A stretch of DNA of 64,000 nucleotides. Origin: an uncultured Clostridia bacterium (GTDB lineage: Bacteria > Bacillota > Clostridia > Oscillospirales > JAAYOS01). Location of the stretch: contig CANQDU010000002.1 in assembly GCA_947593925.1 (NCBI GenBank), positions 124,001 through 188,000 of the forward strand, given 5' to 3'. The first letter of the stretch is position 1, and each line of letters opens with the position of its first letter. Both the position numbers and the translations under genes were made by a program. The notes beneath the pieces were generated by a model. The model worked only from the letters and a program-made list of their open reading frames with translations, did not search any database and was not told the origin of the DNA. This document shows, one piece after another, positions 1-64,000 of this stretch.

Positions 1-2
1 CG

Positions 3-665
3 CGTATGACCGTCGCGGACATCATCGCGGAGGGTATCGACATCCACAACCTCGCGGCGAACAAGGCCGACCGTACCGAGAAGATCTACCACTATCTCGA
101 CCTCGTCGGACTCAACAAGGAGCACGCGAACCGCTTCGTTCACGAGTTCTCCGGCGGACAGCGCCAGCGTATCGGCATAGCCCGCGCGCTTGCCGTCGAG
201 CCGAAGTTCATCATGTGCGACGAGCCTATCTCCGCGCTCGACGTCTCGATTCAGGCGCAGATAGTCAACCTGCTCATCAAGCTCCAGCGCGAGATGGGTC
301 TCACGTACCTCTTCGTCGCGCACGACCTCTCGATGGTCAAGCACGTCTCCGACCGCATCGCGGTCATGTACCTCGGCGTCGTCGCGGAGCACGCGAAGTC
401 GGCAGACCTCTACGCAAACCCGCTGCATCCGTACACTCAGGCGCTGCTCTCGGCGGTGCCGGTGCCGGACCCGGAGGTCGAGCGCAAACGTCAGACGACC
501 CGCATCAAGCTCGAGGGCGAGATACCGAGCCCGATAAACGCTCCGAAGGGCTGCCGCTTCTGCGGACGCTGCCGCTATGCCACCGACAGGTGCCGTGAGG
601 AAGCGCCTCAGCTCAAGGAGGTCGAGCCGGAGCATTTCGTCGCCTGCCATCTGTTTGACAAGTAA
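3..665 (+). CDS. Oligopeptide/dipeptide ABC transporter ATP-binding protein (OppF/DppF type), 5' truncated
   Basis: ATPase subunit that powers uptake of oligopeptides or related solutes; cytoplasmic face of the membrane. The visible part starts inside the helical domain: the Walker A segment lies before the window. Seen are the ABC signature SGGQRQRIGIARAL, Walker B FIMCDEP with the following D-loop SALD, and the switch histidine in VAHD. The last 80 residues form the C-terminal extension typical of the Opp/Dpp branch, with the NPLHPYTQALLSAVP motif and a cysteine-rich end (CRFCGRC...C...C). The reading frame is open to the left edge, so the ATG at 6 is an internal methionine and not the start. 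It is the last gene of its operon, since a perfect promoter and a hairpin follow directly. The family is certain; the substrate cannot be told. Confidence 0.93.
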   Translation, partial: RMTVADIIAEGIDIHNLAANKADRTEKIYHYLDLVGLNKEHANRFVHEFSGGQRQRIGIARALAVEPKFIMCDEPISALDVSIQAQIVNLLIKLQREMGLTYLFVAHDLSMVKHVSDRIAVMYLGVVAEHAKSADLYANPLHPYTQALLSAVPVPDPEVERKRQTTRIKLEGEIPSPINAPKGCRFCGRCRYATDRCREEAPQLKEVEPEHFVACHLFDK

Positions 666-675
666 GAAATAACAT

Positions 676-704
676 TTGACAGCATTTGCCCGGCGAAGTA
701 TAAT
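676..704 (+). promoter_or_regulatory. Sigma-A promoter, perfect consensus
   Basis: TTGACA at 676-681 and TATAAT at 699-704 with a 17-base spacer. It starts within 11 bases of the end of the ABC ATPase gene and should drive the small membrane protein at 791. Transcription would begin near 711, exactly at the base of the hairpin at 711-734. Confidence 0.8.
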
Positions 705-710
705 AAAACA

Positions 711-740
711 GGGCGGAGGCTCACGCCTCCGCCCTTGATT
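711..740 (+). terminator. Intrinsic-terminator-like hairpin at the promoter start site
   Basis: GGGCGGAGGC (711-720), loop TCAC, GCCTCCGCCC (725-734), then TTGATTT. It can end the upstream ABC transporter transcript. For the promoter at 676-704 it would sit at the extreme 5' end of the new RNA. The T-tract is short, so it may instead be a 5' stabilising stem. Confidence 0.6.
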
Positions 741-790
741 TATCCGAAAAATACGCCCCGCGGGACGGCGGGGCTCTGCGGAGGTCACGT

Positions 791-1150
791 ATGAAGGGGA
801 AAGCGTCCGGTGCGTTCAGAGACATAGCGATAGCGGCGGCGGCGGGTCTCGCCGCGAGCGCCGCGATAGGCGTCGTCGCGGCGCTTATCGGCATATTTGC
901 GGGAATGAAGGGGAGCCTCGAAATTGCCAGAAGCATACTGTTCGTGCTCGGGGCGCTCGGTATGTTCATACTCGCCGGCGCGATTCTTGCCCGGGGCAAG
1001 AAGCCCAAATTCGGCGACGTCAAGGACGAGAAGAAGTGGCGCGAGAGGTTCCGTGTGCTCCGTCTGCCGGAGGTCGTAGGCATAGTCGGGGTGTTCATGA
1101 TAGCCGGAGGCTGCATTGTCGACGTCATATCCCGCGCGATACCGGTGTAA
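791..1150 (+). CDS. Small hydrophobic membrane protein, unknown function
   Basis: 119 residues, not recognised as a known family. Three hydrophobic stretches are visible: about residues 11-36 (Ala/Gly/Ile rich), 45-67 (ILFVLGALGMFILAGAIL) and 94-112 (VVGIVGVFMIAGGCIV). A basic, charged loop (KKPKFGDVKDEKKWRERFR) lies between the second and third. The arrangement suggests a three-helix inner-membrane protein with the charged loop in the cytoplasm. The start is supported by GCGGAGGT placed a few bases before the ATG. It is a single gene behind a perfect promoter, with an 80-base leader that contains one hairpin. No functional clue comes from its neighbours. Confidence 0.7.
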   Translation: MKGKASGAFRDIAIAAAAGLAASAAIGVVAALIGIFAGMKGSLEIARSILFVLGALGMFILAGAILARGKKPKFGDVKDEKKWRERFRVLRLPEVVGIVGVFMIAGGCIVDVISRAIPV

Positions 1151-1251
1151 AGTTTTGAAATCATCTCGCGGAGTTTGATACATCGCCGAAGAAAATAAGA
1201 TATATACGGTTGCAGAAAATGACAATACGCGGCCTTATGGCGGAGGGAAAT

Positions 1252-1887
1252 ATGAATATCACCATTGAAAAACTCTCAAAATCAAATATGGCGGACTTCT
1301 TTGATTTCTTTGACAACAGGGCTTTTTCAGACGGTTCGCCTTTTGCGCCCTGTTACTGCAACGAATTTTATCTGACGCCCGAGGAGGTCTGCGATGATAT
1401 AGGAAAGCGGACAGAGATGCTTGGCGGAGGATTTGAAGGTTTTACTCTTGCGTTAAAGGAATCCGCAAAAGAGCTTATAGAAAAAGGTATTATGCAGGGC
1501 TATCTCGCATACGAGGGCGGAATTTCCGTCGGTTGGTGCAACGCAAACGACAGACAGAATTATGTCCGCGCAGGTTCGTTTGTTTCCTACGAGAGACGTG
1601 ACGAGGATTACTATATTTCGGATGGCGAGCACGGAAAAGTAAAGTCTCTCGTATGCTTTGAAATTGCCCCGGAATACCGTGGAAAAGGTATCGCCAAGGC
1701 TCTTTTGCAGCAGGTCTGCAAGGACGCCGAAAGCGACGGTTACGAATTTGTCGAAGCTTATCCGCAGATGACCGAGAAATATTCCGTCCGTGATTTTGCG
1801 GGCCCGGAGGAGATGTACAGACACTTCGGATTTGAAGAAACGGAACGTCACGGAAGTACCGTCGTTATGCGGAAGAAATTATCATAA
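1252..1887 (+). CDS. GNAT-family N-acetyltransferase
   Basis: 211-residue acetyl-CoA-dependent acetyltransferase of unknown acceptor. The acetyl-CoA binding loop is seen near residue 150 as EIAPEYRGKGIAKALLQQ, the usual R/Q-x-x-G-x-G/A pattern, and the C-terminal part YRHFGFEETER matches the final strand of the fold. I chose the ATG at 1252 because CGGAGGGAAA lies directly before it; the frame is open further up to 1210 but lacks a ribosome site there. Base composition is clearly lower in GC than the surrounding genes, with many AAA, ATT and TTT codons, which suggests recent acquisition from another donor. It forms its own unit, closed by the long hairpin at 1907-1954. Confidence 0.85.
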   Translation: MNITIEKLSKSNMADFFDFFDNRAFSDGSPFAPCYCNEFYLTPEEVCDDIGKRTEMLGGGFEGFTLALKESAKELIEKGIMQGYLAYEGGISVGWCNANDRQNYVRAGSFVSYERRDEDYYISDGEHGKVKSLVCFEIAPEYRGKGIAKALLQQVCKDAESDGYEFVEAYPQMTEKYSVRDFAGPEEMYRHFGFEETERHGSTVVMRKKLS

Positions 1888-1906
1888 GACGGAACCGAAG
1901 GGTTTT

Positions 1907-1954
1907 ATATAAGACGAGCGGGACGGTCAAGCGACCGTCCCGCCCGTCTTATAT
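1907..1954. terminator. Bidirectional terminator
   Basis: Long inverted repeat: ATATAAGACG + GCGGGACGGTC, loop AAGC, GACCGTCCCGC + CGTCTTATAT, with one A/C mismatch. It lies between the convergent acetyltransferase and carboxylesterase genes and can stop both transcripts. Confidence 0.8.
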
Positions 1955-1970
1955 GAGTTTGAACTTTATT

Positions 1971-3278
1971 TTACTTAACGTCGAGCTCCATCACGAAGCC
2001 GTTTTCCACGGAGCAGGGCTCCCACTTCTCAAGCGAGCCGCCGTTCGGGTCGCCGGTCTTCATGAAGTTTGTCCAGTAGTCTGTCATACGGTCGGAGAGG
2101 GCATAGTCGCCCTCGGTCCACGGACGCCAGCAACGCTTCAGCGTGCCCATCATGTACCACAGCTCGGAGGAGTGCCACGCGCCGAAGTCGTTGCCCGGCA
2201 GGTCGCGCTTGAAGTAGTAGACGTAGGCGGGCTTGCGTCCCAGCTCCTCGAGCTTGCGGCTGAACGCCATACTGCCGCGGTAGAGCGGCTTATCCTCGGG
2301 CGACTGCATCTCGGGGGTGACGAGTATATCGTCCTTGGTGCTTCCGAGCATGTACGGAACGTCCTTTATTTCGCCCTTGTCCATGAGCTCGTAGTATCCG
2401 CCGTGGAGCACCCAGCCGTCTATGACCGGGACGAGGAAGAGCCCCTTCGCTATCGGCATGACGCGACCCATGAACGGCCCGAACGCCTCCATTATCTCGT
2501 CTGCGGACTTCTCCCGCATCTCCGCGAGGCTCGCAACGCCGAGAACTTCCGCGAAGATCTCGCCGTAGCCCTCCTGCTCTTTCAGGGGAGTGTCGCGGTG
2601 CAGTCCCTCGCCGTAGGAGCCGCCGCTCTGGAGAATGGCCTGACGGAACATACCGTCGGTAAGGGGAGAGGAGATGAGCGTCTGGACGCTCATCGCGCCG
2701 GCGCTCTGGCCGAAAATCGTGATGTTCTCCGGGTCGCCGCCGAAGGCGGTGATGTTCTCACGCACCCACTTGAGCGCCGCTATCTGGTCGAGGATGCCGT
2801 AGTTGCCGGAAACTCCGCTCTCCGCCGTCAGCCACGGGTGCGCGAGGAAGCCGAACACGCCGAGGCGGTACTGTACGCTGACAAGTATGACGCCGCGCTT
2901 CGCGTAGGCCTCGCCGCCGAACTCCTTCTCGCTCGCGTTGCCGCCGAGGAACGCGCCGCCGTGTATCCAGAAAGCGACGGGGCAGTTCTGCGCGTCCTTC
3001 GGCGCCCAAATGTTGAGGTACAGGCAGTCCTCGCTAATCGGACGGTCGTAGGCGGGGTCGTCATAGAAGTCCTTGTCGTAGGGAGGTCCCGAATGAGCCT
3101 CCTGCATGGCCTTTTTCGGGAACTCGGTCGCCATGTAAACTCCGTTATACGGGTCGAGCGGCTGGGGCGCTCTCCAACGAAGGTCGCCGACGGGCGGCTT
3201 GGCATACGGAACGCCGCGGTACTCGTAGTGGTCGCCGCAGTCGATGCCGACGATCTTGCCGTAGCTGGTCTCTACCAT
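1971..3278 (-). CDS. Carboxylesterase, type B family (PnbA-like)
   Basis: 435-residue alpha/beta hydrolase that cleaves carboxylic esters; likely cytoplasmic because no signal peptide is seen. The N-terminal YRGVPYAKPPVGDLRW is the family hallmark. The oxyanion-hole motif HGGAFLGG and the nucleophile elbow GQSAGAMS are both present, and HSSELWYM supplies the catalytic histidine region. The frame is open 26 codons further upstream, but the ATG at 3278 is preceded by AAGGAGA at good distance and gives the usual family N-terminus (MVETSYGKIVGI). It is transcribed alone from the promoter at 3378-3407. Physiological substrate unknown. Confidence 0.9.
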   Translation of the reverse strand: MVETSYGKIVGIDCGDHYEYRGVPYAKPPVGDLRWRAPQPLDPYNGVYMATEFPKKAMQEAHSGPPYDKDFYDDPAYDRPISEDCLYLNIWAPKDAQNCPVAFWIHGGAFLGGNASEKEFGGEAYAKRGVILVSVQYRLGVFGFLAHPWLTAESGVSGNYGILDQIAALKWVRENITAFGGDPENITIFGQSAGAMSVQTLISSPLTDGMFRQAILQSGGSYGEGLHRDTPLKEQEGYGEIFAEVLGVASLAEMREKSADEIMEAFGPFMGRVMPIAKGLFLVPVIDGWVLHGGYYELMDKGEIKDVPYMLGSTKDDILVTPEMQSPEDKPLYRGSMAFSRKLEELGRKPAYVYYFKRDLPGNDFGAWHSSELWYMMGTLKRCWRPWTEGDYALSDRMTDYWTNFMKTGDPNGGSLEKWEPCSVENGFVMELDVK

Positions 3279-3377
3279 AAAGTATGTTCTCCTTTCCGAA
3301 CCTTCGGCAGATGCGCGCGTTTCCTCCTCTGCACACGGGAGAAAAGAACGGCGCACCGCAATTTATTCAGTAAAATC

Positions 3378-3407
3378 ATTATAGCACATTGCGGTAGGAA
3401 ATGTAAA
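3378..3407 (-). promoter_or_regulatory. Promoter of the carboxylesterase gene
   Basis: On the minus strand TTTACA, 18 bases, TATAAT. It is the only good match in the 330-base divergent gap 3279-3611, whose remaining GC-rich middle (about 3410-3500) shows nothing else I can support. Confidence 0.6.
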
Positions 3408-3520
3408 TGATTTTTCCGCGCTGCGCCGGGGGAGGACAGCGCGTATAGTCCGGCTGCGCGCGGCGCGAGAAGCGACAAAAGAACACGCCGCGTGGTACGA
3501 TGTTTTGGCGGTTTATCCTC

Positions 3521-3549
3521 TTGAATACCGCACGGAAACTCACTATAAT
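3521..3549 (+). promoter_or_regulatory. Promoter of the MATE transporter gene
   Basis: TTGAAT at 3521-3526, 17 bases, TATAAT at 3544-3549, about 60 bases before the MATE start codon. Confidence 0.65.
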
Positions 3550-3611
3550 AATAACCGAAATTTCAGTGAGGGACGCGGAAAATTGTCTCCGCCTTCCCGG
3601 AAAGGACGAAG

Positions 3612-5000
3612 ATGGCAAAGGAACTGACAAAGACCGGCTCCGGCGTGAACATGGACATGGTCTCGGGGCCGCTGCTCTCGAAGCTTATCATTTTTAGCAT
3701 ACCGATGATGTTCTCGGGACTTTTGCAGCTGCTTTTCAACGCGGCGGACATCGCCGTCGTCGGTAAGTTCACCGGCTCGGACGCGCTCGCCGCCGTCAGC
3801 GCGGCGGGACCCGTTACCGGCCTGATAGTCATGACGTTCATGGGGCTTGCCGTCGGCGCGAACGTGATATGCGCCCAGCTTGCCGGCGCGGGCAGAAAGG
3901 ACGACCTGCACGACGCCGTCCATACGGCGATAACGATGTCGGTCTGCGTCGGCATCATGATAATGCTGCTCGGACTGTTCGTCGCGGGGCCGCTCCTCGA
4001 GGCTCTTGACACCCCGGCGGGCGTCCTGCCGCTCGCGAAGCGATACCTCGTGATATACTTCGTGGGCGTGCCGAGCATGATGGTCTACAACTTCGGCGCG
4101 GCGGTGCTCCGCGCGCTCGGAGACACGCGCCGTCCGCTCTACTATCTCACGGCGGCGGGCGTGCTGAACGTCATACTGAACCTCTTCTTTGTCATAGTCT
4201 GCAAGATGGGCGTGGACGGCGTCGCCGCCGCGACATCCATATCACAGACTCTCTCTGCGGTACTCGTCATAATAACGATGGTGCGCTCGGACACCGACTA
4301 TCACATCGAACTGAGGCGGCTCCGCATACACAAGAGCAAGCTCGTGGCAATACTCCGCGTCGGAATACCGGCGGGGATACAGAGCTCGGCCTTCTCGATA
4401 GCGAACATGCTCATACAGTCGTCGATAAACCGGTTCGGCGAGTCCACGATGGCGGCGAGCACGATAGCAAACAACATCGACTCGTTCTGCTACGTCGCGG
4501 TTGATGCGTTGGCGCAGGCGTCGATAAGCTTCACCGGGCAGAACTACGGCGCGGGGAACTACAAGCGTATCGACAAGATATTTGCCTATACGCTGAGTAT
4601 GGGGTGCGGCATAAGCCTCGTTCTCGGCATCGCCGCGTACATATTCGCCCCGCAGCTTCTGCGTATTTACACCGACGACCCGGAGGTCATATCGCTTGCA
4701 CAGCAGATAATGTTCATTCTCTGCGTCTTCGGCTTCACGAACGCGATAATGAACATCCCGGCAAACGTCGTGCGCGGTATGGGACGCTCGCTCTATCCGA
4801 CGATAAGCACGATATTCTGCGTCTGCGTGCTCCGAATAATCTGGATATACACGGTGTTCCAGCACTGGCACACGGTGGACGTGCTGTTCGCGGCGTGGCC
4901 GGTGTCGAAGGTATTTGCGGCGGCGAGCGGCATCGCGTACTACTTCTACGTCCGCGCGAAGCTCCGCAAGGCCGAGCCCGCGGCGGCGGACGCAGGATAA
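3612..5000 (+). CDS. MATE family efflux transporter
   Basis: 462-residue multidrug and toxin extrusion antiporter, which pumps cationic compounds out in exchange for Na+ or H+. Twelve hydrophobic segments can be traced. The first half opens with LIIFSIPMMFSGLLQLLFNAADIAVVGKF, a typical MATE N-terminus with the conserved substrate/cation pathway region. The second half repeats the fold, starting near VGIPAGIQSSAFSIANMLIQ. Length fits the family. AAAGGA precedes the ATG. It has its own promoter; the flavin reductase gene follows 75 bases later. Substrate is not predictable from sequence. Confidence 0.92.
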   Translation: MAKELTKTGSGVNMDMVSGPLLSKLIIFSIPMMFSGLLQLLFNAADIAVVGKFTGSDALAAVSAAGPVTGLIVMTFMGLAVGANVICAQLAGAGRKDDLHDAVHTAITMSVCVGIMIMLLGLFVAGPLLEALDTPAGVLPLAKRYLVIYFVGVPSMMVYNFGAAVLRALGDTRRPLYYLTAAGVLNVILNLFFVIVCKMGVDGVAAATSISQTLSAVLVIITMVRSDTDYHIELRRLRIHKSKLVAILRVGIPAGIQSSAFSIANMLIQSSINRFGESTMAASTIANNIDSFCYVAVDALAQASISFTGQNYGAGNYKRIDKIFAYTLSMGCGISLVLGIAAYIFAPQLLRIYTDDPEVISLAQQIMFILCVFGFTNAIMNIPANVVRGMGRSLYPTISTIFCVCVLRIIWIYTVFQHWHTVDVLFAAWPVSKVFAAASGIAYYFYVRAKLRKAEPAAADAG

Positions 5001-5075
5001 ATCCCGCTCGCGGAGCATACTTATTTTCGGATGTATCGCGTGACTTATAATTTTGATGCAGAGAGGGGAAGCAGC

Positions 5076-5603
5076 ATGAAAGAAGTGCCTCTGAAGGACC
5101 TCAGCCTCAACCCGATGACGATGGTGAGCGGTGACTGGTGGCTTATCACGGCGGGTAACAGGGAGCGCGGCTACAACACCATGACCGCGTCGTGGGGTCA
5201 TCTCGGCTCGTTGTGGGGACGTCCCGACGCCGGCGGACACGGTCTGCCGACCGCGATAGTTTTCATCCGTCCGCAGCGCTACACCAAGGAGTTTACGGAC
5301 AGGGAGGAACTGTTCACTCTTTCGGTGTTCCCTCCGGAGCGCCACGAGGCGCTCGCGTACCTCGGTTCGCACTCCGGGCGGGACGGAGACAAGGTCGCGG
5401 CGGCGGGTCTTACGCCGGTGTTTGAGGACGGAACGACATACTTTGCCGAGGCAAAGCTGGTGTTCGTCTGCCGGAAGCTTTACGCCGCGCCGATAACCGA
5501 GGAAGGATTTACCGATAAGGAGATAGCCGACTGCAACTATCCCAAGAAGGACTTCCACACCATGTACGTCGGCGAGATAGTGAAGGTGCTCGCGGCGGAA
5601 TAA
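5076..5603 (+). CDS. Flavin reductase-like FMN-binding split-barrel protein
   Basis: 175 residues of the flavin reductase domain family (FMN-binding split barrel), which binds FMN or reduces flavin with NAD(P)H. Seen: an N-terminal PMTMVSGDWWLITAG, the NTMTASWG segment that contacts the flavin phosphate in this family, and a central FIRPQRYTKEF strand. Open frame extends to 5031, but the ATG at 5076 has GAGAGGGGA before it and matches family starts. A TATAAT at 5046-5051 may be its own -10 box. Clostridial members of this subgroup are often annotated only as flavin reductase; the reductase partner is unknown. Confidence 0.82.
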   Translation: MKEVPLKDLSLNPMTMVSGDWWLITAGNRERGYNTMTASWGHLGSLWGRPDAGGHGLPTAIVFIRPQRYTKEFTDREELFTLSVFPPERHEALAYLGSHSGRDGDKVAAAGLTPVFEDGTTYFAEAKLVFVCRKLYAAPITEEGFTDKEIADCNYPKKDFHTMYVGEIVKVLAAE

Positions 5604-5617
5604 GTGCGTAAAACAAC

Positions 5618-5645
5618 GAGGCGTTCGCCTGTCGGCGAACGCCTC
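5618..5645 (+). terminator. Terminator after the flavin reductase gene
   Basis: GAGGCGTTCGCC, loop TGTC, GGCGAACGCCTC: 12 perfect pairs starting 15 bases after the stop codon. The following TTCC is a poor T-tract. Confidence 0.6.
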
Positions 5646-5695
5646 TTCCGATAATAGAGGAAACGGGAAATTTCGAGAAACTTTCGCTTTTTCTC

Positions 5696-5726
5696 TTGAC
5701 TGTAAACCTGCTTTATACTCTATAAT
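5696..5726 (+). promoter_or_regulatory. Promoter with 19-base spacer before the MerR gene
   Basis: TTGACT at 5696-5701 and TATAAT at 5721-5726, separated by 19 bases. Over-long spacers of 19-20 bases are the hallmark of MerR-activated promoters, because MerR proteins untwist the spacer. The spacer contains a loose dyad (GTAAA...TTTATAC). Autoregulation by the gene just downstream is inferred. Confidence 0.6.
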
Positions 5727-5770
5727 GATGAAAAACGGGAAGTCCTTTTCCCGGAAAGGAGTGCGGCAAG

Positions 5771-7225
5771 GTGACGATAAAAGAGATCGAGACCGCCGTC
5801 GGCCTCCCGCGCGCGAGCATCAGGTATTACGAGAGCGAGGGGCTGATATCTCCCTCGCGCGGGGATAACGGGTACAGGAACTACTCGGAGAAAGACCTCG
5901 AAGAGCTGAAAAAGATAAAGCTTCTGCGGGAACTGGACTGTCCTATAGAAGACATCGCGGCGGTGAAAAACGGAACGCGCCCTCTTGACGACGTTCTCGA
6001 CGAATGCCTTATCCGACTCAAAGGCGACCGCGAACGCATAGAGCGCGCCGAGACCCTCTGCGAGCGGATAAGGAGCGACCGCACGAGCTGGGAACGTCTC
6101 GAGCCCGAGCGCTATGTCGACGCCGCGCCTTTGGCGCGGCTCCCAGAGCCGGAGGTGCGGGACGTGCGGCACTTTATCCCGTTCAGGCGGTACTTCGCAA
6201 GGATGCTCGACTATGCGCTCTGTAATCTCGTCTGGTTGGCAATACTCGCGCTCCTGCGCGTAAACCCCGTGGCGAGCGGAGCTTGGGAGGTCGTTCTAAA
6301 CATCCTCGGTACTGCCGTGTCGCTGCTTCTGATGCTGGCGGCGGAGCCTGTTTTCCTCTCGAAGCTGGGTACCACGCCGGGAAAGGCGCTGCTCGGGCTG
6401 AAGCTTACCCGCTCGGACGGGAGCTTCCTTAGTTATCACGAGGCGGCGAGGCGGACGGCAAACGTCATCATCTCCGGCATGGGACTCGATCTGCCTGTCA
6501 TCGGAATCATAACCAACATCCTCGCCTACAGGCGGTGCCGGAATGAGTGGGGACAGCCGTGGGAAAATGAGGATGAGGTGTGGGACGACTTTGCGGCAAA
6601 GAGTCCCTACGGCTTCTGGAGTGTCAAGGGAAGCAAGCTCCGTGCCGCCGGTTTTGTGGCGGCAAATCTGCTCCGGCTCCTTGCCGTCGCCGGGCTGGTA
6701 TTCGTGGCGGCGCGGCCGGTTCATACGGGAAGTCTTACTATAGCGGAGTTTGCCGAAAACTACAATCAATATTGCAACTTTGTCGGCCTTGAACCGTCCG
6801 ACGAAAGAATGGCAGACGACGGAACGCTGGAACGCGGCGCAAACGTCGGTTATGCCGACGCTGCCGGGTTCGAGTACGAGACAGAAGGAGACCTGCTGAA
6901 GTCTGTCACCTACGCATATACGGCTCTGGACAAAGGGGCAGACCCGGTACGATCTATGGTGGTTATACCGGCAGACAGGATAACCGCCATGATGAACGCC
7001 TTTACGGGACACGGCGCCGTGGCGCTTGGAGAGTGGGAGAATGTGATAGATAATGTAACCCGCCCCCGTGAGGGGACGTATTCCGCCTCGGGAGACGGGT
7101 GGAGCGTGACGTGTACTCTCGAGACCGAGGGATACATTCCCATTGACGGCGTCTGGTTTCTCGCGGAGGACGGGCAGGATGAGCACCGCTTCCTGTACCT
7201 GATTTGTGTCGAAAGAACGTCTTAA
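5771..7225 (+). CDS. Membrane-anchored MerR regulator fused to an RDD domain
   Basis: 484 residues with an unusual domain order. Residues 1-70 are a MerR winged helix (TIKEIETAVGLPRASIRYYE, then GYRNYSEKDLEELKKI), followed by a helical linker to about 120. Residues 130-250 are an RDD-type membrane domain: FARMLDYALCNLVWLAILALL, a second hydrophobic helix, and the TTPGKALLGLKL motif. A further transmembrane helix (AANLLRLLAVAGLVFVAA, about 297-315) is followed by about 165 residues predicted outside the cell, without cysteines that would suggest disulfides. GTG start at 5771 with GGAAAGGAG in front. The design implies a one-component regulator that senses something at or outside the membrane and binds DNA while tethered. 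The promoter with a 19-base spacer fits autoregulation. Its 5' leader holds two mutually exclusive small hairpins (5736-5753 and 5743-5760), the second covering the ribosome site. Confidence 0.85.
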   Translation: MTIKEIETAVGLPRASIRYYESEGLISPSRGDNGYRNYSEKDLEELKKIKLLRELDCPIEDIAAVKNGTRPLDDVLDECLIRLKGDRERIERAETLCERIRSDRTSWERLEPERYVDAAPLARLPEPEVRDVRHFIPFRRYFARMLDYALCNLVWLAILALLRVNPVASGAWEVVLNILGTAVSLLLMLAAEPVFLSKLGTTPGKALLGLKLTRSDGSFLSYHEAARRTANVIISGMGLDLPVIGIITNILAYRRCRNEWGQPWENEDEVWDDFAAKSPYGFWSVKGSKLRAAGFVAANLLRLLAVAGLVFVAARPVHTGSLTIAEFAENYNQYCNFVGLEPSDERMADDGTLERGANVGYADAAGFEYETEGDLLKSVTYAYTALDKGADPVRSMVVIPADRITAMMNAFTGHGAVALGEWENVIDNVTRPREGTYSASGDGWSVTCTLETEGYIPIDGVWFLAEDGQDEHRFLYLICVERTS

Positions 7226-7244
7226 CACAAGCCTCGTAACGAAG

Positions 7245-7275
7245 CAGGTCGCGGGCGAAGCCCGCGACCTGTTTT
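7245..7275 (+). terminator. Terminator between merR-RDD and glnN
   Basis: CAGGTCGCGGGC, loop GAA, GCCCGCGACCTG, then TTTTAT. It has a T-tract in the plus direction; in the minus direction the stem may still end glnN transcripts. Confidence 0.8.
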
Positions 7276-7281
7276 ATGCGA

Positions 7282-9378
7282 CTATCTTACACTGAACAGC
7301 AGATCCGCGTACGACGGGAACGGCCAATACTTCTTTGAGGTGACGGTCTCGGCCTCGTCGCAGACGCGGCGGAGGTCGGCCATCCTTGCGATGACGACGT
7401 CGCGGATGTAGTTTGCCTCGTCTCCTATCTCGCCCTTTGAATCTATCTCGGAGACGGCGGCGTCGAGCGCATCGGCGGCCTCGGCTATGCCGTCGAGGAG
7501 GCCGCTGAGCTTACGCACAAGCGCAGTTTCGTAGGCGCACTCTATCGAGGGATCGACGGCGCGCTTCGCCGCGACAGAGCCCGCGAGCTCGGCGGAGTAC
7601 GCCTCGACGGCGGGGGCTATCTGCGTCCTTGCCATGCCGCTCATGGTGTTTGCCTCGATGGTGACGGTCTTGCAGTAGTTCTCGAGGATTATCTCGTAGC
7701 GGCTGCGGAGCTCGGTGAGGGTGTAGACGCCGTGCGAGGTGAGCATATCGACGTTCTTCTTGTCGAGCAGGTGTGGCAGGCAGTCCGGCGTTGTTCGGTA
7801 GTTGAGAAGGCCGCGCTTCTCGGTCGCTTCCTCTATCCATGCGTCGTCATAGCCGTTGCCGTTGAAGATTATCTTCTTGTGGTCCTTTATCGTCTTCTTT
7901 ATCATCTCGCCGAGGGCGGTCTTGAAGTCGTCCGCGGCCTCGAGACGGTCGGCGTATATCCGCAGGCTCTCCGCGACGGCGGTGTTCAGCATGACGTTTG
8001 CACACGCGATGCTGTCTGAGGAACCCACCATGCGGAACTCGAACTTGTTGCCGGTGAACGCGAAGGGCGAGGTGCGGTTGCGGTCGGTGGTGTCGCGGCT
8101 GAAGGTCGGCAGGACGTCCACGCCGAGCTTCATCGTCGTCTTTTCGACGCCCTTGTACGGCGTGTCGCTCTCTATGGCTTCGAGGACGGCGTTCAGCTCG
8201 TCGCCGAGGAACATCGACACGACGGCGGGAGGAGCCTCGTTCGCGCCGAGACGGTGGTCGTTTCCGGCGGTCGCGACGGAGATGCGGAGGAGGTCCTGAT
8301 AGTCGTCCACCGCCTTTATGACGGCGCAGAGGAAGAGCAGGAACTGCGCGTTGTCATACGGCGTCTCGCCGGGGGAGAGAAGGTTCACGCCGGTGTCGGT
8401 GGATATCGACCAGTTGTTGTGCTTGCCCGAGCCGTTGACGCCGTCAAACGGCTTCTCGTGCAGCAGGCAGACAAGCCCGTGCCTCTCCGCGACCTTCTGC
8501 ATTATCTCCATGGTGAGCTGATTGTGGTCGGTGGCGATGTTTGTCGTGGAGTATATCGGCGCGAGCTCGTGCTGGGCGGGCGCCACCTCGTTGTGCTCGG
8601 TCTTTGCGAGGATGCCGAGCTTCCACAGCTCCTCGTTGAGGTCCTCCATGTATTCGAGCACGCGCGGCTTTATCGCGCCGAAGTAGTGGTCGTCCATCTC
8701 CTGACCCTTCGGCGGCTTTACGCCGAAGAGCGTGCGGCCGGTGAAGCGCAGGTCGGGGCGCTTGTCGTACATCTCTTTTGTGATGAGGAAGTATTCCTGC
8801 TCCGGCCCTACCGAGCTGCGGACACACTTCACAGTGTCGTTGCCGAAGAGGCGGAGGATGCGGAGCGCCTGGCGGTTGAGCGCGTCCATCGAGCGGAGGA
8901 GCGGGGTCTTCTTGTCGAGCGCCTCGCCGCCGTAGGAGCAGAACGCCGTCGGTATGCAGAGGGTCTTGCCCTTGATGAAGGCGTAGGAGGTCGGGTCCCA
9001 CGCGGTGTAGCCGCGCGCCTCGAAGGTCGCGCGGATGCCGCCGGAGGGGAAGCTGGACGCGTCCGGCTCACCCTTTATCAGCTCCTTGCCGGAGAAGTAC
9101 ATGATGACGCCGCCGTCCGGGGAGGGGGAGATGAAGCTGTCATGCTTCTCCGCCGTGATGCCGGTGAGCGGCTGGAACCAATGGGTGTAGTGCGTCGCGC
9201 CGTGGGCGACGGCCCAGTCCTTCATGGCGACGGCGACGGCGTCCGCCACCTCCGGGTCGAGCTGCGCGCCCTCGTCTATCGTTCTCCTGAGGGAGCTGTA
9301 TACGTCTGCGGCGAGAGTCGCCTTCATGACGCGGTCGTCGAACACAAGGCTGCCAAAATAGTCGGGTATGTTGCTCAT
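7282..9378 (-). CDS. glnN: Glutamine synthetase type III
   Basis: 698-residue type III glutamine synthetase, which makes glutamine from glutamate, ammonium and ATP as a large dodecamer in the cytoplasm. Length and motifs fit GSIII: the N-terminal [16 protein letters not shown], the glutamate/metal segments [11 protein letters not shown] and [18 protein letters not shown], the [12 protein letters not shown] loop, and the [17 protein letters not shown] stretch. The frame stays open far upstream to 10299 only because of high GC; that extension overlaps another gene. The ATG at 9378 has GGGAG 10-12 bases before it and gives the family N-terminus. It is transcribed alone from 9485-9513 through an attenuator (9426-9466) with an ANTAR-type hairpin, so expression probably follows nitrogen status together with the divergent glt operon. 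Confidence 0.95.
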
Positions 9379-9425
9379 ATTCTTTGCTTCTCCCTTTCGC
9401 TGATGTCCGAAGTGGTGCTGCGGAC

Positions 9426-9466
9426 AAAAAATGAGGCGTCTTCGGTGCCGGAGCACCAAAGACGCC
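9426..9466 (-). terminator. Leader attenuator of glnN
   Basis: In the minus-strand leader GGCGUCUUUGGUGC, loop UCCG, GCACCGAAGACGCC (14 pairs, one U-G; plus coordinates 9435-9466) is followed by CAUUUUUU. It is an intrinsic terminator placed between the promoter and the start codon of glnN, with about 50 bases left before the gene. Confidence 0.8.
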
Positions 9467-9475
9467 TTTGCCTTT
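9458..9475 (-). promoter_or_regulatory. ANTAR-type antiterminator hairpin in the glnN leader
   Basis: Minus strand: AAAGGC, hexaloop AAAGGC, GUCUUU (pairs A-U, A-U, A-U, G-C, G-U, C-G from base to loop). The loop has A at position 1 and G at position 4, the signature of RNA hairpins bound by ANTAR proteins. Its 3' arm is part of the 5' arm of the terminator at 9435-9466, so the two cannot form together. The predicted start site lies only 3 bases before the stem. A second canonical hairpin is not evident. Confidence 0.65.
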
Positions 9476-9484
9476 ACGGAACGA

Positions 9485-9513
9485 ATTATACGCCGGAAAA
9501 TTCGGTTTGTCAA
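9485..9513 (-). promoter_or_regulatory. Sigma-A promoter of glnN, perfect consensus
   Basis: Minus strand TTGACA (9508-9513), 17 bases, TATAAT (9485-9490). A perfect promoter followed by an attenuator implies that regulation is by termination and not by initiation. Confidence 0.8.
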
Positions 9514-9553
9514 CAGATTTTTTTGCGGACGGGGCGAGACCGTTACTTCCGCC

Positions 9554-9582
9554 TTGACAATGCTCCGGCGGCGGGATATAAT
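9554..9582 (+). promoter_or_regulatory. Sigma-A promoter of the glt-glnA operon, perfect consensus
   Basis: TTGACA (9554-9559), 17 bases, TATAAT (9577-9582). Predicted start near 9589, the first base of the ANTAR-type hairpin. Confidence 0.8.
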
Positions 9583-9588
9583 GTAGAA

Positions 9589-9612
9589 GAAATGAGCAAT
9601 GGCGTTCATTTC
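9589..9612 (+). promoter_or_regulatory. ANTAR-type antiterminator hairpin in the glt operon leader
   Basis: GAAAUGAGC (9589-9597), hexaloop AAUGGC (9598-9603), GUUCAUUUC (9604-9612): nine pairs with one G-U next to the closing C-G, the same layout as in the glnN leader. Loop position 1 is A and position 4 is G, as required by ANTAR proteins. The 3' arm is reused as the 5' arm of the terminator at 9602-9657. A second A1/G4 hairpin is not seen: the next small stem has a five-base loop. Confidence 0.75.
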
Positions 9613-9657
9613 GGCGGGGCAGCATGCCGCGCCGAAATGGGCGCTTTTATTTTTTTC
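9602..9657 (+). terminator. Leader attenuator of the glt-glnA operon
   Basis: GCGTTCATTTCGGCG (9602-9616) pairs with CGCCGAAATGGGCGC (9630-9644), 15 pairs including two G-U, followed by TTTTATTTTTTT. It lies between promoter and first gene, so readthrough must be licensed by the alternative hairpin 9589-9612. Confidence 0.85.
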
Positions 9658-9675
9658 CGAAAGGAATGAGACGGA

Positions 9676-10773
9676 ATGAAGCTTGAAGGCGAGGTGCGCA
9701 TCCCATCGGGGTGCGCGATAGCCGCCGTCATCTCGCGGGAAGGGAAGAAGATGACGGGAGAACTCATAACAAACGCCATGAAGCCTATGCACGACCGCTC
9801 CAACGGGCTCGGCGGCGGCTTTGCGGGCTACGGGATATATCCCGAATACAAGGAGCTGTACGCGCTGCACATCTTCTTTGACGACCGCACGGCGCGCGAG
9901 AACTGCGAGCGCTTCCTTGAGAAGCGGTTCGAGATAGTCCAGTCCGAGATAATCCCCACGCGAAAGATACCCGCCATCACCGACGAGCCGATAATCTGGC
10001 GCTACTTCGTCGCGCCGCTGAAGAGCGTCCTCGCGTCGGTGCAGCTCGACGAGAAGGCGTTCGTCGCGGAGACGGTGATGAAGATAAACTCGGAGGCGGA
10101 GGGCGCTTACGTCTTTTCGAGCGGGAAGAACATGGGCGCGTTCAAGGCGGTGGGATTTCCCGAGGACGTCGGCGAGTTTTACAAGCTCGAGGAGTACGAT
10201 GGCTACTCCTGGACGGGTCACGGCCGGTACCCCACGAACACACCCGGATGGTGGGGCGGCGCGCACCCGTTCACGCTGCTCGACTACTCGATAATCCACA
10301 ACGGCGAAATATCCTCCTACGACGCGAACCGCCGCTACATAGAGATGTTCGGCTACAAGTGCACCCTCCAGACCGACACCGAGGTCATGACCTATATCAT
10401 GGACTATCTGCTCCGGGTGCAGGGCCTCACGCTCGAGGAGGCGTCCGCCGTCATCGCGGCGCCGTTCTGGAGCACGATTGCAAACAAGCCGAGCGAGGAG
10501 GACAGGAGACTCAACACCTACCTCCGCACGGTGTATTCGAGCCTGCTCGTGACGGGGCCGTTCTCGATAGTCTTCGGCTTCACCGGCGGACTGATGGCCT
10601 TAAACGACCGCCTCAAGCTCCGCTCGATGGTCGTGGGCGAGAAGGACGACCGGGTGTTTATCGCAAGCGAGGAGGCCGCCATACGCACGATGGAGCCGGA
10701 CGTGGGCGAGATACGCGCGCCGTTCGGCGGCGAGCCGGTCATAGTCAGAGTGAAGGAGGGCGTGGAGCTTTGA
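9676..10773 (+). CDS. Glutamate synthase domain 1: class II glutamine amidotransferase subunit
   Basis: 365-residue Ntn-type glutaminase that frees ammonia from glutamine for the FMN subunit encoded next. Seen: the candidate N-terminal nucleophile region [10 protein letters not shown] (Cys13), the [16 protein letters not shown] segment, [11 protein letters not shown], the oxyanion motif HNGEISSY and QTDTEVMTY. In class II amidotransferases the cysteine must become residue 1, so a 12-residue propeptide would need removal; other clostridial split forms look alike in my memory, but I cannot verify this here. First gene of the operon, behind the attenuator. The next gene starts on its TGA codon (TTGA overlap). 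Confidence 0.9.
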
Positions 10774-12278
10774 GCGCGGTAGATTTCATATTTCCCGAGT
10801 TCGAGGTCGTTCGGAACAGCGACAGGTGCATCGCCTGCCGCGTCTGCGAGCGGCAGTGCTCGAACAAGGTACACAGCTACAACGAGGAGCGCGGGGCGAT
10901 GCTCTCGGACGAGACGAAGTGCGTCAACTGTCAGCGCTGCGTCTCGCTCTGCCCGACGCGGGCGCTGAAAATAGTAAAGAGCGACTGCACCTTCCGCGAG
11001 AACGCGAACTGGCAGCCGGACACGATAAAGCAGGTGTACAGGCAGGCGTCGAGCGGCGGCGTGCTGCTCTCGGCCATGGGCAACCCCAAGCCCCAGCCGG
11101 TCTACTGGGACAGAATACTCATAAACGCCTCGCAGGTCACAAACCCCTCCATCGACCCGCTGCGCGAGCCGATGGAGACGCGCGTGTTCCTCGGCAAGAA
11201 GCCCTCGCGCACCGAGCGCGGCGCGGACGGAAGGCTCAAAACCGAGCTCTCCCCGCAGATAGACCTCTCCATGCCGGTGATGTTCTCCGCGATGAGCTAC
11301 GGCTCGATAAGCTACAACGCGCACGCTTCGCTCGCGCGCGCCGCCGAGGCGCTCGGGATATGCTACAACACCGGCGAGGGCGGACTTCACGAGGACTTCT
11401 ACCGCTACGGAAAGAACACGATAGTCCAGGTGGCGTCCGGACGCTTCGGCGTCCACAAGGACTACCTCGAGGCCGGCGCGGCGATAGAGATAAAGATGGG
11501 TCAGGGCGCAAAGCCCGGCATCGGCGGTCACCTGCCCGGCACGAAGATAGTGGGCGACGTCTCGCGGACGAGGATGATCCCCGAGGGCTCGGACGCCATA
11601 TCTCCCGCTCCTCACCACGACATCTACTCGATAGAGGATCTGCGTCAGCTCGTCTACTCGCTCAAGGAGGCGACGGCGTACAAAAAGCCCGTCATAGTCA
11701 AGGTCGCGGCGGTTCATAACATCGCCGCCATCGCGAGCGGCATCGCGCGGAGCGGCGCGGACATAATCGCGATAGACGGCTACCGCGGCGGCACCGGCGC
11801 CGCGCCGACGCTCATTCGCGAGAACGTTGGCATACCGATAGAGCTCGCGCTCGCCGCCGTAGACAGCCGCCTGCGCGACGAGGGAATACGCGGCAACGTG
11901 TCGCTCGTCGTTGGCGGAAGCATCCGCAGCGCCGCGGACGTCGTCAAGGCGATTGCCTTGGGCGCGGACGCATGCTACGTCGCGACGGCGGCGCTGCTCG
12001 CGCTCGGGTGCCACCTCTGCCGCACCTGCAACACCGGCAACTGCAACTGGGGGATAGCGACACAGCGCCCGGAGCTCGTGAAGCGCCTGAACCCGGATAT
12101 AGGCAGCGAGCGGCTCATAAACCTCATGACCGCGTGGCGGCACGAGATAATGGAGCTGATGGGCGGCATGGGTATAAACTCGATAGAGGCGCTGAAAGGC
12201 AACCGCATGATGCTCCGGGGCGTCGGCCTCAACGAAAAAGAACTCGGGATACTCGGTATCTCTCACGCGGGGGAGTAG
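10770..12278 (+). CDS. Glutamate synthase FMN core subunit (domain 2) with N-terminal ferredoxin domain
   Basis: 502-residue catalytic core that condenses ammonia with 2-oxoglutarate on FMN to form glutamate. Residues 15-75 carry two 4Fe-4S motifs (CIACRVCERQC...; CVNCQRCVSLCP). The FMN barrel follows with MPVMFSAMSYGSIS, NTGEGGLHEDF, IEIKMGQGAKPGIGG, KVAAVHNIAAIASG and DGYRGGTGAAP. The CHLCRTCNTGNC stretch near residue 415 binds the 3Fe-4S cluster of glutamate synthases. The start is a TTG at 10770 overlapping the previous stop, with GGAGGG 10 bases before; the frame is open upstream but overlaps gene 1. Translational coupling with the amidotransferase is expected. Confidence 0.93.
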   Translation: MSAVDFIFPEFEVVRNSDRCIACRVCERQCSNKVHSYNEERGAMLSDETKCVNCQRCVSLCPTRALKIVKSDCTFRENANWQPDTIKQVYRQASSGGVLLSAMGNPKPQPVYWDRILINASQVTNPSIDPLREPMETRVFLGKKPSRTERGADGRLKTELSPQIDLSMPVMFSAMSYGSISYNAHASLARAAEALGICYNTGEGGLHEDFYRYGKNTIVQVASGRFGVHKDYLEAGAAIEIKMGQGAKPGIGGHLPGTKIVGDVSRTRMIPEGSDAISPAPHHDIYSIEDLRQLVYSLKEATAYKKPVIVKVAAVHNIAAIASGIARSGADIIAIDGYRGGTGAAPTLIRENVGIPIELALAAVDSRLRDEGIRGNVSLVVGGSIRSAADVVKAIALGADACYVATAALLALGCHLCRTCNTGNCNWGIATQRPELVKRLNPDIGSERLINLMTAWRHEIMELMGGMGINSIEALKGNRMMLRGVGLNEKELGILGISHAGE

Positions 12279-12283
12279 AGAGA

Positions 12284-12712
12284 ATGAAGAGAGTATATGT
12301 AAACGAGGAATGGTGCCTCGGCTGTCACCTCTGCGAGTACAACTGCGCGTTCGCAAACTCCGGCAAGCCGGATATGGCGACGGCGCTGAAGGGCAAGCCC
12401 ATATATCCGAGGATACACATCGAGGAGAACGACAAGATCTCCTACGCCGTGTCCTGCCGCCACTGCACCGACCCTATCTGCGTGAAGAGCTGCATCGCGG
12501 GGGCGCTTCGGCAGGAGGACGGCGTGATACGCATAGACCGCGAAAAGTGCGTCGGCTGTCTCACCTGCGTACTTGTCTGTCCCTACGGCGCGCTCGCGCC
12601 GGACGGGGACGGCGTCATGCAGAAGTGCGAGCTCTGCCTGCAGAACTCCTGCGGCGAGCCGGCGTGCGTCACGGGATGCCCGAACAGGGCGATAGTCTAC
12701 GAGGAGAGGTGA
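12284..12712 (+). CDS. 4Fe-4S ferredoxin subunit (HycB/DmsB-like) of the glutamate synthase complex
   Basis: 142-residue electron-transfer protein with four cysteine clusters: CLGCHLCEYNC, CRHCTDPICVKSC, CVGCLTCVLVCP and CELCLQNSCGEPACVTGCP. This is the polyferredoxin layout of DmsB/HycB-type subunits. By position it should pass electrons between the flavoprotein encoded next and the FMN core encoded before. GGGGGAG precedes the ATG at 12284, six bases after the stop of the core subunit. Confidence 0.9.
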   Translation: MKRVYVNEEWCLGCHLCEYNCAFANSGKPDMATALKGKPIYPRIHIEENDKISYAVSCRHCTDPICVKSCIAGALRQEDGVIRIDREKCVGCLTCVLVCPYGALAPDGDGVMQKCELCLQNSCGEPACVTGCPNRAIVYEER

Positions 12713-12716
12713 CGGG

Positions 12717-13958
12717 ATGAAGAAATATGTGATAATCGGGAACGGGACCGCCGCCGCGGGTTGCATAGAGGGCATACGCTCGGCGGATGCGGAGGGCGCG
12801 ATAACCGTCGTCTCGGAGGAGCGCCGCCCGGTCTATTGCCGCCCGCTCATATCCTACTTCCTCGAGGGCAAGACGACTCAGGAAAAGATGAACTACCGCC
12901 CGGACGACTTCTATGAAAAGAACGGCTGCGAGGTGCTCTACGGCAGGAGAGCCGTCCGAATAGACGCGGAGCATAAGACCGTCACGCTCGACGACGGCGC
13001 GGCGCTCGCGTATGACGCGCTGTGCGTCGCCTCCGGCTCCTCGCCGTTCGTGCCGAGGTTCGAGGGGCTTGAGACGGTGAAGAACCGCTTCTCGTTTATG
13101 ACGATGGACGACATGTTCGCCCTCGACGCGGCGGCGGACGAAAAGAGCCGCGTGCTCATCGTCGGCGCGGGACTCATCGGACTGAAGTGCGCGGAGGGAC
13201 TGCACGGCCGCGTCGCGGAGATAACGGTCTGCGACCTTGCGCCGAGGGTGCTCTCGAGCATCCTTGACGACAGCGCCGCCGCGCCGGTGGAGGAGTGTCT
13301 GAAAAGAAACGGCATACGCCTCATGCTGTCGGAGAGCGTCGCGCGCTTTGAAGAAAACCGTGCCGTCATGACCGGCGGCGGAACGGTGGATTTCGACCTG
13401 CTCGTCCTCGCGGTGGGCGTCCGCGCGAACAGCGCGCTTGTGAGTGACGCCGGCGGGGAGACGGATCGCGGCATCGTCGTTGACCACCGGATGCGCACTA
13501 GCCTGCCGGAGGTTTTCGCCGCGGGGGACTGCACCGAGAGCGAGGACATATCCTGCGGCAAGCGGAAGGTCATGGCGATACTCCCGAACGCATACATTCA
13601 GGGGCACTGCGCCGGCGTGAACATGGCGGGCGGAGACGAGACGTTTGACAAGGCCGTGCCGATGAACTCGATAGGCTTCTTCGGCCTGCACATAATGAGC
13701 GCCGGGACATGCTCCGCCGAGGACTCGGAGGTGCTCGAGGAAAAGACGGACGGCGGGCTGAAGCGGTTCTATCTGAAGGACGGCCGCCTCGCGGGCTACA
13801 TCCTCGTCGGCGGCGCGGAGAGAGCGGGCATATACACGTCTCTCATACGGGAGAGGACGCCGCTCTCGGAGGTGGACTTCGAGCTTCTGAAAAAAACCGC
13901 GACGACCGCCGCATTTTCTCCCGAAACCCGCAGAAAAAAGTTCGGAGGTGTGGTATAA
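12717..13958 (+). CDS. FAD-dependent pyridine nucleotide-disulfide-type oxidoreductase, glutamate synthase electron input
   Basis: 413 residues. An N-terminal FAD fold begins KKYVIIGNGTAAAGCIEGI, and VYCRPLISYFLEGK follows as in NirB/rubredoxin-reductase-like proteins. The NAD(P) fold is at RVLIVGAGLIGLKCAEGL (near residue 142), and the FAD-binding ATG-like motif is PEVFAAGDCTES. It lacks a CxxxxC active disulfide. Probable role: moving electrons from NAD(P)H or ferredoxin to the synthase through the polyferredoxin. GAGGAGAGG lies before the ATG. It overlaps the next gene by one base (TAATG). Confidence 0.9.
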   Translation: MKKYVIIGNGTAAAGCIEGIRSADAEGAITVVSEERRPVYCRPLISYFLEGKTTQEKMNYRPDDFYEKNGCEVLYGRRAVRIDAEHKTVTLDDGAALAYDALCVASGSSPFVPRFEGLETVKNRFSFMTMDDMFALDAAADEKSRVLIVGAGLIGLKCAEGLHGRVAEITVCDLAPRVLSSILDDSAAAPVEECLKRNGIRLMLSESVARFEENRAVMTGGGTVDFDLLVLAVGVRANSALVSDAGGETDRGIVVDHRMRTSLPEVFAAGDCTESEDISCGKRKVMAILPNAYIQGHCAGVNMAGGDETFDKAVPMNSIGFFGLHIMSAGTCSAEDSEVLEEKTDGGLKRFYLKDGRLAGYILVGGAERAGIYTSLIRERTPLSEVDFELLKKTATTAAFSPETRRKKFGGVV

Positions 13959-14680
13959 TGACTGTACTGGACGCAAACGGCCTCGACTTCAGGACGCTCG
14001 GCGAGCGCGTGAGAGCCGCCGGGGGCGACGTCAGGATAAATAACTGCTGCGGACAGAGGTTCATAGGCGCGGGAATGTCCGCGAGAAATATCCGCATAGA
14101 CGGCATTCCGGGCAACGCGCTCGGCGCGTATCTGGACGGCGCGGAGATAACCGTTCACGGCAACGCGCAGGACGCCGTCGGGGACACAATGAACGACGGA
14201 AGGATAGTCATTCACGGCAGCGTCGGCGACGCCGTCGGATACGCCATGCGCGGGGGAAGCATCTTCGTCCGGGGCAACGCCGGCTACCGCGCGGGCATAC
14301 ACATGAAGGAGTACAAGGACAAGGTGCCGCTGATGGTCATAGGCGGCTGCACCGGGAGCTTCCTCGGGGAGTATCAGGCGGGCGGCGTCATAGTCGTCCT
14401 CGGGCTCGGCGCGAACGGACGGAGGATAGTCGGCAACTTCTCCTGCACGGGCATGCACGGCGGAAAGCTGTTTCTGCGCGGAGACGGGCGCGACGTTCTC
14501 TTTCCGGCGCAGGTGACCGCCCGCCCCGCAGAGAAGGCGGACATGGCGGAGCTTCGGAAGTACGTCGCGGAATACTGCGCGCTCTTCGGCGCGGACGAGG
14601 AGGAGATACTGTCGTCTCCGTTCACAGTCGTCACGCCGGACAGCAAAAACCCATACAAGCGCATGTATGTCTCAAACTGA
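13958..14680 (+). CDS. Glutamate synthase domain 3 (GXGXG beta-helix) subunit
   Basis: 240 residues made of the right-handed beta-helix that closes glutamate synthases. The repeats are visible as NCCGQRFIGAGM, GIPGNALGAYLDGAEI, GNAQDAVGDTMNDGRIVIHG, GSVGDAVGYAMRGGSI and GNAGYRAGIHMKEY. The helix is structural and helps position the amidotransferase and FMN core in one-chain enzymes. Here it is a separate gene, as in archaeal and clostridial split forms. Start overlaps the previous stop, with CGGAGG nearby. Confidence 0.92.
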   Translation: MTVLDANGLDFRTLGERVRAAGGDVRINNCCGQRFIGAGMSARNIRIDGIPGNALGAYLDGAEITVHGNAQDAVGDTMNDGRIVIHGSVGDAVGYAMRGGSIFVRGNAGYRAGIHMKEYKDKVPLMVIGGCTGSFLGEYQAGGVIVVLGLGANGRRIVGNFSCTGMHGGKLFLRGDGRDVLFPAQVTARPAEKADMAELRKYVAEYCALFGADEEEILSSPFTVVTPDSKNPYKRMYVSN

Positions 14681-14700
14681 GTAAAGAGAGGCAGAGGGCT

Positions 14701-15912
14701 ATGAAATACACGGAACAGGAAGTAATCCAATATGTGAACGAGGAGGATGTGAAGTTCATCCGCCTCGCGTTCTGCGACGTGTTCGGGAGGCAGAAAAACA
14801 TCTCGCTGATGCCGGGGGAGCTTCCGCGCGCGTTCGAGAACGGGATAACCTTTGACGGATCCGCCGTGCGCGGGTTCGGCGACGAGACACATTCCGACCT
14901 GCTGCTGCACCCCGACCCGCACACGCTCGCCGTCCTGCCCTGGCGGCCGGAGCACGGGCGCGTCGTGCGGATGTACTGCACGGTGACCTATCCCTTCGGA
15001 CGGCCGTTTGAGTGCGACACGCGCCGTCTGCTCATCCGCGCCGTCGAGGACGCGGAGAGGGCGGGCTGCAGCTTCTCCTTCGGCGCGGAGCAGGAGTTCT
15101 ACCTGTTTATGCAGGACGAGAACGGCGAGCCGACAAAGATACCCTACGACCGTGCGGGATATATGGACCTCGCGCCGGACGACAAGGGGGAGAACATCCG
15201 CCGCGAGATATGCCTTACCCTCGAGAAGATGGGCATACGTCCCGAGCGCTCGCACCACGAGGAGGGGCCGGGGCAGAACGAGATAGACTTCCGCTACTCC
15301 GACCCGCTTGCTGCTGCGGACGACGCGATGACATTCCAGACCGTCGTGCGGACGGTGGCGCACAGGAACGGTCTCGTCGCCGACTTCGGGCCGAAGCCGC
15401 TCGAGAACGCGCCGGGCAACGGATGCCACATAAACATGTCGGTGAAGTCAAAGAACGGCGCGGACGTCCTGCCGGAGACGATAGCGGGCATACTCGCAAA
15501 CGTCCGCTGCATGACCGCGTTCCTCAACCCGACGGAGGACTCCTACCGCCGCTTCGGAGGCCACAAGGCGCCGAAGTACATCTCCTGGTCGAGCGAGAAC
15601 CGCTCGCAGCTCGTGCGCATACCGGCGGCGGAGGGAGAGTACCGCAGGGCGGAGCTCCGTTCGCCCGACCCGCTCTCAAACCCGTACCTCGCCTACGCGC
15701 TGATGATATACGCGGGGCTTCAGGGCATAGAGCGCAAGCTCGCCCTGCCGATGGTGGCGGACTTCAACCTCTATCAGGCGTCCGAGGAGACGCTTGCGGG
15801 CTTCGAGAAGCTGCCGGAGAGCCTCGACGAGGCGCGCCGCGCGGCTCGCGAGAGCGAATTTATCAGGGAACACATTCCGAAGGCCATTCTTGACATCTAC
15901 TGCGGGAAATAG
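14701..15912 (+). CDS. glnA: Glutamine synthetase type I
   Basis: 403 residues, somewhat shorter than the usual 440. Beta-grasp N-terminus (DVKFIRLAFCDVFGRQKNIS), latch region GITFDGSAVRGF, metal/glutamate motifs SFGAEQEFYLF and HHEEGPGQNEIDF, the NGCHINMSVKS loop, and ATP/glutamate residues in SWSSENRSQLVRIP and RRAELRSPDP. No adenylylation-site tyrosine segment is evident. With the upstream subunits it closes a GS-GOGAT cycle in a single operon, while a second, type III enzyme is made from the divergent gene. A modest AGAGGGC site precedes the ATG. Confidence 0.94.
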   Translation: MKYTEQEVIQYVNEEDVKFIRLAFCDVFGRQKNISLMPGELPRAFENGITFDGSAVRGFGDETHSDLLLHPDPHTLAVLPWRPEHGRVVRMYCTVTYPFGRPFECDTRRLLIRAVEDAERAGCSFSFGAEQEFYLFMQDENGEPTKIPYDRAGYMDLAPDDKGENIRREICLTLEKMGIRPERSHHEEGPGQNEIDFRYSDPLAAADDAMTFQTVVRTVAHRNGLVADFGPKPLENAPGNGCHINMSVKSKNGADVLPETIAGILANVRCMTAFLNPTEDSYRRFGGHKAPKYISWSSENRSQLVRIPAAEGEYRRAELRSPDPLSNPYLAYALMIYAGLQGIERKLALPMVADFNLYQASEETLAGFEKLPESLDEARRAARESEFIREHIPKAILDIYCGK

Positions 15913-15950
15913 CGCCGGGACTAGAGTAAATTCGGGAGGAGGGGAGAACG

Positions 15951-16550
15951 ATGAGCCTGAAGGAGCGCGTGTACAGCGTTCTTCTTGTCTCCGCGTCCGG
16001 AAATCTGAACTCCTCCGTGAAGTCCATGCTCCCCGAAGCATCCTACGACCCGGTGCGCACCGTCCCGAGCGTCGGCGCGGCGCGCCGCGCGGCGGCCGAG
16101 CGCTCCTACGACTTTGTCATAGTAAATTCCCCTCTGCCGGACGGTGGCGGTATCGACTTCGCCGCGGACGCATGCGGGCGGCAAGGCACGGTGGTGCTCC
16201 TGCTCGCGCGCGAGGACGTCTACGGCGAGGTGTACGACGCGGCGGCGGAGCACGGAGTGTTCCTGCTCCCGAAGCCGGTGTCGCGCTCGGCGTTCGCGCT
16301 CGCGCTCGGCTGGATGGCAAGCGCGCGGGAGAGACTTCGTTCCCTCGAGCGCAAGGAGCTCTCCATCGGCGAGAAGATGGAGGAGATACGCCTCGTCAAC
16401 CGCGCGAAGTGGCTGCTTATCGACCGTGAGAAGATGGACGAGCCCGCGGCGCACCGTTACATAGAGAAGCGCGCTATGGATATGTGCGTCCCGCGCAGAG
16501 CCGTCGCGGAGGAAGTGATAGGGCGCTACTCCGATCAGAGCCATACTTAG
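15951..16550 (+). CDS. ANTAR-domain antitermination regulator with degenerate receiver domain
   Basis: 199 residues. The first 120 have the receiver fold, but the phosphate site is gone: the acidic pair is replaced (SVLLVSASGN) and the acceptor aspartate position reads FVIVNSPLPDGG with Asn. The signature lysine is kept in LLPKPV. The last 55 residues are an ANTAR RNA-binding domain: an invariant Ala in NRAKWLLIDREKMDEPAAHR and ending KRAMDMCVPRRAVAEEVI. ANTAR proteins bind hairpins with A1/G4 hexaloops and prevent termination. Such loops occur in both leaders 6.3 kb upstream (9458-9475, 9589-9612), so this last operon gene probably controls its own operon and glnN. Very strong site GGAGGAGGGGAG before the ATG. 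Confidence 0.92.
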   Translation: MSLKERVYSVLLVSASGNLNSSVKSMLPEASYDPVRTVPSVGAARRAAAERSYDFVIVNSPLPDGGGIDFAADACGRQGTVVLLLAREDVYGEVYDAAAEHGVFLLPKPVSRSAFALALGWMASARERLRSLERKELSIGEKMEEIRLVNRAKWLLIDREKMDEPAAHRYIEKRAMDMCVPRRAVAEEVIGRYSDQSHT

Positions 16551-16590
16551 CGGATACGCAAAGCCGCGTGTTGCAGATACTCAAAACAGA

Positions 16591-16626
16591 CAGAGCCGTG
16601 AAGCAGCGCTTCACGGCTCTGTTTTC
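16591..16626 (+). terminator. Terminator of the glt-glnA-ANTAR operon
   Basis: CAGAGCCGTGAAGC, loop AGC, GCTTCACGGCTCTG (14 pairs), then TTTT. It also faces the end of the convergent hydrogenase-like gene. Confidence 0.85.
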
Positions 16627-16640
16627 GGTTATTCTTGCGA

Positions 16641-18062
16641 TCATTCCAGCGCGGATATAGCGTCCGTAATGGTCCTGTCGCCGGCGTCCCGACCGTAGCT
16701 CTCGACCTTCGAGCGGTCGCGCGCGGCGTATGTCAGGCAGCCAGCGCCGCCGATGCACCCGTCGGGACAGGCCATACCCTCAATGAAGTTTGCGTCGAGC
16801 GTGCCGGCGCGCTTCTTCAGAAGCGCCGCGCGGCAGGCCTCGATACCGTCGCAGGCTATGGATTTCAGCTCAAAGTCGATATTCTGTTCCGCGAGAGCCT
16901 GCTTCACGGCGGCGGCAACGCCGCCGCTCCGGGCAAAGCTCCTGCCGAAGTAGGAGGCGCCGTCCGGCGCGGCGTCCTCAAGCGCACCGAGGTCGATGTC
17001 CCGGCTGTCAAAGAGCGCCTGAAGCTCCTCGAAGGTGAGCACCGAATCGACATACGGCTGCACCTCCTCGCGGAGGATCTCCGCTTTTTTTGCGGTGCAC
17101 GGGCCGACAAACACCGTCATTGCCGACGGATCCTTCTCCTTTATGTACTTCGCTATCGTCGCCATGGGGGAGAGGTTGTGCGAGATGTGCTCCGCGAGGT
17201 CGGGAAATTCCAGCTTGACATATTCCACGAACGCCGGACAGCAGGAGCTCGTGAGAAATCCCTTCTCCGCAAGCTCACGCGCCTCCGCATGGGCTACCAT
17301 GTCCGCGCCGAGCGCCGCCTCCACGACGTCGCTGAAGCCGAGCTCGCGCAGTCCGCTCATGACCTGCCCGAGCCGGACATATGCAAACTGACTCGCGACG
17401 GACGGCGCGACTATCGCGTAAAGGCGGAAGTTCCTGCCTGCGTCGCTCTTTTTCAGCATGTCCAGAACTTCGAGCATAAAGCTCTTGTCCATCATCGCGC
17501 CGAAGGGACACTGGTTGACGCATGCGCCGCAGGCGATGCACCTGTTGCCTTCGATGACGGCGGCGTTGTCCTCGTCAAAGGAAATGGCCTTCAGTTTGCA
17601 CGCGCTCTGACACGGGCGCTTGCGGTTGATTATCGCGGTGTAAGGGCAGACCTTCGCGCACTGCCCGCACTCGACGCACTTTGTCTTGTCGATGTGCGCT
17701 ATGTGGTTGTGGTCGAAGACTATCGCTCCGCGCGGGCAGACCTCCATACAGCGGTGGGCGAGGCATCCGCGGCAGGAGTCGGTTATCTCGTAGCCTGCGG
17801 CGGGGCACCCGTCGCAGGCAATGTCGATGACCTCGATGACATTCGGGTCGCTTCTGTCTCCTCCCATGGCTATCTTGACACGCTCGGAGAGGATCGCGCG
17901 CTCCATATATACGCAGCAGCGCATGGTGGGCTTTTTCCCGGGGACTATCGTGTGAGGAATGTCGAGCATGTTTTCGAGAAGAGTGCCGTTCCACGCATGC
18001 CGTGCGACCTCGCGCCTGACCTGATACTTGAGGTACTGTATCTTGTTGTCAAATTTTCTCAT
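16641..18062 (-). CDS. [FeFe]-hydrogenase-like iron-sulfur protein (group B type)
   Basis: 473 residues. Residues about 75-200 are rich in 4Fe-4S ligands (CRGCLAHRCMEVCP, CVECGQCAKVCP, CQSACKLKA, CIACGACVNQCP). The C-terminal half is a hydrogenase large domain with all three H-cluster signatures in variant form: L1 TSSCCPAF, L2 GPCTAKKAE and L3 EGMACPDGCIGGAG. Classical enzymes read TSCCPAW, MPCxxKKxE and MACxGGCxxGGG, so the four cluster cysteines are kept but surrounding positions differ. This suits group B enzymes of Clostridia, whose in vivo role is unclear. GGAGGGGAG precedes the ATG. It lies 42 bases behind kdgK in the same direction and may be the last gene of the uronate operon, disposing of reductant. 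Activity is not proven. Confidence 0.8.
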   Translation of the reverse strand: MRKFDNKIQYLKYQVRREVARHAWNGTLLENMLDIPHTIVPGKKPTMRCCVYMERAILSERVKIAMGGDRSDPNVIEVIDIACDGCPAAGYEITDSCRGCLAHRCMEVCPRGAIVFDHNHIAHIDKTKCVECGQCAKVCPYTAIINRKRPCQSACKLKAISFDEDNAAVIEGNRCIACGACVNQCPFGAMMDKSFMLEVLDMLKKSDAGRNFRLYAIVAPSVASQFAYVRLGQVMSGLRELGFSDVVEAALGADMVAHAEARELAEKGFLTSSCCPAFVEYVKLEFPDLAEHISHNLSPMATIAKYIKEKDPSAMTVFVGPCTAKKAEILREEVQPYVDSVLTFEELQALFDSRDIDLGALEDAAPDGASYFGRSFARSGGVAAAVKQALAEQNIDFELKSIACDGIEACRAALLKKRAGTLDANFIEGMACPDGCIGGAGCLTYAARDRSKVESYGRDAGDRTITDAISALE

Positions 18063-18104
18063 CCCGTGCTCCCCTCCGAATAAATCTCTCTGTACGGCTG
18101 ACGG

Positions 18105-19133
18105 CTACCGCTGAACCCGCCCGGAGCCGTCGCCGGAGGCGAGCTTTTCGACCTCCGCGACGGTGGCGAAGTTGAAGTCGCCCTCCACCGAATGCTTGAG
18201 CGCGGAGGCAGCGACCGCAAACTCAATGGCGTCCGCGTCGCTCCTGCCGCCCAGCAGCGAGTAGATGAGTCCGCCGGCGAAGCTGTCTCCGCCGCCTATG
18301 CGATCGACGATGTGCAGACTGTAACGCTTGGAGAAGCGCGCCTCGCCGCTCGCCGCGTCGTAGAGCATCCCGCTCCAGTCGTTGTCGGAGGCGGAGCGGC
18401 TCTCGCGGAGGGTTATCGCGACCTTCTCAAATCCGAACCTCTCCGCCAGCCGGCGCGCGACCGATACGTACCCCTCGCGGTTGAGCTCGCCCGCCGTGAC
18501 GTCGGTCCTTTCCGCCTCGATGCCGAAGACGTCCTTCGCGTCCTCCTCGTTTGCTATGCAGATATCGACGTACCGGCAGAGCCGGGTCATGGCCTCGCGC
18601 GCCTCGGCGCGCGTCCAGAGCTTTCCGCGGTAGTTGAGGTCGCAGGAGACCTTCGCGCCCTTCGCTTTTGCGGCCTTGCACGCGGCAAGACACGCCTCTA
18701 CCATGTTCGGACCGAGCGCGGGGGTGATGCCGGTGAAGTGGAACCAGTCCGCGCCGTCGAAGATCGCGCTCCAGTCAAACTCGGAGGGGTCGGCCTCCTG
18801 TATGGCGGAGTGCGCGCGGTCGTAGATGCAGACGCTCGGACGCTGGCTCGCGCCTTTCTCGTTGTAATAGATGCCGACGCGCTCGCCGCCGCGCACAATT
18901 TTCGTTGTGTCCACGCCGTAGCGGCGAAGCGAGTTGACGGCCGCCTGTCCGATGGCGTGGGCGGGGAGCTTTGTGACGTACACGGAGTCCAGCCCGAAGT
19001 TTGCAAGCGACACCGCGACGTTCGCCTCGCCGCCGCCGAAGGTGAATTCGAGCGTGCTCGCCTGCACGAAGCGCTCGTAGTTGTAGGGCTGGAGGCGAAC
19101 CATCAGCTCGCCGAAGGTGACTACCTTAGCCAT
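18105..19133 (-). CDS. kdgK: 2-keto-3-deoxygluconate kinase (PfkB family)
   Basis: 342-residue PfkB sugar kinase that phosphorylates 2-keto-3-deoxygluconate to KDPG. Start VVTFGELMVRLQP and FGGGEANVAVSLANFG are the sugar-binding N-terminal motifs; RIGGGDSFAGGLIYSLL holds the catalytic aspartate and anion hole. Substrate is assigned from context: the gene overlaps eda by eight bases and lies in a run with mannonate dehydratase, whose product is KDG. Confidence 0.9.
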   Translation of the reverse strand: MAKVVTFGELMVRLQPYNYERFVQASTLEFTFGGGEANVAVSLANFGLDSVYVTKLPAHAIGQAAVNSLRRYGVDTTKIVRGGERVGIYYNEKGASQRPSVCIYDRAHSAIQEADPSEFDWSAIFDGADWFHFTGITPALGPNMVEACLAACKAAKAKGAKVSCDLNYRGKLWTRAEAREAMTRLCRYVDICIANEEDAKDVFGIEAERTDVTAGELNREGYVSVARRLAERFGFEKVAITLRESRSASDNDWSGMLYDAASGEARFSKRYSLHIVDRIGGGDSFAGGLIYSLLGGRSDADAIEFAVAASALKHSVEGDFNFATVAEVEKLASGDGSGRVQR

Positions 19134-19773
19134 TTTTCCGCGCCTCCTTCACTATCTCGCGCGACTTGCGGCAGAGCTCCGTTATCTCGTCCCAGCGTCC
19201 GCCCTCTATGAGGTCAGAGGACACCATGTAGCTCCCGCCGCACGCGCACACGACGGGGCACGCCATGTACTCCGCGAGATTTTTAAGGGATATGCCGCCG
19301 GTCGGCATTATCCGGAACATCGGAAACGGCGCGCTCATCGCCTTTATCTTCGCGAGCCCGCCGGACTGCTCGGCGGGGAAGAACTTCAGCACCTTCAGCC
19401 CGAGCTTGAACGCGGTGTGGTAGTCGGTAGGCGTGGTGCATCCGGGAAAGACCGGCAGACCCTTCTTCTGACAGTAAGTAACAATCTCCGGGTCGAGGCC
19501 GGGCGTGACGATGAACCTCGCGCCGGCCGCAACCGCCTCGTCTACCTGCTCCGTCGTGAGTACGGTGCCCGCGCCGACGAGCATCTCGGGGCAGGTCTCC
19601 GTCATTATGGCGATGGCCTTCGCCGCGCCCTCCGCGCGGAAGGTCACCTCCGCCACGGGTACGCCGCCCGCGAGGAGCGCCCGCGCAAGCGGCGCGGCGT
19701 CCCGCTCGGGATTAGTCAGCTTTATCACCGGCACGACGCCGGTCTCGGTTATTCTCTCGGAAACGCTGTCCAT
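19126..19773 (-). CDS. eda: KDPG / KHG aldolase
   Basis: 215-residue class I aldolase that splits 2-keto-3-deoxy-6-phosphogluconate into pyruvate and glyceraldehyde 3-phosphate. Visible: VVPVIKL, the general-base region GGVPVAEVTFR, GAGTVLTTEQVDEAVAAGA, the Schiff-base lysine in LKVLKFFPAEQSGG, and the phosphate loop MPTGGIS. Third gene of the uronate operon; kdgK starts before it ends, so the two are probably translationally coupled. Confidence 0.94.
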   Translation of the reverse strand: MDSVSERITETGVVPVIKLTNPERDAAPLARALLAGGVPVAEVTFRAEGAAKAIAIMTETCPEMLVGAGTVLTTEQVDEAVAAGARFIVTPGLDPEIVTYCQKKGLPVFPGCTTPTDYHTAFKLGLKVLKFFPAEQSGGLAKIKAMSAPFPMFRIMPTGGISLKNLAEYMACPVVCACGGSYMVSSDLIEGGRWDEITELCRKSREIVKEARKNG

Positions 19774-19813
19774 ATCAAATGACCTCCGTCCGTAATTGTT
19801 TCGTCCCCGCGCC

Positions 19814-20668
19814 TCAGACGCCGGAGTAGGCGGAGAAGCCTCCGTCTATCGGTATGCAGACGCCGGTGATGAAGCTCGCGGCTTCGTTGTTCAGCAGAAA
19901 GAGCACCGCGCCCGCGAGCTCCTTCTCGCTGTCTCCGAAGCGGCCCATCGGCGTCGCGGCGAGTATCTTGCCGGTGCGCGCGGTGGGAGTGCCGTCCGGG
20001 TTGAAGAGGAGGGAGGCGTTCTGCTTTGTCGAAAAGAAGCCGGGCGCTATCGCGTTTACGCGGATGCCGACCTTCGAGAAGTGGACGGCGAGCCACTGCG
20101 TGAAGTTCGACACCGCCGCCTTCGCGCCGGAGTAGGCGGGGATCTTCGTGAGCGGGGTGTAGGCGTTCATCGAGGAGATGTTGAGGATGTTGCACCCCAC
20201 GCGGCCTATCATCTGCCGCGCGAACGCCTGAGTGGGTATCAGCGTGCCGATGAAGTTGAGGTTGAACACGAACTCCACGCCGTCCTTGTCCAAATCGAAG
20301 AAGCTCTTGACATCACTGTCGAGGTCGCCCGGCTCGAAGTACTCCTTGTCTGTCGTGGCGCGCGGGTTGTTCCCGCCCGCGCCGTTTATCAGTATGTCGC
20401 AGGGGCCGAGGTCGCGGAGCACCGCGTCCGCGACGGCATAGCAGACCTCGCGGTCGAGCACGTCGCACTCGTACGCCTTCGCCGTGCCGCCCTCGGCGCG
20501 TATCTCCTCCGCAAAGCCCTCCGCCGCCGGAAGGTTGAGGTCGAGGAGCGCGACCTTCGCGCCCGCCCACGCGAGCACCTTCGCAAACGACGAGCAGAGC
20601 ACGCCGCCCGCGCCGGTGACGACCGCGACCTTGCCGGTGAGGTCGGTGTTGAGAACATTTTTCCGCAT
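19814..20668 (-). CDS. SDR family oxidoreductase, probable D-mannonate (fructuronate) reductase
   Basis: 284-residue short-chain dehydrogenase. NAD(P)-binding VAVVTGAGGVLCSSFAK, NGAGG motif (INGAGGNNPRA), catalytic serine ISSMNAY, YxxxK as YSGAKAA, and the C-terminal PIDGGFSAYSGV. It keeps a characteristic insertion ARATTDKEYFEP-like after NGAGG, as in the clostridial fructuronate reductase branch. AAGGAGG lies just before the ATG at 20668, so I reject the 25-codon upstream extension. Between uxuA and eda it should interconvert fructuronate and mannonate. Confidence 0.87.
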   Translation of the reverse strand: MRKNVLNTDLTGKVAVVTGAGGVLCSSFAKVLAWAGAKVALLDLNLPAAEGFAEEIRAEGGTAKAYECDVLDREVCYAVADAVLRDLGPCDILINGAGGNNPRATTDKEYFEPGDLDSDVKSFFDLDKDGVEFVFNLNFIGTLIPTQAFARQMIGRVGCNILNISSMNAYTPLTKIPAYSGAKAAVSNFTQWLAVHFSKVGIRVNAIAPGFFSTKQNASLLFNPDGTPTARTGKILAATPMGRFGDSEKELAGAVLFLLNNEAASFITGVCIPIDGGFSAYSGV

Positions 20669-20715
20669 ACTGTTTTCCTCCTTGCAATATCCGATTCCGC
20701 GCTGACCGGAAAAAT

Positions 20716-21768
20716 TCAGCCGCGCCGCAGCGCCTTTTCCCACGCCTCAAAGAGGCCGTTTATGTACGCCGCGCCGAGCGCGCGGTCGTAGAGTCCGTAG
20801 CCTGCCTTGCCGGTCTCGCCCCAGATCATTCTGCCGTGGTCGGGGCGGACGTAGCCGTCAAAGCCGCACTCCACGAGCGCGCGCACCATCTCGCTCATAT
20901 CGAGGTCGCCGCAGGCGGAGAGATGTCCGCTCTCCTCGAAGCTGCCGTCCTCGAGGACGCGCACGTTTCGCATGTGCATAAAGCCTATTCGACCCATCGA
21001 GGCGTACTTCCGCACCATCGCTGCGACGTCGTTCGACTTCGCGCACCCGAGCGAGCCGGTGCAGAGGCAGAGCGAGTTTGCGGGGCTGTCAACGATAGAG
21101 AGATAGCGGTCGATGTTTTCCTCGCAGGTGACGACGCGGGGAAGTCCGAATATGGGGTATGGCGGGTCGTCCGGGTGGAGCGCCATCGTGACGCCGCACT
21201 CCTCCGCCACGGGTATGACCTTCTTCAGGAAAACCTCGATGTTTTTCCACAGCCCGTCCTCGCCGAGCTCGCCGTAGGCGCGGATGAGGCCGCGCACCTC
21301 GTCGCGGGTGTAGCTCGCGTCCCAGCCGGGGAGGTGGATGTCGTCAGTGAGCGGGTCGAGCCCGCGAAGCTGGTCCCAATACATGACAAGGCTCGTCGAG
21401 CCGTCCGGCGCTGCGCGGTCGAGCTGCGTTCTCGTCCAGTCGAACACCGGCATGAAGTTGTAGGTGACGCACTTCACACCGTACTTCGCGCAGCGGCGGA
21501 TATTCTCGCAGTACGCCGCGAGGTGCGCGGCGCGCTTGTCGGTGCCGAGCTTTATGTCCTCGCTCACGGGTATGGACTCCACGACGTCGAAGACGAGGCC
21601 GTTTTCCTCGCACTGCTCTTTGATCCGCGCGAGCGACGCCTCCGGCCAGACCTCGCCGGGCTTTACGTCGTAGACGGCGGACACCACCGAGCGCATGCCC
21701 GGTATCTGACGTATGTATTGAAGCGGTATCGGGTCGCTCTCCCCGTACCATCGGAAAGAAAGCTTCAT
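20716..21768 (-). CDS. uxuA: Mannonate dehydratase
   Basis: 350-residue UxuA-type enzyme that dehydrates D-mannonate to 2-keto-3-deoxygluconate, metal dependent. Visible: SFRWYGESDPIPLQYIRQIPG at the start, YNFMPVFDWTRTQL, MALHPDDPPYPIFGLPR (metal-ligand histidine and aspartates), CLCTGSLG, and the end VRPDHGRMIWGE. Shorter than the E. coli enzyme but usual for Firmicutes. GGGAGG precedes the ATG at 21768; the 22-codon extension upstream has no ribosome site and overlaps the promoter. First gene of the uronate operon. No uronate isomerase (uxaC) is in the window. Confidence 0.94.
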   Translation of the reverse strand: MKLSFRWYGESDPIPLQYIRQIPGMRSVVSAVYDVKPGEVWPEASLARIKEQCEENGLVFDVVESIPVSEDIKLGTDKRAAHLAAYCENIRRCAKYGVKCVTYNFMPVFDWTRTQLDRAAPDGSTSLVMYWDQLRGLDPLTDDIHLPGWDASYTRDEVRGLIRAYGELGEDGLWKNIEVFLKKVIPVAEECGVTMALHPDDPPYPIFGLPRVVTCEENIDRYLSIVDSPANSLCLCTGSLGCAKSNDVAAMVRKYASMGRIGFMHMRNVRVLEDGSFEESGHLSACGDLDMSEMVRALVECGFDGYVRPDHGRMIWGETGKAGYGLYDRALGAAYINGLFEAWEKALRRG

Positions 21769-21781
21769 AGACCGGCCTCCC

Positions 21782-21802
21782 TTGTATACGAATGTATTGT
21801 AA
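21782..21802. promoter_or_regulatory. Candidate operator of the uronate operon
   Basis: Imperfect dyad TTGTATAC-GAAT-GTATTGTAA. It overlaps the predicted transcription start just downstream of the -10 box, where a repressor would block initiation. A GntR- or LacI-type uronate repressor is the natural candidate, but none is encoded in the window. Confidence 0.4.
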
Positions 21803-21804
21803 CT

Positions 21805-21833
21805 ATTATAACACCCGCACGCCGCATTTTCCA
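21805..21833 (-). promoter_or_regulatory. Promoter of the uronate operon
   Basis: Minus strand TATAAT (21805-21810) with a weak TGGAAA 17 bases upstream. A poor -35 would fit activator or sugar control. Confidence 0.5.
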
Positions 21834-21912
21834 TAGACGCGGGGGCTCAAAACGAAAAAATTTCAAAAAATGTAAAAAAGCTGTCCCCTCGGGGCGGGGT
21901 ATTTCCATTTAA

Positions 21913-21936
21913 GGAATGTAGGGGTAAAATAGTCTC
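21913..21936 (+). promoter_or_regulatory. Possible ECF-type promoter of the sigma operon
   Basis: GGAAT (21913) and GTCTC (21932) 14 bases apart resemble the GGAAC / CGTC boxes of ECF promoters, which would allow autoregulation. A sigma-A reading (TTTCCA, 17, TAAAAT) is also possible. Weak either way. Confidence 0.3.
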
Positions 21937-21963
21937 AAAGTTTTTTGAAGGGAGGGCGTTTCG

Positions 21964-22449
21964 ATGACAACAGAGGAGCTTCGGTTTGTCGAAGCGCTCT
22001 ACCGCAGGATGTACGACCGCCTTATGCGCTACGCCTTGGAAACACTCGGGGACGCGGCGAGGGCGGAGGACGTCGTACAGAGCACCTTCGAACTCGCCTG
22101 TCTGAACGTCGCGGCGCTGACGCGCCACCCCGCGCCGGAGGGTTGGGTGTTCGTCACCTTCCGCAATCTCGTTAAGACGTCGGCAAAGGAGCGCACGGGG
22201 GACGTGATGCTGCTCGAGCGTCTGCAAAGCCGTGCGGCGGCGGGCGAGAACTCGCACAACGACGAGACCGACCCCGACGTCCTCTACGGCGACCTGCTCG
22301 ACCTGCCGGAATACCGTCTCCTGCGGGAATATGTTGACTGCGGCATGACGGTGGCGGAGTTTGCGGAGACGATGGGAATATCCGCCGAAGCCTGCAAAAA
22401 GCGGCTCCAGCGGGCAAGAAACAGATTGAGACGGTATTTCAGAGAGTGA
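21964..22449 (+). CDS. ECF-type RNA polymerase sigma factor
   Basis: 161-residue extracytoplasmic-function sigma factor. Region 2 runs about residues 8-70 (LYRRMYDRLMRYALETLGD, then AEDVVQSTFELA, the -10 binding helix) and region 4 about 112-158 with helix-turn-helix MTVAEFAETMGISAEACKKRLQRARNRLR. GAAGGGAGG precedes the ATG. The next gene starts 15 bases after the stop and looks like its membrane anti-sigma partner; both belong with an ABC exporter and a lipoprotein. It probably answers an envelope signal. Confidence 0.92.
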   Translation: MTTEELRFVEALYRRMYDRLMRYALETLGDAARAEDVVQSTFELACLNVAALTRHPAPEGWVFVTFRNLVKTSAKERTGDVMLLERLQSRAAAGENSHNDETDPDVLYGDLLDLPEYRLLREYVDCGMTVAEFAETMGISAEACKKRLQRARNRLRRYFRE

Positions 22450-22463
22450 AGGGAGGCATATTC

Positions 22464-23321
22464 GTGAAGGAATACTACCGCAGTAAGAGCTCAGACGAGC
22501 TGAAAGCGCTCCTCCGCGCGGACGCCGAGGCGGGTGCGGACGGCGCGCTCAAGCCGGAGGAGGCGTGGGAGGTCTTGGAAGCCCTCGGTGAAAAGGAGCC
22601 TTCGCCGCCGTACACCCCGGCGGATACAGCGTGGGAGCGCTTCCGGCGGAGTTACCTCGAGCCGATGGAGCGCAGAACGGCGGCGGAGACGCTGCCGCCG
22701 TCGCTCCGCCGCCGTCTGCCGAGGCGACGGCCGTCGTGGGCGCGGAGCGTCAGACGCTCTAACCTCAAGGCGGCCGCGGCGGCGCTCGTCATCGTGGCGC
22801 TCATATCCGCCGCTTCGGTATCGGCGTATGCCGCCGGAGCGGACGCCCGCGCCGCCGCTCCGTGGGAGTACGAGACGGCGGAGAGCGCCGGCTTTGAATT
22901 TGAGTACACGAGCTTGCAGAGCGCGCTCTATTTCCTCGGCGTTTCCGACCTGTCCGCGCCGAGGACTCTGCCGGAGGGGTTTACATGCACCGGCGCGCAG
23001 ACCGTGGGCACGCGGATACGCAGCGTGCTCCTGCTGAGATGCTCCGACGGCGGCGCGGAGATAACGATGAGCGTCACGGTGTCCGGCGAGGGCGTCGGGA
23101 GCGCCGTCCCGAAGCGGAACGGCGCGCTCAAGCAGTACACCCCGGACGGAGGTGCGGCCGCCGTCTACCTTGTCGGCGCTTCCGGCGGCACGTCCGAGGC
23201 GTACTGGAAGGACGGGAGGTACGAGTGCGCGCTGTACGGCGAATGTCCGCTTGAGGAGCTGGAGAAAATGCTTGACTCGATAGAAAAGACGCCGCCGTAT
23301 CCGGCGGACAGCGGGAGTTGA
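22464..23321 (+). CDS. Membrane protein, probable anti-sigma factor with extracytoplasmic DUF4367-like domain
   Basis: 285 residues. The N-terminal 100 are soluble and charged, with no zinc-binding HxxxCxxC motif. One transmembrane helix lies near residues 110-128 (ALVIVALISAASVSAYA). The outside part has YTSLQSALYFLGVSDLSAPRTLP..GF and continues as in DUF4367 proteins, which commonly follow clostridial ECF sigma genes. GTG at 22464 is chosen because GGGAGG lies seven bases before it. The anti-sigma role is inferred from position and topology. Confidence 0.75.
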   Translation: MKEYYRSKSSDELKALLRADAEAGADGALKPEEAWEVLEALGEKEPSPPYTPADTAWERFRRSYLEPMERRTAAETLPPSLRRRLPRRRPSWARSVRRSNLKAAAAALVIVALISAASVSAYAAGADARAAAPWEYETAESAGFEFEYTSLQSALYFLGVSDLSAPRTLPEGFTCTGAQTVGTRIRSVLLLRCSDGGAEITMSVTVSGEGVGSAVPKRNGALKQYTPDGGAAAVYLVGASGGTSEAYWKDGRYECALYGECPLEELEKMLDSIEKTPPYPADSGS

Positions 23322-23325
23322 AAAG

Positions 23326-25311
23326 ATGGAAGCGAAATTTTCGCTCAGAGTGCTTCTCCGCTCGCCGATAAAGACCTTCGTTACGTTCCTGCTGCTTACG
23401 GCGGTGAGCGCAGCTTTTGTCGGCAGGGGAGCGGAGTTTGTGACGACGCTCCGCGCCGTCGGCTCGGCGGAGGGATACTACGAGGCCGGCGGAACCGTCC
23501 GCGCCACGCAGGAAAACTACGAAAGCTACGAGCTGTATTCGCCGGAGTTTTTCCCGGAGTTTATGCCGCTCACGCAGGAGGCGGTGGACGCGGTGCGAAG
23601 CTCGAAGTATGTGGAGCGGAGCGAGATACGCCGCACGGCGGGCGGCAGAACGTCGGACGAGTATTTCGACGTAGTAGAACAGCCGCTCTATGAGGCGGCC
23701 ACAAACGGAAGCGGCGAGCTGCTGGGCGACGATCTGCGCGGGTGCGCGGCGGCGCTCATAGCGTCCTGCACGGATGTGAGCCGCGAGACGGTGAAGCATC
23801 TCAACGGCGTCGAGACGCCGGGTCATCTCGACGCTGAGATAAGGGTCGAAGAACTTGTAGCGGGAATGCCGCAGTGGAACGGTGAGGGGCGGGAGCTTGT
23901 CTTAAAGTCCTTTGCCCGAGGCTGGAAGGAGTCGGAGACGTGGTTTTCCGACCCGGAGGTGTCCGAATGGGGCAAATACAGCGTAGATAATTCTGCCATA
24001 GTCGACCAGATAGTGCCTGGACACCGATACTTTTTGGTCGTGGAGGCGGAGAGCATAGGTCAGCGCCCCGCTTCGGACGAGAGAAAGCTGAGTACGAAGG
24101 TGGACTATCCGCTCATAGACCTGACGCGACTCGAGGAGGAGCACGGCACGGACGACTGGCGCGCGGCGCTCGCCGACCCGGAGAAATACGGGCTTGTCAG
24201 GTTCAAGGGCGACAACAGCTACCCCTCCACACGGGATATAAAGGACAAACAGCTCGTCTCGGTCGAGACCTATATGGAGCGGCTGAACTTCAACGCGCAC
24301 ACGCAGGAGCTCGTCTACACCGGGGACATGGCGGGCCTCGTGCGCTTCCGGGACGGCAAGGAGTACATCGCGGAGGGACGGGCGCTCGAACCCTCGGACA
24401 GCGGGAACGTCTGCGTCGTGAATGCTCTGTGGGCGCAGCAGAACGGCTTCGCGGTCGGGGACAGCGTGGAGTTCACGGTGAGCGCGGACACGATGATGCA
24501 CAGCGGAAAGCTGTTCGCGCGCCGTCTGCCCGTCGTGGACGGGTACATGCCGGACATCGCCTTTCTTGAAATACAGGCATACAGTGACCTCGGTCTCGAG
24601 CCGGTAAAAGAGACATTCGAGATAGTCGGACTGTGGGCGGACAGCATCACGTCGCTCCGCGAGCGCGACCCTTACGCATACCCGATAAACACGGTGTTCC
24701 TGCCGGAGGACGCTTACCCGTGGCCGGACGGCGCAGAGCAGCCGCTGATGCCCTCGACCTTCAGCTTTACTTTGAAGCACCCGGGAGACGCGGAGAAGAT
24801 AGAGAGCGAGCTTTCGCAGACGCTCGCGGAGCTCGGGTACGGGCTTGCGATAGACGACATGGGCTATGCGGAGACGCGCCATTCGCTCGAGATGATGAAG
24901 ACGTCGGCGCTTGTCGGCTTTGCCGCCATGAGCGGGGCGCTGATGCTCGCCCTCGCGGTTGCGGTCTACCTCTTTATCACGCGCAGAAAGCAGGACTATG
25001 CCGTGATGAGAGCGATGGGGACGTCTGTACGCCGCGCGAATATGTCGCTCCTTACGGGACTTCTCATCCTCGCGGCAGCGGCGGTATGCGTCGGATGCGC
25101 GGCGGCGACGGTCATAACGCGGGACGCCGGAGCGGAGCTCGCCGCGCGGCTTACGGAGATAACCGGCGAGGATGTCCGCGCGACGCTCTCGTATCCGACG
25201 GTGTGCGCGTTCGGCGCGGGAGAAATAGTCCTGCTGATGCTCTTTGCGGCGCTCGGACTGCGCCGCGTCGGCAGAAAGCCGCCGCTCGAACTGCTTCAGG
25301 GCGAAAAATAA
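23326..25311 (+). CDS. ABC transporter permease, FtsX/MacB family
   Basis: 661 residues. A first transmembrane helix (about 17-33) is followed by roughly 500 residues outside the membrane, then three C-terminal helices (SALVGFAAMSGALMLALAVAVYLFITRR; LTGLLILAAAAVCVGCAAAT; FGAGEIVLLMLFAALGL). RRKQDYAVMRAMGTSVRR is the coupling segment typical of FtsX/MacB permeases. Pairs with the ATPase and second permease that follow. Likely a mechanotransmission-type exporter for an envelope substrate rather than an importer. Confidence 0.88.
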   Translation: MEAKFSLRVLLRSPIKTFVTFLLLTAVSAAFVGRGAEFVTTLRAVGSAEGYYEAGGTVRATQENYESYELYSPEFFPEFMPLTQEAVDAVRSSKYVERSEIRRTAGGRTSDEYFDVVEQPLYEAATNGSGELLGDDLRGCAAALIASCTDVSRETVKHLNGVETPGHLDAEIRVEELVAGMPQWNGEGRELVLKSFARGWKESETWFSDPEVSEWGKYSVDNSAIVDQIVPGHRYFLVVEAESIGQRPASDERKLSTKVDYPLIDLTRLEEEHGTDDWRAALADPEKYGLVRFKGDNSYPSTRDIKDKQLVSVETYMERLNFNAHTQELVYTGDMAGLVRFRDGKEYIAEGRALEPSDSGNVCVVNALWAQQNGFAVGDSVEFTVSADTMMHSGKLFARRLPVVDGYMPDIAFLEIQAYSDLGLEPVKETFEIVGLWADSITSLRERDPYAYPINTVFLPEDAYPWPDGAEQPLMPSTFSFTLKHPGDAEKIESELSQTLAELGYGLAIDDMGYAETRHSLEMMKTSALVGFAAMSGALMLALAVAVYLFITRRKQDYAVMRAMGTSVRRANMSLLTGLLILAAAAVCVGCAAATVITRDAGAELAARLTEITGEDVRATLSYPTVCAFGAGEIVLLMLFAALGLRRVGRKPPLELLQGEK

Positions 25312-25327
25312 CGGAGGTGGAAAGAAA

Positions 25328-25993
25328 ATGGCAGTCATTTCGCTTAAAAACGTGACCTACAGCTACAAGGGCGCGGCGAAACCCGCGGTAAACTCGGTCT
25401 CCTGCGACTTCGAGGCGGGAACGCTGTACGCCGTCGTCGGCCCGAGCGGGTCGGGCAAGAGCACGCTTCTCGCGCTGCTCGCGGGGCTCGACCTGCCAGA
25501 CGAGGGGGAGGTCCTGTTCGGCGGGGAGAGCATCGCGGCGCACGACCTCGACCTCTACCGCCGCGAGTACATCTCGATGATATTTCAGGCGTTCCGACTG
25601 TTCCCGCTGCTCACCGCCCTTGAGAACGTGTGCTATCCGCTCGAACTCGTCGGCGTAAAGAGCGCGGAGGCAAAGCGGAGGGCGCGGGAGCTGCTCGCAA
25701 GCGTCGGCATAACCGAGGAGGAGATGCGGCGATTCCCGGCAAACCTCTCCGGCGGACAGCAGCAGCGCGTCGCGATAGCGAGGGCGCTCGCCTCCGGCGC
25801 GAAGGTGATACTCGCCGACGAGCCTACAGGCAACCTCGACGTCGAGAACACGCAGACGGTCATAGACATCCTCGCCTCGCTCGCGGACGAGCAGGACTAC
25901 TGCGTGATAGTCGTCACCCACGACGCGGAGGTGGCGGACATGACAGACGTTGTCTACCGTATGAAGGACGGTGTGCTTACGCGCGAGAGGTGA
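25328..25993 (+). CDS. ABC transporter ATP-binding protein (LolD/MacB type)
   Basis: 221-residue ATPase. Walker A GPSGSGKST, Q-loop in ISMIFQAFRLFPLLTALENV, signature LSGGQQQRVAIARALA, Walker B VILADEP followed by TGNLD, and the switch histidine VVTHD. The TGNLD D-loop is the mark of LolD/MacB/FtsE-type exporters. CGGAGGTG precedes the ATG at 25328, which gives the family N-terminus MAVISLKNVTYSY; the upstream open frame is spurious. Confidence 0.94.
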   Translation: MAVISLKNVTYSYKGAAKPAVNSVSCDFEAGTLYAVVGPSGSGKSTLLALLAGLDLPDEGEVLFGGESIAAHDLDLYRREYISMIFQAFRLFPLLTALENVCYPLELVGVKSAEAKRRARELLASVGITEEEMRRFPANLSGGQQQRVAIARALASGAKVILADEPTGNLDVENTQTVIDILASLADEQDYCVIVVTHDAEVADMTDVVYRMKDGVLTRER

Positions 25994-25997
25994 CATT

Positions 25998-27218
25998 ATG
26001 GTGACAAAGTATGTTCTGCGGCATATCCCGCGCGCGCCGCTGAGAAGTCTGCTTTCGCTCCTGCTTGCGGCGGCGCTCACGGCCTCGCTCGGGCAGTTTA
26101 TCGCGATAGTCCGCTCAAACCGCGCGCTCGTGGGTGAGATGTACGACACGGCGGAGGTGTACGCCTCGCCCGCGAACCGTTCCGGGGTCGTCGTGACGAA
26201 TATTCCGTTCGGAGCGGTCGACCTCCTGCTCGCGGCGGACTTCTCAAGCGGATTCTACGGCGAGTCTACGGGTCAGTGTTACTGGGTGACGCCGGCGCTT
26301 GAGGACGGCGCCGCCTCCCTGTACGCCACGACCGACCCGGAGCTTTTCGGCAGAGCCGCCGGACTGACCTACGCCGAGGGGTACGGCGCGGACGTGTTTG
26401 CCGCGTCGCGTGACAACGTGTGTTTTCTAAGCGAGACGGCGCTTGACAGGCTTGGGCTGAAGCTCGGGGACGAGGTGAATCTCAGCGGCGCGGACGGGTC
26501 TCTCCGCCGGATATATGCGAATATATACGGCAACGCTTTCATGGAAGGGGCGAGGTTTACCGTCATAGGCTCCTTTAGGACGGGGCTTGGCGACTACGAC
26601 GTCCTTATGCCGTGGGGTACGATAAAGAGACTGTATGACAGATTCTATCCAGGGTCGAGCGACGGAGATGGAACCATGCAGACTGCGGTACAGTTCCGCG
26701 TGCGAAACGACCTCCTGCGCGACGAGCGCGCTTACCGCGACAGTCCGAACGAGCTGCTTGCAAAGTCGTCGTCGCAGAGGATATCAGAGCTCACCCTCCG
26801 CTTCTTTGACGACGAGGTAAAGAACGTCATAAAGCCGCTCGAGGAGAACACCGACCTGCTCGAGCTGCTGCTTCCGTTCGTCGGCGCGGCGGTCGTCATG
26901 ATAGGCGCGGCGATACCGGGGCTTGTAATATTGCAGTCCTCGAAGGAGGCGGCGACGATGCGCGCGCTCGGCACGACGCGCAGGCGAGTTATGGCCATGC
27001 TCGTGTGCGAGCAGATGCTTCTCACGCTCGCGGGGCTGGCGCTCGGAGTATTCGGACTTTTCGCAGCGCACGGCTTCGGGCATGAGGCGGCGGCAGACCT
27101 CGCCGGAGCTTACGGGTACTTCGCGGCATGCGCTCTGCTGTCGGCGGCGGTATGTATTGCGGCGTCGGCATTCGTGAGCGCGGGGAGCGCGCTGAAGCTT
27201 TTGCAGTCCGGGGAATGA
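25998..27218 (+). CDS. ABC transporter permease, FtsX family (second subunit)
   Basis: 406 residues with the same plan as the first permease: an N-terminal helix (LRSLLSLLLAAALTASLGQFIA), about 250 residues outside, then three helices (LLLPFVGAAVVMIGAAIPGLVI; LVCEQMLLTLAGLALGVFGLF; AACALLSAAVCIAASAF). SSKEAATMRALGTTRRRVMAM is the coupling region. Chosen start ATG 25998 with GAGAGGTGA before it. With the preceding two genes it forms a heterodimeric exporter. Confidence 0.88.
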   Translation: MVTKYVLRHIPRAPLRSLLSLLLAAALTASLGQFIAIVRSNRALVGEMYDTAEVYASPANRSGVVVTNIPFGAVDLLLAADFSSGFYGESTGQCYWVTPALEDGAASLYATTDPELFGRAAGLTYAEGYGADVFAASRDNVCFLSETALDRLGLKLGDEVNLSGADGSLRRIYANIYGNAFMEGARFTVIGSFRTGLGDYDVLMPWGTIKRLYDRFYPGSSDGDGTMQTAVQFRVRNDLLRDERAYRDSPNELLAKSSSQRISELTLRFFDDEVKNVIKPLEENTDLLELLLPFVGAAVVMIGAAIPGLVILQSSKEAATMRALGTTRRRVMAMLVCEQMLLTLAGLALGVFGLFAAHGFGHEAAADLAGAYGYFAACALLSAAVCIAASAFVSAGSALKLLQSGE

Positions 27219-27234
27219 AACGGAGGAACGGAAT

Positions 27235-27813
27235 ATGAAGAAACTCGTTCTGTTTATTCTGATATTCGCGCTTGCGCTGCAAGCGGCGGGATGCGCGGAA
27301 GAAACGTCCGGGACGTCGGAAGTCCCGTCGGCGGAGGTAAGCTCTGCGGCAGAGGAGACCGTGCCGGGGGAGACCGACCCGTCGGAGGAGCAAAGCTCCG
27401 AGCCGGGTCTGAGCGTGGCGGAGATATACGACCACCGCTTGACGGTAGTGACCGATCCCTTGATTATGAGCTACCTTCTTCAGGAGCAGATAGACAGGCG
27501 TCCGTCGCCCGGGCTGTGCGTAGACGCGGAGGACATGAGCGGCTTCCACTTCTACCTGTACAAATATCTGCCGGAGCTCAAGGTGATAGCGATAGTGGTG
27601 AGGAGCGAGGGCTGGGAGGACGTCTTTTTCTCGACAAGCACCGCAGAGGAGCTGGGCATGGACGTGGACATACAGCCGCCGGAGGCTCTCGACGGGCTTG
27701 ACACCCCGCTTGACGGCGAGCAGATGGGCGATCTGAAGGCTTTCTGCGAAGACACGGGCGGACTCGTGGCGTTTATAACAGAGGTTCCGACGCCCGCACC
27801 GTCGGGCAAGTAG
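27235..27813 (+). CDS. Lipoprotein, unknown function
   Basis: 192 residues with a lipoprotein signal: KKLVLFILIFALALQAAGC, modified cysteine at about 20. A Ser/Glu/Pro-rich linker follows (about 22-58), then a 130-residue domain I do not recognise (SVAEIYDHRLTVVTDPLIMS...). GGAGGA precedes the ATG. It is the last gene of the ECF-ABC operon and may be the outer partner or substrate-binding part of the exporter; this is inferred from position only. Confidence 0.78.
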   Translation: MKKLVLFILIFALALQAAGCAEETSGTSEVPSAEVSSAAEETVPGETDPSEEQSSEPGLSVAEIYDHRLTVVTDPLIMSYLLQEQIDRRPSPGLCVDAEDMSGFHFYLYKYLPELKVIAIVVRSEGWEDVFFSTSTAEELGMDVDIQPPEALDGLDTPLDGEQMGDLKAFCEDTGGLVAFITEVPTPAPSGK

Positions 27814-27854
27814 GCGGCGCTTACGCGGAACGCCGCGCAGTCTAGCAGGATACG

Positions 27855-27883
27855 TTGACACTCCGAATAAATTGTGGTAAACT
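27855..27883 (+). promoter_or_regulatory. Promoter of the esterase gene
   Basis: TTGACA (27855-27860), 17 bases, TAAACT (27878-27883). The leader carries a perfect 8-pair stem (GGCCGAGG / CCTCGGCC, 27903-27924) just ahead of the ribosome site; its purpose is unknown. Confidence 0.6.
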
Positions 27884-27954
27884 TTTCTAAAAGGATGAAG
27901 CGGGCCGAGGCGTTTGCCTCGGCCGAACGACGATTTAAAAAGGGGAGTGGGCTT

Positions 27955-29139
27955 ATGTCAAGGCTTGAAAAGGTCAGATTCACGTTCTCGCCGGAGAGCT
28001 TTCGGGGCGAGATAAAGCACGTCGGGATAGTAGGAACGTTCCTGTTCTACAACAGCAACCTCACCGGCAACACCTGCGAGACCGGCATGGGCGACAACAA
28101 GGAGTTCTTCCCGCCCCACATGTACAAAGAGGGCATGGAGCGCATCGGAATGGGCTGCTATGAGGAGATGGAGCTTCGGGACGGCGTCTACACCGTCGAA
28201 TTTATGCTCCCGCCCGGACTTTACAACTACCGCTTCGCGATAAACGCGGAGCTCGAGGAGGGCGAGCCGGACTTCCGCAGCGGAAGGTTACCGGCGGTGG
28301 GGCACGACGGGAAGATGCACGTTCTCTCGAAGGACACCGTGTACCTGCCCGACCCTGCAAATCCTCCGCTGATACCGACCGTCACCGGCGCGCAGGAGGA
28401 GAGCGTCCGCGTCGTCGGCACCTGCGCCGACCTGCCGTGGCTCCCCGGCGTGCCGGAGGAGAAGCGCGGCGCTGTCACCTACGTCTCCTACCTCGATGTG
28501 GACGGCAAGCCGCAGACGCTCGGCGTGTACCTCCCGGCAGGCTACGACCGCACGAAGACCTATCCCGCCGTGTTCGTCTCGCACGGCGGCGGCGGAAACG
28601 AGGCAGACTGGTTCCATCAGGGCGGCATCCACTGGAACATGGACACCCTTATCGCCGAGGGCAAGACCGAGGAAGCCATACTCGTCACGATGAACAACTC
28701 GGTCTACGGGTGGGACTTCGAGAAGATAGCAAAGAACCTCTACGAGTGCGTCATCCCGTTTGTCCGCAAGCTGTTCCCGGTGTCCTGCGACCCGATGAAG
28801 AACGCTTTCTGCGGCCTCTCGATGGGCAGCATGACGACGCTGTACATGTACATGCACCACAACACGGCGTTCCACTACTACGGCGCGTTCAGCGGCGGCA
28901 TAGCGGGCGGAGAGCACTTCTCGCTCGACGACCCGAACCTCATGCAGAGGATGCTGCTCATTGGCTGCGCGGAGGAGGACATCGCGTGGAACTTCCGCGA
29001 GATCGGCGTTCCGCCGACGATAGACGAGCTTGAGAAGAAGGGCGTGCCGCACGTCACCTACTTCGTCCCCGGCGGGCACGACTGGTACTGCTGGCCGCAG
29101 ATGTTTACCGAGTTTGCAAAGAATATTCTCTGGAAATAA
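27955..29139 (+). CDS. Esterase D / feruloyl-esterase-like alpha/beta hydrolase
   Basis: 394 residues. The N-terminal 130 resemble the carbohydrate-binding-like beta domain found before esterases of this kind (YTVEFMLPPGLYNYRFAI). The hydrolase part has FVSHGGGGNEADWFHQGG, the nucleophile elbow CGLSMGSMTT, and a catalytic histidine in GGHDWYCW. Similar proteins remove ferulate or acetate from plant xylan, which suits a gut fermenter, but the absence of a signal peptide argues for action inside the cell on imported fragments. ATG 27955 is chosen for the AGGGGAG before it. Confidence 0.85.
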   Translation: MSRLEKVRFTFSPESFRGEIKHVGIVGTFLFYNSNLTGNTCETGMGDNKEFFPPHMYKEGMERIGMGCYEEMELRDGVYTVEFMLPPGLYNYRFAINAELEEGEPDFRSGRLPAVGHDGKMHVLSKDTVYLPDPANPPLIPTVTGAQEESVRVVGTCADLPWLPGVPEEKRGAVTYVSYLDVDGKPQTLGVYLPAGYDRTKTYPAVFVSHGGGGNEADWFHQGGIHWNMDTLIAEGKTEEAILVTMNNSVYGWDFEKIAKNLYECVIPFVRKLFPVSCDPMKNAFCGLSMGSMTTLYMYMHHNTAFHYYGAFSGGIAGGEHFSLDDPNLMQRMLLIGCAEEDIAWNFREIGVPPTIDELEKKGVPHVTYFVPGGHDWYCWPQMFTEFAKNILWK

Positions 29140-29155
29140 AGGATTTTTCGAGTGA

Positions 29156-29197
29156 AAAGCCCGCTGCCGCTTCACACGTGAAGCGGCAGCGGGCTTT
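29156..29197. terminator. Bidirectional terminator between esterase and trpA
   Basis: AAAGCCCGCTGCCGCTTCAC, loop AC, mirrored by GTGAAGCGGCAGCGGGCTTT: 20 perfect pairs, with T-rich tail in the plus direction and A-rich start giving U-tract in the minus direction. Confidence 0.88.
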
Positions 29198-29207
29198 GTC
29201 TGCAGAT

Positions 29208-29984
29208 TTATACCTTTGATATCGCGGTTTTGACGCCGCGCACGAATTTTTCTATCTGCCCCGGCACGTCCGCGCCATATTTCTCGCAGAGCGAAACTAT
29301 TGCGGAGCCGATTATCACGCCGTCCGCGTACTGCGCCATCTCCGCCGCCTGCTCCGCGTTGGATATTCCGAAGCCTATCGCACAGGGAATGCCGCTTACC
29401 TTCTTCACGCGGGCTATCGAGGCGGCGATGTCGGTGCTTATGCTGCTCCGCGCGCCGGTCACGCCGAGCGAGGATACGCAGTAGAGAAATCCCCGAGCCT
29501 CGCGCGCTATCGTTTCGGCGCGTGCGTCGGAGGTCGGCGCTATCATCGAGATGAGGTCGAGACCGTACTTGCGGCAGAGCGGAAGGAACTCGTCCCGCTC
29601 CTCAAACGGCACGTCCGGGATGATGAACCCGTCCATGCCGATATCCGCGCTCTTTGCGATGAACCGCTCCGAGCCGTAGGAGAAGAGCACGTTCGCGTAG
29701 GTCATGAAAACCATCGGAACCTTCACGGTCTTACGGAGCTCACGCACCATGTCAAATACCCTGTCGGTCGTCGTTCCGGCGGCGAGCGCGCGGAGGTTCG
29801 CGTTTATAATGGTCGCGCCCTCTGCCGTCGGGTCGGAGAAGGGGATGCCGAGCTCTATGAGGTCGGCTCCGGCGCGCTCCATGGCGCGCACCGTCTCCGC
29901 CGTCACGTCGAGCGACGGGTCGCCGCAGGTTATGAACGGGATGAACGCCTTCCCGTGGTCGAATGCCCGTGAAATGTTACTCAT
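29208..29984 (-). CDS. trpA: Tryptophan synthase alpha chain
   Basis: 258 residues; cleaves indole-3-glycerol phosphate to indole and glyceraldehyde 3-phosphate in the alpha2beta2 complex. Motifs: [31 protein letters not shown] with catalytic Glu and Asp, [12 protein letters not shown], and [16 protein letters not shown] 29984 (GAGGTGAG before it) is preferred to the GTG four codons earlier; it overlaps the end of trpB by eight bases. Last gene of trpEGDCFBA. Confidence 0.96.
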
Positions 29985-31161
29985 AAAGCGACTCACCTCT
30001 GTATCTTGCTATCGCGGCGACGTCCTTGTCGCCCCGCCCGGAGATGTTGACGACGATGATGCTGTCCCGCGGCATTGTGGGCGCCAGCTTGCAGGCGTAG
30101 GAGACGGCGTGCGCGCTCTCGATGGCGGGGATTATCCCCTCTGTGCGGGAGAGATACTCGAACGCCGTGACCGCCTCCTCGTCGGTGACGGGGACGTACT
30201 CGGCTCTGCCGCTGTCGTGAAGCGCCGCATGCTCCGGGCCGATGCCGGGGTAATCAAGCCCGGCGGAGATGGAGTAGACCGGCGCTATCTGGCCGTACTC
30301 GTCCTGGCAGAAGTAGCTCTTCATGCCGTGGAAGATGCCGAGCCGCCCGGTGCTGATCGTCGCGGCGGTCTCGAAGGTATCTATGCCGCGCCCCGCCGCC
30401 TCACATCCGATGAGGCGGACGCTTTTGTCCTCTATGAAGTGGTAGAACGCGCCTATCGCGTTCGAGCCGCCGCCGACGCAGGCGATGACCGCGTCCGGCA
30501 GACGTCCCTCGCGCTCCGCGAGCTGCTGCTTTATCTCGCGGCTTATCACCGCCTGAAAGTCGCGCACCATGGTGGGGAAGGGGTGCGGACCCATCACCGA
30601 GCCGAGGACGTAGTGCGTATCGTCTATGCGGCGGGTCCACTCGCGGAAGGTCTCGCTCACCGCGTCCTTGAGGGTCTTGGTGCCGGTGTCTACGGGGTGT
30701 ACCTTCGCGCCGAGGAGCTTCATGCGGTAGACGTTCAGCGCCTGCCGCTCGCAGTCCTCACGGCCCATGAACACCTCGCACTCCATACCCATCATCGCGG
30801 CGACCGTCGCGGTCGCGACTCCGTGCTGACCCGCGCCGGTCTCGGCTATGACGCGCGTCTTGCCCATCCGCTTTGCGAGGAGCATCTGACCGAGGACGTT
30901 GTTTATCTTGTGCGCGCCGGTGTGGTTGAGATCCTCGCGCTTGAGGTATATCTTCGCGCCGCCGAGGTCGCGCGTCATCCTCTCTGCGTAGTAGAGGAGG
31001 CTAGGACGGCCGGCGTAGTTGCGGTAAAGCTCGTCGAGCTCCCGCAGGAACTCCGGGTCGTCCTTGTACTTCATATACGCCGCCTCGACCTCACTCACGG
31101 CGTTCATCAGCGTCTCGGGGATGTACTGCCCTCCGTGTATTCCAAATCTTCCCTTGCTCAT
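29977..31161 (-). CDS. trpB: Tryptophan synthase beta chain
   Basis: 394-residue PLP enzyme that joins indole and serine to tryptophan. [16 protein letters not shown] lysine in [37 protein letters not shown] phosphate loop and [12 protein letters not shown] identify the TrpB1 type. AAGGAGAG precedes the ATG. Confidence 0.97.
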
Positions 31162-31246
31162 TGCAAACTCTCCTTATCGAGATTAAAACGATTATCGGCG
31201 GAGCTTACCCGCCATCCGCCGTGCGGCCGGACAAAAGTGCCGCCTT

Positions 31247-31867
31247 TCACCGGCGGGCGGCGGCGACCGCCGCCATGATCCTTCCCAAGTCCTTCTTTTT
31301 TTCGACCTCCACTCCGCTTGAGAGGTCGAGCCCGTAGGGATGGAGCGCCTCGACGGCGCGGGGAATGTTCTCCGGGGTCAGTCCGCCGGCGAGGATGAAG
31401 GGGCGCTTTATGCCGCGCGCGACGGACCAGTCAAACGTCTCGCCCGTGCCGTATCCGTTGTCGAGCAGGACAAGGTCGGCGGCGGAGGCTTCCGCCGCAG
31501 TAAGGTCTGCGGACGAACGAACCTTGAACGCCTTCCAGATTTGAACATCGCAACGCGCGGGTGCGCGCGTCACAAGTGAGCGGAGGTGCGCGATATACCC
31601 GTCGTCCTCGCTGCCGTGGAGCTGAACTGCCGAGACGGTCCCGTCGTTCAGAAGCGCCGCTACCTCCTCCGCGGGACGATCCACAAACACGCCTACGGGA
31701 GTAATACTGTCCGACAGTCCCGCGCGCAGTGCGCGGACCTGCTCCGGGGTAACGCTTCGGTGGCTCTTGGGAAAGTTGATGATAAAGCCGCACCAGTCGG
31801 GGAGGGCGCAGTTGACAAACTCAATGTCCTCCGGGCGGAACAGGCCGCATATCTTTATCTTAGTCAT
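31247..31867 (-). CDS. trpF: Phosphoribosylanthranilate isomerase
   Basis: 206-residue TIM barrel, isomerises PRA to CdRP. KIKICGLFRPEDI holds the catalytic cysteine, VGVFVDRP and VQLHGSED the middle strands, LLDNGYGTGETFDW the catalytic aspartate (usually DS/DT; here DN), and FILAGGLTPENIPRA the phosphate site. The true start is ATG 31867, overlapping the trpC stop as ATGA, with GGGAGG in trpC as ribosome site; the longer frame is spurious. Confidence 0.95.
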   Translation of the reverse strand: MTKIKICGLFRPEDIEFVNCALPDWCGFIINFPKSHRSVTPEQVRALRAGLSDSITPVGVFVDRPAEEVAALLNDGTVSAVQLHGSEDDGYIAHLRSLVTRAPARCDVQIWKAFKVRSSADLTAAEASAADLVLLDNGYGTGETFDWSVARGIKRPFILAGGLTPENIPRAVEALHPYGLDLSSGVEVEKKKDLGRIMAAVAAARR

Positions 31868-32658
31868 CCCGCCGCCTCCCGCATTTTGCGGAGGAGACCG
31901 GCCCGGTCCTCGGAGCGCATCAGCATCTCGCCGACAAGTACGGCGTCCGCGCCGATTTTCCGCAATACTTCGACGTCCTCCGGGCGGGAGACGCCGCTCT
32001 CCACCACGTACACGCGCTCGGGAGGGATAAGCTCCCGCAGCCGGGCGGCGTTGGAGAAGTCCACCGAAAAGTCCTTCAGGTTGCGGTTGTTTACCCCGAT
32101 TATCTCTGCCCCGGCGCTGACGGCGGAGCGCACCTCCGCCTCGTCGTGCGCCTCTACAAGCGCGGAAAGCCCGAGAGACGAGCAGAGTTCGAGGTATTTT
32201 GATACCGTTTCGGTATCGAGCAGGGCGCATATGAGCAGCACGGCGTCCGCGCCCATCGCCTTGGCTTCATATATCTGGTACTCGTCTACGGTAAAATCCT
32301 TGCGGAGCATGGGTATATTTACCTCCGCGCGGATCTCCCCGAATATCTCGTCGGAGCCCAAAAACCACTTCGGTTCCGTCAGACAGGACAGCGCGTCCGC
32401 CCCGGCTGACTCGTACTCCCGGACTATCTCGAGATAGGGGAAGGACGGCGCTATCAGTCCCTTGGAGGGGGACGCGCGCTTGACCTCGCATATAAAGGAC
32501 AGTCCCGGCTTTTTCAGGGCGTCGGAAAAGGCTGTGCCATCGCCCCCCGCGCTGTTTTCCGCAAGCGCCCGCAGCTTGTCCAGGGGAAGCTCTGCCTTCT
32601 TTGCCGCCACACGCTCTCTCGCGTGAGCCGCAAGCCGGTCTAAAATCGTTTGACTCAT
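31864..32658 (-). CDS. trpC: Indole-3-glycerol phosphate synthase
   Basis: 264-residue TIM barrel that closes the indole ring from CdRP. SFICEVKRASPSKG, LSCLTEPKWFLGS, MLRKDFTVDEYQIYEA, GVNNRNLKDFSVD and VVESGVSRPEDV are the family signatures. ATG 32658 with AGGTGA before it; a GTG three codons earlier is less likely. Overlaps trpF by four bases. Confidence 0.96.
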   Translation of the reverse strand: MSQTILDRLAAHARERVAAKKAELPLDKLRALAENSAGGDGTAFSDALKKPGLSFICEVKRASPSKGLIAPSFPYLEIVREYESAGADALSCLTEPKWFLGSDEIFGEIRAEVNIPMLRKDFTVDEYQIYEAKAMGADAVLLICALLDTETVSKYLELCSSLGLSALVEAHDEAEVRSAVSAGAEIIGVNNRNLKDFSVDFSNAARLRELIPPERVYVVESGVSRPEDVEVLRKIGADAVLVGEMLMRSEDRAGLLRKMREAAG

Positions 32659-32685
32659 CGTTATCACCTGAAAATCGCTTTGGGA

Positions 32686-33702
32686 CTATCTGTTGCTGAC
32701 TTCTATCAGCTTTTCGAGTACCGACGCCGCGGCGCCGCTGTCGATAAGCTCCGCCGCGAGCGTGACGCCGTCCTTCCACGTCTCGGCTTTGCCGCCGATG
32801 TAGAGCGCCGCGCCGGCGTTTAGCAGGACGGCGTCCCGGGCGGGATCCTTTTTGCCCGAGAGTATCGAACGGGTGATGGCGGCGTTCTCCTCCGGCGTGC
32901 CGCCCACGAGGTCGCTCTTTTGGCAGCGAGTGATACCGAAGTCCTCTGGGGAGACGGTGTAGCTCTTAAACCAACCGTCCTTGAACTCGCAGACGGCGGT
33001 GGGGGCGGAAGCGGAGATCTCGTCGAGCCTGTCCCTGCCGTAGACGACCATGCCCCGTTCCACGCCGAGGCTTATCAGCACCTGCGCCAGCGGCTCCACG
33101 AGATACTCGTCGTATACGCCGAGAAGCTGCATCTTGGGGCCCGCCGGATTTGTGAGCGGCCCGAGAATGTTGAACACCGTGCGGAAGCCCAGCTCCTTGC
33201 GGACGGCGCCGACATATTTCATCGAGGTGTGATACTTCTGCGCAAAGAAGAAGCACATCCCGACCTCGCGCAGCAGCTCGACGCACTTCTCCGGATCCTG
33301 CTCGATATTTACTCCCAACGCCTCGAGGCAGTCGGCCGTGCCGCACTTCGAGGACGCGGCGCGGTTGCCGTGTTTTGCCACCTTCATCCCTCCGGCGGTG
33401 GCGACGAGCGCGGAGGTTGTGGATATGTTGAAGCTGTGAGCTCCGTCGCCGCCGGTGCCGACTATCTCGAAGACGGGCATTCCGGCGTCAACGCGGGTGG
33501 CGTGGTCGCGCATGGCGGCGGCGCACCCGGCTATCTCGTCGGAGGTCTCGGCTTTCGCGCTCTTGGTGGAGAGGGCGGCAAGGAACGCCGCGTTCTGGGT
33601 TTGCGAGGTCTCTCCGCTCATTATCTCGTTCATGACGGCATACGCCTCGTCGTATGTCAGGTCCTGCTTGTCAACGATTTTCGCGATTGCATCCTTGATC
33701 AT
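32686..33702 (-). CDS. trpD: Anthranilate phosphoribosyltransferase
   Basis: 338 residues; transfers phosphoribosyl from PRPP to anthranilate. [15 protein letters not shown] is the PRPP glycine loop, [21 protein letters not shown] the anthranilate/PRPP site, and [17 protein letters not shown] a further hallmark. AAAAGGAG precedes the ATG. Stop-to-start gap to trpG is 25 bases. Confidence 0.97.
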
Positions 33703-33727
33703 AAAAACACTCCTTTTAGTTTTGTTG

Positions 33728-34294
33728 TTAAAGTTCTATGAAATTTTTCAGCATTGTTTTCCCGTCCGGAGTCATTATCGACTCGGGGTGGAACTGCACC
33801 CCGTAGACGGGGTACTCCCTGTGCTGCACGGCCATGACCTCGCCGTCACGGGTGCGGGCGGTGACGCGGAGACAATCCGGGATAGTGTCCGGGTCGGCGG
33901 CAAGGGAGTGGTATCGGGCGACGGGGGCGGACTCGGGGCATCCTCGAAACAGAGGACAGTCCCGAGAAAAGCGAACCACCGACTGCTTGCCGTGCATGAG
34001 CTCCCTTGCGTAAGTTATGGTCGCCCCGAACGCGGCGCAGATGGCCTGATGACCGAGACACACGCCGAGAACGGGGATTTCGGCTCCCAGCTCTTGAACC
34101 ACCCGAATTATCACACCCGCGTCCTCCGGACGTCCGGGGCCGGGTGAGAGAATGATTCGGGAGGGACGCAGCTCGCGTATCTCGCCGGTAGTGAGCTCAT
34201 CGTTTCGGATGACCTTTATATCGGGGTCTATCTCCCCGACAAGCTGATAGAGGTTGTAGGAAAAGCTGTCGTAGTTATCAATAAGCAGTATCAT
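33728..34294 (-). CDS. trpG: Anthranilate synthase component II (glutamine amidotransferase)
   Basis: 188-residue class I amidotransferase giving ammonia to Trp[25 protein letters not shown], nucleophile GVCLGHQAI, and the catalytic pair in [11 protein letters not shown]. It starts at ATG 34294, inside the trpE stop (ATGA), with AGGAGGA in front; the upstream extension is spurious. Confidence 0.96.
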
Positions 34295-35769
34295 AGTTCT
34301 TCCTCCTGCGCAAGCTCCAGCGCGCTCACGACCGCCCGGGCCTTGTTGATGCACTCCTGATACTCCTTTTCCGGCACCGAGTCCGCCACTATGCCGGCGC
34401 CGCTGCGTATAAAGACCTGTCCGTTCTTCCTGTACGCGATGCGTATAGCTATGCAGGTGTCCATATTTCCGGTAAAGTCGATGTAGCCGATAGCGCCGCC
34501 GTAAATGCCGCGCTTGTTGTTCTCGAGCTCGCCGATAAGCTGGCAGGCGCGTATCTTCGGAGCGCCGGACAGCGTCCCCGCCGGCAGGACCGCCTCGATG
34601 GCGTCCAAAGCGTCGAACTCGGGACGGATCTCTCCGCGGACGGTAGAGCCGATGTGCATGACGTGCGAGTAACGCTCGACAGAGTGGAGGGTCTCCACGC
34701 GGACGGTACCGAACCGGCTTACCTTGCCGAGGTCGTTCCGTCCGAGATCCACGAGCATGTTGTGCTCGGCGAGCTCCTTTTCGTCGGCGAGCAGCTCTGC
34801 CTCCAGCGCGGCGTCCTCCTCCTCGGTCCTTCCGCGCGGACGTGTGCCGGCGAGCGGGAAGGTGTGGAGAACTCCGTTTTCAAGCTTCACGAGCGTCTCC
34901 GGCGATGCGCCCGCGACCTCCACGTCGGTGCCGGAGAAGTAGAACATATACGGGGAGGGGTTGAGCGTGCGCAGTACGCGGTAGGTGTTGAGCAGGCTCC
35001 CCTCAAACGGCGCGGAGAGACGGTTGGAAAGCACTATCTGGAAGATGTCGCCCTCGCGGATGTGGCGCTTTGCCCGCTCCACCATGGAGCAGTATTCCTC
35101 TTTGTCAAAGAGGGGAGTGACCTCGCCCCCGAGCCTTCCGCCCGGCTCATGCTTCTGCGCGCCGGTACGGAGCAGGTCGCGGAGCTGCTTTAGTTCGAGG
35201 CAGGCCTTGTTGTAGCCGGTCTCCGGGTCGTCAAGCGGCATGTTGACTATAAGGATGATTTTCTGACGGACGTTGTCAAAGGCTATCACCTTGTCAAAGA
35301 GCATCAGATCGACATCCTTGAAACCCTCCGTGTTGAGCGCCCCGGTGCGGGCGGCGGGCTCGCTGTATCCGAGGTAGTCGTAGGAGAAGTAGCCCACAAG
35401 TCCGCCGGTGAAGGAGGGAAGGTAGTCAAACCGGGGGCTTGTGTAATTGCGCAGTATCTTCCGCAGCTCCTCCGACGGATCCTTGACTAGGCGGCAGCTG
35501 TCCTGCGCGCCGCCCTTGATTTGCATTATCCCGTCGGTGCAGGTTATCTCAAGAGTCGGGTCAAAGCCCAGGAAAGTGTAGCGCCCCCACTTTTCCTGTT
35601 CGGCCACCGATTCGAGAATGTAGCAGTGGGCGGAGACGTTTTTCAGGATTTTCAGAGCTTCGATCGGGGTGCAGACGTCGGAGAGCATTTCACAGCTGAC
35701 CGGCAGTACCTTGCAGCGTCCCTCGGCGGCTATCGCTTTGACCTCCTCGGGACCGGGTCTGATGTTCAT
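34291..35769 (-). CDS. trpE: Anthranilate synthase component I
   Basis: 492-residue chorismate-using enzyme. The N-terminal YILESVAEQEKWGRYTFLG carries the LLES-type tryptophan feedback site, so the enzyme is probably inhibited by Trp. Catalytic half: DIFQIVLSNRL, VAGASPETLVKL, PLAGTRPRGRTEEED, LVDLGRNDLGKVS, SGAPKIRACQLI and YGGAIGYIDFTGNMDTCIAIR. ATG 35769 has GAGGAGG seven bases before it. First gene of the operon, directly behind the T-box terminator. Confidence 0.97.
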   Translation of the reverse strand: MNIRPGPEEVKAIAAEGRCKVLPVSCEMLSDVCTPIEALKILKNVSAHCYILESVAEQEKWGRYTFLGFDPTLEITCTDGIMQIKGGAQDSCRLVKDPSEELRKILRNYTSPRFDYLPSFTGGLVGYFSYDYLGYSEPAARTGALNTEGFKDVDLMLFDKVIAFDNVRQKIILIVNMPLDDPETGYNKACLELKQLRDLLRTGAQKHEPGGRLGGEVTPLFDKEEYCSMVERAKRHIREGDIFQIVLSNRLSAPFEGSLLNTYRVLRTLNPSPYMFYFSGTDVEVAGASPETLVKLENGVLHTFPLAGTRPRGRTEEEDAALEAELLADEKELAEHNMLVDLGRNDLGKVSRFGTVRVETLHSVERYSHVMHIGSTVRGEIRPEFDALDAIEAVLPAGTLSGAPKIRACQLIGELENNKRGIYGGAIGYIDFTGNMDTCIAIRIAYRKNGQVFIRSGAGIVADSVPEKEYQECINKARAVVSALELAQEEEL

Positions 35770-35808
35770 GTACATACCTCCTCGCAAGCGTTTCTCCCGC
35801 CGGGGTAC

Positions 35809-36081
35809 GAAAACGCCCCCGACAGAAGGTCATCTTCTGTCAGGGGCGAATATGATCCGCGGTGCCACCCTGATTCGCGGCGCAGAGGCCGCGCACTTAG
35901 CGGGATACAGGCATATCCCCGGCAACTGACGTATGCCAACACGTCGCATGCTACTCGGCGTCATGCGCCTTTCACCGCGCCCTCGGAAGCCCATTCGGTC
36001 TGATGTTTTCTGCCGCGATCTCACCGTCCGCGGCTCTCTTTGAGAAAAGGGAAAAGACCTACTTACTCTTCTTCAACGGTT
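35809..36081 (-). promoter_or_regulatory. T-box riboswitch, tryptophan specific
   Basis: Minus-strand leader of trpE. The 14-base T-box AGGGUGGCACCGCG (35859-35872) is followed by a strong terminator (35809-35848, CGCCCCUGACAGAAG / CUUCUGUCGGGGGCG, UUUU). Stem I is seen as GAAG-AGUAAGUA-GGUC pairing with GACC-GAAUGGG-CUUC. The internal loop holds the AGUA motif on one side and the specifier UGG (Trp; 35991-35993) on the other. The antiterminator bulge UGGC would pair with an acceptor end whose discriminator is G, as in bacterial tRNA-Trp. Uncharged tRNA-Trp should therefore switch the operon on. Confidence 0.93.
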
Positions 36082-36087
36082 TAACAG

Positions 36088-36116
36088 AGTATATCATATG
36101 AAATTCAGTCTGTCAA
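36088..36116 (-). promoter_or_regulatory. Promoter of the trp operon
   Basis: Minus strand TTGACA (36111-36116), 17 bases, TATACT (36088-36093). Confidence 0.78.
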
Positions 36117-36142
36117 TAGGCAAATTGCTCTTTCCGGGATTT

Positions 36143-36856
36143 TTACGCGCCCCGGAGCCGGCGGATATGCGCGGCAAGCTGCTTAAAGCCTCCGTTCGGG
36201 TAGGCCGAGATGTCCTTTTGCTCCTTGTTTATGAGGCAGTCGGTGAGAAGAAAGACCTCCATTCCGAGCGCCGACGCCGCCATGTCCTCCGAGACGTCGT
36301 TTCCGACCATCAGACACTCGGCGGCGGGGACGCCCGTCCGCCGGAGTATGTCGCGGTAGTAGTCGAGGTTCGGCTTGCAGAAGCGGTCGCTCTCGTAAGT
36401 GGTGACGAGCTCGAAGTCCTCCGGCTCGAGCCCCGCCCAGCGTATCCGCGTCTCGGTGGCGACGGCGGGAAAGATCGGGTTTGTCGCAAGCAGTACGCGG
36501 AGCCCGTCCCGCCGGCAGCCGTGCACGAGCTCCGCCGCCTCGGGGTTGAAGCCGCAGAAGCTCCGCGCGCCCGCGAACTCGTTTGCGTAGAACTCGTCAA
36601 AAACCGCCTTGTCGCGAAGGCGCTCCTCGCCGTATTCCTCCGCAAACCTCCGCCAGAACGCCTCCTCGTTTGTGCATGAGCCGTCGTTTCGGACCATCGC
36701 GGCGGTGCCCGCCCAGACGGTATTTATGAGCCGCTTTGCCTCGTAGCCGTATGGCGCGGCCTTCCTTGCAAGCAGACCGAAGTAGCCCGCGACGAATTCG
36801 TCCTGGTCCATCGGGAGCAGGGTGCCGTCCAGATCAAAAAGTACGGTGGTAAGCAT
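36143..36856 (-). CDS. HAD family hydrolase
   Basis: 237 residues. HAD motifs: I FDLDGTLLP (nucleophile aspartate), II LLATNP, III lysine in CKPNLDYYRDIL, IV MVGNDVSEDMAAS. A helical cap lies between motifs I and II (subclass C1). Likely a phosphatase acting on a small phosphorylated metabolite; substrate unknown. ATG 36856 gives the family start and sits five bases after the degV stop, with no good ribosome site of its own, so it is probably coupled to degV. Confidence 0.88.
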   Translation of the reverse strand: MLTTVLFDLDGTLLPMDQDEFVAGYFGLLARKAAPYGYEAKRLINTVWAGTAAMVRNDGSCTNEEAFWRRFAEEYGEERLRDKAVFDEFYANEFAGARSFCGFNPEAAELVHGCRRDGLRVLLATNPIFPAVATETRIRWAGLEPEDFELVTTYESDRFCKPNLDYYRDILRRTGVPAAECLMVGNDVSEDMAASALGMEVFLLTDCLINKEQKDISAYPNGGFKQLAAHIRRLRGA

Positions 36857-36861
36857 ATCTG

Positions 36862-37725
36862 TCAGGTGCGGTAGAGGATGCCTATCATGTTGGGGCCGGT
36901 GTTTATACCGATGACACAGCCCACCTGATACTCCGTGATAGGCGGAATGTCGAACGCCTTCGCGCACGCCTCACGGAGCTGCTCAAAGGCGGCGCGGTTG
37001 CTGCCGTAGACGAGCGCGTAGTTCGTTCCCTGTTTGCGCTCGCGCAGACAGGTCTCTACCAGCGCGGCTATCGCCTTGTTGTCTCCGCGGGCCTTGGAGA
37101 GAATCTTTGCTTCGCCGTCCTCAAAGGTTATGAGCGGCTTGAGACCTATCGCGTCCCCGAGGAACGCGGCGGCGGGGGAGATGCGTCCCGACTTCTTGAC
37201 GCACTTGAGGTTGAGCGGCACGAAGAGCGGACGCGCGTGCTCGAGCCAGTCGCCGAGGTGCGCGAGTATCTCGTCCGAGCTGCTGCCGCTTTTTGCCATG
37301 CGCGCCGCCTCGATGACGGGGATGCCGTAGGCCATGCTGTAAGTCTTCGAGTCGATGAGATGTATGGTGAAGGTCTCCTTTGCCTCGGGGTGCTCCTCGT
37401 AGAACATATCGCGGGTTATGACCGCAGCCTGATAGGTCCCGGAGCCCTTGGAGTTTATCGAAATATGTATGAGGTCGGTGTAGCCCGCCTTCCACGTCTC
37501 AAGAAAGAGCTCCGCATAGAGCACCGACGTTACCTGACTGGATACCGGCAGCGTCACCGCAGTGTCGAGTATATTGTAAAACTCCTCCTTGCTTATGTCG
37601 ATGCCGTCGCGGTACTCCTTGTCATCCACGAGTATCGTCAGCGGGAGGACGCTGATATTCAGCTCTTCACAAAAATTATTCGGAATATCGGCTGTCGAGT
37701 CGGTCGATATCTTGATTTTCTGCAT
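36862..37725 (-). CDS. DegV family fatty-acid-binding protein
   Basis: 287 residues. Begins KIKISTDSTADIPNNF and continues ISVLPLTILVDDKEYRDG, the DegV hallmark. ISINSKGSGTYQAA and IDSKTYSMAYG line the fatty-acid pocket, and KCVKKSGRISPAAAFLGD is the C-terminal domain signature. FakB-type members present exogenous fatty acids to the kinase FakA; no fakA lies nearby. AAAGGAAGG precedes the ATG. No convincing minus-strand promoter was found upstream. Confidence 0.92.
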   Translation of the reverse strand: MQKIKISTDSTADIPNNFCEELNISVLPLTILVDDKEYRDGIDISKEEFYNILDTAVTLPVSSQVTSVLYAELFLETWKAGYTDLIHISINSKGSGTYQAAVITRDMFYEEHPEAKETFTIHLIDSKTYSMAYGIPVIEAARMAKSGSSSDEILAHLGDWLEHARPLFVPLNLKCVKKSGRISPAAAFLGDAIGLKPLITFEDGEAKILSKARGDNKAIAALVETCLRERKQGTNYALVYGSNRAAFEQLREACAKAFDIPPITEYQVGCVIGINTGPNMIGILYRT

Positions 37726-37745
37726 AAAACCTTCCTTTCATACTG

Positions 37746-37774
37746 TTGACATTGGAAAGTGCGCCCGATATAAT
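37746..37774 (+). promoter_or_regulatory. Sigma-A promoter, perfect consensus, with 165-base leader
   Basis: TTGACA (37746-37751), 17 bases, TATAAT (37769-37774), pointing to the acetyltransferase at 37946. It lies only 21 bases from the divergent degV start. The leader includes GCCCCGGTCACTCGGGC and the perfect palindrome GGAAGCGGCGCCGCTTCC, without a known riboswitch pattern. Confidence 0.75.
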
Positions 37775-37945
37775 AGACCGTGTACCGAAAGAGCGGAAGC
37801 CCCGGTCACTCGGGCATACCTTATAATAATACAACTTTTTTTCAAAAAAGCAAGAGGGATTTGCATATTTAATACTTTGAACGGAAGCGGCGCCGCTTCC
37901 CGGCGATGACTCGGCAATAAAGACGGCAAGGACGGAGGAAAATAC

Positions 37946-38785
37946 ATGACGGAGAACAAAATTTCGGAGCTCTTTACGCTGTACAACAGCTGCTTTCCCG
38001 ACTACAATACGACGTTTGAGATATTTCGCGAGCTGACCGCGCCGGAGAAGGCGGAAATAGTAGAGGAGCGGGACGGCGGCGCGCTTGTCGGATATTCGCT
38101 CATCCACGAGAGCTCTATATCCCTGCTCTGCGTGGACGAGAGGTACCGCCGTCGCGGTATCGGCTCGCGGCTGCTCTCCGAGAGCGAGCGCATTATCCGA
38201 AAGAACGGCTTCGGAAGCGTGACGCTCGGGGAAGGGCCGTGCTGCGTCCTTCAGGGAGTGCCGGTCGAGGGGCACGACGCGGTGAGCTTCTTTGAGCGGC
38301 GCGGGTACTCGGCGGAGTGGACGAGCGCGAATATGGGGATGTTTCTCGATGCGTTCAACGCGGATTCGCTGAAAATATATCCCGCGCCGGAGGGAACGGA
38401 GTTCCGCATAGCCCGCCCGGAGGAGAAGGAGTCGGTGCTCCGCGCCGTGGAGGACGCGGAGCCGGACTGGACGGGTATCTTTGAGGACTGTGAAGACCCG
38501 GTAATGATTGCCGTACAGGGCGGCGAGACAGTCGGCTTTCAGATACTTGGCAAGGGGAGGTTCCACCCGGAGCGGGAAGCGGTCGGCTCGGTTGGCTGCG
38601 TGGGTGTCGTACATTCAGCGCGAAGAAAGGGAACCGGCCTCCGCATGGTCGCGGAGGGGTGCCGTTGGCTGAAGGAAAGAGGATACAAATCAGTCGAACT
38701 GCGGTATGTCGAGCTCGTGGACTGGTACAGCCGCATAGGCTTCGAGGTCACGGGACATCAGTGGATGGGCGGCAAAATGCTGTAA
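37946..38785 (+). CDS. Tandem GNAT acetyltransferase
   Basis: 279 residues holding two GNAT-like halves. The first has the full acetyl-CoA loop CVDERYRRRGIGSRLLSES near residue 60. The second, about 170-279, has a looser version (VVHSARRKGTGLRMVAEG) and ends WYSRIGFEVTGHQW. Two-domain acetyltransferases often keep one catalytic half. Acceptor unknown. GGACGGAGGA precedes the ATG. Driven by the promoter at 37746. Confidence 0.85.
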   Translation: MTENKISELFTLYNSCFPDYNTTFEIFRELTAPEKAEIVEERDGGALVGYSLIHESSISLLCVDERYRRRGIGSRLLSESERIIRKNGFGSVTLGEGPCCVLQGVPVEGHDAVSFFERRGYSAEWTSANMGMFLDAFNADSLKIYPAPEGTEFRIARPEEKESVLRAVEDAEPDWTGIFEDCEDPVMIAVQGGETVGFQILGKGRFHPEREAVGSVGCVGVVHSARRKGTGLRMVAEGCRWLKERGYKSVELRYVELVDWYSRIGFEVTGHQWMGGKML

Positions 38786-38796
38786 AGCAATACAGC

Positions 38797-38825
38797 TTGA
38801 CATAGTGTAAACATCGTAAAACAAT
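38797..38825 (+). promoter_or_regulatory. Possible promoter of the alpha/beta hydrolase gene
   Basis: TTGACA (38797-38802), 17 bases, AACAAT (38820-38825), in a short AT-rich gap. Confidence 0.4.
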
Positions 38826-38859
38826 TAACATTACAGATTTGACGGGAGCAAAAACGCAG

Positions 38860-39510
38860 ATGAGAAGCTTCGGAGGCAGAAACTGGCGCACGGAAAGCTT
38901 CGGGGAGCCGCATGACGGCGCTCCGCTCGTTATACTGCTCGCGGGCGGGGACGAGCTTTCGGAGGAGTTTTTCGCGAAGCTCTCGGCGGAGGGAGCGCCG
39001 CCCGCGAACTTCGCCGTCCCGTGCGACGCGGACTGGGACGGCGACTTTACGCCGTGGCCGGCGGAGGGATCGAACGGACGGCGCTTCTCCGGCGGCGCGG
39101 ACGAGTTCGGGAAAAGCGTCGCGGCGGCGATAACCGCGCTGCGGGAGGAGATGTGTCCCGGCGCGGTGTACATCGTCGGATACTCGCTCGGCGGACTCGC
39201 CGCGATGTACTTTCACCTGACGCTCGGGCTCTCGGATGGATGCGGAAGCTGTTCCGGCTCGCTGTGGTATCCCGGCTGGTGCGAATTTCTCGAAACGCAT
39301 CCGGCGCGCGGCGCGGTCTACCTCAGTCTCGGCGGCAAGGAGAAAAACACCCGCGACCCGCTGATGGCGGCAAATCCGGAGGCCACCGAACTAACGAAGC
39401 GCCTCTGCCTTTCTTCTGCGGATAGAGTTATATTCAGGAACGAGCCGGGGAGCCACTTCCGCGACCCGGACGGGCGGCTCGCCCGCGCCATCGCGTGGCT
39501 CGTGCGCTGA
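38860..39510 (+). CDS. Alpha/beta hydrolase fold esterase-like protein
   Basis: 216 residues. PLVILLAGGDELSEEFF is the first strand and turn, YIVGYSLGGLAAMY the nucleophile elbow (GxSxG with Ser in GYSLGG), and GSHFRDPDGRLARAIAWL places a histidine at the right C-terminal position. Distantly like the putative esterase family; substrate unknown. ATG 38860 is used (GGGAG 11 bases before); a TTG seven codons upstream is the alternative. Confidence 0.78.
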   Translation: MRSFGGRNWRTESFGEPHDGAPLVILLAGGDELSEEFFAKLSAEGAPPANFAVPCDADWDGDFTPWPAEGSNGRRFSGGADEFGKSVAAAITALREEMCPGAVYIVGYSLGGLAAMYFHLTLGLSDGCGSCSGSLWYPGWCEFLETHPARGAVYLSLGGKEKNTRDPLMAANPEATELTKRLCLSSADRVIFRNEPGSHFRDPDGRLARAIAWLVR

Positions 39511-39520
39511 ACTTTTTCTA

Positions 39521-39549
39521 TGGACAAATCGCATCTGATGTGCTACAAT
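39521..39549 (+). promoter_or_regulatory. Promoter of the SAT-like acetyltransferase gene
   Basis: TGGACA (39521-39526), 17 bases, TACAAT (39544-39549), 25 bases ahead of the start codon. Confidence 0.6.
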
Positions 39550-39574
39550 GTAATTCGACGCTTGGAGGGATGAT

Positions 39575-40024
39575 ATGCCGTTTGAGATACGCGCGGCGGT
39601 GCGCGAGGATGCGCCGCTCATTATGTCGCTTATAAACGAGCTTGCGGAGTACGAAAAGATGACCGACATGGTGACAGCCACGGCGGAAACCCTCGAAGCC
39701 TCGATATTTGACCGTCACGAGGCGGAGGCGCTGCTTCTCACGCTCGACGGAGAGGCTGTAGGGTACGCGATATACTGCTTCAACTTCTCGACCTTCAAGG
39801 GGCGCGCGGGGCTGTACCTCGAGGATATATACGTCCGCCCGCAGTACAGGGGACGCGGCTTCGGCACAAAGACCTTCGAGTATCTGAAAGCCGAGGCGCA
39901 GAGGAGAGGCTGCCCGCGAATGGAGTGGGTCTGCCTCGACTGGAACAGTCCGTCCCTCAAGTTCTATCGGGGGATGGGCGCGGAGGCGCTCCGTCAGTGG
40001 GTGCTTCACAGGATAGAGTTCTGA
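39575..40024 (+). CDS. GNAT acetyltransferase, diamine/spermidine N-acetyltransferase-like
   Basis: 149 residues. FEIRAAVREDAPLIMSLINELAEYEKM at the start, YLEDIYVRPQYRGRGFGTK as acetyl-CoA loop and CLDWNSPSLKFYRGMGAE near the end follow the SAT-type pattern. Polyamine acceptor is inferred from the subfamily look, not shown. TTGGAGGG precedes the ATG. Confidence 0.87.
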   Translation: MPFEIRAAVREDAPLIMSLINELAEYEKMTDMVTATAETLEASIFDRHEAEALLLTLDGEAVGYAIYCFNFSTFKGRAGLYLEDIYVRPQYRGRGFGTKTFEYLKAEAQRRGCPRMEWVCLDWNSPSLKFYRGMGAEALRQWVLHRIEF

Positions 40025-40063
40025 ACGGTTCGTTTTATCTCAGAGCAAAGGAGTGCGAACGCA

Positions 40064-40609
40064 ATGCCGTACATAGTGGGAATAGCCGGCGGCACCTGCT
40101 CCGGCAAGAGCACGGCGGCGGAGAGACTTGCTGAACGTCTTGACGGTCTCAAGGTCACCGTTCTGCACATGGACGCCTACTTCCGCCGTCCGTTTATAAA
40201 CACCGTCGCGCCGGTGACGCGGAAGGTGTACGTTGAGCACAACCACCCGGACGCGCTCGAGCTCGACCGCATGTACTCGGACTTCGACGCGGCGTGCGGC
40301 TCCGATGCGGACGTCGTGATAATCGAGGGTTTATTTGCCCTGTATCTGGATAAAATCAGAGATAGGCTCGACCTCAAGGTGTTCGTAGACCTCAGGAGCG
40401 ACGAGCGGATAGTCCGCCGCATAAAGCGCTTCATGAGCTTCGGGCAGACGATGGACGAGGTCACCGACCGCTATCTTGACACCGTCCGATACCGCCACGA
40501 CGAGCTTATCGAGCCGACGCGCTGGCACGCCGACCTCGTGCTGAACGGCACGCTCGACGACACAAAGGGCGTCGACGTCCTCGAAGCGGCCGTGCGGGCG
40601 AAGGCCTGA
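40064..40609 (+). CDS. Uridine kinase-like P-loop kinase
   Basis: 181 residues. Walker A GIAGGTCSGKST at residues 6-17, substrate segment MDAYFRR, NHPDALELDRMY, Walker B-like VVIIEGLFALY, and the lid DLRSDERIVRRIKR. This is the pattern of uridine/cytidine kinases, though shorter than Udk and with a different substrate loop, so other nucleoside or sugar substrates are possible. CAAAGGAGTG precedes the ATG. Confidence 0.83.
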   Translation: MPYIVGIAGGTCSGKSTAAERLAERLDGLKVTVLHMDAYFRRPFINTVAPVTRKVYVEHNHPDALELDRMYSDFDAACGSDADVVIIEGLFALYLDKIRDRLDLKVFVDLRSDERIVRRIKRFMSFGQTMDEVTDRYLDTVRYRHDELIEPTRWHADLVLNGTLDDTKGVDVLEAAVRAKA

Positions 40610-40643
40610 GCGGCGGCATACGAATGAAAAAGGAGGCGGTTCC

Positions 40644-41111
40644 GTGGCCGGGAAAGAGAATATCAAGAGCCTTGCCACCAACCGCAAGGCGTTCCACGAC
40701 TATTTCATCGAGGACAGGTACGAGGCGGGCGTGGAGCTGTACGGCACCGAAGTGAAGTCGATACGTCTGGGCGCGGTCAACCTGCGCGACGCGTTCTGTA
40801 CCGTTAAGGACGGCGAGATGTGGGTGCGCGGGATGCACATCAGCCCATACGAGAAGGGGAACATCTTCAACCGCGACCCGCTCCGCCCGAAGCGCCTGCT
40901 CCTGCACAAGAGGGAGATATGGAAGCTCGCGGCAAAGGTCGAGCAGGACGGATACACGCTCGTGCCGATATCGGTATATCTCAAGGGTCCGCGCGTGAAG
41001 GTCGAGATAGCGCTCGCGAAGGGCAAGCATCTGCACGACAAGCGCGCCGCCGCCGCCGAGCGGGACGCGAAGCGCGAGATGGACAGAGTGATGAAATCGC
41101 GAAACAGGTAA
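40644..41111 (+). CDS. smpB: SsrA-binding protein SmpB
   Basis: 155-residue RNA-binding protein that brings tmRNA to stalled ribosomes. NRKAFHDYFIEDRYEAGVEL, GTEVKSIRLGAVNLRDAF, HISPYEKGN, RPKRLLLHKREI and the basic tail GKHLHDKR are all characteristic. GTG start with AAGGAGG in front. Its RNA partner ssrA lies 760 bases downstream, with one gene between. Confidence 0.97.
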   Translation: MAGKENIKSLATNRKAFHDYFIEDRYEAGVELYGTEVKSIRLGAVNLRDAFCTVKDGEMWVRGMHISPYEKGNIFNRDPLRPKRLLLHKREIWKLAAKVEQDGYTLVPISVYLKGPRVKVEIALAKGKHLHDKRAAAAERDAKREMDRVMKSRNR

Positions 41112-41123
41112 CACGGAGGACGT

Positions 41124-41825
41124 ATGATGAAAAGGACGTTTTCGGTACTTATTTTACTTGCCATGCTGCTCGGGGCGGCCGCCTGCGGCGGCTGCTCTGC
41201 GGGCGTCATCGGCAGTGAGGACGGTCCGACGAAGGTAATAGTCGGAGAAAACACGGAAAACCCCTCGGAAGAGGCGGAGAATAACAACGGGGAGGAAGAA
41301 GAAGTGCAGAACCCACAGGTAACGATAACCATGGAAGACGGGGGAGTGATAGTCGCGGAGCTGTATCCGGACGTCGCGCCGAACACCGTCAACAACTTCA
41401 TAAGCCTTGCAAAGAGCGGATTTTATGACGGAGTCATATTCCACCGCGTCATCGAGGGCTTCATGATCCAGGGCGGCTCGCCGGACGGGACCGGCTCGGG
41501 CGGACCGGATTACACGATAAAGGGCGAGTTTACGTCAAACGGCTTCGAGAATAATCTGCAGCACACGCCGGGCGTGCTCTCGATGGCGCGCGCGAACGAC
41601 CCGGACAGCGCGGGCAGCCAGTTCTTCATCATGACGAGCAATTCCCCGCACCTCGACGGGAATTACGCCGCCTTCGGCAAGGTCATAGAGGGCATGGACG
41701 TCGTGTACAAGATAGAGACCGTCTCGACCGACTACTACGACCGTCCCACCACCGAGCAGAAGATAGCAACGATGACGGTAGATACCTTCGGCGTTGACTA
41801 TCCCGAGCCGGAAACGATAAAGTAA
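41124..41825 (+). CDS. Cyclophilin-type peptidyl-prolyl isomerase, lipoprotein
   Basis: 233 residues. Lipoprotein signal KRTFSVLILLAMLLGAAAC, acidic linker (ENPSEEAENNNGEEEE), then a cyclophilin domain from about residue 64: ELYPDVAPNTVNNFISLA, FYDGVIFHRVIEGFMIQGG with the catalytic Arg, SMARANDPDSAGSQFFIM and YAAFGKVIEGMDVV. It would assist folding of exported proteins at the outer membrane face. GGAGGA lies just before tandem ATGs. It shares the smpB transcript. Confidence 0.94.
   Translation: MMKRTFSVLILLAMLLGAAACGGCSAGVIGSEDGPTKVIVGENTENPSEEAENNNGEEEEVQNPQVTITMEDGGVIVAELYPDVAPNTVNNFISLAKSGFYDGVIFHRVIEGFMIQGGSPDGTGSGGPDYTIKGEFTSNGFENNLQHTPGVLSMARANDPDSAGSQFFIMTSNSPHLDGNYAAFGKVIEGMDVVYKIETVSTDYYDRPTTEQKIATMTVDTFGVDYPEPETIK
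41794..41823 (+). promoter_or_regulatory. Possible promoter of ssrA inside the cyclophilin gene
   Basis: TTGACT (41794-41799), 18 bases, TAAAGT (41818-41823). A hairpin (41846-41865) between this and the mature 5' end would be removed on processing. Readthrough from smpB is the alternative. Confidence 0.3.
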
Positions 41826-41872
41826 CTATTGTCTGTACTGTCAGAGGCGGAGCCCATGCTCCGCCCGCATCC

Positions 41873-42223
41873 GGGGGCGTACCGGTTTCGACGGGGACGC
41901 GGGTGCGTGATAAGCGGGTCGTGGCGCCCACCACGTTAAAAGGGCAACCTTTATAAATTAAGTAACGACAATAGTCTTGCTTACGCGGCCTAACTAAAGG
42001 CTGCCGTCCGCCCGGAGAGTACCGCGGCTCCGGCTCGGGCGTGATTTAGCGGTGAACGTGCCCCCGCAACGTCCTGCGCGGGGTGCATGAATTATCGGAC
42101 TACCGCTCCGCATAGCCCGCCGATCGGCGATGCGGGGAGGGAAGCTTAAACATTCGGCTGCACCCGGAGAAGATCGCGAGGAAGTGTTTTCGGACGGGGG
42201 TCCAACTCCCCCCGCCTCCACCA
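41873..42223 (+). ncRNA. ssrA: tmRNA
   Basis: 351-base transfer-messenger RNA. The 5' end GGGGGCG pairs with CGCCUCC before the CCA end, followed by the conserved ACCGGTTTCGACGGGGAC; the 3' end carries the T-arm GGGGGTCCAACTCCCCC and CCTCCACCA. The tag reading frame (41964-41993) encodes NDNSLAYAA then TAA, preceded by AGT as apparent resume codon, giving a proteolysis tag that ends in AA as expected. Confidence 0.96.
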
Positions 42224-42258
42224 AAACAAAAAGCAGCCATTCGGCTGCTTTTTGTTTT
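42223..42258 (+). terminator. Terminator of ssrA
   Basis: AAAACAAAAAGCAGCC, loop ATTC, GGCTGCTTTTTGTTTT, immediately after the CCA end. Confidence 0.88.
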
Positions 42259-42366
42259 GGATTCCCCAAACGGCACGCAGTGCCGTTTGGGGACCCCTTC
42301 AATTTAAATGCTCGCCCCGAATGAATCGAGGCTGCGCGAAGTTGCTTGCCTGCGGCAAGCAACTTC

Positions 42367-42641
42367 AACCGCGCGAACAGGCGCGGAACGGCCTTCGGCC
42401 GCTTTGACCAGCGGTTCCCATGGAACCGTTTGGGGACCCCTTTCGATTTAAATGCTCGCTCCCGAACACGAGGGCGCCGACACATTCCGCATCTGCACAA
42501 TTCAGCCCTCGTGAGCTTTGCCGCTTTGCGGCAAAGCCCAACACTGTACAGAATTAGGCTCCGCGAAGTTAGCGGCTTTGCCGCTAACTTCAACCGCGCG
42601 AACAGGCGCGGAACGGCGCAGAGCGCCATTTTGGGAACCCC
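42367..42641. repeat. Direct repeat, copy 1 (275 bp)
   Basis: By my alignment identical to 42707-42981 except for eight mismatches and no gaps; the two copies are offset by exactly 340 bases. A segmental duplication within array A. Confidence 0.85.
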
Positions 42642-42706
42642 ATCAATTTAGATGCTCGGCGGAAATGAATTCCGCCTGCGCAAATTCGGCGCTCCGCGCC
42701 GAATTT

Positions 42707-42981
42707 AACCGCGCGAACAGGCGCGGAACGGCCTTCGGCCGCTTTGACCCAGGGTTCCCATGGAACCGTTTGGGGATCCCTTTCAATTTAAATGCTCGCT
42801 CCCGAACACGAGGGCGCCGACACATTCCGCATCTGCACAATTCAGCCCTCGTGAGCTTTGCCGCTTTGCGGCAAAGCCCAACACTGTACAGAATCAGGCT
42901 CCGCGAAGTTAGCGGCTTTGCCGCTAACTTCAACCGCGTGAACCGGCGCGGAACGGCGCAGAGCGCCATTTTGGGAACCCC
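42707..42981. repeat. Direct repeat, copy 2 (275 bp)
   Basis: Second copy of 42367-42641; the 65 bases between the copies contain a different hairpin pair (GGCGGAA / TTCCGCC and AAATTCGGCGC / GCGCCGAATTT). Confidence 0.85.
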
Positions 42982-43008
42982 TGCTCTTTTTAGTTCACAA
43001 TTTGTTTA

Positions 43009-43037
43009 TTGACTCGCCCCGGGCGCGGGGATATAAT
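43009..43037 (+). promoter_or_regulatory. Promoter of the transglutaminase-like lipoprotein gene
   Basis: TTGACT (43009-43014), 17 bases, TATAAT (43032-43037), directly after array A. Confidence 0.7.
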
Positions 43038-43069
43038 GATTTTCGGAAACCCTTTGAGAGGAAGATATA

Positions 43070-44386
43070 ATGAAAAGGATAGCGGCCGTGTGCCTGCTTT
43101 TCATATTTCTTATTGCGTCCTGCGCCGAGAGGAGCGGGACGCCGGAACCGTCCGCGGAACAGCTTGCGGCCGCCGTGCTCGCAAGCCAGGACGGGACCCC
43201 GCCGCTCTACACTGTTCGGTACGGCGAGGACGGCTTTGAGGACTACGCCGCGCTGTACGTCGAAGACGTCGCCGCCGTCGCGGACGGCGTGATATGCTAC
43301 CCCTACGGCGTGGACGCGACCGAGCTCGCGGTGCTCCGCTTCGCGGACACGGAAGCGGCGGAGACTGCAGAGGAGAGCATGGAGGACTACCTTCTCTCCC
43401 GCGCCTCCGCGTTCGAGGGCTACGCCCCCGAGCAGGCGGCGCTCGTGGAGGGCGGCAGAGTCGTCTGCGACGGGCGCACCGTCCTTCTCGCGATTTTCGG
43501 CGACGCAGACGCGGCGGTCGCGGCGTTTGAAGCGTGCATGGACGGCGCGGCGCCGTCGGGGACGCTCGACGCTCTGCTCGCGGCGGAGCCGTCGCCGAGC
43601 GCGGAGCCATCGGCCGAAGTCTCTGCGTCGCCGGAGGCCACGCCGCCGAGCGAAGAACCGCCGTCCCCGGAGCCGTCCGACACCGAAGCCGTCTCGGAAC
43701 CGAGCGAAGTGCCGCCCGAGACCGCCGTGCCGTCTCCGGAGGATTCGCCGAGCGCGGAGCCGTCCCGGGAGGCTTCTCCCGCGCCGGAGATATATTCTCC
43801 CTCGCCGGACGACTTGTACGACCACGACGCGGTGCTCGCGGCGTACACAAGCGGCGACACGTCCGCGCTATCGCCGAAGAACGCCGCCATTTATGAGTGC
43901 GTCACGGAGGCGATAGCGGCGCTCATCACCGACGGCATGAGCGACTACGAAAAGGAGCTCGCCCTCCACGACTACATCATCGACGTCAGCGACTACGACC
44001 GCGCGGAGCTCTATCCCGGCCTCGGCTCGCCCGACCCGGACAACTCGAACCCCTACGGAACTCTCATAAACGGCCGCGCGATATGCTCCGGGTATTCCGG
44101 CACATTTCAGCTGTTTATGGACATGCTCGGCATTGAGTGCGTCACGGTGAACGGCGCGGCAAACGCCGACCGCGAGGAGCATGCATGGAACATGGTGCGC
44201 CTCGGCGGAGAGTGGTACTGCGTCGATGTGACGTGGGACGATCCGGTGGGGCTCGTCACAAACAGCGACTTTGAGCGCCACCAATACTTCAACGTCACAA
44301 GCGAGTATCTGCGCGACACAAGGCACTTTTGGGAAGGGGAGGACGTCCCCGAAGCGACGGCGACGGAGTTTGCCTGGAAGCATTGA
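43070..44386 (+). CDS. Lipoprotein with DUF4358-like N-terminus and transglutaminase-like domain
   Basis: 438 residues, exported and lipid-anchored: RIAAVCLLFIFLIASC signal, cysteine near 18. Residues 25-170 resemble the DUF4358 lipoprotein domain. Residues 170-245 are a low-complexity Ser/Pro/Glu linker (PSPSAEPSAEVSASPEATP and similar). From about 255 a transglutaminase/protease-like core is seen with the triad: Cys in GRAICSGYSGTFQLFMDMLG, His in HAWNMVRLGGEWYCVDVTWDD and the following Asp. Such domains act as peptidases or crosslinkers at the cell surface. AGAGGAAG precedes the ATG. It stands alone between two hairpin arrays. Confidence 0.85.
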   Translation: MKRIAAVCLLFIFLIASCAERSGTPEPSAEQLAAAVLASQDGTPPLYTVRYGEDGFEDYAALYVEDVAAVADGVICYPYGVDATELAVLRFADTEAAETAEESMEDYLLSRASAFEGYAPEQAALVEGGRVVCDGRTVLLAIFGDADAAVAAFEACMDGAAPSGTLDALLAAEPSPSAEPSAEVSASPEATPPSEEPPSPEPSDTEAVSEPSEVPPETAVPSPEDSPSAEPSREASPAPEIYSPSPDDLYDHDAVLAAYTSGDTSALSPKNAAIYECVTEAIAALITDGMSDYEKELALHDYIIDVSDYDRAELYPGLGSPDPDNSNPYGTLINGRAICSGYSGTFQLFMDMLGIECVTVNGAANADREEHAWNMVRLGGEWYCVDVTWDDPVGLVTNSDFERHQYFNVTSEYLRDTRHFWEGEDVPEATATEFAWKH

Positions 44387-44390
44387 CTAT

Positions 44391-45230
44391 GCGGGCGAAG
44401 CCCGCCACCTCTTTACTTTTACGAAGTAAAACTTCGTAGGTTTTTGCAAGGGTGACCTGCACTCCTTGGTAGAGCAAAGCTCTACCGACACTTGCGGGGC
44501 TGTGCCGCCCGCACCCGTATAGCGGGGAAGCCCCGCGGGCATTCGCGGGGGTGAACCCGCGTTCCTAAGTGAGGCAGAGCCTCACCGACACCTTCGCGGG
44601 GCTGTGCCGCCCCGCACCCCTGCATTACTTTTTGCTCGCGCAAAAAGTAATCAAAAAGCGCGCTTAAGGGAGAGGGCTCCGCCCTCTCCCTTAATAATCC
44701 CTCTCCTGAATACAGACACAACACCATTACCCCCAGAGTATGACGACACTCTGTATCAAACAAATCTATCATCCTACCGGGTGAGTTTCTATCCAGCTTT
44801 CCCTAGGCGACCGACGACATCGAACAGTTCCTGCGTAGTAGAAATAAAAATCCGGTCCTACGCTCTTGCTATAAGCGTAATGCAGAGGTTTCCCCGAGAA
44901 AACGGAGCGTTCGGTTCTAGGGGAAAGTATAAGCGGGGACGCTTGTACTAAGCTACAGACGGACGTCCTGCGTAGTAGAGGCTTTCCGGTTAAGTAAAGA
45001 GGGGTACATAGGGGAGAAAACTTCGTTTTCTCCCCTATGTGTGCTTTTTGGTTACTTTTTGCACAAGCAAAAAGTAACGCGGGGGTGTGGGGCTGCAAAG
45101 CCCCACATGGGGGCGCGGGGGCGCAGCCCCCGCAAGGTTTCGGAACCTCTTGGTTCCGCATAAAACCTCGAAGTTTTACTTCGCAAATAAAGCGGTGGCG
45201 GGCTTCGCCCGCAGATTTTGCCCGCAAAAT
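44391..45230. repeat. Hairpin-rich intergenic array B
   Basis: About 840 bases with no gene I can support. A series of perfect short stems: GCGGGC/GCCCGC (44391), TACGAAGT/ACTTCGTA (44420), GGTAGAGC/GCTCTACC, GCGGGG/CCCCGC, TGAGGC/GCCTCA, ATTACTTTTTGC/GCAAAAAGTAAT, GGGAGAGGGC/GCCCTCTCCC, AGGGGAGAAAAC/GTTTTCTCCCCT, GTTACTTTTTGC/GCAAAAAGTAAC, TGGGGCT/AGCCCCA, GCGGGGGC/GCCCCCGC and CGGAACC/GGTTCCG. The middle (44700-44995) is lower in GC, lacks hairpins and carries the word TCCTGCGTAGTAGA twice (44829-44842, 44966-44979). Confidence 0.7.
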
Positions 45231-45314
45231 TTATTGCATTTCTCTTCTGTGGCGCAGGATCTCAAACACCACTGCGATCGGGAAGAAAAGCGCGGCGATT
45301 TTCAGTATCAGCAT
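45231..45314 (-). CDS. Candidate 27-residue membrane microprotein
   Basis: Small frame MLILKIAALFFPIAVVFEIL followed by RHRREMQ. One hydrophobic helix with a basic C-terminal end, the layout of small membrane proteins with the tail inside. AGAAGGA is six bases before the ATG, and a promoter with 17-base spacer lies about 70 bases upstream. It is too short for composition to prove coding. It ends at the edge of hairpin array B, whose first stems could terminate the transcript. Function unknown. Confidence 0.5.
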   Translation of the reverse strand: MLILKIAALFFPIAVVFEILRHRREMQ

Positions 45315-45381
45315 GATTTTTCCTTCTTTCAGAGGGGAGTTTTTCGGGCGTGAAGGACCGCCTCGAAATATTCATGTAAAT

Positions 45382-45410
45382 ATGATAACATACATTTCGG
45401 CGTATGTCGA
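45382..45410 (-). promoter_or_regulatory. Promoter of the 27-residue frame
   Basis: Minus strand TCGACA (45405-45410), 17 bases, TATCAT (45382-45387). Confidence 0.45.
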
Positions 45411-45484
45411 GAGATTTTGCCGACTTCGGCAAATCGACCTCCGCCCGGCCGGCGTGCTGTGCCGCCGGGACGCCGTGTAATCCG

Positions 45485-46066
45485 CTACGCCTTGCAGCGC
45501 TTGAGCCACGACTGCCGCCACTCGCTCCGCAGTATGGAGTAGACCTCGAGGTCGTGCCACGTCCCGTCACGGTGGTGCCACGCCTCGCGGCGGACGCCGT
45601 CCCGCGTCATGCCGCACTTTACCATGACGCGCCCGCTCCTTGGATTGTGCGCGTCGTGCTCGGCCTCAATCGCGTGGAAGCCGACGGTGCCGAACAGGTA
45701 GTCGATGACCGCCGAGAATGCCTCCGGCATGATTCCTTGGCCCCAGTAATGGTGCGCGAGGCAGTAGCCGATAGTGGCGCGCTCGTTCCGTTCGCGGACC
45801 TGCACGACCGAGATGTTGCCGACTATCTCGCCCTCGTACTCTATCGCCCAGTTGTAGTGGTTCGGTTCGTCATACTGCGCGCACCAGATGTCGAGCAGGG
45901 ATCTGGTAGCGTCGGGGGAGGCGTGCGGGTCCCACGACAGATATTCGGTGACGACGGGGTCGCCCGCCCAATTTGCAAACATCATCTCCGCATCCTCGGG
46001 GACGAAGCGGCGGAGCTTCAGCCTGTTTGTTTCGAGTTCGACCGTGCCGGTGTGGTTGAGTGCCAT
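45485..46066 (-). CDS. GNAT acetyltransferase, RimJ/RimL type
   Basis: 193 residues. ELETNRLKLRRFVPEDAEMMF at the start and IGYCLAHHYWGQGIMPEAFSAVIDYLF as acetyl-CoA loop mark the ribosomal-protein-alanine acetyltransferase-like group; HNPRSGRVMVKCGMTRDG is the next conserved stretch. Acceptor unknown. AAAGGAGA precedes the ATG. Confidence 0.9.
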   Translation of the reverse strand: MALNHTGTVELETNRLKLRRFVPEDAEMMFANWAGDPVVTEYLSWDPHASPDATRSLLDIWCAQYDEPNHYNWAIEYEGEIVGNISVVQVRERNERATIGYCLAHHYWGQGIMPEAFSAVIDYLFGTVGFHAIEAEHDAHNPRSGRVMVKCGMTRDGVRREAWHHRDGTWHDLEVYSILRSEWRQSWLKRCKA

Positions 46067-46158
46067 GGTGGTTTCTCCTTTGAAAGTTTGTATTTTGGGA
46101 GGCAGATGCCGAAAGCATCGGAAATATCAAATGTTACGGGAGGGGAAGAGCAAAATAT

Positions 46159-46194
46159 AAGGCGGTGTGGTAACTATACGCGCCACACCGCCTT
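46159..46194. terminator. Terminator of the 31-residue unit
   Basis: AAGGCGGTGTGG, 12-base loop, CCACACCGCCTT. T-rich on both sides (TTTTTGAT on plus, ATATTTTG on minus). The gene to its left is on the minus strand too, so its job is to end the small minus-strand transcript. Confidence 0.75.
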
Positions 46195-46217
46195 TTTGAT
46201 GTTACATTTTTTATAAC

Positions 46218-46313
46218 TCAAAAGAACGATGCAGGCGGCAAGGCCGATACGGCGGCAAAGCCTATCGACATAACGACGGTAATTATGCAGTTGTGAGCAT
46301 GTAGTGCAAACAT
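46218..46313 (-). CDS. Candidate 31-residue hydrophobic microprotein
   Basis: MFALHAHNCIITVVMSIGFA then AVSALPPASFF. The middle is hydrophobic enough for one membrane helix. GGAGGG lies eight bases before the ATG, 23 bases after the predicted start site of a promoter with perfect -35. A terminator closes the unit 24 bases after the stop. The whole unit is about 180 bases. A regulatory RNA is the alternative; an overlapping frame (CxxC-containing, other phase) has its ATG inside the -10 box and is less likely. Confidence 0.5.
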   Translation of the reverse strand: MFALHAHNCIITVVMSIGFAAVSALPPASFF

Positions 46314-46342
46314 ATCCTAAACCCTCCGTCTGCTGTAACTTA

Positions 46343-46371
46343 ATCATATCATCACCGGAGCCGATTGTCAA
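46343..46371 (-). promoter_or_regulatory. Promoter of the 31-residue unit
   Basis: Minus strand TTGACA (46366-46371), 17 bases, TATGAT (46343-46348). Confidence 0.65.
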
Positions 46372-46410
46372 CCGAATAAGAAAATTTCATTGTTTAGTCA
46401 AAGTCTGCTC

Positions 46411-46439
46411 TGTACTTTCGTTCGCTCTTATGATATAAT
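46411..46439 (+). promoter_or_regulatory. Promoter giving a nearly leaderless transcript
   Basis: TGTACT, 17 bases, TATAAT (46434-46439). The first ATG of the lipoprotein gene is at 46448, so the mRNA would begin at or within two bases of the start codon. Confidence 0.5.
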
Positions 46440-46447
46440 ACATTCGT

Positions 46448-47881
46448 ATGTGCAAAATGGATGACAAGCGCCGCCCGGCGGCAAATAACGTAGTTCTGCG
46501 GCGCGCGGCAACGCGGGCTCTGTGTTTGGCGCTCGCGTTCTGCTTCATACTCGGCGGATGCTCCGGCTTCGACGGGTCGGGGGACGAGCTCTTCGCGCTT
46601 CCTAAGACGGCCGGCGCGATACTCGCGCTCCAGTCCGCAATAGACGAAGCGATGGAGGGCGGCGGAGAATACTCCGCGCCGGTGGGAGGTCTCAACCGTC
46701 AGTCTGTGCAGATGTCCGACCTGAACGGAGACGGGACGGAGGAGGCCATACTCTTCCTCAGAATGCCGGAGACACTGAAAATCTGCGTCTACGAGCAGGA
46801 CTCCGAGGGCAATTACTCGCTCTTTGCGGAGGCGGAGGGCGAAGGGGTAAACTTCGACAGCGTCGGCTACGCCGACCTCACCGGCGGCGGAACGCTCGAC
46901 CTGCTCGTCGGACGGAGCCTAGGCAGCGGAGTGCCGAAGGCGCTCTCCGTGCTCTCGCTCGGACCGGACGGCTTCTCACAGCTTCTTTCGGCGACCTACT
47001 CGGGCTGCACGCAGCTCGACATGGATTCGGACGGGCGCCTTGAGCTTATAATAGCGCGGCAGGATTTGGAGCTTTCAAGCGGCGTCGTCGAGGTCTATCG
47101 GTACAGCGCCGCGGACGGCGCGATGCTCCTTGACGGAAGCGCCGAGCTCAGCCGGGACATATCGTCCCTGCGCCGCCTCAGGACCGGCTACCTCACCGAC
47201 GGCGTTCCCGCCGTATTCGTCACCGCCGCCATGAACTCCGGCGAGATGCTCACCGACGTCTGCGCCTATCGGAACGGTACGCTTGCAAACATCACCCTCG
47301 ACCCGGAGCTTGGGCGCAGCCGCGAGGTCGTGCCGAGCTACGACGTGAACGCGGCGGACATCAACGGAGACGGCGTGTTCGACCTCCCGATGCCGGTACT
47401 GCTTTCGACCTACGAGGGAAAGAACTCAAACGAGGTCTTCCGCAAGACGATATGGAGGGACTACTCGCTCGACGGCGCGAGCGCGGAGGTGCTTCAAACC
47501 TTCCACAATCAGGCGGACGGATGGTACTTCGTCCTGCCCGAGACATGGTACGACGCGCAGATAGCGGCGGACAGGCAGTCCGGCGTGACGGGGGAGAGGA
47601 CGATCACCTTCTCCGTGCTGAACCCGGATACGGGAGAGCCCGTACCGATACTGCGGCTCTTCACGCTCACGGGAGACAACCGCGTGAGCCGCAGCGAGCT
47701 TCCGGGGAGATTTACGATACTCAATTCGCAGACGAGAACGGTCGCGTCAACGATATATGCGGCGCAGCTTCTCGACCTCACAGGCACCGCCTTTGAGCGC
47801 TACGCGCTCACCGAGGAGCAGGTGACCGACGCTTTCCGCCTCACTCAGACAGAATGGATAACCGGGGAGTTGACAAACTGA
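46448..47881 (+). CDS. Lipoprotein with FG-GAP/VCBS-like repeats
   Basis: 477 residues. A charged N-terminus is followed by the lipoprotein signal LCLALAFCFILGGC (cysteine near 38). The mature part contains EF-hand-like calcium loops of the FG-GAP/VCBS type: SDLNGDGTEEAILF, QLDMDSDGRLELII and NAADINGDGVFDLPM, arranged as a beta-propeller-like repeat. Starts possible at 46448 or 46457; no ribosome site is available because the promoter ends so close. It overlaps the response regulator by one base (TGATG), which suggests that this surface protein feeds information to, or is controlled with, that two-component system. Confidence 0.83.
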   Translation: MCKMDDKRRPAANNVVLRRAATRALCLALAFCFILGGCSGFDGSGDELFALPKTAGAILALQSAIDEAMEGGGEYSAPVGGLNRQSVQMSDLNGDGTEEAILFLRMPETLKICVYEQDSEGNYSLFAEAEGEGVNFDSVGYADLTGGGTLDLLVGRSLGSGVPKALSVLSLGPDGFSQLLSATYSGCTQLDMDSDGRLELIIARQDLELSSGVVEVYRYSAADGAMLLDGSAELSRDISSLRRLRTGYLTDGVPAVFVTAAMNSGEMLTDVCAYRNGTLANITLDPELGRSREVVPSYDVNAADINGDGVFDLPMPVLLSTYEGKNSNEVFRKTIWRDYSLDGASAEVLQTFHNQADGWYFVLPETWYDAQIAADRQSGVTGERTITFSVLNPDTGEPVPILRLFTLTGDNRVSRSELPGRFTILNSQTRTVASTIYAAQLLDLTGTAFERYALTEEQVTDAFRLTQTEWITGELTN

Positions 47882-48570
47882 TGAGAAAAATTCTTGTACT
47901 CGAGGACGAGGAGTCTATTCGCAGCTTCGTCGTCATCAACCTCAAGCGCGCCGGCTATGATGTGGTCGAGGCCGGCACGGGCGAGCAGGCTATCGAGCGC
48001 CTCGTCGAAAATCCCGACGTCTCGGTGGCGCTGCTCGACATCATGCTTCCCGACATCGACGGGTTCGAGGTCTGCCGCAGGATACGCGCCATGAACCTGT
48101 CGGTGGGGATAATCATGCTCACCGCGCGCACGCAGGAGATAGACAAGGTCACGGGGCTTATGACCGGCGCGGATGACTACGTCACAAAGCCGTTCTCTCC
48201 GACCGAGCTCATCGCGCGTATTGACGCGGTCTGCCGCCGCGTCCGTGGCGAGGAGCCCCAGCCGAAGCGCAACGAGCTTCGGAGCGGCCCGTTCATACTG
48301 AATATGGAGAACCGCACGCTTGACCGGGGAGACAGGCATATCAAGCTCACGCAGGTCGAATACACGATAGTGAAGCTCTTTATGGAGAACCCCGGAAAGG
48401 CGCTCTCCCGCGAGGAGATACTGAACGCGGTCTGGGGCAAGGACTACTTCGGCGATCTCAAGATAGTCGATGTGAACGTCCGCCGCCTCCGCATGAAGAT
48501 AGAGCAGGACCCGCAGAACCCCGAATTCCTCACTACCATCTGGGGCTACGGCTACCAGTGGGGAAAGTAA
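47881..48570 (+). CDS. OmpR/PhoB family response regulator
   Basis: 229 residues. Receiver: acidic pair in LVLEDEES, phospho-aspartate in VALLDIMLPDIDG, threonine in MLTAR and lysine in VTKPFSP. The C-terminal winged helix has LTQVEYTIVKLFMENPGKALSREEILNAVWG and VDVNVRRLRMKIE. Start taken at 47881, overlapping the lipoprotein stop; an ATG nine codons earlier has no ribosome site. Partner kinase follows. Confidence 0.95.
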   Translation: MRKILVLEDEESIRSFVVINLKRAGYDVVEAGTGEQAIERLVENPDVSVALLDIMLPDIDGFEVCRRIRAMNLSVGIIMLTARTQEIDKVTGLMTGADDYVTKPFSPTELIARIDAVCRRVRGEEPQPKRNELRSGPFILNMENRTLDRGDRHIKLTQVEYTIVKLFMENPGKALSREEILNAVWGKDYFGDLKIVDVNVRRLRMKIEQDPQNPEFLTTIWGYGYQWGK

Positions 48571-48586
48571 CCGACGGAGGCGCCGA

Positions 48587-50050
48587 GTGAACGAAGCCAT
48601 TGATACGATAACCGCGGAACGGCCGCGACGCGGGCCGGGTATAAAGCGACGCTGGATGCTCAACAGCCTCAGCATCGTCTTTATCGTGCTGCTTGCGGCG
48701 GTCATCGCGGTGAGTACCTTTGTCTCCGGCTACTACTATTCCAATATGAGGACATCTCTGGAGCAGAGCGCAAAGTCCACGGCGCAGGTCTTCAGCGACT
48801 ATTACACCTCGAACTACAGCACCTACTATGCGTCGGCAAAGTCGTATGTCGAGAACTTTTCGGAGAGGAACCGCCTCGAGCTCCAGTTCCTCAGCTCCAC
48901 GGGAAGGCTGAACTTCTCCTCGAGCGGACTGCTCGCGGGCTCCGACCCCGGTACGCAGGATATAGCGGCGGCGCTCTCGTCGGGCGAGACCTCCTCCTGG
49001 AGCGGACGCGACCCCGAAACCGGCGAGCGCATCATGGCGGTGAGCTGTCCTATTACGCTTGCGAACGGACAGCCGGTCGGGCTCGTTAGATACGTCTCCT
49101 CGCTTTCAAAGGTGGACGCGCGCGTTATAACCTTCGTCCTCGGCGCGATAGCGATAGGCGGAGTGATAGTCACGTTCGTCGTGGCGTCGAACCGCTTCTT
49201 CATCCGCTCGATAGTCAACCCGGTCCGCGAGATAAACGACTTTGCAAAGCAGATAACGAAGGGCAGCTACGGCGCGCAGATAGACGCGAAGTTTGACGAC
49301 GAGATAGGCGAGCTCTGCGACACGATAAACGAGATGTCTGCCGAGATATCCAAGACCGAGAAGATGAAAAACGACTTCATAGCCTCGGTCTCGCACGAGC
49401 TTCGCACGCCGCTCACCGTCATAGCCGGTTGGGCGGAGACGATAATGTACATGGACGACCCGGAGGAGATGAAGAGCGGCGTCGAGACGATACTCAAGGA
49501 GGCGCGGCGGCTCACGTCGCTTGTCGAGGAGCTTCTGGTGTTCACGTCGATAGACGGCGGACGGATGAAGCTTCACATGGAGCAGATGGACGCGGCGGCG
49601 GAGTTCGAGGAGGTAATGTTTGTATACCGCGACACGTTGAAGGCGCAGAACATCCAGCTCGAGTACAGCTGCGGCGAGGACATCCCCGAGATAACGGGAG
49701 ACGCAGAGCGTCTCAAGCAGGTGTTCTACAACATACTTGACAACGCCGCAAAGCACGGCGGCTCGGGCGGCAAGATAACCACCTCGGTCACCTGCAACGG
49801 GAGCGAGATACTTATCCGGGTACGCGACTACGGCGCGGGTATCCCGGCGGCCGACCTGCCCTACGTCAAGCAGAAGTTCTACAAGGGCGCGAGCTCCACG
49901 CGCGGCAGCGGCATAGGTCTCGCCGTGGCAAACGAGATAGTCGAGCTGCACGGCGGCAGCCTTGACATAGACTCGAACGAGGGCGAGGGCACAGCGGTGA
50001 CGATACGCCTGCCGCTCTCGATGGAAGCAGATATGAAGAAAAGGAAGTAA
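48587..50050 (+). CDS. Sensor histidine kinase
   Basis: 487 residues. Transmembrane helix about 28-50, extracytoplasmic sensor of about 120 residues, second helix about 178-200, HAMP linker (VNPVREINDFAKQITKG), HisKA with SVSHELRTPLTVIAGW, and HATPase with NILDNAAKHGG, RDYGAGIP and GSGIGLAVANEIVELHGG. GTG start with CGGAGGC in front. Works with the preceding regulator; signal unknown but probably at the envelope. Confidence 0.95.
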   Translation: MNEAIDTITAERPRRGPGIKRRWMLNSLSIVFIVLLAAVIAVSTFVSGYYYSNMRTSLEQSAKSTAQVFSDYYTSNYSTYYASAKSYVENFSERNRLELQFLSSTGRLNFSSSGLLAGSDPGTQDIAAALSSGETSSWSGRDPETGERIMAVSCPITLANGQPVGLVRYVSSLSKVDARVITFVLGAIAIGGVIVTFVVASNRFFIRSIVNPVREINDFAKQITKGSYGAQIDAKFDDEIGELCDTINEMSAEISKTEKMKNDFIASVSHELRTPLTVIAGWAETIMYMDDPEEMKSGVETILKEARRLTSLVEELLVFTSIDGGRMKLHMEQMDAAAEFEEVMFVYRDTLKAQNIQLEYSCGEDIPEITGDAERLKQVFYNILDNAAKHGGSGGKITTSVTCNGSEILIRVRDYGAGIPAADLPYVKQKFYKGASSTRGSGIGLAVANEIVELHGGSLDIDSNEGEGTAVTIRLPLSMEADMKKRK

Positions 50051-50055
50051 AAGCA

Positions 50056-51015
50056 GTGAAAAAGCAGGAGAACGGAAAATTCAAGACGTCGATAGGCGGT
50101 CAGGCGCTTATCGAGGGCGTGATGATGCGCGGTCCGCACAAGATAGCCATGTCCGTCCGCACGCCGGACGGGATAGTGACCGAGACGGAGGACTACGTCG
50201 CGCCGAAGGAGAAGCACAAAATATGGGGAGTGCCGTTCATACGTGGCGTCATCGGCTTCGGCTCGTCGATGAAGATAGGCGTGAAGTCGCTTCTCCGCTC
50301 CGCCGACCTCGCGGTGGAGGGCGCGGACGACGGGGAGGAGCCCTCGAAGTTTGACAAGTGGCTCGACCGCCACTTCTCCAAAAAGACGATTGACACGATG
50401 ATAACCACCGTCGCGCTGGTGTTCGGCATAGCTATTCCGATAGTGCTGTTCTTCCTCCTGCCGAGCTTCATTGCGGGGCTCTTCGGGAAGTGGCTCGGAA
50501 CGGGCATTCTCCGCAGCCTCGTCGAGGGCGCGATAAGGATAGCGATATTCATACTCTACCTGTTCCTCATTAGCCTCATGAAGGACATGAAGCGGACGTT
50601 TGCCTACCACGGCGCGGAGCACAAGTCTATATACTGCTACGAGGCGGGGCTCGACCTCACGGTCGAGAACGTGAGGGTCCAGCGCCGGCAGCACCCGCGA
50701 TGCGGCACGAGCTTTCTCTTTGTCGTCATAATCATCAGCATACTCGTCACGAGCCTCCTCGGCTTTGCGAACATATCGAACCCGCTGGCGCGCGCCGGAC
50801 TGCGCCTCGCGCTTCTGCCGGTGATAGTCGCCATAAGTTACGAGTTCAATATGTGGGCGGGGCGGCACGACAACATAGTTTCGCGCGTGCTCCGCGCGCC
50901 GGGGATGTGGCTGCAGAACCTCACCACGAACGAGCCGGATGACTCGATGATAGAGGTCGCCATAGCATCCCTGAAGGCGGTCATACCCGAGGTGGAAGGC
51001 GAGGATCGCTGGTGA
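50056..51015 (+). CDS. DUF1385 membrane protein (YqhQ)
   Basis: 319 residues. GGQALIEGVMMRGPHKIAMSVR at the start and AYHGAEHKSIYCYEAG, QRRQHPRCGTSFLF in the middle are the DUF1385 hallmarks. Four to five membrane helices (for example ITTVALVFGIAIPIVLFFLLP, FVVIIISILVTSLLGF). Function not established; in Firmicutes it commonly sits beside prmC, as here. GTG start after AGGAAG. Confidence 0.92.
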   Translation: MKKQENGKFKTSIGGQALIEGVMMRGPHKIAMSVRTPDGIVTETEDYVAPKEKHKIWGVPFIRGVIGFGSSMKIGVKSLLRSADLAVEGADDGEEPSKFDKWLDRHFSKKTIDTMITTVALVFGIAIPIVLFFLLPSFIAGLFGKWLGTGILRSLVEGAIRIAIFILYLFLISLMKDMKRTFAYHGAEHKSIYCYEAGLDLTVENVRVQRRQHPRCGTSFLFVVIIISILVTSLLGFANISNPLARAGLRLALLPVIVAISYEFNMWAGRHDNIVSRVLRAPGMWLQNLTTNEPDDSMIEVAIASLKAVIPEVEGEDRW

Positions 51016-51863
51016 GCGCGTCGTATCAGGAGATAGTCGTCGATACGCGGAAGGCTTTGGAGCAGGCGGGCATCAGCTCCGCCGGACTGGAGGCGCGGCT
51101 GCTCGTCGCTTCGGCGGCGGGGAAGTCGCCGGACGAGCTCCTTCGCGACCTGCGTATGTACCCGTCCGCCGAACGGCTGGACGCCGTGGCGGAATACCTC
51201 CGCCGCCGGCTTTCGGGCGAACCGCTCGCGTACATAATCGGGGAGTGGGGCTTCATGGGCCGCATTTTCGAGGTGACGCATGACACGCTCATTCCACGCT
51301 CGGATACCGAGCTTCTCTGCGAGACGGCGCTTGACGCGCTTCCCGAGAACGGCAAGCTCCTCGACCTCTGCTGCGGCGGCGGGTGCGTCGGCCTCTCCGC
51401 GCTTGCGGAGCGGAAGGATGTGAACGCCGTAATGGTGGAGCTCTCGCCGCCGGCGCTCGCCGTGGCGAAGCGGAACGCGCGGCGCCTCGGCGTCACCGGC
51501 AGAGCGTTCTTCATCTGCGGCGACGCGACGGAGCCTCCGGCGGAGGCGCTCGGGCAGTTTGACGTGATAGTTTCCAATCCGCCCTACATACCGGCGGGCG
51601 ACATAGCGGCGCTCGATGCTTCCGTGAGAGACTTCGAGCCGCGCATGGCGCTCGACGGCGGCGCGGACGGACTTGACTTCTACCGCGCGTTTGCCCGCAA
51701 CCTCAAGCGTGCGCTGAAGCCCGGAGGGCTCCTCGCCGTCGAGGTCGGAGCGGGTGAGGCGAGAGAAGCCGCGGAAATATTCCGCCGTAACGGATGGCAG
51801 GCGCCGGAGATACTCCGCGACCTCTCCGGCATCGAAAGGGTCGTAAAATGTACGCTTGCTTAA
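51012..51863 (+). CDS. prmC: Peptide chain release factor N5-glutamine methyltransferase
   Basis: 283-residue SAM-dependent enzyme that methylates the GGQ glutamine of release factors. PLAYIIGEWGFMGRIFEV and LIPRSDTELLCETAL are PrmC-specific; LLDLCCGGGCVGLSAL binds SAM and VSNPPYIPAGD is the NPPY active site. GTG start overlaps the yqhQ stop by four bases. The usual neighbour prfA is not here. Confidence 0.94.
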   Translation: MSASYQEIVVDTRKALEQAGISSAGLEARLLVASAAGKSPDELLRDLRMYPSAERLDAVAEYLRRRLSGEPLAYIIGEWGFMGRIFEVTHDTLIPRSDTELLCETALDALPENGKLLDLCCGGGCVGLSALAERKDVNAVMVELSPPALAVAKRNARRLGVTGRAFFICGDATEPPAEALGQFDVIVSNPPYIPAGDIAALDASVRDFEPRMALDGGADGLDFYRAFARNLKRALKPGGLLAVEVGAGEAREAAEIFRRNGWQAPEILRDLSGIERVVKCTLA

Positions 51864-51872
51864 AGTACATTT
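51846..51872. promoter_or_regulatory. Inverted repeat over the recA promoter
   Basis: AAATGTAC, 11 bases, GTACATTT: a perfect 8-base dyad covering the -35 box of the recA promoter. Possible operator; it does not match the Bacillus-type LexA box (GAAC-N4-GTTC). Confidence 0.4.
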
Positions 51873-51884
51873 AGGATGTATACT
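51856..51884 (+). promoter_or_regulatory. Promoter of recA
   Basis: TTGCTT (51856-51861), 17 bases, TATACT (51879-51884); starts inside the last codons of prmC. Confidence 0.6.
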
Positions 51885-51913
51885 AAATAGGACACATATA
51901 CGGAGGTAAGGAT

Positions 51914-53023
51914 ATGGACAGCGAAAAGAAAAAGGCATTGGAGACCGCGATAGCGGGCATCGAGAAGCAGTTCGGCAAGAACGCCGTCATGCGTCTCGGC
52001 GAGAAGAGCGACATGTACGTCAGCTCGATACCGACCGGCTCGCTCTCGCTCGACCTCGCGCTCGGCTGCGGCGGCATACCGCGCGGAAGGATAGTCGAGA
52101 TATACGGACCGGAGTCCTCCGGCAAGACGACGGTGGCGCTCCACATCATTGCCGAGGCGCAGAAGCTCGGCGGCGTTGCCGCGTTCATCGACGCGGAGCA
52201 CGCGCTCGACCCGACCTATGCGGCGGCGCTCGGCGTCCAGGTGGACGACCTTCTCATCTCCCAGCCGGACACCGGCGAGCAGGGTCTCGAGATAACCGAA
52301 GCCCTCGCGAGAAGCGGCGCGGTGGACGTCATAGTGGTAGACTCGGTCGCGGCGCTCGTGCCGAGGATGGAGATAGAGGGAGCCATGGGAGACAGCTTCG
52401 TCGGCCTGCACGCGCGGCTGATGAGCCAGGCGCTCCGCAAGCTCGCGGGCGTCGTCTCGAAGGGCAACTGCGCCGTCATATTCATCAACCAGCTCCGCGA
52501 GAAGGTCGGAGTCATGTACGGCAACCCGGAGGTCACGACCGGCGGCCGCGCGCTGAAGTTCTACTCCTCGGTGCGCATAGACATCCGCCGCGCCGACTGG
52601 ATTAAGTCGGGCACTGAGAACATCGGCGTCTACACTCGCGCGCGCGTAGTCAAGAACAAGATGGCGCCGCCCTTCCGTGAGGCGTACTTCGACATTATGT
52701 TCGGCACCGGCATCAGCCACGAGAGCGAGATAGTTGAGCTCGGCGAGCGCGCGGGTCTGATAAACAAGAGCGGTTCGTGGTACAGCATCGGCGAGGAGCG
52801 CGTCGGTCAGGGGCGCGACAGCGTCAAGCAGTACCTCACCGACCACCCCGAGGTGGCGGAGGAGCTCGACCGCAAGATACACGAGCTCTACCGCGACGAT
52901 CCCGCAATCTTCAACGCGAAGAAGGGCGCAAAGACGGCCAAGGCCGCAAAGCCCGCGAAGTCGTCCGCGAAGGCCGTGGACATTGACGCGGGAGACGAGG
53001 ACGCCGAGGGCGGCGAGGAGTAA
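51914..53023 (+). CDS. recA: Recombinase A
   Basis: 369 residues; forms the filament on single-stranded DNA for strand exchange and LexA cleavage. [20 protein letters not shown] (Walker A), [18 protein letters not shown], the L1/L2 loops around [20 protein letters not shown] and [19 protein letters not shown], and [12 protein letters not shown]. The C-terminal tail is Lys/Ala-rich and then acidic, as usual. CGGAGGTAAGG precedes the ATG. recX follows three bases after the stop. Confidence 0.98.
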
Positions 53024-53026
53024 GCG

Positions 53027-53623
53027 ATGGCGAGGATACTCGCGCTCTCCCCGTCGGAGGACGGATACGTTATAGAGCTCGAGCCCTACGGCGAGATCTC
53101 CTTCAAGGGCGACCTCGCGCCGCTCCGCCCGCTTGTCGGCGCGGAGCTCGACCGCGAGGACGAGGAGGAGCTGTGGGGCGTGCTCACAAAGCCCGCCCTG
53201 TCGGACGGCGCGGCGGCGCTCGCGATGCGTCCCATGACGCGCGCGATGCTTCTCGAAAAGCTCACAGACAAGGGTCACGACGGGCAGCTCGCGGAGCGCG
53301 CGGCGGACAGGCTCGAGAGCTACGGCGCGCTTGACGACGCGGAGTACGCGAGGATGTTCGTGCAGGAACGCCGCGCGCGCGGCTGGGGCTCGATGCGGAT
53401 ACGGAGCGAGCTTCGGAGACGCGGCGTGGACGACGATATAACCGAGGAAGTGCTTGACGAGCTCGGCACGGGCGAGGAAGCTATCGAGAGCTTCATCCTC
53501 TCAAAAGCGGGGGACGGACTTCTCGACAGGAAGGAAGCAAAGAAGGTGTCAGACGCGCTCATGCGCCGGGGCTTCCGCTGGCAGGATATAGCGCCCATTC
53601 TGAGGGAGTACACGGAGGAATAG
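53027..53623 (+). CDS. recX: Regulatory protein RecX
   Basis: 198 residues; modulates RecA filaments. The helical repeats are seen as ALAMRPMTRAMLLEKLTDKG, LESYGALDDAEYARMFVQERRARGWG and IRSELRRRGVDDDITEEVL. Placement directly behind recA confirms it. GAGGAG precedes the ATG. Confidence 0.92.
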   Translation: MARILALSPSEDGYVIELEPYGEISFKGDLAPLRPLVGAELDREDEEELWGVLTKPALSDGAAALAMRPMTRAMLLEKLTDKGHDGQLAERAADRLESYGALDDAEYARMFVQERRARGWGSMRIRSELRRRGVDDDITEEVLDELGTGEEAIESFILSKAGDGLLDRKEAKKVSDALMRRGFRWQDIAPILREYTEE

Positions 53624-53628
53624 GATTT

Positions 53629-54969
53629 ATGGCAAAAGTGGGTCTTGTGTCGCTCGGGTGCGACAAAAACCTTATCAACGGAGAACAGATGCTCTGGCGG
53701 CTGATGAGCGCCGGTCACGAGATAGTCGAAATGCCGGAGATGGCAGAGGTCGTGCTGATAAACACCTGCGCCTTTATAGAGCCCGCTCGCGAGGAGTCGG
53801 TGGAGAACATCCACGAGATAATCGCCGCCATGGTAAAGAACCGCATAGACGGCATCGGCGGCAACGTGGAGCATATAATCGTGACGGGCTGCATGGCCGA
53901 GCGCTATCGCGACGAGATACTTGACGAGATACCCGAGGTAGACGCCGTCGTCGGCTGCGGCAGCTACGACGAGATAGAGGACGTCGTTGAACGGGTGCTT
54001 GCGGGCGAGCGCGTGAGCGAGTTCGGAGACATCAACGCGCCCATGACCGAGACGCCGCGCTTCATCACGGGTGAGAGCTTCACCGCGTACCTCAAGATAG
54101 CGGAGGGATGCTCGAACAACTGCGCCTACTGCGTCATACCGAAGCTCCGCGGCAAGTACCGCAGCCGCGACCCGGAGCGCGTGTTTGAGGAGGCGGAAGC
54201 GCTCGCGCAGATGGGCGCAAAGGAGATAATCCTTGTCGCACAGGACCTCACGATGTACGGCCGCGACCTCTGCGGACATTCTCTCCTTCCCGAGCTGATA
54301 GACAGGATCTGCGAAATCGAGGAGGTAAAGTGGCTGCGGCTCCTCTACCTCTACCCGGAGGGAGTCACGGACGAGCTCATTGAGTGCATAAAGCGCAACC
54401 CGAAGGTCCTGCGCTGTCTCGACATACCGATACAGCACATCAACAGCGGAATTTTGAAGAAGATGCGCCGCCGCACCGACGGCGACGAGATCCGCGCCCT
54501 CTTCCGCAAGCTCCGCGAGGAGCTGGAGGGCGTCGTGCTCCGCACGAGCATCATTATCGGCCTTCCCGGCGAGGGGGAGGATGAATTTGCGGAGCTCTGC
54601 GACTTCCTGCGGGAGTACCGTCCCGAGCGCGCCGGGTTCTTCGCGTTCTCCCCGGAGGACGGAACGCCGGCGGCGGAGATGGACTACCCCGACGAGGACA
54701 TAGTCTCCCGCCGCATGGAGGCGGCGGAGATGATCCGCGACGAGATAGTCGAGGAGTATAACGAGAGCCTTGTCGGCAAGGTCGTGGACGTGCTCTGCGA
54801 GGGCGCCGACCCGATAATCAAGCTCGCCTACGGCCGCACCTATGCGGACGCGCCCGAGATAGACGGGAAGGTGTTCTTCCCGCCGCGCGGCAGCGCAAAG
54901 CCGGGAGACATCAGGCAGGTGCTTATCAACGAAGTCATTGACGGAGACCTCTTCGGCAAGATGCTCTGA
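53629..54969 (+). CDS. rimO: Ribosomal protein S12 methylthiotransferase RimO
   Basis: 446-residue radical-SAM enzyme that methylthiolates Asp of ribosomal protein S12. N-terminal UPF0004 domain: VSLGCDKNLINGEQML, LINTCAFIEPAREES and VTGCMAERY give the second cluster. Radical SAM core: EGCSNNCAYCVIP. TRAM domain at the end. The DKN after the first cysteine and FI(E)PAREE are typical of RimO rather than MiaB. Confidence 0.95.
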   Translation: MAKVGLVSLGCDKNLINGEQMLWRLMSAGHEIVEMPEMAEVVLINTCAFIEPAREESVENIHEIIAAMVKNRIDGIGGNVEHIIVTGCMAERYRDEILDEIPEVDAVVGCGSYDEIEDVVERVLAGERVSEFGDINAPMTETPRFITGESFTAYLKIAEGCSNNCAYCVIPKLRGKYRSRDPERVFEEAEALAQMGAKEIILVAQDLTMYGRDLCGHSLLPELIDRICEIEEVKWLRLLYLYPEGVTDELIECIKRNPKVLRCLDIPIQHINSGILKKMRRRTDGDEIRALFRKLREELEGVVLRTSIIIGLPGEGEDEFAELCDFLREYRPERAGFFAFSPEDGTPAAEMDYPDEDIVSRRMEAAEMIRDEIVEEYNESLVGKVVDVLCEGADPIIKLAYGRTYADAPEIDGKVFFPPRGSAKPGDIRQVLINEVIDGDLFGKML

Positions 54970-55076
54970 GCCGTAAGTACAGAAGACGCTCCGGCATGCG
55001 GCGTCCGTCGCGGACTGACGCCGATCATTCCGCGCGGAGTCAGCCTCCGCCGGAACTCATAAGGAGGGAAGCCCCC

Positions 55077-55634
55077 TTGAAAACAGCAAACATCATCACG
55101 CTTATACGTATCGCGCTCGTGCCGGTGTTCATAGCGGCGTGGTACTTCCTGCCGTGGTACGCGGCGTTTACCGTGTTCGTCGTCGCAAGCGTCACAGACA
55201 AGCTCGACGGATACATCGCGCGGCACTACGACCAGGTGACAAACTTCGGAAAGTTCGTGGACCCGCTCGCGGATAAGCTGCTCATAACCTCCGCGCTGCT
55301 GCTCTTTGTGAAGAGCGGAACGGTCGGCACGGTGTACGCCATCCTCATAATCGCGAGAGAGTTTATAGTGACGAGCCTGCGCGTCGTCGCGATGAGCGAC
55401 GGGCGCGTGCTTGCCGCCTCCGTCTCCGGCAAGATAAAGATGGTGGTGCAGTGCGTCGTGCTCGCGGCTCTGCTCATCGAGCCTGTATTCGGCGCGGCGG
55501 GAAGTGTCGGCTCCGCCGCGGTGTTCGGCGCGGTCACCGTGAACGACCTGCTCGTCATACTCATGACGGCGGTGACGCTCTGGTCGGGCATAGAGTATCT
55601 CGTTAGGAACCGCGACGTGATAAACAGTTTTTGA
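55077..55634 (+). CDS. pgsA: CDP-diacylglycerol--glycerol-3-phosphate 3-phosphatidyltransferase
   Basis: 185-residue membrane enzyme making phosphatidylglycerol phosphate. TANIITLIRIALVPVF at the start and the CDP-alcohol motif DGYIARHYDQVTNFGKFVDP followed by LADK (D-G-x2-A-R-x8-G-x3-D-x3-D). Several membrane helices. TTG start at 55077 with AAGGAGGG eight bases before. rimO-pgsA order is common in Firmicutes, though the usual cinA between pgsA and recA is missing here. Confidence 0.93.
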   Translation: MKTANIITLIRIALVPVFIAAWYFLPWYAAFTVFVVASVTDKLDGYIARHYDQVTNFGKFVDPLADKLLITSALLLFVKSGTVGTVYAILIIAREFIVTSLRVVAMSDGRVLAASVSGKIKMVVQCVVLAALLIEPVFGAAGSVGSAAVFGAVTVNDLLVILMTAVTLWSGIEYLVRNRDVINSF

Positions 55635-55699
55635 GACGGCGACTCACGCCGCGGGTGTCTGCGGCGGCCGTCGAATAACGATACGGAGGTAATACTGCT

Positions 55700-57091
55700 A
55701 TGAGAGTTTATAATACGCTCAGCCGCGAGAAGGAGGAGTTCCGTCCGCTCGAGGGCAACACGGTCCGGATGTACTCCTGCGGCCCGACTGTGTACGGCTA
55801 CGCGCACATCGGCAACCTGCGCACCTACATCTTTATGGACGAGCTCCGCCGCGTGCTGAAGTACAACGGCTTCGGGCTCCGCCACGCCATGAACATCACC
55901 GACGTCGGACATCTCGTGAGCGACGGGGACGACGGCGAGGACAAGATGGCAAAGACCGCCCGCGAGCAGAAGAAGACCCCGTGGGAGATAGCGGAGTTCT
56001 ACACCGCGCAGTTTATGACTGACATCGACCGGCTGAATATCGGCAGGCCGGAGATAATATGCAAGGCGACCGACCACATCAAAGAGATGATAGACTACGT
56101 CGTGGCGCTCATGGAGCGCGGCTACGCCTACGAGACGTCCGACGGCATCTACTTCGACATCGGCAAGCTCCCGGACTACGGCAAGCTCTCCCGCGCGAAC
56201 CTCGAGGAGCAGCAGGCCGGCGCGCGCGTCGAGGTGAACACCGAGAAGCGTCACCCCGCCGACTTCGCGCTCTGGAAGAAGGCTCCGAAGGAGCACATCA
56301 TGCAGTGGGAGTCGCCGTGGGGGATGGGGTATCCCGGCTGGCACATCGAGTGCTCGGCGATGGGTCTCAAGTACCTCGGCGAGGAGTTTGACATCCACAC
56401 CGGCGGCGTGGACGCCATTCCGATACACCACGAGAACGAGATAGCGCAGGCGGAGGGTCTATTCGGCCACCCGGCGGCGCGCATCTGGATGCACGGCGAG
56501 TTCATGCTCGTTGACGGCGGAAAGATGAGCAAGTCGCTCGGCAACACCTACACGATAGATCAGCTCACGGAGCGCGGCTATGACCCGCTCGACTTCCGCT
56601 ACTTCTGCCTCGGCGCGCACTATCGCAACAAGCTGAACTTCACCTTCGAGGGTATGGACTCAGCAAAGTCCGGCCTGAAGAACCTCCGCGCCGCCGTCCA
56701 TGCGCACAAGGGCGCGCCCGGAGTGCTGCCGGAGGAGGAGAAGGCGTCGATCGTCGCCGCGTTTGACGAGGCTATAAACGACGACCTCAATATCCCGAAG
56801 GCGCTCGGCGTCGTCTGGGGCGCGGCAAGGCGTGCGGAGAAGTCGAACGACGTCTACGAGCTGATGAAGAAGTTTGACGAAGTGCTTGCCGTAGACATCA
56901 CGCGCGAGCCGGAGAAGCCGGCGGAGGATGAGTACGTCCCGGACACCGAGACTCAGGCGCTCATCGACGCGCGTACCGCCGCCAAGAAGGCGAAGAACTG
57001 GGCCGAGGCCGACCGCATCCGCGACGAGCTTGCGGCCAAGGGCATAAAGCTCATCGACACGCCGCAAGGCGTGAAGGCGGTAAAAGCGTAA
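55700..57091 (+). CDS. cysS: Cysteinyl-tRNA synthetase
   Basis: 463-residue class I synthetase. YSCGPTVYGYAHIGNLRTYI holds the zinc cysteine and HIGH-type motif, GWHIECSAMGLKYLG a further zinc segment, and DGGKMSKSLGN the KMSKS loop. C-terminal anticodon domain ends with AKNWAEADRIRDELAAKGI. ACGGAGGTA precedes the ATG. No T-box is seen in the 65-base gap before it. Confidence 0.97.
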   Translation: MRVYNTLSREKEEFRPLEGNTVRMYSCGPTVYGYAHIGNLRTYIFMDELRRVLKYNGFGLRHAMNITDVGHLVSDGDDGEDKMAKTAREQKKTPWEIAEFYTAQFMTDIDRLNIGRPEIICKATDHIKEMIDYVVALMERGYAYETSDGIYFDIGKLPDYGKLSRANLEEQQAGARVEVNTEKRHPADFALWKKAPKEHIMQWESPWGMGYPGWHIECSAMGLKYLGEEFDIHTGGVDAIPIHHENEIAQAEGLFGHPAARIWMHGEFMLVDGGKMSKSLGNTYTIDQLTERGYDPLDFRYFCLGAHYRNKLNFTFEGMDSAKSGLKNLRAAVHAHKGAPGVLPEEEKASIVAAFDEAINDDLNIPKALGVVWGAARRAEKSNDVYELMKKFDEVLAVDITREPEKPAEDEYVPDTETQALIDARTAAKKAKNWAEADRIRDELAAKGIKLIDTPQGVKAVKA

Positions 57092-57175
57092 AGACATCGG
57101 CTTTACAACTTGCGTTATGCTGTGAAGCATAAAACTTTACGGCATGCCGACAAAATATTCGGAGGGAAGCGCAAC

Positions 57176-59806
57176 ATGAAGCTCATGCTGCTCGACGGGA
57201 CGAACCTCGTCCACCGCGCCTACTACGGGATACGCCCGTTTACAACTAAGGACGGACTGCACACGAACGCCGTCTACGGCTTTTTCACGACGCTTGTGCG
57301 GCTCCTCGAGGAGGAGAAGCCGGACGGGGTACTCGTCGCGCTGGACACACACGCGCCCACCTTCAGAAGACTGAAATACGAAGCCTACAAAGCTCAGCGT
57401 TCCCCGATGGACGCTGAGCTTCTCGAACAGATGCCGCTCGTAGACGAACTGCTCGACGCTATGGGCGTCCGCCGCTATTCGTCCGACGGTTACGAGGCGG
57501 ACGATATCATAGGAACGCTCAGCCGCCTCAACGCGGAGCGGGGCGGGGAGACGGTCGTCGTCAGCGGCGACCGCGACATGCTCCAGCTCGCGGGCGAGAG
57601 GGTTTGCGTGAAGTTCGTCTCTACGGCGCAGGGTCAGACGACGACAAAGGTCTACACGCCCGAGAGCTTTGTCGAGGAGTACGGCTTCGAGCCGCTCCGA
57701 CTCATCGACCTGAAGGCGCTCATGGGCGACTCGTCGGACAACATCCCCGGCGTTCCCGGCATAGGGAAGAAGGGCGCGGGCGATCTGCTTCACATGTTCG
57801 GCACGCTCGACGGAGTGTACGAAAACCTCGATGACGAACGGATAAAGCCCGCCATGCGCCGCAAGCTCGTCGAAGGAAAGGACAGCGCTTACTCGAGCTA
57901 CGACCTCGCGACGATAGACAGGTTCATGCCGCTTGACTTCGGCCCGGACGATATCGGCCCGGCGAACCCGGACAACTCCAAGCTGTACGCGCTCTGCGTG
58001 AAGCTGGAATTCCGCTCCTTCATAGAAAAGTTCGGACTCTCGGACGGCTCGGGCGGCTCCGCCACGGAGCACGCCGCGGAGAAGTTCGAGCGGAAAGAGC
58101 TCGACGAAGCGACGGCGGGGGAGCTGCTCGCGCTCGACGGATTTGCCGTCGCGTGGCAGCCGGGGCTCGGCGCGTTCGCGGCGGCGGCGGATGGAAGGAG
58201 CTTCCTCGTCCGCGCCTCCGGCTTCACGCGCGAAGGCTACGAGGATCTGCTGAAAAAAGCGTTCGGCGGGGAAAAGAAGCTTGCTCTGCACGGCTCGAAG
58301 CAGTTCTTCCGGGAGTTGATGGAGTGCGGCGTGGAGCCGTCCCCGGCGGAGTTTGACACCGAGCTCGCGGCGTATCTCATCGACCCGTCGCTCGGGAAGT
58401 ACCCGCTCGAGCGTGTAGGATTTTCCTACCTCGGTCGCAAGCTTCCGTCCGCGTCGGCGTATGCCGGGGAGGACAGCTTCGGCGTGCTCGGCGACGCGGA
58501 GGCCGCCTCTGACGCTCTGTACTCCCACGCCGAGGCGGTGTGGGAGCTTCGGAAGCTGCTCGGAGAGAGGATAGATTCGCTCGATATGCGCCCGCTTCTC
58601 TGCGAGCTCGAGCAGCCGCTCGCGCTGGTGCTCGCGGAGATGGAGCGCGCGGGAATGTCGCTTGACGGCGCGGCGCTCCGCGCCTTCGGGGACACTCTCG
58701 GCGCGCGCATTTCGGAGCTGGAAGAGACGATATACGCGCTCGCGGGCAAGAAATTCAACATCAACTCCACGAAGCTCCTCGGCGAGCTGCTGTTCGAGAC
58801 GCTGGGTCTCCCGCCGGTGAAAAAGACCAAGACCGGCTACTCGACCGACATCGACGTGCTCGAGAAGCTCCGCGGGAAGCACCCGATAATCGACTGCATA
58901 ATCGAGTTCCGACAGCTCACGAAGCTGAAGAGCACCTACTGCGACGGACTTCTCAAGGTCATAGACGCGGACGGGCGCGTGAGGACTACCTTCAACATGA
59001 CCGCCACCGCCACCGGACGCCTCAGCTCCACCGACCCGAACCTTCAGAACATCCCGGTGCGGCGCGAGCTTGGGAGCGAGATCCGCCGCTGCTTCCGCGC
59101 GGAGGAGGGATGCACCCTCGTCGATGCGGACTATTCTCAGATAGAACTGCGCATCCTTGCGCACATAGCAAACGACGAGGCGATGATAAAGGGCTTTGCC
59201 GAGGGCGAGGACATCCACACGATAACCGCGTCGCAGGTGTTCGGCGTGCCTCGCGGAGAGGTCACGGGCGAGCTTCGCCGCCGCGCGAAGGCCGTCAACT
59301 TCGGCATCGTGTACGGTATATCCGCCTTCTCGCTTGCCGACGACCTGCACGTCTCGAACGCCGAGGCGAAGGACTATATAGACAGCTATCTCAGCCACTA
59401 TCACGGCATCCGTGACTATATGGAGCGCTCGCGCGAGAGCGCAAAGGAGCTCGGATACGTCACGACGCTCCTCGGACGGAGACGTTACCTTCCCGAGCTG
59501 AAGTCGAAGAACTTCAACCTGCGCTCGTTCGGCGAGCGCGCGGCGATGAACGCCCCGATACAGGGCAGCGCTGCCGACGTGATAAAGCTCGCGATGCTCC
59601 GCGTCCGCGACCGGCTCCGCCGGGACGTGCCGGAGGCGAAGCTAGTCATGCAGATACACGACGAGCTCATCGTCGAGACGCCGTCGGAGCGCGCGGAGGA
59701 GGTCAAGCGCCTGCTCTGCGAGGAGATGGAGGGCGTGATGCGGCTCCGAGTCCCGCTCGTGGCGGACGCGGCGAGCGGCCGCACGTGGTACGACGCGAAG
59801 AACTGA
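57176..59806 (+). CDS. polA: DNA polymerase I
   Basis: 876 residues. 5'-3' exonuclease domain (about 1-290): LMLLDGTNLVHRAYYGI, YEADDIIGTLSRL, SGDRDMLQL and LMGDSSDNIPGVPGIGKKGA. The middle domain lacks the DxE of an active proofreading site (only EFDTELAAYLIDP is kept), so it is probably without 3'-5' exonuclease, as in Bacillus. Polymerase domain: TATGRLSSTDPNLQNIPVR, VDADYSQIELRILAHIA, RRRAKAVNFGIVYGIS and QIHDELIVE. ATG 57176 has GGAGGGA before it; 22 upstream codons are rejected. Confidence 0.97.
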   Translation: MKLMLLDGTNLVHRAYYGIRPFTTKDGLHTNAVYGFFTTLVRLLEEEKPDGVLVALDTHAPTFRRLKYEAYKAQRSPMDAELLEQMPLVDELLDAMGVRRYSSDGYEADDIIGTLSRLNAERGGETVVVSGDRDMLQLAGERVCVKFVSTAQGQTTTKVYTPESFVEEYGFEPLRLIDLKALMGDSSDNIPGVPGIGKKGAGDLLHMFGTLDGVYENLDDERIKPAMRRKLVEGKDSAYSSYDLATIDRFMPLDFGPDDIGPANPDNSKLYALCVKLEFRSFIEKFGLSDGSGGSATEHAAEKFERKELDEATAGELLALDGFAVAWQPGLGAFAAAADGRSFLVRASGFTREGYEDLLKKAFGGEKKLALHGSKQFFRELMECGVEPSPAEFDTELAAYLIDPSLGKYPLERVGFSYLGRKLPSASAYAGEDSFGVLGDAEAASDALYSHAEAVWELRKLLGERIDSLDMRPLLCELEQPLALVLAEMERAGMSLDGAALRAFGDTLGARISELEETIYALAGKKFNINSTKLLGELLFETLGLPPVKKTKTGYSTDIDVLEKLRGKHPIIDCIIEFRQLTKLKSTYCDGLLKVIDADGRVRTTFNMTATATGRLSSTDPNLQNIPVRRELGSEIRRCFRAEEGCTLVDADYSQIELRILAHIANDEAMIKGFAEGEDIHTITASQVFGVPRGEVTGELRRRAKAVNFGIVYGISAFSLADDLHVSNAEAKDYIDSYLSHYHGIRDYMERSRESAKELGYVTTLLGRRRYLPELKSKNFNLRSFGERAAMNAPIQGSAADVIKLAMLRVRDRLRRDVPEAKLVMQIHDELIVETPSERAEEVKRLLCEEMEGVMRLRVPLVADAASGRTWYDAKN

Positions 59807-59819
59807 GGGGGCGCGCTCT

Positions 59820-60254
59820 TTGGAGATACTTTTCGTATGCACCGGCAACACCTGCCGCAGCCCGATGGCGGAGGGACTGACAAACCTCGCGGCGGCGCGG
59901 GAAAACCTCCCGATACACGCCTCTTCCTGCGGTCTCGCGGCGATAAGCGTTCCCGCGAGCGAAAACGCCGTCGCGGCGGCGGCGGAGCTCGGCGCGGACA
60001 TATCGCGCCACACAGCTCGACAGGTGACGGAGGAGCTGCTTCGCCGCGCGGACGTCGTCCTCTGTATGAGCGCGCGGCATCTCTACGCCCTGAAAAGCGC
60101 GTTTCCTAAGTATTCCGACAAAATTTTCACGCTTTCCGGGCGGGATATAGCCGACCCCTACGGCGGCACCCTCGACGACTACCGTAAGTGTGCGACGCAG
60201 ATACGCGACGCGATAAATTCGATACTTCCCGCGCTGAAGGAGAGACTGAAATGA
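59820..60254 (+). CDS. Low-molecular-weight protein phosphatase, YwlE/arginine-phosphatase-like
   Basis: 144 residues. P-loop VCTGNTCRSPMAEGL at residues 6-20 with nucleophile Cys and Arg, and catalytic aspartate in DIADPYGG. The threonine in CTGNTCRS is the residue that distinguishes protein-arginine phosphatases (YwlE) from tyrosine phosphatases, which have Ile/Val there; so arginine phosphate is the favoured substrate (inference). TTG start at 59820 behind TGAGGGGG. No mcsAB genes in the window. Confidence 0.9.
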   Translation: MEILFVCTGNTCRSPMAEGLTNLAAARENLPIHASSCGLAAISVPASENAVAAAAELGADISRHTARQVTEELLRRADVVLCMSARHLYALKSAFPKYSDKIFTLSGRDIADPYGGTLDDYRKCATQIRDAINSILPALKERLK

Positions 60255-60706
60255 CCTTCGCCATACTGCCGATGACCTTCTCGCACCTCGACGAGATGGC
60301 GGAGCTAGAGCAGGTCTGCTTCTCGATGCCGTGGAGCCGCGCGAGCCTTCAGGACGAGCTCTCAAACGAGTACGCCGTCTACTACGTCGCCGAGGACGGG
60401 GACGGAAAGGTTGCGGGCTACGCCGGAATGCACGTCGTCCTCGACGAGGCGTACATAACAAACGTCGCCGTCCGCCCGGACGCGAGACGCAACGGCGTGG
60501 CGACGGCGCTCATGCGGCGGCTGGAGAACATCGCGCGCGGGAGCGGCGCCGTGCGGATGCTCCTCGAGGTTCGCGAGTCGAACTCGGCGGCGCGCGCCGC
60601 ATACGAAAAGCTGGATTTCAAGGCGATAGCAGTGCGCCCGAGGTACTACATAAAGCCCGCCGAGGACGCCGTAATATACGAGAAGATACTAAAAGAGGAC
60701 GAATAA
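60251..60706 (+). CDS. rimI: Ribosomal-protein-S18-alanine N-acetyltransferase
   Basis: 151-residue GNAT enzyme. LEQVCFSMPWSRASLQDEL, ITNVAVRPDARRNGVATALM and LEVRESNSAARAAYEKLDF are the RimI hallmarks. ATG 60251 overlaps the phosphatase stop (ATGA); AAGGAGA precedes. It overlaps tsaD by one base, the usual partner. Confidence 0.93.
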   Translation: MTFAILPMTFSHLDEMAELEQVCFSMPWSRASLQDELSNEYAVYYVAEDGDGKVAGYAGMHVVLDEAYITNVAVRPDARRNGVATALMRRLENIARGSGAVRMLLEVRESNSAARAAYEKLDFKAIAVRPRYYIKPAEDAVIYEKILKEDE

Positions 60707-61731
60707 TGCTTATCTTATCTGTTGAAAGCTCCTGCGACGAGACCGCCGTCGCCGTCACGCGCGACGGACGGGAGGTCCTTTCGGACAAGGTCGCAAGTCA
60801 GGTCGAGATGCACGCGATATACGGCGGCGTCGTGCCGGAATTGGCGTCCCGCAGTCACGCGGAGGCGATAGCCGGACTGTACCGCGAGGCGATACGCGAG
60901 GCGGGCATACGGCCGGAGGAGATAGACGCCGTCGCGGCGACCTTCGCGCCGGGACTTATCGGCGCTCTGCTCGTGGGACTGAACTTCGCGAAGGGACTTG
61001 CGTTCGCGCTCGACCGTCCGCTCGTGCCGGTCCACCACCACAGGGGGCACGTCGCGGCAAACTACCTCGCTTACCCTGAGCTAGAGCCGCCGTTCTGCGC
61101 GCTCGTCGCGAGCGGGGGACACACGCTCATCCTCGGCGTGGACGGCTACACCGACTACCGCGTGCTCGGCTGCACGCGGGACGACTCGGCGGGCGAGGCA
61201 TTCGACAAGGTCGCGCGGGTGATGGGGCTAGGATATCCCGGCGGCGTCGCGATAGACAGGGCGGCGGAGGGCGCGGACGAGCACGCCTACACGCTCCCGA
61301 AGTCCCGCGTGGACGGCGCGCCGCACGACATGAGCTTCTCCGGGCTCAAGACCGCCATGATAAACCTAGTCCACAACGCGGAGCAGAAGGGCGAGACGCT
61401 GCCCGTGGGCAACCTCGCGGCGTCCTTCCGCCTCGCGGTCTGCGAGGAGATAGTCCCGCGCGTCATAGACTGCGCCGTCTCCGAGGGGTACGGCAAGGTC
61501 GTGCTCGCCGGAGGCGTCGCCGCAAACAAGCGCCTGCGCGAGATGATGACGGAGGCGGCGGGGGAGAAGTCGCTCCGGCTGTTCATCCCGCCGGTGCGTC
61601 TCTGCGGAGACGCGGCGGCGATGATCGGCGCGCAAGGGTACTACGAGTTCATGGCGGGCCACACGTCCGGCATGGAGCAGAACGCCTACGCCTCGCTCGA
61701 CGCGGACTATAAGGAGCTGCCAAAAGAATAA
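60706..61731 (+). CDS. tsaD: tRNA N6-adenosine threonylcarbamoyltransferase
   Basis: 341 residues; transfers threonylcarbamoyl to A37 of ANN-decoding tRNAs with TsaB and TsaE. LSVESSCDETAVAV, GGVVPELASRSHAEAI, VHHHRGHVAAN (metal-binding histidines), SGGHTLI, GLGYPGGVAIDR and FSGLKTAMINLV identify it. tsaB and tsaE are not adjacent. Start ATG 60706 on the rimI stop. Confidence 0.97.
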   Translation: MLILSVESSCDETAVAVTRDGREVLSDKVASQVEMHAIYGGVVPELASRSHAEAIAGLYREAIREAGIRPEEIDAVAATFAPGLIGALLVGLNFAKGLAFALDRPLVPVHHHRGHVAANYLAYPELEPPFCALVASGGHTLILGVDGYTDYRVLGCTRDDSAGEAFDKVARVMGLGYPGGVAIDRAAEGADEHAYTLPKSRVDGAPHDMSFSGLKTAMINLVHNAEQKGETLPVGNLAASFRLAVCEEIVPRVIDCAVSEGYGKVVLAGGVAANKRLREMMTEAAGEKSLRLFIPPVRLCGDAAAMIGAQGYYEFMAGHTSGMEQNAYASLDADYKELPKE

Positions 61732-61742
61732 TTTGTAAAACG

Positions 61743-61778
61743 AATGGACGGCGCTTCGCGCCGTCCATTTTTTATATT
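61743..61778. terminator. Terminator between tsaD and thiamine pyrophosphokinase
   Basis: AATGGACGGCG, loop CTTCG, CGCCGTCCATT, then TTTTTATAT. Closes the long plus-strand run and probably also the convergent gene. Confidence 0.87.
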
Positions 61779-62412
61779 ATATATGCTCTCCCGGTCTGAG
61801 CTTTGACATGAGGACGAGCACCGTCCCGCGCTCCGCCGAAACCTCCGCCTCGCCCGACGCCCATGTGTTGCTCACGCCGAGCGGGAAGCCGTTCGTGAGC
61901 TCCGCGCCGCGAACCTCGTACTTTGTTCCGCTTATCGAGATACCCTCGCACCTGTCCGAGAGAGCGAACACCGAGAGCGACCAACCGTCGCGGCGGGGAA
62001 AGCGCCTCGCGCCGCCGGAGAATACCTCGGCGGCGGTGTCCGCGCCGAAGAGGCGCGCCCGCGCGCCGCGCTCCGCGATGTACGCCGCCGTCTGGATGTT
62101 CGCGAGCGCATGGTCGAGCCGCCCGCCGAAGGCACAGCAGGCGGCGACGTCGTCGCACCCGCGCTCGAGCGCGTACTTCGCGGCGAGCATCGTGTCGGTG
62201 TCGTCCTTGACGGATGGGAAGCGGACTATCGGGATACCCGCCGAGTCGGGCGCGTCCGCCGAGTCAAAGTCGCCGATGACGGCGTCCGGCGTGACGCCGA
62301 GCCGCGCGGCGTACTCGTACCCTCGGTCACACGCGAGGACGAGGTCGAACCGCCCACAGACGCCCTCGCGGGAGAAGTCCCCGCCGGATATTATAAGACA
62401 GCTTTTGCCCAT
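61777..62412 (-). CDS. Thiamine pyrophosphokinase
   Basis: 211 residues; converts thiamine to thiamine pyrophosphate with ATP. CLIISGGDFS, ACDRGYEYAARLGVTPDAVIG then DFDS, PSVKDDTDTMLAAKYAL and FGGRLDHALANIQT are the TPK signatures; the end (GVSNTWASGEAEVSAERGTVLVL) is the thiamine-binding beta domain. Encoded alone from its own promoter; no TPP riboswitch precedes it. GGGACGG is a modest ribosome site. Confidence 0.93.
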   Translation of the reverse strand: MGKSCLIISGGDFSREGVCGRFDLVLACDRGYEYAARLGVTPDAVIGDFDSADAPDSAGIPIVRFPSVKDDTDTMLAAKYALERGCDDVAACCAFGGRLDHALANIQTAAYIAERGARARLFGADTAAEVFSGGARRFPRRDGWSLSVFALSDRCEGISISGTKYEVRGAELTNGFPLGVSNTWASGEAEVSAERGTVLVLMSKLRPGEHI

Positions 62413-62444
62413 GACCGTCCCTCCGTGGTGTCGTTGATATCAAG

Positions 62445-62473
62445 AGTATAGCACCCGCCCGGGGCGCGGTCAA
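62445..62473 (-). promoter_or_regulatory. Promoter of the thiamine pyrophosphokinase gene
   Basis: Minus strand TTGACC (62468-62473), 17 bases, TATACT (62445-62450). Confidence 0.65.
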
Positions 62474-62486
62474 GACGCGGGCGCGG

Positions 62487-63041
62487 TCAGCCTTCGCATA
62501 GGGTTTCGTAAAACGAGTAGTCTACGGAGCCGCTCATCTTCTCCAACGCGCCTTCTTCAAGCTCTTTTACCATCAGGCAGTCCGGGTGAGGCAGATGTAT
62601 GTTCGGTCCGGCCTCGATCCCGAATAGGTAACTCGGCTGAAAGCCGCGAGATCTGTAATTGTCGGGGTTTCCCTCGACTAGCACGGCCTTGACCCCCAGA
62701 GACTTGGCTTTTTCAAAGCCGTATTCCAGCAGGTCCTTTGAGATGTGCTGCCTTTGCAGCTCTGTTTTTACGGCCACGGGCGTCAGCATCAGCAGCTCAT
62801 CCTCGTACCTTCCCTCGATGTGGAACCTTGAGAACATGGCGTATCCCACTACCTCGTCATATTCATTGACCATTATGAGCTCCAGCTCCGGGAGGTAATA
62901 TTTCTTTCGGCGAATTTCTTCGACCAGCCGCCGGACGGTCCTGCCTTCCTCCGGACTGTCCCATTTCGCGAAGACGTCCTCGACGAGCTCCAGCGACGGA
63001 AGAAGGTATTTTTCCTCCATCGACTTGATTATCCTTTGCAC
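62487..63041 (-). CDS. GNAT acetyltransferase, YhbS-like
   Basis: 184 residues. ELELIMVNEYDEVVGYAMFS and LMLTPVAVKTELQRQHISKDLLEYG form the acetyl-CoA region, here Q-R-Q-H-I-S in place of the common RGxG; VLVEGNPDNYRSRGFQPSY is the YhbS-type end. GTG 63041 is chosen because AGGAGG lies seven bases before it; ATGs further upstream have no site. Acceptor unknown. Confidence 0.82.
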   Translation of the reverse strand: MQRIIKSMEEKYLLPSLELVEDVFAKWDSPEEGRTVRRLVEEIRRKKYYLPELELIMVNEYDEVVGYAMFSRFHIEGRYEDELLMLTPVAVKTELQRQHISKDLLEYGFEKAKSLGVKAVLVEGNPDNYRSRGFQPSYLFGIEAGPNIHLPHPDCLMVKELEEGALEKMSGSVDYSFYETLCEG

Positions 63042-63129
63042 TGTGTTTCCTCCTATATGTCTATTTGCGTATATCATACCACCGAAATCCGCAAACCGCA
63101 ACATCCTGCGCGGGACGCGGCGCGGAGCG

Positions 63130-63136
63130 GGTCGAA
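63130..63136 (+). promoter_or_regulatory. Possible Spo0A box upstream of spoIIGA
   Basis: GGTCGAA, one mismatch from the consensus TGTCGAA, centred about 50 bases before a TATAAT (63183-63188) that has no good -35 box. This is the layout of a Spo0A-activated sigma-A promoter. Confidence 0.4.
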
Positions 63137-63213
63137 TGCGGTATGCGCAAAGTTTCGCTCGGTTTCACCCTTGCTACGGCGCTATAATATCCGGGTGGAC
63201 AGGGGGTGCGGAT

Positions 63214-64000
63214 ATGCGGACGGTCTATATTGACGAGCTGTTCCTGCTTAATCTTGCGGCGGACTATATCCTGCTTTACGGCGCGGCGCAGACCTCCGCC
63301 GCCCACTACAGCCGCCTTCGGCTGCTCGCGGGCGCGGCGTTCGGAGGACTGTACGCCGTCGCGGCGTATCTGCTTCCGGCGGCGGGGAGCCTCCCCGCGA
63401 AATTAGTCTCCGCCGCCGTGATGCTTCTTGCGGCGTTCGGATACGTCTCGCGGCGGCTTTTCCTCCGCCGCGCGGCGGCGCTTGCGGTATATTCCGCGAT
63501 AATGGGCGGCGCGGCATACGCGCTTTCGCTTGCCATGGGCGCGGACGCCCGGGGAGGGATGATCTATGCTCCGTGGACGCTCCGCGCCGCCATACTTGCG
63601 AGCGCGGCGGCGGTGGGCGCGGTAAGTATCGCCTCGCGCGGAAGCTCCCGTCAGCGAGAAAGCGGGAGCGTCCGCATAAGGCTGACGCTCGGCGGGAGAA
63701 CGGCGGAGTTTTCGGCGCTTCGGGACAGCGGGAACACCCTCCGCGACCCGCTCGACGGCTCGCCGGTGCTTGTCGTCGAGGTGGACGCGCTCGCGCCGCT
63801 CTTCCCGCCGGAGACTCTGCGGCTCCTGCGCAGTCCGTTCCCGGCGGACGTGATGGAGAAGCTGCCGCCGGAGGTGAAGTGGCGGCTCCTGCCGTTCGTG
63901 ACCGCCGCGGGCTCGCGGCTCGCGCCGGCGTTCCGGCCGGACTCGGCGGAGGCGGACGGCCGGAAAATACATATCCTCGCGGCGGTGTGCCGCGAGCCGC
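63214..64000 (+). CDS. spoIIGA: Sigma-E processing peptidase SpoIIGA, 3' truncated by the window
   Basis: 262 visible codons. The N-terminal half is a five-helix membrane domain beginning MRTVYIDELFLLNLAADYIL, the family start. The C-terminal half begins the aspartic-protease domain: VRIRLTLGGRTAEFSALRDS followed by GNTLRDPLDGSPV, with the catalytic aspartate in the DSGN motif. SpoIIGA removes the pro-sequence of sigma-E in the mother cell during sporulation. AGGGGGTG precedes the ATG. sigE should follow outside the window. Its presence argues that the organism forms spores or recently did. Confidence 0.92.
   Translation, partial: MRTVYIDELFLLNLAADYILLYGAAQTSAAHYSRLRLLAGAAFGGLYAVAAYLLPAAGSLPAKLVSAAVMLLAAFGYVSRRLFLRRAAALAVYSAIMGGAAYALSLAMGADARGGMIYAPWTLRAAILASAAAVGAVSIASRGSSRQRESGSVRIRLTLGGRTAEFSALRDSGNTLRDPLDGSPVLVVEVDALAPLFPPETLRLLRSPFPADVMEKLPPEVKWRLLPFVTAAGSRLAPAFRPDSAEADGRKIHILAAVCREP

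Follow-up and report, generated by a model that had tools for sequence, protein, structure and literature searches.

AmiR of Pseudomonas is controlled by AmiC and acts on a leader that carries two hairpins, and in Clostridium saccharobutylicum the ANTAR protein GlnR/NitR is encoded in a position adjoining glnA. In the EutV/eut system of Enterococcus faecalis, the two hexaloop hairpins P1 and P2 are both needed for antitermination in vivo, and lengthening of the linker between them abolishes antitermination (PMC3369931, PMC8934654). The linkers of eut leaders measure 5-12 nt, and EutV needs a C-G pair closing the loop together with a neighbouring R-U pair (PMC3369931). The ANTAR sites studied to date carry two hairpins. 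EutV nevertheless binds either P1 or P2 in isolation, in addition to the pair, and structural work on this protein reduced the minimal ANTAR site to one hexaloop and foresaw that single-hexaloop targets might exist (PMC8934654). Predicted ANTAR regulons of nitrogen genes have been described in Firmicutes, such as that of glutamate synthase in Desulfotomaculum reducens (PMC3369931).

Two divergent leaders and their hairpins

Within the window (the whole stretch of 64,000 nt analysed here, from an uncultured Clostridia bacterium), two units run away from each other, glnN on the minus strand and glt-glnA-ANTAR on the plus strand (Table 1), and the promoters that a sequence-only reading of this DNA had described as perfect and divergent do in fact follow TTGACA-17-TATAAT at 12/12 positions each. 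The first base of the loop lies exactly 15 nt past the -10 box in the glnN and glt leaders alike, and because +1 is taken as ~7 nt past the -10 box, which makes both starts predicted ones, the predicted hairpin begins at or adjoining +1 in both leaders.

Table 1. Positions in the window of the genes, promoters, hairpins and terminators of the two units
Feature	Position	Strand	Details
glnN, type III glutamine synthetase	7282-9378	-	Pfam GSIII_N, 264 bits
glnN intrinsic terminator	9424-9467	-	stem 9467-9434 plus U-tract; 5' arm made of loop GGC and hairpin 3' arm
glnN antiterminator hairpin (predicted)	9457-9476	-	arms 9476-9470 and 9463-9457, loop AAAGGC 9469-9464, 7 bp
glnN promoter	9485-9513	-	TTGACA 9513-9508, 17-bp spacer, TATAAT 9490-9485; 12/12 consensus
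glt promoter	9554-9582	+	TTGACA 9554-9559, 17-bp spacer, TATAAT 9577-9582; 12/12 consensus
glt antiterminator hairpin (predicted)	9589-9612	+	arms 9589-9597 and 9604-9612, loop AATGGC 9598-9603, 9 bp
glt intrinsic terminator	9602-9657	+	stem ~9602-9644 plus U-tract; 5' arm made of loop GC and hairpin 3' arm
Glutamate synthase, class-II glutamine amidotransferase domain (first glt gene)	9676-10773	+	Pfam GATase_2
Glutamate synthase core subunit	10770-12278 (start approximate)	+	ORF; conserved neighbour in relatives
Small ferredoxin-type protein, glt unit	12274-12712 (start approximate)	+	sequence read directly
Pyridine nucleotide-disulphide oxidoreductase, glt unit	12717-13958	+	Pfam Pyr_redox_2
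GXGXG domain protein of glutamate synthase	13951-14680 (start approximate)	+	ORF; relatives
glnA, type I glutamine synthetase	14701-15912	+	
ANTAR antiterminator protein, degenerate receiver domain	15951-16550	+	PF03861, 56.2 bits

The loops read AAAGGC in the glnN RNA and AAUGGC in the glt RNA, with A1 and G4 present in both, and in each leader the loop is closed by a C-G pair followed by a G-U pair, as the earlier reading had it and as can be read directly from the letters. Folding confirms, in glnN as well as in glt, that the 3' arm of the hairpin is also the 5' arm of a strong terminator, which had likewise been claimed: folded with its terminator, the glnN leader reaches -30.3 kcal/mol (z -5.7) and the glt leader -41.5 kcal/mol (z -7.3), and the hairpins by themselves reach -5.3 and -10.4 kcal/mol, respectively. 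Because the 3' arm of the hairpin and the last bases of the loop form the base of the 5' arm of the terminator, the hairpin and the full terminator are mutually exclusive. In the glt leader, GCGCC-GAAAUG-GGCGC adjoins the U-tract (window 9629-9657), and a short terminator-like hairpin is still possible there when the antiterminator is enforced; due to this residual hairpin, readthrough of glt might be incomplete.

Two hexaloop hairpins in the window have 7 bp or more and overlap a strong terminator; 0/25 dinucleotide shuffles gave such an element. Among the GCAANGGCGT sites present genome-wide (n=41), only the glnN and glt leaders combine a stem of 5 bp or more with an overlapping terminator. 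The source genome thus shows the element at these two sites only, the other promoter-linked hexaloops (L241 and L242) being 5-bp hairpins without a terminator. At L241 (contig C9, near 11948), the promoter is followed by a GGCGC-AAGGCC-GCGCC hairpin, and then by a Shine-Dalgarno sequence and an ATG; this site is possibly due to chance, or possibly a translational ANTAR site. A 7-bp hexaloop hairpin at L081, where no overlapping terminator was called, looks like chance, and the same holds for the loops at which only weak terminators were called (L079, L083, and positions 16560, 26352, 40693 and 61824 of the window). The Rfam scan recognised no family, and no riboswitch, at the leader site; elsewhere in the window it places a T-box leader (RF00230, 99 bits) at 35839-36085 on the minus strand and a tmRNA gene (RF00023) at 41873-42223 on the plus strand.

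The ANTAR protein

The source genome (1.87 Mb, 95% complete) carries one ANTAR gene, which is the last of the glt-glnA unit. The score of its ANTAR domain (PF03861) is 56.2 bits, against a curated cut-off of 27.3, and its receiver domain scores under the Pfam cut-off. In an alignment with 20 relatives, the position of the phospho-acceptor Asp is taken by Asn59, which is invariant in 20/20; the acidic pocket of the receiver is replaced and Ser14 is invariant. Based on Asn59 and on the replaced pocket, we consider this protein an AmiR-like pseudo-receiver, and control by a kinase is unlikely. The AlphaFold model of the protein (pLDDT 89.8) has RNA-bound EutV (6ww6, TM 0.73) as its nearest structure by TM-score, with 1s8n and 1qo0 also among the near folds. 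When EutV was mapped onto the protein (the chain sequence having a numbering two higher than the paper's), K149, E160 and M172 of EutV corresponded to the invariant K153, E164 and M176, and Y164 to the invariant H168, a position where AmiR has His too; the RNA contacts R142, R175 and R177 of EutV are not kept. Nitrogen or glutamine status probably governs the activity of the protein via the AmiR-like pseudo-receiver, and because glnA lies immediately 5' of the ANTAR gene in about 29/34 of the relatives' loci examined, GlnA is a plausible signal partner.

Proposed mechanism

From the anatomy of the two leaders, and from the conservation, covariation and co-occurrence that are described below, we infer a switch in which strong promoters would by default produce transcripts that stop at the terminator of the leader. 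One hexaloop hairpin would form from the first 25-30 nt of either RNA, and the ANTAR protein, once activated by nitrogen need, would grip this hairpin, contacting a flipped-out G4, and hold it for the short time until the polymerase reaches the U-tract, at which point glnN or glt-glnA-ANTAR would be read through, no upstream P1 being involved. Binding would block the terminator because the terminator base needs the 3' arm of the hairpin and the loop GGC, and the location of the ANTAR gene inside the glt-glnA unit would let the protein promote its own expression, in a positive feedback. That the ANTAR protein binds the single 5' hairpin, blocks the terminator and permits readthrough into glnN and into glt-glnA-ANTAR, with one hairpin being enough, is in our opinion highly likely.

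One hairpin or two

In 70/72 sites the loop lies 13-17 nt past the -10 box, so that the hairpin begins at about +1 and there is no room for a canonical P1. At promoter-proximal sites, a second hexaloop upstream of the hairpin was never found, and the second units of glnN leaders have only the first unit upstream of them. The explanation that competes best with a one-hairpin switch is that the system is a dual-hairpin one after all, with the second hexaloop coming from a downstream unit of the same leader or acting in trans, given that EutV requires two hexaloops in vivo (PMC3369931) and that in at least a dozen relatives two full hairpin-terminator units are found in series on glnN. These units, however, lie 43-62 nt apart where measured, with a terminator between them, against linkers of 5-12 nt in eut; the source organism's own genus and nearly all the glt leaders seen have one hexaloop, and a search of its own glnN and glt leaders found no second hexaloop with an overlapping terminator. 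The serial glnN units are attenuators in series and not a P1-P2 pair, and the dual-hairpin explanation is, on balance, improbable. Leaders with serial units on glnN include L035, L039, L040, L042, L044, L139, L178, L181, L188, L200 and L201; the leaders of the own genus have one unit.

Compared with dual-hairpin ANTAR RNAs as a class, the leaders studied here have the A1/G4 hexaloop, the C-G pair with a conserved neighbour pair and the terminator-overlapping 3' arm, and they lack the tandem P1-P2 arrangement with its short linker. The single-hairpin form, which had been called unusual, is the rule in this group rather than an oddity of the source genome. If one hairpin is enough here, this would break with the EutV rule, and the glnN and glt leaders are natural places in which to expect antitermination by a single hairpin.

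Conservation and co-occurrence with ANTAR genes

Relatives with an ANTAR homologue repeat this layout at glt and glnN, which are usually divergent: a promoter, a single hexaloop hairpin where the RNA starts, and a terminator that shares an arm with it. When related leaders were checked, the hexaloop hairpins of glt and glnN proved to be conserved in many families and in more than one order. The two mirrored copies, which the earlier reading had listed as unusual, are not peculiar to the source genome, as the divergent pair recurs widely. Within the order, the pattern of a -10 box followed by the hexaloop was found in 55/295 genomes, with ~15 matches in total for the reversed control. The element was present in 42/55 genomes with a close ANTAR relative (defined as E up to 1e-50) against 13/240 of the others (Fisher p ~6e-28, order, n=295); the 13 close-ANTAR genomes with no exact match to the pattern include some with weaker -10 boxes, such as G007. 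In G032, G040, G062, G171 and G262, the stems of the pattern matches are short or a terminator is missing, and these matches look like background. At the class level, a stricter glt-type pattern was matched in 21/391 genomes and never by the reversed-pattern control, and an ANTAR gene was present in 21/21 genomes with the glt-type element, against 196/391 overall. More than half of these genomes (12/21) fall outside the order, and a terminator-overlapping hexaloop is found at glt, at a glnN-type gene or at both in 9 of these 12, and at purC or purA in 3.

It could be argued that another RNA-binding protein or a small-molecule ligand reads the hexaloop, and that ANTAR is a bystander, as the element also occurs in a few genomes in which no ANTAR gene was detected (G219 and G087, at purA); these genomes, however, are incomplete drafts, and the strong co-occurrence, the adherence of the element to the exact A1/G4 and C-G closure rule of ANTAR targets, the neighbourhood of the ANTAR gene and the lack of an Rfam riboswitch at the site make this explanation very improbable.

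Stem covariation and loop constraints

Stems reach 5 bp or more in 86/104 distinct promoter sites (TATAAT, then AANGGC 13-17 nt downstream) against 46/2374 other AANGGC sites. In 90 hairpins for which promoter and loop were the only criteria, pairing at positions 2-6 of the stem is seen in 410/450 cells, compared to 298 on average and 325 at most for shuffles of the 3' arm, which leave relatedness in; the search pattern that fetched most of the loci in both tests had the loop and two pairs fixed. The second pair is G-U, A-U or G-C in 85/90 of the promoter-and-loop sites. In 96 distinct hairpins, loop A1 and G4 are invariant, both being required by the scan, and the C-G closure, G5 and C6 are counted as freely found, with the qualification that the C-G closure was among the selection criteria (together with a stem of at least 5 bp and A1/G4) in the survey of the relatives' leaders and in the set of 96. 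Compensatory change is seen in homologous glnN leaders, of which one group has the arms AAAGGC/GUCUUU and another ACAGC/GCUGU, and in glt leaders, with AUGAGC/GUUCAU or GUGAAC/GUUCAC.

These data also bear on the idea that the palindromes at the transcript start are DNA operators for a repressor common to both promoters, the terminators being incidental or acting alone. Both promoters do carry an inverted repeat that overlaps +1, a usual operator position, but the arms differ (AAUGAGC vs AAAGGC, and ACAGC in other orders), with only the loop and the closing pairs in common, and they change in compensatory fashion; moreover, G-U predominates at the second pair and would be a mismatch if the palindrome acted as DNA, the 3' arm also serves the terminator in family after family, and the occurrence of the element tracks ANTAR, so that we give a DNA operator hardly any credit. 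Control of both units by the ANTAR protein, as put forward in the sequence-only reading, is supported by the single ANTAR gene, the conserved leaders, the co-occurrence and the compensatory stems.

A possible wider regulon in relatives

Relatives carry the element 5' of other genes as well: pyrG (L143:4770), purF (L203), guaA (L212), amtB (L171), purC (L204, L205, L187 and L184), purA (L206-L209 and L183) and gdhA (L172 and L174). The elements of purC and purA occur in other orders too. Targets outside glt and glnN are glutamine- or nitrogen-dependent steps, and purF, purC, purA, guaA, pyrG, amtB and gdhA suggest a wider regulon. On the minus strand of L202 (G321), an ACAGC-AAAGGC-GCUGU hexaloop hairpin with a terminator lies 5' of a gene that, by eye, resembles asnA (aspartate-ammonia ligase). 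The purA leaders L208 (G219) and L209 (G087) carry the element in drafts that are 83% and 93% complete, respectively, and that yielded no ANTAR gene. Among the named relatives, several are assemblies from the rumen or the gut.

We believe it to be fairly likely that these leaders are part of a class-wide regulon of Clostridia, with a single hexaloop at the 5' end and a dispensable P1, in which nitrogen genes (glt, glnN, glnA, amtB and gdhA) and nucleotide genes (purF, purC, purA, guaA and pyrG) would be linked via an unphosphorylated pseudo-receiver, possibly informed by GlnA. In the literature that we compared, which leaves the Clostridium NitR/GlnR papers outside, neither the single promoter-proximal form nor nucleotide-synthesis targets were found described, and our results suggest that searches built on two hairpins overlooked a large regulon of nitrogen and nucleotide genes in Clostridia. 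They also suggest that pseudo-receiver ANTAR proteins use a nitrogen signal that does not depend on phosphorylation. With P1 being required for EutV in vivo (PMC8934654), the leaders described here make it directly testable whether one hairpin suffices.

Comparison with known systems

In several respects, the system resembles EutV/eut of E. faecalis (PMC3369931, PMC8934654), as it shares with it the A1/G4 hexaloop, the C-G pair beside an R-U pair and the 3' arm that overlaps the terminator, as well as a protein with a receiver, a coiled coil and an ANTAR domain. It differs in that one hairpin, located at the 5' end of the RNA, takes the place of P1 and P2, in that the receiver is a pseudo-receiver without a phospho-acceptor, and in that the genes concerned are those of nitrogen assimilation and nucleotide synthesis instead of eut. 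With AmiR of the Pseudomonas amidase operon it has in common a pseudo-receiver that is not controlled by phosphorylation and a His at the position of Tyr164 of EutV; however, no AmiC-type partner is seen here, and the constant neighbour is glnA. As in the nitrogen ANTAR systems of Firmicutes, the ANTAR gene is found beside glnA, and terminators in the leaders would control glutamine and glutamate synthesis. Whereas published ANTAR searches demanded two hairpins, the form found at glnN and glt is that of a single promoter-proximal hairpin.
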